A stretch of DNA of 33,891 nucleotides from positions 1 to 33,891 of the forward strand of contig CAJOPY010000178.1 in the NCBI GenBank assembly GCA_905236505.1. The letters are read 5' to 3'. The position numbers and the translations under genes were made by a program. This DNA comes from Candidatus Gastranaerophilales bacterium. Its GTDB lineage: Bacteria > Cyanobacteriota > Vampirovibrionia > Gastranaerophilales > Gastranaerophilaceae. The notes beneath the pieces are model-generated. The model was not told where the DNA came from, searched no databases, and saw only the letters and a program-made list of their open reading frames with translations. This document shows, piece after piece, positions 1-33,891 of the stretch (position 1 is its first letter; every line of letters starts with the position of its first letter).

Positions 1-13
1 ATAGCTTTGCTGC

Positions 14-181
14 TTACTTAGTTTCTTTGTGTGTTGTGTGTTTCTTACAAGTCGGACAATATTTTGAAAGCTCTAATCTGTCCTTTATGTTCTTTTTATT
101 CTTTACTGTTGTGTAATTTCTTTCCTTGCAATCTTCACATGCAAGTACTACCATTTTGTCATTTTTACCTTTAATTCCCAT
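14..181 (-). CDS. rpmG: 50S ribosomal protein L33
   Basis: Manual minus-strand translation [55 protein letters not shown] ; two CxxC pairs and the L33 pattern. Not in the supplied ORF track because it is short. Confidence 0.95.
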
Positions 182-236
182 CGTTTTTGTCCTTTATATC
201 TATGTTTTATAATTATTATTTTAACCTATTTAAAAT

Positions 237-259
237 AGAATGTGAATTTAACACATTCT
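237..259 (-). terminator. Possible weak terminator/hairpin between the 343-681 gene and rpmG
   Basis: 8-bp inverted repeat AGAATGTG-N7-CACATTCT; on the minus strand it is followed by an A/T-rich tract, not a clean U-run. Confidence 0.4.
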
Positions 260-342
260 CTATAGTCGGCGTATAAATCTATAATAAAATAAACATATTT
301 TAAATGCAAATTATTTAAATTTCTATTTTTCTTTTTTCGGAT

Positions 343-675
343 TTATTTATTTAAAATATTCTGCTGGATTTTATATCTGGCTATTTTTATATCTCTTACC
401 ATTGTATTCAATTCGTCTATTTTTTTATCCATTGTATCTAATAATTTTGTATAATATTTTTTAGAATCAATTGTTTTTGAATATTTTTGAGCTTCTTGTG
501 TTTTAATATATCTCTTTACTTCCATAGAAGCTATCTCTTTTCTTAATCTCATTATTTTTTCGTTGTCGCTTGCATTTAATTCCAAGATTGGACCTTTGAA
601 CTCAGATAAAGGTATAAGTTTGCGAACCACTTTTTGCTTTGAACCAAAATTTTGATTTACCGGTAATATATTCAT
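343..675 (-). CDS. Hypothetical coiled-coil protein with tag-like N-terminus (MNILPVNQNFGSK...)
   Basis: ORF track; internal ATG at 675 has AAGGAG at good spacing; charged helical C-terminal part. Confidence 0.75.
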   Translation of the reverse strand: MNILPVNQNFGSKQKVVRKLIPLSEFKGPILELNASDNEKIMRLRKEIASMEVKRYIKTQEAQKYSKTIDSKKYYTKLLDTMDKKIDELNTMVRDIKIARYKIQQNILNK

Positions 676-721
676 TATCATTCTCCTTTTTTTAGATAAA
701 AACCGGTAAATTTTTTATTTG

Positions 722-1267
722 CTAGTGATATTTTTTATATAAAATTTCCATGTCTTTTTTGGTAAGATACTGCATTGATTCCAAATCATAAGGATACATT
801 ATACTGTCCTTACTCTCAGAATGTTCTAAACCTATTGCGTGTCCGGCTTCATGCAACATTACACCATATATATGATCCTTCGTTCTTGTAACTAGCTTCC
901 TTGAATACCTTCCGCCGGCATAATCTCGCCTGTATTCTTTTGTTCCTATTGTAACATATGCCTTATAATATTCTCCTGCCCTCATTGTCATCTCAGTACA
1001 ACCAACTGCATTACCGTCACCGCAATTTACAAAATCCACAAATTCTACTTCTATATTTGCATTACTGGGTGAAGATACAAACTTAAATCTGACAAGTGAA
1101 TTAGAAGTATTCTGCCAAGTTGAAAAAGCTTGTTTCATAAGTGATGACATCATCCCGTTTTCCGGAATATAAACATATATCGGCTGTCCTACCCAACGGG
1201 GACGCTCTGCTGCCAAGCAAAACGGAACTGTTAACAAAACTGCGATTATTAATAAAAACTTTTTCAT
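722..1267 (-). CDS. Secreted matrixin-like (M10A) zinc metalloprotease
   Basis: Signal peptide MKKFLLIIAVLLTVPFCLAAE; zinc motif HEAGHAIGLEH (HExxHxxGxxH) followed by Met-turn-like SIMYP. The track ORF extends to 1282, but MKKFLL at 1267 is the likelier start. Confidence 0.85.
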   Translation of the reverse strand: MKKFLLIIAVLLTVPFCLAAERPRWVGQPIYVYIPENGMMSSLMKQAFSTWQNTSNSLVRFKFVSSPSNANIEVEFVDFVNCGDGNAVGCTEMTMRAGEYYKAYVTIGTKEYRRDYAGGRYSRKLVTRTKDHIYGVMLHEAGHAIGLEHSESKDSIMYPYDLESMQYLTKKDMEILYKKYH

Positions 1268-1314
1268 GTTTTTATTATACAAACTATTTAAAATTTTTGA
1301 ATACAGTATTCACA

Positions 1315-2604
1315 TTATTTAAATCTTTTAAAAACAACACTTATATTTTTTAAGTAATCTTTTTCGCTAAAACAAGCTTCTAATTCTTCTTGTGTTAATT
1401 TTGATGTTACATCTTTATCTGAATATAGTTCTTCACGAAAGTTACTTCCGCTAAGTGCATTAAGTGCATGTTTTTGGACAATTGCATAAGCTTGCTCTCT
1501 TGTATATCCTTTTTCTGTAAGCTTTAACATTACTTTTTGCGAATAAACAACTCCGCCGTATAAGCTGGCATTTTTAATCATATTTTCTTTATGAACAACA
1601 AGATTCTTCATGACATTCGCAAACCTTGCAAGCATAAAATCAAGCAGAATAAAACTATCCGGAAAAATTATTCTTTCTGCGGAACTGTGAGAAATATCAC
1701 GTTCATGCCACAGATTAATATTTTCGTAAGACACAACCATATTTGCACGTATTACTCTTGCTAAGCCGCATAAATTTTCACATAATACCGGATTTTTTTT
1801 GTGAGGCATTGCAGATGAGCCCTTTTGATGTTTTCCGAATCCTTCTTCTGCTTCACGAACTTCTGTTTTTTGTAAATGTCTTATTTCTGTAGCAAATTGT
1901 TCAATTAAAGAAGCTATTATACTTAGAGATGACATTAATTTTGCATGTCTGTCACGTGAAATAATTTGTGTTGATATTTTTGCCGGATTTAATCCGAGAT
2001 GTTCACAAGCTCTTTTTTCAACCTCCGGACTTATATTACTGTATGTACCTACCGGCCCTGACATTTGACCGACACAAACTTCTTTTAGTGCATATTTAAA
2101 ACTTTCTTTTGCACGCTCTATACAATCAAGCCAATTTAATAATTTAAAACCAAAGGTTGTAACTTCAGCATGCACTCCATGAGAGCGGCCTATACAAACA
2201 GTGTCCATATATTTGAAAGACATATCTTTTAATATAGAAATTATATCTTCTAAATCTTTTAATATAATCCGTGAAGAATCACAAATTTGAAGTGCAAATG
2301 CCGTATCTATAACATCAGAACTGGTTAATCCCATATGAATATATTTGGCATTTTCTTCTCCGACCGATTCATTTACCGCTGTTAAAAAAGCTATTACATC
2401 ATGACGAACTTCCTCTTCAATTTCATTTATTTTTTGAATACTAAAAGCAGCTTTTTCTTTTATTTCCGCCAAATTTTTATCAGGAATTTCTCCCAATTGT
2501 GCGTAAGCTTCACAAACCGCAAGTTCTACCTTTAAATAGTAGTTAAACTTTTCTTCCAAATCCCAGATTTTTTTTATTTCCGCTCTTGAATATCTGTCTA
2601 TCAT
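1315..2604 (-). CDS. purB: Adenylosuccinate lyase
   Basis: Fumarase/aspartase superfamily signature GSSAMPHKKNP; full-length 429 aa. Confidence 0.95.
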   Translation of the reverse strand: MIDRYSRAEIKKIWDLEEKFNYYLKVELAVCEAYAQLGEIPDKNLAEIKEKAAFSIQKINEIEEEVRHDVIAFLTAVNESVGEENAKYIHMGLTSSDVIDTAFALQICDSSRIILKDLEDIISILKDMSFKYMDTVCIGRSHGVHAEVTTFGFKLLNWLDCIERAKESFKYALKEVCVGQMSGPVGTYSNISPEVEKRACEHLGLNPAKISTQIISRDRHAKLMSSLSIIASLIEQFATEIRHLQKTEVREAEEGFGKHQKGSSAMPHKKNPVLCENLCGLARVIRANMVVSYENINLWHERDISHSSAERIIFPDSFILLDFMLARFANVMKNLVVHKENMIKNASLYGGVVYSQKVMLKLTEKGYTREQAYAIVQKHALNALSGSNFREELYSDKDVTSKLTQEELEACFSEKDYLKNISVVFKRFK

Positions 2605-2613
2605 ATATATGCC

Positions 2614-3639
2614 CTAATTTTTTGCCCTATCAATAAGTTTTTTATCTCTGTTCCACATAAAAGAAGACCTAATTTCTGAACCTATTTTTTCTATTTCATG
2701 TAATTTTGATTTTTCTCTTAACGCTTTGAATTTTGAGCCGCCATTACTCATTTCTGACATAAATATTTTTGCGTAAGAACCGTTTTGAATATTTTTTAGG
2801 ATTTCTTTCATTCCTTCTTTTGAACTGCTATTAATAACTTTTTCTCCGCTTACATAATCTCCGAATTCCGCATTATTAGATACCGAATAGTGCATATCCT
2901 CAATTCCGCCTTCATAAATTAAATCCACAATAAGTTTTAATTCATGGCAAACTTCAAAATATGCCATATAAGGAGAATATCCCGCCTCCGTTAAAGTTTC
3001 AAAACCTGCTTTTATCAAATAATCTATACCGCCGCATAAAACAGCTTGTTCACCAAATAAATCCGTTTCTGTTTCTTCTTTAAATGTTGTTTGAATTATA
3101 CCTGTTTTTCCGGAGCCGATAGCTGAAGCATAAGATAATGCTATTGCTTTTGAATCACCGGAAACATCATTTTGTACCGCTATCAAAGAAGGAACACCTG
3201 CTCCTTTTACATACTCACTCCTTACAGTGTGTCCCGGAGCTTTTGGGGCTGCCATTATTACATTTACGTTTTGCGGCGCTTTTATATAACCGTAATGAAT
3301 ATTAAAACCGTGTGAAAACATTAAATATTGACCTTCTTTCAAATACGGTTCAATCTCTGATTTATAAACTTTTGCTTGAACTTCATCAGGAATAAGTATT
3401 TGAATAATATCAGCATATTTTACCGCATCAGATATAGGCATAATTTTTAATCCGTAATCTTTTGCCTTTTGCCATGAAGCTCCGCCTTCACGAAGTCCGA
3501 ATACAACATCACAACCGGAATCTACAAGATTTAATCCTTGTCCGTAACCTTGTGAACCAAAACCGATTATTGCAATTTTCTTTGTTTTTATAAGCTCTGT
3601 ATCAATATCTTTGTCTAAATAAATGTTTAAATTACTCAT
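2614..3639 (-). CDS. ilvC: Ketol-acid reductoisomerase
   Basis: IAIIGFGSQGYGQGLNL nucleotide-binding motif, APKAPGHTVRSEYVKGAGVPSL, and the C-terminal knotted domain pattern. Confidence 0.95.
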   Translation of the reverse strand: MSNLNIYLDKDIDTELIKTKKIAIIGFGSQGYGQGLNLVDSGCDVVFGLREGGASWQKAKDYGLKIMPISDAVKYADIIQILIPDEVQAKVYKSEIEPYLKEGQYLMFSHGFNIHYGYIKAPQNVNVIMAAPKAPGHTVRSEYVKGAGVPSLIAVQNDVSGDSKAIALSYASAIGSGKTGIIQTTFKEETETDLFGEQAVLCGGIDYLIKAGFETLTEAGYSPYMAYFEVCHELKLIVDLIYEGGIEDMHYSVSNNAEFGDYVSGEKVINSSSKEGMKEILKNIQNGSYAKIFMSEMSNGGSKFKALREKSKLHEIEKIGSEIRSSFMWNRDKKLIDRAKN

Positions 3640-3837
3640 AAATTCCTCTCCTATTCTTAAATATTACCCCAAAACTTAATATAAATTTCCTATTGTAAAG
3701 AATTGTAAAAACGAATTTTAATCCTTATAAATCTAAGAATACTAAGCTTTTGAATTAAATTAGACAATTTTGTTTAAACTGCATTTAGGCAATTATTGAA
3801 GATAGAAATACTTTATATATAAAAAAGGAGAAGTTTT

Positions 3838-4102
3838 ATGAGTTACAGTACACAAATTTTATCAATTGAAGAAGTTTTTGGAAAATATGACACTAACCAT
3901 AACGGAAAAATTGACAAAGATGAAGTAAAAAAAATCAATTTATTTCCGGATTTTAAAATAAAAAAAAGGAATGACACTCAAAAAATTTGAAAAGAAAAAT
4001 TTAGACCTTTATTCCAAATACGAATACATTGCAACCGGTATGCATAAGGCAAAAGAAATGATACAGGATGATTCAAAGAATCTTTTTCCAAAATATGCGT
4101 AA
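3838..4102 (+). pseudogene. Small EF-hand protein gene interrupted at a poly-A tract (frameshift or slippage)
   Basis: ATG after AAAAAAGGAG; MSYSTQILSIEEVFGKYDTNHNGKIDKDEVKKINLFPDFKIKKRNDTQKI* ends at 3990. The shifted frame after A8 (3960-3967) continues GMTLKKFEKKNLDLYSKYEYIATGMHKAKEMIQDDSKNLFPKYA* to 4102. DTNHNGKIDKDE is a canonical EF-hand loop. Confidence 0.6.
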
Positions 4103-4127
4103 CAATAAAATCAATATAATAAAAAAA

Positions 4128-4154
4128 GTGTCTGCTAAATGCAGACACCTTTTT
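4128..4154. terminator. Rho-independent terminator, probably bidirectional
   Basis: GTGTCTGC-TAAAT-GCAGACAC stem followed by CTTTTTT on plus; A-run before the stem gives U-run on minus. Confidence 0.85.
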
Positions 4155-4168
4155 TACACTTTTCTAAA

Positions 4169-4471
4169 TTAGTTACCCCAAGCTTTTGTAGTAATTGTTT
4201 GAACTCCGAGAATATTTTCTCTTTGAACGTCATATCCGGCCAGAGAACGAATTCCGCCATTTTTCATGGCTGCTTTTACCGAACAATCACCGGTAGATAC
4301 TATATAGAATATATTTTTACAAACCGCAGTACCTTGTTTTGATGCGGCAACTGATGTATAACCGCCACCGGGCGTTGTCATATTATTGTATATGAAACCT
4401 CCGATAAATTCCGCATTTACTCCGATTGTTGTTAAACCGATTAATGCAACGGTCAAAACTATTTTTTTCAT
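4169..4471 (-). CDS. TRL-like family small exported protein
   Basis: Signal peptide plus GTAVCKNIFYIVSTGDCSVKAAMKNGGI pattern typical of TRL-like proteins (GxA...GDxSxxxAxxNGGI). Confidence 0.65.
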   Translation of the reverse strand: MKKIVLTVALIGLTTIGVNAEFIGGFIYNNMTTPGGGYTSVAASKQGTAVCKNIFYIVSTGDCSVKAAMKNGGIRSLAGYDVQRENILGVQTITTKAWGN

Positions 4472-4519
4472 ACTTCCTCCTAAATAATTTAGGGTAAAAT
4501 AACCCCTTTTTGTAACACT

Positions 4520-7081
4520 TTATTCTTCTGTATTTAGTTCATTATCAATCAATGATGTCTGTTCACCAATACTCATTTCTTCCTGTGTACAACCGGATAA
4601 CGTTTCTGAGCCGTCTTCATCATTATCGGTATTTACTATTTTGTTCACAGAAACAACAGTATCATTATCTACTAGGTTCTGTGCTCTTACGCCAGTTGCA
4701 GGTCTTCCCTGACAAGATATATCTCCTGCTTTTATTCTTGTTACTATACCGTTTGCAGTTACAAGCATAATTTCATCTTTTTCCTCTACTATTGTCAAAG
4801 CTACCAATCTTGATGCATTTGATTTGAATTTAGTTGCAATAAGACCTATTCCGCCTCTGTTTTGAGTACGGAATTCCGAAAGCTTCGTTCGTTTGCCAAA
4901 TCCGTCCGATGTAACTACTAATAAATCCGCATCATAATTCTTTGGTACTATATCACAACCTATTATCGTATCAGCACTCCTCAATTTCATTGATGTAACT
5001 CCGCGAGCACTTCTGCCTAATGGTCTTAAATCTTCTATCGGGAACCTTATTGCCATACCGCAAGATGTACCGATTATTATTTCGTCATTTCCTCTGGCAA
5101 GTTTTACCCAATTCAATCTGTCATTTTCTTCTAATGAGATTGCAATAATACCGCTTCTTCTTATTGATGCAAAATTATCAAGTTCTATTCTCTTTATATA
5201 ACCTTTTTGTGTAAGCATTATTAGGTTTAAATCATGTGAGAAACTGCTTACCGGAACAACTGCCGTTATTTGTTCACCTTGTTCTATAGGAAGAACATTT
5301 ACAATAGGAAGTCCTTTTGATTGACGTCCGCCTTCCGGGAAGTCATAAACATTTAAGCTATACACTATACCTTTTGAAGAGAAGAACAACACTTTATCAT
5401 GCATCATTGCTGTAAAGAAATGTTGAATATCATCATCTTCTTTGGTTTTTATGCCGGCTTTGCCTCTTGTTGCACGATTTTGACGTTCAAATGTATCCAA
5501 AGAAATTCTCTTTAAGTATCCTTGATGAGTTATGAATACTGCCATAGGCGTATTGGGAGTTAAATCTTCTATAGTAACTTCTCCCTGTTCCGGAACTATT
5601 TGAGTACGCCTGTCATCACCGTATTTTTCTTTATCCTCAAGAAGTTCACCCTTTATAATATCAAGAACTTTTTGTCTGTCAGCCAATATTGCCTCATACT
5701 CTTCTATTTTCTTTAACAATTCATCGTACTCGGTTTTTATCTTATCCTGTTCCAAACCGGTTAAACGTCTTAACTGCATCTCTAAAATTGCATTTGCCTG
5801 ATCCACGTCTAAGCCGTATCTGCTCATCAAGCCTACTCTTGCATCATCAGTCGTTTTTGACTTCTTTATAAGCTCTATTACATCATCAAGCGAACCTAAT
5901 GCAATCAACAAACCTGCCAATATGTGAGCACGAATTTTTGCCTTCTTTAAATAATAAATTGTTCTTCTTGTTACAATTTCAACTCTGTGTTCTACAAACT
6001 CATTAAGAACTTCATACAAGTTCAACAATCTTGGTTGTTTTCCGCATAATGTTACCATATTATACCCAAACGTCGTGCAAAGCTGAGTATATTTAAACAA
6101 ATTATTCTTAACAACTTCCGGTTTTGCGTCACGCTTAAGCTCAATAACAATTCTCATTCCTTCTCTGTCAGATTCGTCACGAAGATCTGATATGCCGTTT
6201 ATTTTTTGTTCTTTTACCAAATCTGCAATTTTTTGAATTAACATTGATTTATTAACCTGATATGGTATTTCTGTTACTATAATCGCAGTTCTGGATTGTC
6301 TGCCTGCACCACCGGGAATTTCCTCTATTGTCGCTACAGCTGACATTTTTATAGAGCCTCTTCCTGTTTCATAGGCTTGTTTTATATCATTCAATCCCAC
6401 TATTGTGGCAGCTGTCGGAAAATCCGGTCCTTTTATATATTCCATCAATTCAGGTACTGTTATTTGAGGATTATCAATAAGAGCTATTGTACCGTCTACA
6501 ACTTCTCTTAAGTTATGAGGAGGCACATTTGTTGCCATACCAACAGCTATACCTGAAGAACCGTTGAGCAGTAACATAGGAAGCCTTACCGGTAAAACGG
6601 AAGGTTCTTCCAGTGAACCGTCGAAGTTCGGTTCAAAATCTACGGTTTCACAATCTATATCAGCAAGCATAGATGTTGTAATTTTGTGCATTCTTGCTTC
6701 TGTATAACGCATTGCAGCTGCACCGTCACCATCTACCGAACCGAAATTACCATGCCCGTCTACAACCAAATATCTCGTATTAAAATCTTGAGCCAAACGA
6801 ACCAAAGCTTCATACACTGAACTGTCGCCGTGAGGGTGATATTTACCCAAAACTTCTCCGACAATTCTTGCACACTTCTTAAACGGCTTATCCGGAGTCA
6901 TGCCCAATTCATTCATCGCATATAAAATACGTCTGTGAACAGGTTTTAACCCGTCCCTTACATCAGGAAGAGCACGACCTACAATTACTGACATCGCGTA
7001 ATCTATATAGCACTTCTTCATTTCATCTCTGATATTAACCGGAACTATTTTACCGTCTGAAAATATATTTTGCTGACTCAA
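4520..7081 (-). CDS. gyrA: DNA gyrase subunit A
   Basis: [29 protein letters not shown], the active-site region with [11 protein letters not shown], and C-terminal beta-pinwheel repeats. Confidence 0.96.
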
Positions 7082-7211
7082 AACCTTTCTCCTCTATCCA
7101 ATACACTGTATTTAAAACGCTAATGCATGCTATAAATACCTGCATATAACCCTATATCTACATTGTAGCATAAAAATAAAAATTCTGTAAAGATTAAATT
7201 ATTATAAAAAC

Positions 7212-7760
7212 CTACTTTATTAATTTCTGAATCTCTTTAAATTTGTCATGTTTTGATGTCCTAAGAAGTTCAAAAAGAATAGTTTCTGTTGTTACTATAT
7301 TCGCTCCATATTTATTCATAAGTTCTATACCGGCATTATGTTCCGATTCATCTCGGCTTCCGCAAGCATCTTTCACCAAAAATACTTCATATCCGTTTTT
7401 TATTAAGTCATATACCGTATGATTTACACAAATATGAGTTTCTATTCCGAATATTACAATTTGTTTTTTTCCTGTTCTTTCAATAAAAGATAGTATTTCA
7501 CCGTTATTTAATGCGGAAAAATCTGTTTTTTCACAGAATACCGTACTTTTTGGGACAAAATTCTTTACAAATTCAACTGTTTCCCCAAGCCCTTTTGGAT
7601 ATTGTTCCGTTACGATAACCGGCAAATCTAATATTTCTGAAGCCTTTGATAACACCTCCGCTTTCTTTAAAAGAATTTCTTTATTAAACACCGCATTCAC
7701 AAGTTTTTCTTGTACATCTATAATCATTAATAACGATTTATTTTCATCAGCTAATTCCAT
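7212..7760 (-). CDS. Isochorismatase family hydrolase
   Basis: LLMIIDVQEKL, KTDFSAL, GIETHICVNHTVYDL catalytic Cys region. Confidence 0.88.
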   Translation of the reverse strand: MELADENKSLLMIIDVQEKLVNAVFNKEILLKKAEVLSKASEILDLPVIVTEQYPKGLGETVEFVKNFVPKSTVFCEKTDFSALNNGEILSFIERTGKKQIVIFGIETHICVNHTVYDLIKNGYEVFLVKDACGSRDESEHNAGIELMNKYGANIVTTETILFELLRTSKHDKFKEIQKLIK

Positions 7761-8950
7761 TCTTCCGCCTCTCTTTTGAATTCTGATATAAATTGTTCCA
7801 ACAAATCATATAACAAACCTGATTCAAACTCATTCGGTTCAAGAGATATCCTTTTACTTTCAGGCATTTTTTTATCGTTTTTATTGCCTAAAAATTCATA
7901 GAATATATCTATGTTAATTATTGTAAAACCCGGTGTTGTTATCTTAAAATTTGCACTTGCATAACGGGATTTTATTGTAAGTTCTCCGCATCCGTCACCA
8001 ATATCCAGATTTATTTTCATATTAAACAGTTTATCATTATACATTTGCTGAATTTGATAAAATACCGGAGCTATTATTTCATCAATTTTTTTATTAAACT
8101 GTTTTCTGTAATTCTTAAAATTAACTCCGCCTAAGGCCGCTTGATCAGATTTTTTTTGATTGCTGCTTATTATTGATGTGTGAAGTTTATTTAAAACTTC
8201 ATTTATAACTTGTTGACGACTTTTTTGACCTACATATGTTATTCCGGCAAAGATTTGTTCGGGAATCTCTTGTTGAATTTTATTCCACAATTGTTCTGCC
8301 TTATCAAGTGTAATGTTATACAAAAGCAAAAAATACTTATTTGTTGCATAATTCATTAAAATGTCGTTCTTACGAATATTATTTAAAATAATTGTTTCAA
8401 TTTGGTTAGGTCTTAACAAAAACTTTGTCTTTTCATTTGGTGAAATTGCCATTAATACCGCATTTGCTGATGTTTTCTTTATTTTTTCTATTTCCGAATC
8501 CAGCACATCCGTAAAATTTAAAAAAACATTATTATTTTCAGTTATTAAATTTTTTTTAACAAGCATCTCGCTGTATATACGATTTTTTTCCGCTGCAGAT
8601 ACCAAGTTTAAAACCGACTTTAACTTAGCACCAATTTCTTCATCACTGCTTGATAAAGTAAAGTATGAAAACATACCTGCTTTATACCCTTCTATCTCAA
8701 AAATTTTATCCTCATTATATCCAAATACCAATGCCGGTATATCTTTTAATAAGCGTAAAAGTTCTATTGTCCGTTCTTGATTATTCTCACTATTTATAAT
8801 CAAAAGTGCTGATTTTAACAAATGAAGCTTATCAGGAAGCTCCTTAAAACTATATCTAAAAACTTCATCACTTTTCCTTATACGCAATTTAGGAATTATA
8901 TATTTATAAAAATTTTCATCGTCTGATACTAATACAATACGGCTCTGCAT
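7751..8950 (-). CDS. Receiver-like plus degenerate GGDEF-like regulator
   Basis: N-terminal VLVSDDENFYKYIIPKL receiver-like strand. RKNDILMNYATNKYFLLLYNITLDKAEQLWNKI aligns by eye to the GGDEF R.xDx..RyGGDEF.vlLp.t...A...a pattern, but GGDEF is lost. Confidence 0.6.
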   Translation of the reverse strand: MQSRIVLVSDDENFYKYIIPKLRIRKSDEVFRYSFKELPDKLHLLKSALLIINSENNQERTIELLRLLKDIPALVFGYNEDKIFEIEGYKAGMFSYFTLSSSDEEIGAKLKSVLNLVSAAEKNRIYSEMLVKKNLITENNNVFLNFTDVLDSEIEKIKKTSANAVLMAISPNEKTKFLLRPNQIETIILNNIRKNDILMNYATNKYFLLLYNITLDKAEQLWNKIQQEIPEQIFAGITYVGQKSRQQVINEVLNKLHTSIISSNQKKSDQAALGGVNFKNYRKQFNKKIDEIIAPVFYQIQQMYNDKLFNMKINLDIGDGCGELTIKSRYASANFKITTPGFTIINIDIFYEFLGNKNDKKMPESKRISLEPNEFESGLLYDLLEQFISEFKREAEEWN

Positions 8951-8972
8951 AATTTTAAATACAAATTATATT

Positions 8973-9770
8973 TTATGAAAGTTCTGATATCATTACATCA
9001 GCTTTTTGCAATATAGCTTTCCTTAAATCTTCCAAATCTTCAAAATCTATACCAAGAGTATTACAAAAATCTTTATCTATAGAATCCGGATTGAAATTTG
9101 TCTGAACAAGCTTATCAACCATACAAACCAAATTACAAGGAACCGGTATTGATGATAAAGACGGATTGTGGTGATATGATATTGTATTTGCCAGCAAAAT
9201 CGGAAGCTGCCATCTTTTTGCGAGAAGCGATCCGGTTTTTACGTGATCCGAATCAAAATATTTCCTCTCTGTTGCAAGTATATCCGCACCTTCATCTACT
9301 AATGATATTACTTTTGAATACATTTTATCATTTGTCATGTGTAAAACTATTTTACCTACATCATGCACAAACCCGGATATAAAAGCTTCATCAGAGTCCA
9401 TGATTTTTGTAAGATTAGCCAAATATTCACAACCGGATGCAACTTGCATAGAATGACGCCACAATTCCTTATCACCTTGATTGGACATCATAGGTTTCAT
9501 TGCAACAGCAACAATTATGTTCTTAACTTTTACCATCCCAAGTAATGAAAGCGCAATACTAATTGAACTTATTTGCTGCGAAAATCCGTAATATGCAGAA
9601 TTTACGAGTGCCAAAAATTTTATAGTTAAAGATTGATCAAACATTACTATATCACCAAGCTCTTTCATACTTGCTGTAGGCTTTTTCATAATATTCAAAG
9701 CTTTTACTATAACGGTTGGCATAGCGTGTATGTCTTTTACACCATTTACTAATTCAATTGTTTTATCCAT
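8973..9770 (-). CDS. HDOD domain protein
   Basis: LPxxx-type start (MPTVIVKALNIM), DQSLTIKFLALVNSAYYGFSQQISSISIALSLLG, and HDVGKIVL. Confidence 0.9.
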   Translation of the reverse strand: MDKTIELVNGVKDIHAMPTVIVKALNIMKKPTASMKELGDIVMFDQSLTIKFLALVNSAYYGFSQQISSISIALSLLGMVKVKNIIVAVAMKPMMSNQGDKELWRHSMQVASGCEYLANLTKIMDSDEAFISGFVHDVGKIVLHMTNDKMYSKVISLVDEGADILATERKYFDSDHVKTGSLLAKRWQLPILLANTISYHHNPSLSSIPVPCNLVCMVDKLVQTNFNPDSIDKDFCNTLGIDFEDLEDLRKAILQKADVMISELS

Positions 9771-9784
9771 TTCATTACCTTCTT

Positions 9785-10693
9785 CTATACTTGTAAGTGT
9801 TTTTTTATTGACAACAAACTACCGATTGCACCAAATGCTGTTCCAATAAATAACAATGATATTATTACAATATTTTGAGCATAAACAGGCATAGGAATCA
9901 ATAAAAATTTATGCAAATTTTGTAACGGCAATTGTATCCAACTTAGCGGAAATACTGCCAAAACTGATGATACAAATCCGTAAAAAGCTCCTTGCATAAC
10001 AAGCGGAATTCTTATATACCAATTACTAACACCCATCAATCTCATTATCTCTATTTCTTCTTTTCGTGATTGTATTACAAGCTGTATCGTATTATTTATT
10101 ATCGTTATTGTTAGACCGGCTGATATAATTATTACAAATATCATTGTTGTATTGGCAACATGCCTGAATACCTGCATTTTTTTTGCAAGTTCTTTGGCAT
10201 ATCCCAAATCCTCTACTCCGGATATTGTTTTTATTTGATTAAATACAAGGTTAATATTATCCGGCTTATCTACCTTTACTCTTAAAGTATCCGGCAAAGG
10301 ATTTGTAACATCATGCATATCAAGCTCACGCTTTAAACTGTTCCAAGACTCTTCTTTTGTCTTTATTGTAACATTCTTTACATGTTTTATTACTTTTATT
10401 CTGTCTTTTACCACAGCCGGAGCTGTTCCGGATTTTAAATATACGGATATTTCAAGAACATTACCTAACTCATTTGCAAATGTTGAAAGAGAAAGTGTAA
10501 ATCTGAATAAAATACCGAATATTGTCAAAATCGCAACCATTGTTGTAATTATAAACAAATTTATTATACCGGTTCTTTTTATATCATTAACAGCTTCCAT
10601 TACTATTCTGTACGCAATACGCAAATCACAAAGCCAATCTTTCGGAATGTGTTTTTTTACAGTTTTCTTTAGCTGTTGTGTGCCGTTATCCAT
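9785..10693 (-). CDS. ftsX: Cell division ABC transporter permease FtsX
   Basis: Four-TM layout, extracellular ECD region (EISVYLKSGTAPAVVKDRIKVI), RKEEIEIMRLMGVSNWYIRIPLVMQGAFYG; overlaps ftsE. Confidence 0.93.
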   Translation of the reverse strand: MDNGTQQLKKTVKKHIPKDWLCDLRIAYRIVMEAVNDIKRTGIINLFIITTMVAILTIFGILFRFTLSLSTFANELGNVLEISVYLKSGTAPAVVKDRIKVIKHVKNVTIKTKEESWNSLKRELDMHDVTNPLPDTLRVKVDKPDNINLVFNQIKTISGVEDLGYAKELAKKMQVFRHVANTTMIFVIIISAGLTITIINNTIQLVIQSRKEEIEIMRLMGVSNWYIRIPLVMQGAFYGFVSSVLAVFPLSWIQLPLQNLHKFLLIPMPVYAQNIVIISLLFIGTAFGAIGSLLSIKKHLQV

Positions 10694-11360
10694 AAGTACC
10701 TGCCTGCATGTCTTTTATTATTTCTCCGTTTTCAAGCGTCAATACTCGTTTTCTAAACCTGTTTACCAAAGTATAGTCGTGTGTTGACACTATAACTGTT
10801 ATGCCTCTTTGATTTATTTGCTCCAAAATTTGCATAACCTCCAAAGAGTTTTTTGGATCAAGATTACCCGTTGGCTCATCAGCTATCAATAAAGGAGGAC
10901 CATTTACAAGAGCACGAGCAATGCTTACTCTCTGCTGCTCTCCTCCGGATAATTCAGATGGCTTAGCCTTTGCTTTATCAAGCAAACCTACAACTTTTAA
11001 CGCCCCAGTCACTCTCGTTCTGATATCTGCAGAGCTTATTCCGGTTGTTCTTATTACATACGCTATGTTATCATACACTGTTTGGTTTTGCAGCAACTTG
11101 TAATCCTGAAAAACAATCCCCATACAACGTCTTAAATTAGGAACTTTCTCCGGCGGTAAATTAGCAATATTAATTCCTCCGATTAGAACAGTTCCTGTAG
11201 TCGGGGTTTCTTCTTTATAAAGCATCTTCATTAACGTTGATTTTCCGGCTCCGGACGCTCCTGTGATAAAGACAAATTCACCCGATAAAATATCTAAATT
11301 GATATTTTTTAAAGCATAATTATTCTTATATTTTTTTGTTACAGATCTTAATTGAATCAT
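10686..11360 (-). CDS. ftsE: Cell division ATP-binding protein FtsE
   Basis: Walker [10 protein letters not shown], signature [15 protein letters not shown], Walker [14 protein letters not shown]. Confidence 0.95.
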
Positions 11361-12295
11361 AAATTAATTATCCTGTTTGCAATACTTTCCGCATCTAATT
11401 CGTAATATTTTAAAAGTTCTTTAGGTGTTCCGCTTTGACCGAATTCATCATTTACACCTAAACGTATTAACTTGTTCGGCGCATTTTCAGATAAACACTC
11501 CGCTACAGCAGAACCCAAACCACCTATCACGGAATGATTTTCTACTGTTACACATAACCTTGTTTTTTTTGCACTATTAATAATTGTATCTTTGTCTAAT
11601 GGCTTTATAACAGGAACATTTATAAGTTCCGCATCAATCCCTGCTTGCTGAAGCAATTCTACTGCTTTTACGGCTTGCGATAAAATATCACCGGTTGCAA
11701 ATACCGAAACATCTTTTCCCTCTTTTAATATATTTGCCTTTTTGTAATTAAATTTGTAAGAAGAGTCATATATACAAGGTACATCTGTTCTTGATAATCT
11801 TATATAAACAGGTCCTTTATGTTCGCAAGCAAAACGAACTGCTTGTCTTGTTTGTTCATAATCTCCCGGTGTTATAACAATCATATTCGGAAGCTCACGC
11901 ATAAGGGCAACATCTTCCAATGCCTGATGACTTGCACCGTCTTCTCCAACCGTAATACCTCCGTGTGCACCTATAATTTTAACATTTGCTTTTTGATAAC
12001 ATACTGAATTTCTTATTTGATCATATGTTCTTCCGGTTGCAAAAACAGCAAAAGTAGATACAAAAGGAATTTTACCTGTTAGTGATAATCCTACTGCAGT
12101 TGTTATAAGATTTTGTTCCGCTATACCAACATTGAAAAATCTGTCAGGATAAGCTTTTGCAAAAATTGATGATTTTGTTGAACCGGATAAATCAGCATCT
12201 AAAGCTACAATATCAGAATTTGTTTTACCAAGTTCCGTTATTTCTTCCCCAAAAGCTCCCCTTATTGATTTTTTATTATCAAAATCTATATGCAT
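11357..12295 (-). CDS. Transketolase, C-terminal subunit (split transketolase)
   Basis: RGAFGEEITELG, FNVGIAEQNLITTAVGLSLTGKIPFVSTFAVFATGR, HGGITVGEDGASHQALEDVALMR; only the pyrimidine-binding/C-terminal half. Confidence 0.9.
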   Translation of the reverse strand: MHIDFDNKKSIRGAFGEEITELGKTNSDIVALDADLSGSTKSSIFAKAYPDRFFNVGIAEQNLITTAVGLSLTGKIPFVSTFAVFATGRTYDQIRNSVCYQKANVKIIGAHGGITVGEDGASHQALEDVALMRELPNMIVITPGDYEQTRQAVRFACEHKGPVYIRLSRTDVPCIYDSSYKFNYKKANILKEGKDVSVFATGDILSQAVKAVELLQQAGIDAELINVPVIKPLDKDTIINSAKKTRLCVTVENHSVIGGLGSAVAECLSENAPNKLIRLGVNDEFGQSGTPKELLKYYELDAESIANRIINL

Positions 12296-12355
12296 ATTTC
12301 CCCTTTAAGGGAATTGTATCATAAAAAAATTAAGTATGCAAAAATATTTGTGATT

Positions 12356-12604
12356 TTAAGCTTTAAAGTAATCACAAATAAGCTTTTCTTTTTTGGGAAG
12401 AGTTCGTTTTACAGCTTCTATTATAGGATTTTTATTTAAATTTTCCAATTCTTTTTTTAAAATTGCTTTTTCTAATACAAGAGTGTTATATAACTGATTA
12501 CAAACATCTGATGAAGATTGGTGCAACTGTAACTTTTTAAGTTGTAATTCTTTTTCTAATATCTGTTTTTTGATTTGTTGTTTAGTTTTCACAAAAGACC
12601 TCAT
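12356..12604 (-). CDS. Hypothetical coiled-coil protein
   Basis: ORF track, Lys/Leu/Gln-rich heptad-like composition; no family recognised. Confidence 0.55.
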   Translation of the reverse strand: MRSFVKTKQQIKKQILEKELQLKKLQLHQSSSDVCNQLYNTLVLEKAILKKELENLNKNPIIEAVKRTLPKKEKLICDYFKA

Positions 12605-12705
12605 TTTATGTATAGTTTAAACTATTATTATAAATATTAAATCAGTCTTTTAGTGTATTTTAATGTATCAAATTCTGCAAATTTTCTGTATACTTATATA
12701 AATAT

Positions 12706-12957
12706 TTACGCTCGCACAAGTTCTTCTGATGAAGTATATTTGGCCGATTTTGACACAACTCCGTAACAGACACTTGTTAGTCGTTTATTTAAAGCTATCA
12801 TTGTTTTGAAATTAGCAGCAGATGTATTCATGGCATACATCATATCGTCCGCAGAAACCCTTGATACTAAAGCATCTTCGTTATGATTTTCCACTTTTTC
12901 ATTCGCATACTTTTCTACCAATAACTTGTCAATAAATTCTCTTGCGCCAACTGCCAT
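12706..12957 (-). CDS. Hypothetical protein, 83 aa
   Basis: ORF track; AAGGAGAG-like SD upstream of the start; no family recognised. Confidence 0.6.
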   Translation of the reverse strand: MAVGAREFIDKLLVEKYANEKVENHNEDALVSRVSADDMMYAMNTSAANFKTMIALNKRLTSVCYGVVSKSAKYTSSEELVRA

Positions 12958-13264
12958 AATAAACTCTCCTTATATTCTTGTAATACTCTTTTTTAAATAA
13001 GTTATGAATTCAGAAATTTTCTTTTGTTTCCTCTCTTATTTATATCTTATGTATATATAAAGTATTTAAATGTTAAAAAATTGCCTTTTTTTATTGATAA
13101 ATTTTACAAAACTTAACATAAAATAGTTTCGTTAAACTTTTTAATTAGTATTTAAAGCTTCATGACACTCATAAAAAATTTATTTAATGAGTAAAAATTA
13201 GTGCGCAAAAAAAATTTTTACGTGTTTTAATATGCATGAGAATATAAAATATGAGGTCAATAAT

Positions 13265-15316
13265 ATGTTAAACATTACGCAAGTAAATCCTTTCCGCATC
13301 ACAAAATTTCCCCAATTTAAAAGCAACAATAAAAACGATCTATATATAACAGTTCCAAATTTTGGGCTTAAATATAACAAAAATTTAAATAAAGACACTC
13401 TTAGTTTTAAAGGAACACCGGCGGTAGATACAAAAGTTGTTCGTGAGCTTGTTGAGCAAGCATCTAAACGTTCCGATTTCAGATTTAATTTTAGTAATGC
13501 GGGTATTGAAGAAATTATATCCAAAGTAACCCCTAAAAATATTCCGTTTTTGGAAGATTTGCTATATCTCAATGACAAAAAACTTCCGGCCAAAGGTATA
13601 AGCATTCTTCTTGACTATATTAACGAGAAAGACACCAATGTTTCAGAATTTAAAGAAAAACTAAGCACGTTCAAAGATCTTAAAAACATTGTTTCCGGAA
13701 GAGGTTTTTCTAAAAGCATTTTACCTGACTATATCAATAAAATTTCATCGCAAGGCATCATTGATATATTAAAAAGCAGTATTTTATTGGAACATCCTAA
13801 AAATGAAGATTATAACTCTCTTCAATTTGCATACAATTATGCTGTAAAATATTTCAACGATCAAGTTTCAAAATCTAAAAATACCGGTGATGATTTTATT
13901 GCAAATACAATCATGAAAGACGGAACTTTTTCCAGCATTCTTTCTTTAGCGCAAGTTTATGATAAAAGTGCCCTTAATGAACTCTTTTATAACAGAGGTA
14001 AATATATAAAAACGATTTACATGCCGCGTTTTAGAATCCTCAATGAAAACGATTTGGAAAACTTAAGAAAAGTTCAAATTCAGGCTGTAACCGACAAAGA
14101 AAATAAGGGCGGAGATTATGCAACATATGAAATATCTCTGGATGACAAAATATGGACCCTAAACTTTTTATCAGTCAACAGAAATATCATTAATTCCGGA
14201 GAAAAGGGGCTTAATTTTGATAATTATAAACGTCCGGTAAACATTTACAATCCTGAAGCAAGTTTTATTATTAAGTTCCAAGACATGAAAGTAGATTTAA
14301 TGGACGAAGTTTTAAGGCACTTAGGAGTTGATAGTGAACTTGTTGACAAATATACAGCCAATTGGAAAGAAGCTTTTAAACAAGACCAAACTTTGTCAAA
14401 ACGAAGGAAAGATTTTTGGGATATTAATTATGCACACTTGCTAAATGCTCCTGAAGGAAGCTTATTGAGAAAAATAATCCTTGCAGACACATATGGAAAT
14501 TTAGATAAGATGATATTTAAGGAAGGACCTATTGCTGAATTAAATAAAAAAAATGAAGAAGCGTTCATTAAAAACGGACTTGATTATGAAAAATGGCTAC
14601 ACCCGAGCATAAAACCAATTACGAAAAAATTTACGGATAATACCGGAAGAAAAATTAAAACATTTACAGTAAGAAATTGGGACAGAAGTGCTAAAGAATC
14701 ACTTTTTGACGGGAATTATACAACTTGCTGTACAGGAATTGATAAAGATCAAGGAGAATCTTTTCCGCACTATTTAACAAATACTTGTACAACTACTCTT
14801 GAAGTAAGAAACGAAAAAAATAAAGTTATTGCAATGTCCAGAATTCTTATGGCAAAAGTTGACGGAAAGCTTTCAATGGTTGTTGAAAACATAGAAGTTA
14901 ATAACAAAATGGTTAAGCATTATTTATATAATGATGCAATGAAATATAAATTTAGAGAAATGATTTTTGATTATGCAAGAGAATTTGCAAAGGATATTAA
15001 TAAAAATGAAAAAGATTTACCTGTATATTTTTGCAGTAATTACTACAAAGTCAGAGATATAGAAAAAGGACTTGAAACCGGAAAAAGATATGAAGATGTT
15101 GAATTAATCGGAGAATTCCCTGACCAAATTTATGTAAATTCATACGGAGGAAGAATGGACAGGGTTAAATTGCAATTTGCAGATGACGGTGACGGTTTTG
15201 CATTACACTTAAGCGACATCAGTCAGAAAGCTAAACCGGTTATAGATAAAGACTCTCACATTGAATCTGACTCAAATTACAATTATGCTGATACAAGATA
15301 TTTTGAGCAACGTTAA
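13265..15316 (+). CDS. Large protein of unknown function with tag-like N-terminus
   Basis: Long ORF; ATG at 13265 preceded by GAGGT at SD spacing (track start 13232 less likely). N-terminus MLNITQVNPFRITKFPQFKSNNKN...FGLKYNKN...LSFKGTPAVD; C-terminal GNYTTCCTGID...TTTLEVRNEKNKVIAMSR...VVENIEVN region. Confidence 0.85.
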   Translation: MLNITQVNPFRITKFPQFKSNNKNDLYITVPNFGLKYNKNLNKDTLSFKGTPAVDTKVVRELVEQASKRSDFRFNFSNAGIEEIISKVTPKNIPFLEDLLYLNDKKLPAKGISILLDYINEKDTNVSEFKEKLSTFKDLKNIVSGRGFSKSILPDYINKISSQGIIDILKSSILLEHPKNEDYNSLQFAYNYAVKYFNDQVSKSKNTGDDFIANTIMKDGTFSSILSLAQVYDKSALNELFYNRGKYIKTIYMPRFRILNENDLENLRKVQIQAVTDKENKGGDYATYEISLDDKIWTLNFLSVNRNIINSGEKGLNFDNYKRPVNIYNPEASFIIKFQDMKVDLMDEVLRHLGVDSELVDKYTANWKEAFKQDQTLSKRRKDFWDINYAHLLNAPEGSLLRKIILADTYGNLDKMIFKEGPIAELNKKNEEAFIKNGLDYEKWLHPSIKPITKKFTDNTGRKIKTFTVRNWDRSAKESLFDGNYTTCCTGIDKDQGESFPHYLTNTCTTTLEVRNEKNKVIAMSRILMAKVDGKLSMVVENIEVNNKMVKHYLYNDAMKYKFREMIFDYAREFAKDINKNEKDLPVYFCSNYYKVRDIEKGLETGKRYEDVELIGEFPDQIYVNSYGGRMDRVKLQFADDGDGFALHLSDISQKAKPVIDKDSHIESDSNYNYADTRYFEQR

Positions 15317-15339
15317 GCAAAAATTTATCATTAACTTTC

Positions 15340-15410
15340 AAAAATACAAAACAAATTTTTAAAGATTTTTAAACAAGTATTTATAAATCTTTATACCGTT
15401 TTGTATTTTT
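15340..15410 (+). terminator. Long nested stem-loop terminator
   Basis: Perfect 13-bp inverted repeat AAAAATACAAAAC (15340-15352)/GTTTTGTATTTTT (15398-15410) enclosing a second 9-bp stem TAAAGATTT/AAATCTTTA (15360-15368/15385-15393); T-rich 3' side. Confidence 0.7.
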
Positions 15411-15458
15411 AGTAGCAAAATTTTTTTTTTGAGGGTTTATAAAATTTAGGAGGTAAAA

Positions 15459-16427
15459 ATGAAAATATCGTTTTATACAAACAATACATATTTTCAGAAT
15501 TACAATAAAAACAATCCTGCATTCGGAATTAAAATACCCGAATTAGAAACAGCAATTGATACTTTTATATCCAAGACAGATAATGCTCTCAAAGAAGAAC
15601 AAAATTTAATTCAATTAATCATAAAATTTGCAAAAAAAATATTTCAACCGGAAAATTTTATCGGCTCCGGCAGCAAAAATAAAGTTTATGATATGGGTAA
15701 ATATGTTTTTAGAATACCTAATGAAACATCAGAACAATCCCTAAACCTATCAGGCAGAATATCTAAAAATTCAAATCTTTTAAATATAGATTCATACTAT
15801 GGTGAAACATTATTACAAATCGGTGATATTAAAATCCTTAAAAACATAGGAAAACATACTTCCTGCGGAGTGCCGTATTCATTTATCAGGAACATGACAA
15901 AAGAAGAGGTTTATAATTATTATTTTGAAAAATATTTTCTTAAAGCATCGCAACTTCCGCAAAGCTCTTTTGATAAATTTGCTCAAGATGTAAAAAAAAT
16001 AAAATATCCAAATACCATTGACTTTCAAAATCCTAACAATACCGCAATTACCAAAGACAACAAAATTGTATTAACAGACGATTTGCTAAAATACAACAAA
16101 TATTGCGGAGAAAATTCTACGGCAAAGTTACTGAGAATATTCATGCTTGATGCCGGATTAAACATATATACACCTGTATTTGAAAAATATCTGAATGAAG
16201 CAAGGACTTTATTCAAAAAAATTATATTAGCCGGAGAAAAAGCAGGATTGACATTTTCCGGTGGTTATGAAGATAATTTACTAATAAGTGATGCTCTGTC
16301 AAAGTGTAAAGCAAAAGTAAAAAGTGAAGATTTTATTAAGAAAATAGCGGATATACGACAGAACAGAAACTCCGAATCAGACGGATTAAAAGAATTAGAA
16401 TGTTATATAGATAGCATTTTCAGATAG
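15459..16427 (+). CDS. Divergent kinase-like protein with tag-like N-terminus
   Basis: SD AGGAGG upstream; FIGSGSKNKVYDMGKYVFRI glycine-loop-like; TIDFQNPNNTAITKDNKIVLTDD resembles the catalytic-loop DxxxxN and downstream metal-binding Asp. Confidence 0.6.
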   Translation: MKISFYTNNTYFQNYNKNNPAFGIKIPELETAIDTFISKTDNALKEEQNLIQLIIKFAKKIFQPENFIGSGSKNKVYDMGKYVFRIPNETSEQSLNLSGRISKNSNLLNIDSYYGETLLQIGDIKILKNIGKHTSCGVPYSFIRNMTKEEVYNYYFEKYFLKASQLPQSSFDKFAQDVKKIKYPNTIDFQNPNNTAITKDNKIVLTDDLLKYNKYCGENSTAKLLRIFMLDAGLNIYTPVFEKYLNEARTLFKKIILAGEKAGLTFSGGYEDNLLISDALSKCKAKVKSEDFIKKIADIRQNRNSESDGLKELECYIDSIFR

Positions 16428-16478
16428 TTAACATAATATCATTTTTTGTTGAATACGTAATAGAATAGGAATATAAAT

Positions 16479-17135
16479 ATGCAAGTCGGAATAATTAATA
16501 ACAACTATAACAACAAATATAAAGCGACAAACTTTAAGAAAATTTTGAGAAATAATATACCGGAAAAAGCAATCAAAGATAATAATTATTTATTGTTAGT
16601 ATCAGGACCGTCAGGAGTAGGCAAAGATACTATTATGAACAAAATTCTTCATAAATTTAACAAGGTTGTTACCCACACAACAAGACCCAAAAGAGAAGGT
16701 GAAGTTGAAGGAAAAAGTTATTTTTACACAACTGTAGAACAATTTAAAGAAGGAATAAAAAATAATGAATTCATTGAATATGTAAAAGGATTTTCCGGTA
16801 ACTATTACGGTACAAAAAAAGAAACTGTTAAAAATGCTCTTGACGGCAAAAAACCTGCATTGCTAATCGTTGATATAGACGGAGCAGATGCTATAAAAAA
16901 GAATCTTAAAAATAATTCAAATCTTAATGTTGTAAGTATATTTATAAAACCGCCTTCATTTGATATTCTAAAAGCTAGGTTATTAAAACGCGGCACGGAA
17001 ACTCCTGATGCTATGCAAGAAAGATTAAACAAAGCAATGTACGAAATGCAGCACGCACAAAATTTTGATGCTGAAATTCAAAACAACCATTTTACAGAAA
17101 GCATAAAAGATTTAGAAGAGTTGCTGCATATATAA
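16479..17135 (+). CDS. Guanylate kinase (or guanylate-kinase-like paralog) with about 37-aa N-terminal extension
   Basis: LLLVSGPSGVGKDT P-loop, THTTRPKREGEVEGKSYFY, YYGTKKETV, IDGADAIKK, IFIKPPS...RLLKRGTETPDAMQERL. Whether this is the housekeeping gmk is not determinable here. Confidence 0.85.
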   Translation: MQVGIINNNYNNKYKATNFKKILRNNIPEKAIKDNNYLLLVSGPSGVGKDTIMNKILHKFNKVVTHTTRPKREGEVEGKSYFYTTVEQFKEGIKNNEFIEYVKGFSGNYYGTKKETVKNALDGKKPALLIVDIDGADAIKKNLKNNSNLNVVSIFIKPPSFDILKARLLKRGTETPDAMQERLNKAMYEMQHAQNFDAEIQNNHFTESIKDLEELLHI

Positions 17136-17239
17136 CTTTTTTATTAAGTTTTGTAAAATTTTTTTTTAATTGCGCAAATTTGTCTTTAAAAATGACTTTA
17201 TATATATGTAAGTATTAGTGTAGTAAAGGTTCATTATTT

Positions 17240-17956
17240 ATGTCATTAGGTTTTGCAATATCATCTTTTGTTCCTTCTATTGTATCAAAAGGCATATTTG
17301 CACCAAGAAGAATTGATAAAGCATCAAAAGCTTCTAACCCTATCGTAAGCATAGGAAATGTCGGAGTTGCTGATGCTCAAATTGTTAAAGCAGGCGAAGG
17401 TGTTGTAGAGATTGCAAAAGAAGGCAAAGGAAGCATTGCTAAAGGAATTGTAGCTTTTGATAAAGCAATAGGAGAAGCTTCTAAAAGCAGCAGCATATTT
17501 AAAGGTATAAGTGATATAGGAAAAATTGCTATTGATAACATAAATCCTATGATTACAGGAGTAAGTTTGTTAACAATTGCGACAGCAGATGATAAAAAAA
17601 GAGAAGGAATTGAACAATTTTTTGCGTTAGGCGGAATGTTCGGAGCAGAAGGCGCATATAAAGCAATAACCGGTATGTCCAAAACAAAACGAGTTAACGG
17701 AAAAACCGTTGTAGAACCTGTTGACGGGTTATACAAGAAAAATCCGTTTTTAAAAGCACAAGTTAGTGCCTTTAAAGACGCTTGTGCGGCACATAAAGCA
17801 CTCAAACACGCTCCTGCTATAATTAAGGGTATCGGTTTTGCTGTTTTTGCATCAATTCCGGGTTTTTACTGCGGACACAAAATCGGTAAAGCTGTTGCAA
17901 ATGCAGCTTTAGGAGAAAAAAAAGATAAGAAAACAGAAAACAAAGAAGCTGCTTAA
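17240..17956 (+). CDS. Hypothetical Ala/Gly-rich membrane-associated protein
   Basis: ORF track; hydrophobic Gly/Ala helices, Lys/Glu-rich C-terminus. Confidence 0.7.
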   Translation: MSLGFAISSFVPSIVSKGIFAPRRIDKASKASNPIVSIGNVGVADAQIVKAGEGVVEIAKEGKGSIAKGIVAFDKAIGEASKSSSIFKGISDIGKIAIDNINPMITGVSLLTIATADDKKREGIEQFFALGGMFGAEGAYKAITGMSKTKRVNGKTVVEPVDGLYKKNPFLKAQVSAFKDACAAHKALKHAPAIIKGIGFAVFASIPGFYCGHKIGKAVANAALGEKKDKKTENKEAA

Positions 17957-18786
17957 TTTTTAGTATTTGTAATTTTTCCTTTTTCTTTGTATAAAGTCTG
18001 AAAATTTGTTTGTGAGCGTCTGTAGTTATTAATAGAAGCTTCCAATGATGAATTTATTGTGTAATATATAACAGGAATTGATATTGCAACTGTTAAAATT
18101 GCAATAATTATATGATTTATAGTCGTTTGTATTACTTTAAATCGTTGTTTTGTTAATGAAATATCGTTTTGTTGTTTTAATATGTTATTTATTAGATTTT
18201 TTCTTTCTTTTACTGTCAAACCTTCTATAAAATTAACATTTTGAGGATCAATATATATAACATATTTTGAATATTTTACATTTCCGTCCAAATAATCCAA
18301 GCTGTCATTATACTGCTTTTGCTCTTTTGTAATAGGCTTTTCGGATATTTTGCCCTTAGAAAGTTTTTCTATTTGTTCCTCTTTTTTATCTGAACTTTTT
18401 TGTGTTTCATCCGCTTTTGCTTCAGAATTTGTATCTGCTGTTTCTGCTGCTGCCGCTTGCTGTTCCGCAGCAGCTTGCTGAGCTTTTTTATTAAGTTTTG
18501 CTTTATATTTTTTTATAAAGTTATCGTCAAAATCAGCTTTCACAGAAACCGGTTCTTTTGGTTTTACATCCTCAGAGGTTTGTTCACCGGCATTTTCAAC
18601 GGGTTCTTCAAAAAGAGTTGAATCATCATTAGGATTTACCGCAGGTTTTATTATATCTCCGGCATTTTCGGTGATTTGTTTTTGCAGTTGGTCAATCAGA
18701 TCATCTGAAATATCTTCGTTTAATGAAGCTAATTCACTTATATCCATTGAATCTTTATTATTAAACATATTGTGACCGGCTGCCAT
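17953..18786 (-). CDS. Hypothetical protein with acidic/Ala-Gln linker and C-terminal TM helix
   Basis: Low-complexity KKAQQAAAEQQAAAAETADTNSEAKADETQKSSDKKEEQ; TM HIIIAILTVAISIPVIYYTI near the C-terminus. Confidence 0.7.
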   Translation of the reverse strand: MAAGHNMFNNKDSMDISELASLNEDISDDLIDQLQKQITENAGDIIKPAVNPNDDSTLFEEPVENAGEQTSEDVKPKEPVSVKADFDDNFIKKYKAKLNKKAQQAAAEQQAAAAETADTNSEAKADETQKSSDKKEEQIEKLSKGKISEKPITKEQKQYNDSLDYLDGNVKYSKYVIYIDPQNVNFIEGLTVKERKNLINNILKQQNDISLTKQRFKVIQTTINHIIIAILTVAISIPVIYYTINSSLEASINNYRRSQTNFQTLYKEKGKITNTKN

Positions 18787-18868
18787 GCATTCTCTCTTTT
18801 TTTATTGTATTATATATGTATTATTATATATTATATTCGAACGTTAAGCAATCATAAGAGAAGATGAT

Positions 18869-19888
18869 ATGAAAATTGATTTTGAAAAATTAAGAGAGTG
18901 TATAAAAAACTTAAATAAAGCCAAAATACTTGTTATAGGTGATTTAGCTTTAGATGAGATGGTATACGGCGATACTGAAAGGATATCCAGAGAAGCTCCC
19001 GTACTTATATTACAACACACCCACACAAATTATATATTAGGCGGAGCATCTAATGCTGCTCATAACGTATCGGATATTAACGGAGGAAAAGTCAGCGTAA
19101 TCGGAGTTATAGGTGAAGATTATCAAGCGGAAGATTTAAAAAAAGCTTTTTCAAAAGCGAATATAGATTGCAAAAGCCTTATTGCAGACAAAACAAGAAA
19201 AACAATTACAAAAACCAGAATATCCGGTTCTTGCTCTCAATCGGTTACACAACAAATTGTTAGAATTGACAGACAAACGAACGAACCGATTTCTTGTGAA
19301 ACAGAAGAAAAAATTATCTCCGCTATAAAAAAACAAATTCCGCTTCATGACGCAATTATTTTATCAGATTATCATATAGGTACTTTAACCGATAAGGTCA
19401 TAAGTTCTGTTATGAATACCGCAAGAGAACATAACAAAATTGTAATAGTTGATGCTCAAAAGAATTTGGATCGTTACAAAGGAGCTTTTTCCCTGACTCC
19501 GAATCTTCCTGACACTCAAAAACACGTTGGTTACTTTTTAAAAGAAAAATCGGATTTTATAAAAGCAGGAAACATTATTATAAATCAAACAGACGCAAAT
19601 TCTGTCTTGATAACTTGCGGTTCTGACGGTATGGTTGTTATATCAAAAGATTTTGAATATGTTCACATTCCGGTATTTAATAAGTCAAAAGTTTTTGATG
19701 TTACGGGTGCAGGCGATACAGTAACTGCAACTTACACATTAGCCCTTGCAACAGGTGCTGACCCCGTTTATGCAGCCATAATAGGAAATATAGCAGCAAG
19801 TATTGTAATAAAACAATTCGGATGTGCAACAACTTCTATTAATGAAATTTTAGCGTCTGTTCCAAAAGATATTACACTAATTTATTAG
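18869..19888 (+). CDS. hldA: D-glycero-beta-D-manno-heptose-7-phosphate kinase-like PfkB kinase (RfaE domain I)
   Basis: KILVIGDLALDEMVYGDTERISREAPVLIL, LGGASNAAHN, FDVTGAGDTVTATYTLAL. Confidence 0.85.
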   Translation: MKIDFEKLRECIKNLNKAKILVIGDLALDEMVYGDTERISREAPVLILQHTHTNYILGGASNAAHNVSDINGGKVSVIGVIGEDYQAEDLKKAFSKANIDCKSLIADKTRKTITKTRISGSCSQSVTQQIVRIDRQTNEPISCETEEKIISAIKKQIPLHDAIILSDYHIGTLTDKVISSVMNTAREHNKIVIVDAQKNLDRYKGAFSLTPNLPDTQKHVGYFLKEKSDFIKAGNIIINQTDANSVLITCGSDGMVVISKDFEYVHIPVFNKSKVFDVTGAGDTVTATYTLALATGADPVYAAIIGNIAASIVIKQFGCATTSINEILASVPKDITLIY

Positions 19889-19897
19889 GAGATTTCT

Positions 19898-20446
19898 ATG
19901 AAAAATATTTTCGGAAAATTTAATATCATTGATATTATTATAATCTTAGGAGTGATTGTTGCACTTCTTGTAGGGTTTGCTACAATGAAACATTTTAGGC
20001 AAACTGCTGATAAACAAATTGAAGCAACATCTCCTGTTACATTTCAGGTGTTTCTGAGAGGAGTTACTATTACAGGTCAGGAGTTTCCTATAAAAAATAA
20101 TGATACAACCTTTATAACAATAAGAAATGTACCTTATACGGAACTTTTTGTTACAGATGTAAAATCTTCACCAAGACAAACAGCAATATCATCATTAAAA
20201 AGTGAACAACAGTATATTCTCGTTAATGACCCCGCTCAACCATCTGTTTATGATGCTGTTGTAACTATCTCGGACAAGGCAAAAATAACAAAAGACGGTG
20301 CCGTTGTCGGAGGAAATAAGTTAAAAATGGGACTTCCTGTTACTCTTGAAGGCGAAAATTATAAATTTAACGGAACAATATCTGACGTTCGTGTTACTTC
20401 TGATATTGATATTAAAGATGCCGGTGAAAATAAAGAAGTCGGTTAG
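19898..20446 (+). CDS. DUF4330 family membrane-anchored protein
   Basis: N-terminal FGKFNIIDIIIILGVIVALLVGFATM; VTFQVFLRGV pattern as in cyanobacterial DUF4330 proteins. Confidence 0.75.
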   Translation: MKNIFGKFNIIDIIIILGVIVALLVGFATMKHFRQTADKQIEATSPVTFQVFLRGVTITGQEFPIKNNDTTFITIRNVPYTELFVTDVKSSPRQTAISSLKSEQQYILVNDPAQPSVYDAVVTISDKAKITKDGAVVGGNKLKMGLPVTLEGENYKFNGTISDVRVTSDIDIKDAGENKEVG

Positions 20447-20457
20447 TTTAAATAGAT

Positions 20458-21747
20458 ATGTTTATAAACAAAGTATTAAATAAAATTCAAACCATTTTGC
20501 AGCCTGTCTATAACAGCAGCTTTGTGCTGCAAAAAATTGACCTTCTTATCGGTTTGAATATTTTTTTAGTAATATTTAGTTCAACTTGTGCACCATCAGA
20601 CAGCATAGGATATTTTGCTATTTTTGCTATAATTCTTACTTTTATAAAAACTATGACCAAAACCGGCGAAATATTCAAACCAAACTTATCAGAAGTATTT
20701 CTTATTATATATTTTATTTTTGTGATAATTAGCTTAGCCGGTTCATCTTTATTTATATTAAGTTTTAAAGGATTTCTCAAAACAGCTACTTATTTAGGCT
20801 TCTATATATCTGTAGTCAATTATCTAAAAGACAATAAAGACAAAATAAAATACCTGTTTTTGGCTTTTGCGTTGTGCGCATGCTATGAAACTTTTTTTGC
20901 TTTCTTACAGCATTTTGGAGCTGTTGAAGAAATATCCGGCTGGCAAGATATGTCACATTTAAACCCCGAAGAAGTTATGACAAGAGTTTACGGTACGCTT
21001 AAACCATATAATCCGAATTTATTTGGAGGATATATGCTTAGCATTATACCGGCTTTTATATCCGTCGCGAATTTTAGTAAAAAATCATTTATTTTTTCAA
21101 TTATATGCGGGCTTTTGTCCTGTTTTGCTTTAATTTTTACAGGATGCAGAGGTGCATATATCGGAATGTTTTTTGTAATTATAATTTTATTCGGAATAAT
21201 ATTTAAACTACTAAAGCAAAAATACAGAAAGATATTCTCATTCATATCCTGTACAATATTTTTTATTTTATCTTTGATTATAATTTCTGTATCTTCGCTA
21301 AGAGCCAGAATTTTTTCAATATTTGCAATGCGCAGCGACAGTTCTAATTCGTTTAGGTTTAATGTTTACAACTCTTGTATAAACATGTTTAAGGATAACT
21401 GGCTTATTGGAATTGGCTGCGGAAATCAAAATTTCAGAGAAATCTACGGACTATATATGAGAACAGGTTTTGATGCATTAAGTGCCTATAACATATATTT
21501 AGAAATTGCTTGCGAAAGCGGAATTTTTGCACTAATAGCCTTCTGTTTATACTTAATAAATTGTGTATTATCCGGTATAAAATTTATTTTACAAAACAAA
21601 AAATCAACAGAAACTTTTTTTGTGCTTTCCGCTCTGTTATCCGTTTTAGGAATATTGTTTCACGGAATAGTAGACACAGTATTTTTCCGTCCGCAAATTC
21701 AATTTACATTTTGGATTATGATGGGAATTTTAAGAGTAATTGTTTAA
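20458..21747 (+). CDS. O-antigen ligase family (Wzy_C/IctB-like) membrane protein
   Basis: Multi-TM; TGCRGAYIGMFF and WLIGIGCGNQNFREIYGLYM...SAYNIYLEIACESGIFALIAF motifs. Confidence 0.85.
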   Translation: MFINKVLNKIQTILQPVYNSSFVLQKIDLLIGLNIFLVIFSSTCAPSDSIGYFAIFAIILTFIKTMTKTGEIFKPNLSEVFLIIYFIFVIISLAGSSLFILSFKGFLKTATYLGFYISVVNYLKDNKDKIKYLFLAFALCACYETFFAFLQHFGAVEEISGWQDMSHLNPEEVMTRVYGTLKPYNPNLFGGYMLSIIPAFISVANFSKKSFIFSIICGLLSCFALIFTGCRGAYIGMFFVIIILFGIIFKLLKQKYRKIFSFISCTIFFILSLIIISVSSLRARIFSIFAMRSDSSNSFRFNVYNSCINMFKDNWLIGIGCGNQNFREIYGLYMRTGFDALSAYNIYLEIACESGIFALIAFCLYLINCVLSGIKFILQNKKSTETFFVLSALLSVLGILFHGIVDTVFFRPQIQFTFWIMMGILRVIV

Positions 21748-22595
21748 TATCCCTGTTTTTCAGAAATTGTTCCGAGTAAATACGCATTAACATGCACCCA
21801 ATAAATTCCGGCTATGTAATTAAATATTATTGCTAAAAATCCTGATATTATATCGTTAATACCATGCGTTGAAAAAGTATACCAAATATCACAAGTATTC
21901 CATATACTAAGACCCAGCATAAATGTTACCGTTTTTATTATTATTGAATATACAACCGAATATAGTAAAAATAATACAGTATTTTTTACGTATCTTACAA
22001 AATTTTCTCCAATTACGCGTGATGCCTCAAACACATTCCAAACTGCAAAAACTGAATCCTTTTTTGCATAATTCCACAAAAGTGCCGGTATAAAAAAAGC
22101 GATTAAACAAACCAAAAATATATAAAAAAATGTCGTCTGTTGGGTTGTCCAACCCCAAAATTCTGATACCTTTGTTACATTTAATGATGAATATACAAAT
22201 ATCATTGAAACCGGAATATACATCAAAATTGTTGCCACAATAGACGCAATTCCCCTCCATACAAATTTCCAAATATTAATTTCCGGAAATTCTATTATAT
22301 CCTTAAAATCTATTTTTTTATTATAAATATTTGCAGATAAAATATCCGTTTTTCGCTCTGTGATATTATCCGTTAAATACCAAAAATAGCCTGTTAAATT
22401 TAAGTGAGGAACAGATATAAGTATAATCAAAAACAAACTTAAAAAATGACAAGTTAAATCGCTAAAGTCATTAAAATTCATTAAAAATACTAATACTATT
22501 GCTAAACATATGAATATCAAACCAATTTTAACTAAATACATAAAATGATATTTGAAATTATTATTCTCAAATACCCACATTAAAGGTTTTAACAT
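21744..22595 (-). CDS. Hypothetical polytopic membrane protein
   Basis: ORF track, several hydrophobic segments; no confident family. Confidence 0.7.
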   Translation of the reverse strand: MLKPLMWVFENNNFKYHFMYLVKIGLIFICLAIVLVFLMNFNDFSDLTCHFLSLFLIILISVPHLNLTGYFWYLTDNITERKTDILSANIYNKKIDFKDIIEFPEINIWKFVWRGIASIVATILMYIPVSMIFVYSSLNVTKVSEFWGWTTQQTTFFYIFLVCLIAFFIPALLWNYAKKDSVFAVWNVFEASRVIGENFVRYVKNTVLFLLYSVVYSIIIKTVTFMLGLSIWNTCDIWYTFSTHGINDIISGFLAIIFNYIAGIYWVHVNAYLLGTISEKQGY

Positions 22596-22612
22596 AAATC
22601 TTTTTCCTTAAT

Positions 22613-22990
22613 TTAATGTGACAACGATATGCTCGTTACACCTGCATTTCTTGCACTGTCCATAAGCTTTACAACCGCTCCGTGTTCGGCATTATCATCA
22701 ACCTGTATCAATAATCCGTCCGGAAAATCTTTTGAATGTTCGGATACTACCTTTTCCAAATCATTAACTGATATCTCATTTTCGTCAAATATATATTTAT
22801 TATCATCAGTAACAGTAAAGTTCATTATTTTACTATCTTTTACTATATCCTCTTGATTAACAATCTCAGGTACTGCCAAATTTAAACCTTGCTGATCCAA
22901 CATAGGAGCTATAACCATCATTATAATTAGAAGAACCAAGAATATATCTGTTAACGGTGTTATATTTATCTCATTAAAGCTGTCACGCAT
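22613..22990 (-). CDS. exbD: ExbD/TolR-type biopolymer transport protein (second copy)
   Basis: FNEINITPLTDIFLVLLIIMMVIAPML, DDNAEHGAVVKLMDSARNAG. Confidence 0.9.
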   Translation of the reverse strand: MRDSFNEINITPLTDIFLVLLIIMMVIAPMLDQQGLNLAVPEIVNQEDIVKDSKIMNFTVTDDNKYIFDENEISVNDLEKVVSEHSKDFPDGLLIQVDDNAEHGAVVKLMDSARNAGVTSISLSH

Positions 22991-23002
22991 ATCTATATCT
23001 CC

Positions 23003-23530
23003 CTACTCGCTCCAATCCTCATAACCGTCCTGCGGCAAAGCCCTTGTTGCGCCTTCTAAGGTATTTTGACTCTCAACGCCTGAAGAATTTGATTCATCAG
23101 CTTGCTGAAGTTCCCTTTGTTCTTTCTTATTTAAAGGCTCACCGGCTACTATAAGCTTTTTATAATGTGCATCTTGCGCCGCGTCCATTATATCCAATAT
23201 TACAGAACTCTTTACCTTCTCATCAGCTTTAACAACTACTTCAGCATTATCATTTTCACCTTTTAACTTTTCTAATTCTGAAGATAAAGATGCTAAAGAA
23301 GTTTTAACACCTTCTATATAAATAGTACCGTCTTTTGTCACAGAAACTGTTATTTTCCCTTGTTCTATTGCAGTACCGCTGTTTACTTCCGGTATGGATA
23401 TAGAATTATCTACTGACTGAAACGTAGGCGCTACAACCATCATTATAATTAAGAGCACCAAAAATATATCCGTCAGCGGTGTTATATTTATTTCCGTAAA
23501 TAAAGCTTTTTTACCTGATTTTATAGCCAT
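23003..23530 (-). CDS. exbD: ExbD/TolR-type biopolymer transport protein (first copy)
   Basis: FTEINITPLTDIFLVLLIIMMVVAPTF; VVVKADEKVKSSVILDIMDAAQDAH; extra acidic/Gln-rich C-terminal tail. Confidence 0.9.
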   Translation of the reverse strand: MAIKSGKKALFTEINITPLTDIFLVLLIIMMVVAPTFQSVDNSISIPEVNSGTAIEQGKITVSVTKDGTIYIEGVKTSLASLSSELEKLKGENDNAEVVVKADEKVKSSVILDIMDAAQDAHYKKLIVAGEPLNKKEQRELQQADESNSSGVESQNTLEGATRALPQDGYEDWSE

Positions 23531-23542
23531 ATGTGTTCCAAA

Positions 23543-23580
23543 TCCTCCCTCTCTTTCTATAAAGAGAGCTGGGGTGAGGC
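23543..23580 (-). repeat. Palindromic intergenic repeat of the CCTCACCCC...CTCTC...GAGAG type
   Basis: Minus strand GCCTCACCCCAGCTCTCTTTATAGAAAGAGAGGGAGGATT; CTCTCTTT-CTAT-AAAGAGAG perfect palindrome. Confidence 0.55.
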
Positions 23581-23603
23581 ATCAACCAACACCCAAAATA
23601 AAA

Positions 23604-24254
23604 TTATAATGCTACTGTTGAAGAAGCTGAATTAACTTTTATATCCTCTTCCGAATCAACAAAACTTAAGAATAAAAGTTTGATTAATTGGAAATCATCT
23701 TCAAATCTTTTAACGGTTGATTGGAATGTGTTATAGCAAACAACAGCAATAATAGCAACTCCTAAACCAAATGCTGTTGCAATTAATGCCGAACCTATTC
23801 CCATTGCAACCGCTGCTGATTGATTACCTTGTGATGCCAAATCTTGAAAAGTATACAAAATTCTTACTACTGTTCCAAACAAACCTAAAAACGGAGCTAC
23901 ACCGCCTATTGTACCGAGTATCGTTAATCTGTGTTCCAATTTTCTTGTTGCAAGTGCTGATGCTATATCAAATGAACGAGAAAAACCTTTCTTCTGTTCG
24001 GATAAAATTCTAACAGCTTCTTCCGTTACATCACCAATTATACCACCGCATTGATTTGCCAAATTTTGTGCACCTATAAGGTTGTTTTTCTGCAACTCTT
24101 TCTGTAATCTTGGTATAAACTCGATTACATTTCTCTTGTTTTCTTTATAGAATGCTGCTCTGTCTATAGCTACCATAACAGTAAGTATTGAACAGATTAA
24201 AATCGGTAAAAGTACCGGCCAATCTAATTTAATTGAATGTAATAATAAATCCAT
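23604..24254 (-). CDS. exbB: MotA/TolQ/ExbB proton channel family protein
   Basis: LEHRLTILGTIGGVAPFLGLFGTVVRILYTFQ and ALIATAFGLGVAIIAVVCYNTF. Confidence 0.92.
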   Translation of the reverse strand: MDLLLHSIKLDWPVLLPILICSILTVMVAIDRAAFYKENKRNVIEFIPRLQKELQKNNLIGAQNLANQCGGIIGDVTEEAVRILSEQKKGFSRSFDIASALATRKLEHRLTILGTIGGVAPFLGLFGTVVRILYTFQDLASQGNQSAAVAMGIGSALIATAFGLGVAIIAVVCYNTFQSTVKRFEDDFQLIKLLFLSFVDSEEDIKVNSASSTVAL

Positions 24255-24292
24255 AATTTTATTCCCCTTTACTCTTTTATTTATTCTTAAAC

Positions 24293-25489
24293 TTAATACC
24301 TTGTTGCATTAAATACGTTATAGTCAAACGTAAACTGAATATCTATGCTCTGCCCCTTAAAATCTGCAGGTAACGGTCTAAACGGAGCAGTTAACTCTAC
24401 AGCTTTTAATGCTGCCTGATCTGCTGAAGGCAAACCGGAAGATTTATTGACTCTGCACGATAACAAACGTCCGTCTTTTGCAATCTTGAACAAAAGAACA
24501 ACTCTCTTAGATTCGTTTCCTTTTGGAGGATCCCAATTCATTTTTATTCTTCTTTGAAGCTCTCTCATATATGGACCAAAATCCGGTTCACGAAGCGCAT
24601 CAATACCGGGTGCACCTCCTCCGCCGCCGGGATTACCTATATTACCGGTACCGCCTCCACCGCCTGTTCTTCCTAACGAACTACCTCCGGATGATTTTCC
24701 GGGAGATAATGACGGAACCGGAGCGCCTGTTCTTGAACCTGCTGAAGAACCTCCTGATACACCGCCTTTCCCTGTTCCTACAGGAGCTGATGTTCCACCA
24801 ACCGGACCTGTTGCAAGTGTCTTACCCGGAACGGCACCTTTTGGAGCCGGAACATTAAAAGGAGTACTCGGTTTTACCGCCGGTGTAGGTGATGAAACCG
24901 GAGCTGAAGAGGGTCTTGCTGTCGGCGGAGCCGGTTTTGCAGGTGATGGCTTATTTGATGCTTGTTGCTGCACCGGCTGTTTTACAGGTGTTTTTGCTTG
25001 TTGCGGCTGAGCTTTTGACTGAGTTTTTTGAACCTTTTGTTGAGCTGCTTGCTGTTGTTTCTTTATTAATTTGTTTGCACTGTTAGCTGCAGCAGAAGGT
25101 TTTGTTGTTTTTTTCGGCGCCGGTGAAGGCATTGAAACTTTTCTTTTGGGATCATTTATACCGCCGCTCCTTGAATTTATATCTGCACGATTTCTTGTTT
25201 TCATGTTTCTCGGCATTGCTTCTTTATCAACAAGAACAAATTCAATATCTTTTTTTAGCTTCGGCTCCGGTTTATTAAAAATAAACCATTTTATACCCAA
25301 AAAAGGTAAGATAACAGATATAAGCCATATCAGCAAGACAACAGCAGGATGTAATGCAGTAGATATTGCAAACGATTTTTCTATAGGAATTGCTTCCGGC
25401 TTACTTGTTACAATAGAAGGAAGTTCGTACCTTTTAGAATTTTCCTCTTCTTCTTCATATAAAAAACTTTTTCTGCTTATTAACGACAC
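24293..25489 (-). CDS. TonB/TolA-like energy transducer with Pro/Gln/Gly-rich spacer
   Basis: Single N-terminal TM, long PQAKTP.../GGSSAGS.../TGGGGGTGN spacer, TonB-like C-terminus YMRELQRRIKMNWDPPKGNESKRVVLLFKIAKDGRLLSCRVNKSSG. Confidence 0.88.
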   Translation of the reverse strand: MSLISRKSFLYEEEEENSKRYELPSIVTSKPEAIPIEKSFAISTALHPAVVLLIWLISVILPFLGIKWFIFNKPEPKLKKDIEFVLVDKEAMPRNMKTRNRADINSRSGGINDPKRKVSMPSPAPKKTTKPSAAANSANKLIKKQQQAAQQKVQKTQSKAQPQQAKTPVKQPVQQQASNKPSPAKPAPPTARPSSAPVSSPTPAVKPSTPFNVPAPKGAVPGKTLATGPVGGTSAPVGTGKGGVSGGSSAGSRTGAPVPSLSPGKSSGGSSLGRTGGGGGTGNIGNPGGGGGAPGIDALREPDFGPYMRELQRRIKMNWDPPKGNESKRVVLLFKIAKDGRLLSCRVNKSSGLPSADQAALKAVELTAPFRPLPADFKGQSIDIQFTFDYNVFNATRY

Positions 25490-25559
25490 AATAATATCTC
25501 TCTTTTATCTACCATCTCCAGAATAATTATCTCTCAAACAAAATAAATTATCCTACATG

Positions 25560-26366
25560 CTAATTTTCATAACTATAATTTGAAACAGATGCCGTAATCG
25601 GCTGGGTCAAAGTTAGTTCTATTGCGGAATTAGCAGGAATTTCCACGTCATTTCCTTTATCTATAACAGATTTAACAAGACCGCCTCCTGCACCCACAGC
25701 TGTACCGAGCGCTACACCTCTTCCCAATTTATCACCACTTGCCAATGCCCCGAATACAAGACCTGAAAGAGCTCCGGCTGCACTTCCCGCAGCTAAGTCT
25801 TTTGCATATTCTTTTGTTACGTCCATCTTTGTTCCGCCTACCAATACCCCTGAGCCGTCATCTGTTTTTATTACGGCTGAAATCGGAATTTGTGAACCAA
25901 ATGGCGTTGTTATTTGATTAAAACGAACGCATAATTTTCCGTTAATACTTCCGTGTTTAGCCGAAGATGCTTCTACTACAGTACCTATAACGGAACTTCC
26001 CGCAGGAGCTATCAATTTATTATTATAATAAAAATCATTTCCTAACGACAAATAAATAGGCTGGCCTACAGCTGCCGTTTGTGATGATAAGGGAGATGTT
26101 AAGTTTGCACTAAATATTTCACCTGCCGGAACAGTTATAACACTTCCTTTTAAAGGACCGTTATTATACGTAACCGGTGTGTTTGCGTTATATGCATTTT
26201 GTGCATTTTGCGCATACGAATTTGGTGCAAAATTATAATTTGATCCTGCATAAGCAGTATTCCAACCCACTAATGAAATTAAACTTAAAACCGCTATGAG
26301 TTTTCTGCTTTTTAACATAACTTTCTCCTCTTTTAATATTTTATAAGCCATATTTACATTTGTCAA
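25560..26366 (-). CDS. Exported protein with TrbI/VirB10-like beta domain and glycine-zipper segment
   Basis: Signal peptide KLIAVLSLISLVGWNTAYA; VPAGEIFSANLTSPLSS...IAPAGSSVIGTVVEASSAKHGSINGKLCVRFNQITTPFGSQIPISAVI; AAGSAAGALSGLVFGALASGDKLGRGVALGTAVGAGGG. The likely start is the internal MLKSRKL. Confidence 0.6.
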   Translation of the reverse strand: MTNVNMAYKILKEEKVMLKSRKLIAVLSLISLVGWNTAYAGSNYNFAPNSYAQNAQNAYNANTPVTYNNGPLKGSVITVPAGEIFSANLTSPLSSQTAAVGQPIYLSLGNDFYYNNKLIAPAGSSVIGTVVEASSAKHGSINGKLCVRFNQITTPFGSQIPISAVIKTDDGSGVLVGGTKMDVTKEYAKDLAAGSAAGALSGLVFGALASGDKLGRGVALGTAVGAGGGLVKSVIDKGNDVEIPANSAIELTLTQPITASVSNYSYEN

Positions 26367-26428
26367 TTTTGTAACCGTATCTTTACTTTCATAACGATTA
26401 CAAAATAATATTGTTCATTATTCACTAT

Positions 26429-27046
26429 TTAATTTATAACAACATGTGTAAGATGTATTGGCGCAACTAGTTGTATTATAAGATTCGCACCCGATGATAC
26501 AGTGATATGTTCACCCATTTTTCTTTTTTCTCCCGGAACGCATTGGGTAACGCTGTACGCTCTAAACATAACCCATCTTTGATAATGAGGAATCTTTATG
26601 TATTTTTCGGGAGCCGTTATACCGCCGCCTATTAAATTGTTGTTTGATGTATATATATACGATTTTATCGGAATTTCATATCCGTCAGGAAGATACATTT
26701 TATTGACAAAAACTTTCATAGAAGCATGTGTACCAACTATCGGTTCATTCTTTTTTTCTATATATCCTTTTAAAAGTGTTCCTTCCGGAATTATATTTTT
26801 GTTATATAAATATATATCTGAAGTGGTTTTAAAGCTTACCTCGTCACCTTCTTCACAATAAGCAGTAGAAAATTCCTGAAGAGAAATTACAGGTATATGA
26901 TACCCTGCAGGTATATCATACTCTTCATAATCGCGAAGCTTAATTTCTCCTGCTATACAGGTGTTAAATATAAACAATAATGATATTAATAAAGCCAAAA
27001 ATCTCATATAATAATTATAACTATCCTGTTCCAAAAGTAAAGTCAT
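26429..27046 (-). CDS. Exported protein, divergent paralog of 25560-26366
   Basis: Signal-like MRFLALLISLLFIFNTCIAGE; IPAGYHIPVISLQEFST...IIPEGTLLKGYIEKKNEPIVGTHASMKVFVNKMYLPDGYEIPIKSYIYTSNNNLIGGG parallels the neighbour. Confidence 0.6.
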   Translation of the reverse strand: MTLLLEQDSYNYYMRFLALLISLLFIFNTCIAGEIKLRDYEEYDIPAGYHIPVISLQEFSTAYCEEGDEVSFKTTSDIYLYNKNIIPEGTLLKGYIEKKNEPIVGTHASMKVFVNKMYLPDGYEIPIKSYIYTSNNNLIGGGITAPEKYIKIPHYQRWVMFRAYSVTQCVPGEKRKMGEHITVSSGANLIIQLVAPIHLTHVVIN

Positions 27047-27125
27047 TTGTTTAGCATCATTATTTTACAAGATTAATATTTTTATTTTATAATTTAGAAA
27101 GGTATATAGCACAATGAGGATAATT

Positions 27126-28856
27126 ATGTTAAAAGATTTTTTCTTAAATGAAGTGAATAATGCGATAAAAAAAGCTGTTTTATCAAATAAATTAGGACAA
27201 ATGACAGAATATGCAGATTTAAATCTTATAATTGAAAAACCAAAAAATACAGATTTCGGTGATTTTGCGGTAAATGTTTCATCACTTGCGCGCAACGCTA
27301 AAATTGCACCGCCTTTAATTGCAAACTCTATATTGGAATATCTAAACTCAGACAAATACACTGCATCAGTTACCGGCGGATTTATTAATTTTAAAGTCAG
27401 TGATTTGACACTTGCAGATACAATAAACGAGGTGTTAAGCTTAAAAAATAAATACGGAAGTTTTGAAAAATCAGGCGAATTAAAAAAAGAAAAGATTTTA
27501 CTTGAGTATGTATCTGCTAATCCTACCGGACCTTTTCATATAGGGCATGGCAGATGGGCAGCTATGGGAAGTGCTCTTGCTAACCTTCTTAAATTCTACG
27601 GTCACGAAGTTTATCAGGAATTTTACATAAATGATGCCGGAAGCCAAATTCAAAAACTCGGGAATTCTCTTAAAATAAGAATTCTTCAAGAGCTTGGAGA
27701 AAATATTGATTTTCCTTCCGATGAAATAGAACGCAAAAATTTCTATCCGGGAGATTATCTTATACCTGTTGCAAAAAAATTCTTAAAAGAACATGCTGAT
27801 ATTGATGTTCATAGTTGCGATATTCAAATTCTTTGCGATTTTGCAAAAAATGAAATGGAAAATTGTCAAAGAAAATTATTGGAAGGTTTCAGAGTTAATT
27901 TTGACAAATTTTATTCCGAACTTGATTTACATAAATCAGGCAAAGTTGAAGCCAGATATAAAGAACTTAAAGATAAAGGATTTTTGTATGAACAAGACGG
28001 AGCGATTTGGTTTAAATCAACTCAGTGGGGAGATGATCAAGACAGAGTTATAAAAAAAGCGGACGGTTCAAACACATATTTAACTGCAGATATCGCATAT
28101 CACGCAGACAAATTTGATCGCGGATTTGACAGACTTATTGACATATGGGGAGCTGATCATCACGGATATATTGCACGTGTAAAAGCTTCTTTGCAAGCTC
28201 TCGGATACAATCCGGATAATTTGGAAGTACTTCTCGGACAGCTTGTAAACCTTATAGTTGACGGAAATGAAGTCAGAATGGGGAAAAGAAAAAACATGGT
28301 AACATTAGACGACTTAATTGAAGAAGTCGGAGTTGACGCAACCAGATACTGGATGGAAATGAGAAATATTGATATGACTTTGGACTTTGATATAGAACTT
28401 GCAAAACGCTCAACAGATGAAAATCCGGTGTTTTATGTTCAATATGCTTATGCAAGAGTATGTTCTATATTAAGAAATGCTATATCCGAAAAACTTAATC
28501 CCGAAAACGGAGAAACTTCAAAAGCTCCTATGACAGAAAATGAATTTAACAATTTAATAAATAATTTTGACAAAAATATAATTCTAAAAACAACCGATTG
28601 TGCAAAAGCACTTATACTTAAACTGGAAGAATTTAAATCAGTGATTGCATTATCCGCAAAAAATCGCACCGTATACACGATTTGCAGATATGTTCAAGAA
28701 TTAGCTCAAGAGTTTCATTCGTTTTATAATTCTAATCGCGTAATATGCGATGATAAAGAGCTAATGAAATCACGTTTAGCACTTATGGTTGCAATAAAAA
28801 TTACTCTTAAAAACGCTTTGGATATTTTGGGAGTTTCCGCACCGGAAAGAATGTAA
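27126..28856 (+). CDS. argS: Arginyl-tRNA synthetase
   Basis: EYVSANPTGPFHIGHGRWAAMGSALANLLKFYGHEV; ADHHGYIARVKASLQALG; DALR-domain end. Start 27126 (MLKDFF) follows AATGAGGATAATT; the track start is 27114. Confidence 0.96.
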   Translation: MLKDFFLNEVNNAIKKAVLSNKLGQMTEYADLNLIIEKPKNTDFGDFAVNVSSLARNAKIAPPLIANSILEYLNSDKYTASVTGGFINFKVSDLTLADTINEVLSLKNKYGSFEKSGELKKEKILLEYVSANPTGPFHIGHGRWAAMGSALANLLKFYGHEVYQEFYINDAGSQIQKLGNSLKIRILQELGENIDFPSDEIERKNFYPGDYLIPVAKKFLKEHADIDVHSCDIQILCDFAKNEMENCQRKLLEGFRVNFDKFYSELDLHKSGKVEARYKELKDKGFLYEQDGAIWFKSTQWGDDQDRVIKKADGSNTYLTADIAYHADKFDRGFDRLIDIWGADHHGYIARVKASLQALGYNPDNLEVLLGQLVNLIVDGNEVRMGKRKNMVTLDDLIEEVGVDATRYWMEMRNIDMTLDFDIELAKRSTDENPVFYVQYAYARVCSILRNAISEKLNPENGETSKAPMTENEFNNLINNFDKNIILKTTDCAKALILKLEEFKSVIALSAKNRTVYTICRYVQELAQEFHSFYNSNRVICDDKELMKSRLALMVAIKITLKNALDILGVSAPERM

Positions 28857-28875
28857 TCAGTTTTTATAAAAAAAA

Positions 28876-28906
28876 GCGGCGAGGCAAATTGCCTCGCCGC
28901 TTTTTA
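28876..28906. terminator. Strong bidirectional rho-independent terminator between argS and thrS
   Basis: GCGGCGAGGC-AAATT-GCCTCGCCGC with A-run before and TTTTT after. Confidence 0.95.
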
Positions 28907-28914
28907 GTTTATTA

Positions 28915-30708
28915 TTAAACCTTTGCAAAAGAATTATTTGAACGAGTTGTTATTTCTTCTTCCAGTTTTTGAATAAACTCTTCTGTGCTCATCGTTCCGA
29001 TTTGTCCGATACCTCTTGCGCGTACGGCAACTGAACCGGTTTCAATTTCTTTATCGCCGACTACACAAACATACGGTATTTTTTTATCTTGTAAAGATTC
29101 GCGTATTTTATAATTCATAGACTCTGAACGGTCATCCAAATTAACTCTTATACCTGCATCACGCATTTGTTTGTATATTTTTTCCGCATAATCAGTGTGT
29201 TTATCATTTGATATCGGAACAATCACAACTTGAGTCGGAGCAAGCCATGCAGGAAATGCTCCGGCATAATGTTCTATAAGTATGCCGTGAAATCTTTCCA
29301 TAGAACCAAATATAACTCTGTGCAACATCAACGGCGTTTTCATACTTCCGTCTTTGTCCTGATACTTAATATCAAATCTTTGAGGCAAATTAAAATCAAG
29401 CTGAATAGTTGCACACTGCCAAGTTCTTCCTATTGCATCTTTAACCTTGAAGTCAATTTTCGGACCGTAAAATGCTCCGTCACCTTCGTTTATATCATAT
29501 TTCATTCCTCTGCGTTCCATAGCTTCTTTTAAACCGGCTTCTGCTCTGTTCCAGTTTTCTATTTCACCAACAAAACTCTCAGGACGAGTTGAAAGCTCAA
29601 CTTCAAATTCCATATTGAATATTTTCATTGTGTCAGCAACAAAGTCTATGATTGCATTTATTTCATCAACAAGTTGTTCCGGTGTACAGAAAATATGCGC
29701 ATCGTCTTGAGTAAATCCTTGCACACGAGTTAAACCTGAAAGTGCTCCGGATTTTTCTTTTCTGTATACCGTACCTAATTCAGCCATCCTAAGAGGAAGT
29801 GAACGATAGGAATATCTGTTTGCCTGATAAATCAATATATGGAAAGGACAATTCATTGGTTTAACTACAAATTGGTCATCGCTGTCTTCATCTTTTTGCA
29901 CAAAAAACATGTTTTCTTTGTAGTGGTCCATATGACCGGAAATTTCCCAAAGAGTGGACTTTGCAATTTGTGGGGTATTAACAATAACATATCCTCTTTT
30001 TCTGTGTTCTTCTCTCCAATAATTTTCTATTTGTTCACGAACGCAAGCCAAATTCGGATGCCACAATACAAGACCGCCGCCCATTTCTTCACGGGTAGAG
30101 AATAGGTCCAGTTGTTTTCCTAATTTTCTGTGATCACGTTTTTCAGCTTCTTCAACAAAAGTTAAATATGCTTGCAAGTCCTCTTTATTCCAGTATGCAG
30201 TTGCATAAATTCTTTGAAGCATTTTATTTTTTTCATTACCGCGCCAGTACGCACCGGCAACTTTTAATAATTTTATTGCATTTCCTTTTATATATGAAGT
30301 ATTAGGAATATGAGGTCCTGCACATAAATCGTTAAACAGGACATTACCGTCTTTGTCTTTTGTTAAATATAAAGTAGGATTATCGTTTCTGTGTTCTTCC
30401 AAAAGTTCAGCTTTATATATTTCGCCTTCAGACTTAAATTCTGCAATTTTTGCGTCAACATCCTGAACTTCGTACCTTTCAAAAGTTAGATTTTCTTTAA
30501 TAATGTTTTTCATTTCATCTTCTATTTTTTGAAGATCGTCTTGAGTAAAGGCATAACCGTCAGTTAAATCAAAATCGTAATAGAATCCTTCATCCGTCGC
30601 CGGTCCGATAGCTAACTTTGCTTGCGGGAACAGCTTTTGTACGGCTTGTGCCATGATGTGAGAACAAGAATGTCTTAGAGTTCTCAAAGTTTCGTTGTTT
30701 TTTTCCAT
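28915..30708 (-). CDS. thrS: Threonyl-tRNA synthetase lacking the TGS domain
   Basis: Starts almost directly at the editing domain RHSCSHIMAQAVQKLFP; class II motifs PMNCPFHILIYQ, YRKEKSGALSGLTRVQGFTQDDAHIFC, MLHRVIFGSMERF. Confidence 0.95.
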   Translation of the reverse strand: MEKNNETLRTLRHSCSHIMAQAVQKLFPQAKLAIGPATDEGFYYDFDLTDGYAFTQDDLQKIEDEMKNIIKENLTFERYEVQDVDAKIAEFKSEGEIYKAELLEEHRNDNPTLYLTKDKDGNVLFNDLCAGPHIPNTSYIKGNAIKLLKVAGAYWRGNEKNKMLQRIYATAYWNKEDLQAYLTFVEEAEKRDHRKLGKQLDLFSTREEMGGGLVLWHPNLACVREQIENYWREEHRKRGYVIVNTPQIAKSTLWEISGHMDHYKENMFFVQKDEDSDDQFVVKPMNCPFHILIYQANRYSYRSLPLRMAELGTVYRKEKSGALSGLTRVQGFTQDDAHIFCTPEQLVDEINAIIDFVADTMKIFNMEFEVELSTRPESFVGEIENWNRAEAGLKEAMERRGMKYDINEGDGAFYGPKIDFKVKDAIGRTWQCATIQLDFNLPQRFDIKYQDKDGSMKTPLMLHRVIFGSMERFHGILIEHYAGAFPAWLAPTQVVIVPISNDKHTDYAEKIYKQMRDAGIRVNLDDRSESMNYKIRESLQDKKIPYVCVVGDKEIETGSVAVRARGIGQIGTMSTEEFIQKLEEEITTRSNNSFAKV

Positions 30709-30731
30709 TTTTTAATCTCTTTCTATCCTTT

Positions 30732-30806
30732 TTAGCTTTAAGAACACGGATTACAGCAACATTCTGCCAGCCGATTATTGTTCTGAGCTAACGGGGCGGA
30801 TCCCCC
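30732..30806 (-). promoter_or_regulatory. Structured 5' leader of thrS (putative autoregulatory or tRNA-mimic element)
   Basis: Minus-strand hairpins: TTAGCT/AGCTAA and AGAACA/TGTTCT nested stems enclosing CGG/CCG and CAG-AATGTTG-CTG, preceded by GGGG-ATCCG-CCCC; 24 nt upstream of the ATG. Confidence 0.5.
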
Positions 30807-31034
30807 TAACTATTTCTACAAAACCAGTTTAGCATAAATTGATGAATTTGTTCAATATTACATCTCTGTATGTATTTTTACAAAATTTTTTCAATTTTAT
30901 ATTTTTATTTATATCTTCATTCAAAAATAATTTCAATTTCATTCAAGAATATGAAGTTATGTAACAATATATAAAAAGTTACTAAAGTTTTTTATTTTTT
31001 TGCCGATATATAAAATAAGCTTACATAATAGGTA

Positions 31035-31188
31035 AAATAATAAATATTATGTAAGATTTTTTATTTTTTTATTTAGGCAGATTATTACTGTTTTTTAGGA
31101 ATTATCATAATAATATCTCTTTATTATTTTGACTTTTTTTTGTCGCAATATCAATTATAATGCGCTTCTTACATAATATTTATTATTT
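31035..31188. repeat. 21-bp exact inverted repeat bounding an AT-rich noncoding segment
   Basis: 31035-31055 AAATAATAAATATTATGTAAG is the exact reverse complement of 31168-31188 CTTACATAATATTTATTATTT; a third partial copy CTTACATAATA lies at 31020-31030. Confidence 0.7.
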
Positions 31189-31229
31189 GTATATAACATT
31201 AAGACATAAAAGAAAGGACATTGCGAATT

Positions 31230-31667
31230 ATGAGTATTTTTTTTAACAACAAATTACCATCTATGAGAACAACTTGTCATACATCTCCTTCTCCTTCAAC
31301 TGCACCAAACTGTTCTGCTGCACCAAATTCAACTATGGCTCCGACCGAAGTAATGTATTCTTGGCAATATGACGGTGGTTTCGGCGGATATGATGGATAC
31401 GGGAACACTATTTACGGTTGGACACCGGGCACTAACGGTTCAGAAGTATATCACGGTTTAGACGGAAGAGTTGGTATAAGAGGACAAGACGGAACAGAAG
31501 TATATACAGATACACAAGGGAATAGAACAGAGTATTATTCTGACGGCAGTTATACAAATCATTATCCGGACGGTTCCAGTGATTACGTTTATGCAAACGG
31601 TTGGACACACTATGATGCCAACGGCAAAGCAACGCGATACGACAATAACGGAAGAGTTATAGGCTAG
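31230..31667 (+). CDS. Small Tyr/Asp/Gly repeat protein (YD-like or MORN-like repeats)
   Basis: GSEVYHGLDGRVGIRGQDGTEVYTDTQGNRTEYYSDGSYTNHYPDGSSDYVYANGWTHYDANGKATRYDNNGRVIG; Ser/Pro/Thr-rich N-terminus. Track start is TTG 31221; ATG 31230 is an alternative. Confidence 0.7.
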   Translation: MSIFFNNKLPSMRTTCHTSPSPSTAPNCSAAPNSTMAPTEVMYSWQYDGGFGGYDGYGNTIYGWTPGTNGSEVYHGLDGRVGIRGQDGTEVYTDTQGNRTEYYSDGSYTNHYPDGSSDYVYANGWTHYDANGKATRYDNNGRVIG

Positions 31668-31674
31668 ATTTTTT

Positions 31675-31710
31675 ATAAAGAGGAAAGAAATTATAAGCTT
31701 TCCTCTTTAT
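31675..31710. terminator. Stem-loop after the repeat-protein gene
   Basis: Perfect 13-bp ATAAAGAGGAAAG / CTTTCCTCTTTAT, 10-nt loop; no clean T-run on plus. Confidence 0.6.
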
Positions 31711-31751
31711 ATTAGACACATTAAATAAAAGTTATAGTGTGGAAAGTTTAT

Positions 31752-32594
31752 ATGGAAAAGAGAATAATTAGTTTTGCAAAAAAGTTATTAAAATCACAAG
31801 AATGTTTAAAAATATTTACCGAATTAGAAAAAATTTATGAATCAGAAAGTATGTACCTTGCACAAATAAATTGTTTGGAGAGGATTTGGCATATTTCAAA
31901 AAATCATTGTTTATTAAAAAAAATTGGTGATATTTTTATTAACAAAATGAGAGATAGAAACATGGGATTCATTGCCCATTGTAAGTACTTAGAATTTACT
32001 CAGCCGGAATTTTATGAAAGATTTTCCAATAATTCAGAAGTATTAAATATAAAACTGGCTGACAAAAATATTTATATACAGCCTGATTTTGAGATATTGT
32101 GTGACAATTATAACACGATTTTAGATATGATACATTTAATGTTTAAATTACGAAATTATAAATGTATTCTTAAGCTAAAAAAATATCTTAATGAGATGAA
32201 AACATTAATTATAAACGAATCTGCAAAATATAAAGCTAAAGATATAAAATTTGCAAAAGATGATATTGTTCAAAATGAAAAACGTATCTCAAAAATTTTA
32301 TCAGAAGATTATAGCTGCAATGATTTAAACTTGTTTGCAGTTGATTTAGATTATGAAAATAAATTTGCCCATTTTAATGTAATTAATTATTATCTGTCAA
32401 TTAACAATGCAGATATAGCAAAAAATTATTATAATTCAGTTTATTGTAAATATTTTATACAAAAACCGCAAAAAGACATATATGATATTTGTTGGATAAT
32501 TAGTGGATTTTATGAAAAAGAACGAGAATATTATAATTCAGTATTATTTCAGAAATACGCTCTTCAAAATTACCCCAAAAATTTCAAAAAATAA
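31752..32594 (+). CDS. Hypothetical protein (possibly helical-repeat), upstream of the glycosyltransferase
   Basis: ORF track (start 31737 GTG); ATG 31752 preceded by GGAAAG. No family recognised. Confidence 0.7.
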   Translation: MEKRIISFAKKLLKSQECLKIFTELEKIYESESMYLAQINCLERIWHISKNHCLLKKIGDIFINKMRDRNMGFIAHCKYLEFTQPEFYERFSNNSEVLNIKLADKNIYIQPDFEILCDNYNTILDMIHLMFKLRNYKCILKLKKYLNEMKTLIINESAKYKAKDIKFAKDDIVQNEKRISKILSEDYSCNDLNLFAVDLDYENKFAHFNVINYYLSINNADIAKNYYNSVYCKYFIQKPQKDIYDICWIISGFYEKEREYYNSVLFQKYALQNYPKNFKK

Positions 32595-32608
32595 TGAAAG
32601 GATTTATC

Positions 32609-33529
32609 ATGCCGACATTTTCAATTTTAATACCTGTATATAATGTTGAAAAATATATCAAAAAATGTTTAGATAGCGTTATAAATCAAACATTTAGGGA
32701 TTTTGAAGCTATTATTATTGATGATTGCGGGAAAGATAAATCTGTTCAAATCGCATATAGTTACGCAAAAACGGATGACAGAATTAAAATTATTCATCAC
32801 AAAAAAAATAAAGGACTTGCGGCAGCAAGAAATACTGCTTTAAAAAATGCTGTTGGGAAATATATAGTTTGTTTGGACTCTGATGACTGGATGGAACCAT
32901 TTTGCTTAGATATTTTAAACAAAGAATTTCTTTTAAGAAAAACTCAATCAATATTTTTTAATGCCAGAGAATTTTACGACGATACACAAACATTCGGCAG
33001 TAAGAGTTTATTTCCGGTTACAGAAGGATATTTCACAGTCACTTCTGATAATTTAATTAAACTTAGTTATTTTTCTTGGATAAAGGCTTATACACGAAAA
33101 TCAATACTGAAAAATAACTTGTTATGGCCGGAAGGAATTAATTTTGAAGATTTTGAATTTCATTTTAAGTATTATACACTAAATCCGATAACATATGTTA
33201 TTCATGATTGTTTAATTAACTACAGACAAAGAGAAGGTTCTATTGTTAATAATGCCCACAAAGGAATATTGGAAGTAAATGATATTTATAGCGTTATCAG
33301 ACACATGAAAGAATTTTGGTCAGATTTAGGAATATATGAAGATTACAAACTGACGATGCTGAATCTGGTATGTCATAGAATCAATGTTTTTAATAAACTT
33401 AATATGGATAAAAAACAAGGTGATTTAACCCTAAAACTTTTAAAAGATATAGGATTTCCGGAAGATTTTGAAGAATATAAAAACTATTATTTAAAAATCA
33501 ATAATGAATATCAATATAATATTATTTAG
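32609..33529 (+). CDS. Glycosyltransferase family 2
   Basis: FSILIPVYNVEKYIKKCLDSVINQTFRDFEAIIIDDCGKDKS...NKGLAAARNTALKNAVGKYIVCLDSDDWMEP; start 32609 follows AAAGGA, track start 32594. Confidence 0.93.
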   Translation: MPTFSILIPVYNVEKYIKKCLDSVINQTFRDFEAIIIDDCGKDKSVQIAYSYAKTDDRIKIIHHKKNKGLAAARNTALKNAVGKYIVCLDSDDWMEPFCLDILNKEFLLRKTQSIFFNAREFYDDTQTFGSKSLFPVTEGYFTVTSDNLIKLSYFSWIKAYTRKSILKNNLLWPEGINFEDFEFHFKYYTLNPITYVIHDCLINYRQREGSIVNNAHKGILEVNDIYSVIRHMKEFWSDLGIYEDYKLTMLNLVCHRINVFNKLNMDKKQGDLTLKLLKDIGFPEDFEEYKNYYLKINNEYQYNII

Positions 33530-33550
33530 TTGTTTTAGAATAAAATTTAA

Positions 33551-33579
33551 GTTCGCAGCATGTAGAACACGCTGCGAAC
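33551..33579. other. 9-bp GC-rich hairpin downstream of the glycosyltransferase gene
   Basis: GTTCGCAGC-ATGTAGAACAC-GCTGCGAAC; no T-run directly after on plus. Confidence 0.6.
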
Positions 33580-33730
33580 CGTTTGAGGAGAGAGGAGTAG
33601 TATAATACTTGTTTTATTCCCTTTTTCCCGTCTCCGTTATTAATATTCTTCCTTTTTTCCTATATTAATAAAGTATTTTTTACAAAAATAATTGCCATAA
33701 ATTAAACAATTATTACAAAATTGTTACAAG

Positions 33731-33891
33731 CGGATTTTTGGCAGAGTGCGAAGTAGTTTGCGGGAGCAAAATACGTAGGCACGTTTATCGCCAAAAACCA
33801 AGAGGCGGATTTTTGGCAGAGTGCGGAGTAATTTGCGGGAGCAAAATACGCAGGCACGTTTATCGCCAAAAACCAAGAGGCGGATTTTTGG
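33731..33891. repeat. 75-bp tandem palindromic repeat, two complete copies plus a partial third running off the window
   Basis: Units start at 33731, 33806 and 33881; complete copies differ at 3 positions. Each unit contains TTTTTGGC/GCCAAAAA, GTGC/GCAC and TTTGC-GGGA-GCAAA nested arms. Confidence 0.95.

Follow-up and report, generated by a model that had tools for sequence, protein, structure and literature searches.

A tandem hairpin repeat at a Gastranaerophilales contig end belongs to a dispersed family of mobile palindromes

The stretch of DNA analyzed here (the window) is a whole contig of 33,891 bp (G000:C178) from a Candidatus Gastranaerophilales bacterium, and it ends within a 75-nt tandem repeat. 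We found that the repeat unit belongs to a family of palindromes, which we call E, that E is mobile, and that its folded shape is kept by selection. We consider it probable that the window repeat represents two complete copies and one partial copy of a non-coding mobile palindrome that is moved in trans as a folded single strand. As the repeat unit is mobile and found at many dispersed sites, its tandem arrangement is a minor feature.

The repeat array at the end of the window

The initial annotation had reported a 75-nt period, and TRF bore this out with a repeat of period 75, 2.2 copies and 96% matches at 33730-33891, in which the contig end falls within copy 3. The two complete copies differ at 33751/33826, 33756/33831 and 33776/33851, exactly the three sites that had been named, and at no others. 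The array and its parts are as follows.

33730..33804, + strand: E element copy 1 (GCGG...CAAGA plus one linker base), from TRF and copy comparison; covariance model 87.5 and 89.1 bits
33805..33879, + strand: E element copy 2 (unlike copy 1 at three sites), from TRF and copy comparison; covariance model 87.1 and 89.4 bits
33880..33891, + strand: first 12 nt of E element copy 3, cut by the contig end, from the sequence
33732..33742, + strand: outer helix 5' arm, GG-A(bulge)-TTTTTGGC, partner 33790-33799, from folding and family pair statistics
33743..33755, + strand: conserved middle, 5' side, AGA + GTGC + GAA + GTA (internal loop AGA/GTTTATC, stem GTGC, internal loop GRA/GYA), from alignment and pair statistics
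33757..33770, + strand: apical stem-loop TTTGC-GGGA-GCAAA, from folding and alignment
33772..33789, + strand: conserved middle, 3' side, TACGTAGGCACGTTTATC, from alignment and pair statistics
33790..33799, + strand: outer helix 3' arm GCCAAAAACC, then the conserved AAGA end, from folding and pair statistics
33706..33725, + strand: small hairpin adjoining the array, AACAAT...ATTGTT, from the sequence

Each unit had been described as one long imperfect hairpin, and the stems named were the ones that folding predicted. One copy folded as DNA with z = -5.0 and the two window copies folded as RNA with z = -4.3 and -3.3, and therefore the window hairpin is beyond chance. The small hairpin at 33706..33725 is possibly a chance feature, because short-class copies of E show no significant enrichment of upstream hairpins. 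We had considered that E enters hairpin loops generally and rejected this, as an upstream hairpin was significant only in the tRNA-linked long class described below (p = 1.4e-10) and not in the short class (p = 0.065).

On the other side of the small hairpin lies a glycosyltransferase gene, and a search of it against genome contigs returned unrelated glycosyltransferases only. Directly 3' of this gene is a near-perfect hairpin, GTTCGCAGCATGT/ACACGCTGCGAAC (33551-33579), which is perhaps its terminator. A segment of about 60 bp downstream of the gene (33582-33641) recurs in several genomes of the genus at roughly 79-87% identity. A search across the genus for the orthologous locus of the array gave nothing beyond chance matches in AT-rich sequence and a single short repeated motif.

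Abutting copies of E also occur elsewhere, including unrelated contigs, with a period of 75 nt in L211, 94 nt in L124, and 93 nt over three copies in G113:C4, so that the tandem period equals the element's own length plus one base. We therefore conclude that the window array is a real arrangement of the E family and no special feature of this locus. The array sits at the contig end of a draft genome, where tandem copies could be a false duplication made in assembly. We regard such an artefact as very improbable: the window copies differ at three sites, and other genomes carry E arrays in the same abutting register, some of them within long contigs. An array would arise when E lands beside the end of a resident copy (CAAGA-N|GCG) or is duplicated next to it.

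Spread of the E family and selection on its fold

To place the unit among related genomes, we searched with BLAST and with a covariance model, and recovered a dispersed family. BLAST with the window unit matched 25 of 97 relatives, mostly as single copies, and 29 aligned copies share a fixed skeleton: GCG[G/A]..stem..GC-AGAG[T/A]GCGRAG..apical stem of variable length..CGYAGRC[A/T]CGTTTAAYGC..stem..CAAGA. The whole element spans 59-98 nt, varying by its apical part; the window class has 75 nt and a long form has 88-98 nt. The covariance model recovered E from 56 of the 58 genomes of the genus and, over the whole order, from 163 of 192 genomes (36 of 45 genera); no match was obtained in the sampled genomes of other orders of the class and of the rest of the phylum. 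Copy number ranged from 0 to more than 30 per genome and reached 33 in one genome.

Most copies lie between genes, and a few are in frame inside genes. The genes neighboring E were unrelated, with no common family and no enriched partner gene among 100 neighboring proteins. In Rfam, no family reached its gathering score with E and only tRNA matched. We found no published description of E in the open papers searched, an absence that is not proof. The best reading is that E is a new family of mobile palindromic repeats of the REP/MITE/RPE kind, and its unusual features are the order-wide conservation of its internal loops and its relation to tRNA T loops.

One compensatory change, among three substitutions, had been offered as a hint of selection on a folded RNA or cruciform DNA. 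With 120 distinct copies the hint is now statistical. In an alignment of these copies fitted to the covariance model, with pair statistics that ignore relatedness, standard pairs made up 88.2% of cells compared with 68.4% after shuffling, and covariation was 0.482 compared with at most 0.109 when partners were slid. Substitutions in the further copies follow the pairing, with two-sided changes at 21 of 24 pairs (560 such cells, compared with 140 by shuffling). A MAFFT-only alignment of 29 copies gave the same picture (93.4% paired; 15 pairs; 84 cells compared with 24). We conclude that the folded shape of E is kept by selection. The A-T to G-C change at 33751-33776 that had been highlighted is real, but this pair sits in the GRA/GYA internal loop, is a standard pair in 70 of the 120 copies (58%), and pairs less regularly across the family than any other position of the inner helix. 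Covariation over the other pairs of E is much stronger evidence than this one change.

Among the pairs of E, G.T exceeded A.C by 71 to 13, and therefore the written strand of E is the folded one. The same asymmetry points to single-stranded DNA or RNA as the folded form rather than a symmetric cruciform; of the earlier proposal, selection on folding stands and the symmetric cruciform is disfavored. In the mechanism we favor, E would be folded and recognized as a single strand; it has an outer helix and two conserved internal loops, and its apical hairpin varies in length. Selection would act on a strand that serves as an intermediate in DNA transposition, not on a functional RNA.

Insertion sites and the tRNA-linked class

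To look for empty sites, we joined the flanks of filled copies and searched them against other loci. For L182 (against L127 and L184), L185 and L181 (both against L184) and L136 (against L137), the search gave paralogous sequence without interruption, whose junction coincides exactly with the ends of E. The inserted length was E plus 0-2 nt; no long target-site duplication was seen at these sites, where it came to 0-2 nt at most. For the window copy, whose flank is without a clear orthologue, no empty site was found in relatives. The base directly before E was A in 125 of 162 copies.

Within a Mu-type transposase gene (L175), a 60-bp copy of E lies antisense and in frame, and five homologues of about 90% identity (L311-L315) lack exactly those 60 bp. 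Another copy is in frame in a gene of a phage-like viral contig (L291), for which no empty relative was found, and a second viral contig (L293) carries E beside a tRNA-Val 3' end. Taken together, we conclude that E is mobile. We propose that an enzyme supplied in trans would insert E precisely, mostly 3' of an A, with a target duplication of 0 to 1-2 nt.

Two of these loci have features of their own. The transposase gene (L175:185-2224, + strand) and its homologues (L311-L321) form a multi-copy Mu-type family, for which a single genome of the order gave as many as 14 matches. L293 contains two tRNA-Val-like 3' ends (1480-1730, - strand), one with E in its T loop, and a prophage and an E unit appear to share one tRNA site there. 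Named phages and plasmids gave no match when searched, and a wider viral pattern was rejected after its three matches all proved to be chance.

Long copies of E are associated with tRNA genes. An intact tRNA lies within 500 bp upstream on the same strand in 63 of 113 distinct long copies and on the opposite strand in none; for the short class, 2 of 55 copies are near a tRNA. The linked copies mostly lie about 70-110 bp downstream of the tRNA gene and involve 23 anticodon types. In the typical case, a second, partial tRNA is present and E interrupts its T loop (GTTCGA|E|CAATC). The right flank of E is the 3' part of the same tRNA, with an alignment score of 15.4 compared with 5.3 for other tRNA types (own type higher in 58 of 63), and to the left of E the T arm of this tRNA is repeated in inverted orientation (score again higher for the own type in 57 of 63). 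Some arrays consist of units of about 180-213 bp repeated two or three times. In the reading that we favor, this longer class occupies T loops in duplicated tRNA 3' ends that lie downstream of intact tRNA genes. A hammerhead ribozyme at the tRNA-linked three-way junction was considered and rejected, as its core motifs were absent by eye.

Other, longer hairpin families end as E does (GCGGATT...AATCCAAGA) and likewise occupy the T-loop position or form tandem junctions. These shared features suggest that one mobilizer may serve several hairpin families. Examples are the following.

L124:7422-7540: longer hairpin with E termini
L252:5848-5717, - strand: longer hairpin with E termini
L251:8853-8738, - strand: longer hairpin with E termini

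Three tRNA-His loci carry arrays of alternating E units and single-gene cassettes, with a further tRNA-His 3' end and a terminator at each boundary.

L251:7600-10630, - strand: tRNA-His cassette array
L252:3400-6260, - strand: tRNA-His cassette array
L255:2900-4430, - strand: tRNA-His cassette array

Open reading frames of the L251 and L252 cassettes and two window regions (13232-15316 and 15459-16427) have a short N-terminal NxxFxG/S-like motif common to many proteins (e.g. NVSFEG, NINFRS, TLSFKG), which is possibly a sorting signal.

The alternation with cassettes could mean that E is a recombination site, attC-like in role, of a tRNA-anchored cassette system, with the T loop as anchor and a site-specific recombinase adding units or cassettes. 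E resembles integron attC in its folded single strand, its asymmetric unpaired bases and its variable apical part, and the match of its right flank to the same tRNA would fit such anchoring. We nevertheless find this unlikely. The gene cassettes at tRNA-His close with another sequence that lacks E, for example GCAATAATTTTAAATAAGGGTTGTAACCAGCTCCCACTACTCGCCCCAT, E stands alone at many sites without a tRNA, as the short class shows, its ends (GCG...CAAGA in the alignment) have no R box (RYYYAAC/GTTRRRY), and the protein searches, which covered Y1_Tnp and the transposase, linked no recombinase or integron integrase to it.

We also weighed whether the host keeps E as a functional non-coding RNA or as an RNA-processing element, such as one that acts on tRNA transcripts. 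Its position downstream of many tRNA species, its strong covariation and strand asymmetry, and its conserved unpaired bases, including a UUUAA that resembles a T-loop motif, are all compatible with this; a functional RNA would also show internal-loop bases that are constant over the whole order, which is a counterpoint to the mobile reading. However, in most genus genomes the search matched tRNA-His alone with no adjacent E unit, copies vary from none to more than 30 per genome, and E is inserted inside coding genes and phage. This patchy presence and these insertions therefore argue against a host RNA function, and a terminator separates the tRNA from E in most arrays that we read. We thus doubt the RNA reading and continue to favor a mobile palindrome.

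Relation to known mobile elements

Like REP and REPIN sequences associated with RAYT, E is a short imperfect palindrome with many intergenic copies, tandem clusters and no long target duplication. A possible though less expected reading is accordingly that E is a REP-like element mobilized by a RAYT-type (Y1, HUH) transposase, its array being BIME-like. Y1 genes are present in 31 of 56 genus genomes, and they are commoner in genomes with short-class E (12 of 14, compared with 19 of 42; Fisher p = 0.012, uncorrected for relatedness and completeness). In contrast, E numbers followed Y1 numbers poorly overall (rho = 0.24, p = 0.08), E lay within about 2 kb of a Y1 transposase at 1 of 20 loci, and the E-rich genome G005 (30 copies) had no Y1 match. 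Thus Y1/RAYT is the obvious candidate enzyme, with a weak co-occurrence signal and unsupportive adjacency, and we found no mobilizing enzyme for E. E also differs from REP/REPIN in that it is one hairpin of 59-98 nt, has conserved internal loops of its own and no GTAG-headed REP unit at the 5' foot, and occurs in T loops and inside genes. The Y1_Tnp proteins of the genus genomes have about 175-225 aa, a RAYT-like size.

Rickettsia palindromic elements, to which E is likened by description and not by sequence, likewise occur between genes and, in frame, inside protein genes, and the exact 60-bp insertion in L175 shows this trait of keeping frame. They differ in host group, and E is found in phage and tRNA-end duplicates as well. 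E resembles MITEs in being small, non-coding, dispersed and presumably moved in trans; unlike them, it has a target duplication of at most 1-2 nt, and a non-exhaustive search found no parental transposon with matching ends. Like tRNA-anchored islands and tycheposons, E units are integrated downstream of an intact tRNA and bordered by partial copies of a tRNA 3' end, but they have about 190 bp and encode nothing, and E interrupts the T loop of the partial copy.

It is quite improbable, in our view, that a tRNA-anchored cassette system of the order uses E as its recognition hairpin, with the universal tRNA T loop as landing site and folded E or related same-ended hairpins as exchange sites. If true, this would give integron-like arrays downstream of many different tRNA genes. 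As a mobile palindrome, E is a good case for studying how hairpin elements choose their targets, given that its internal loops are conserved, its empty sites are clean, some insertions keep the reading frame, and the tRNA T loop is used precisely. Further, many copies of E lie near contig ends, and they may help to explain the break points of draft genomes in this group.
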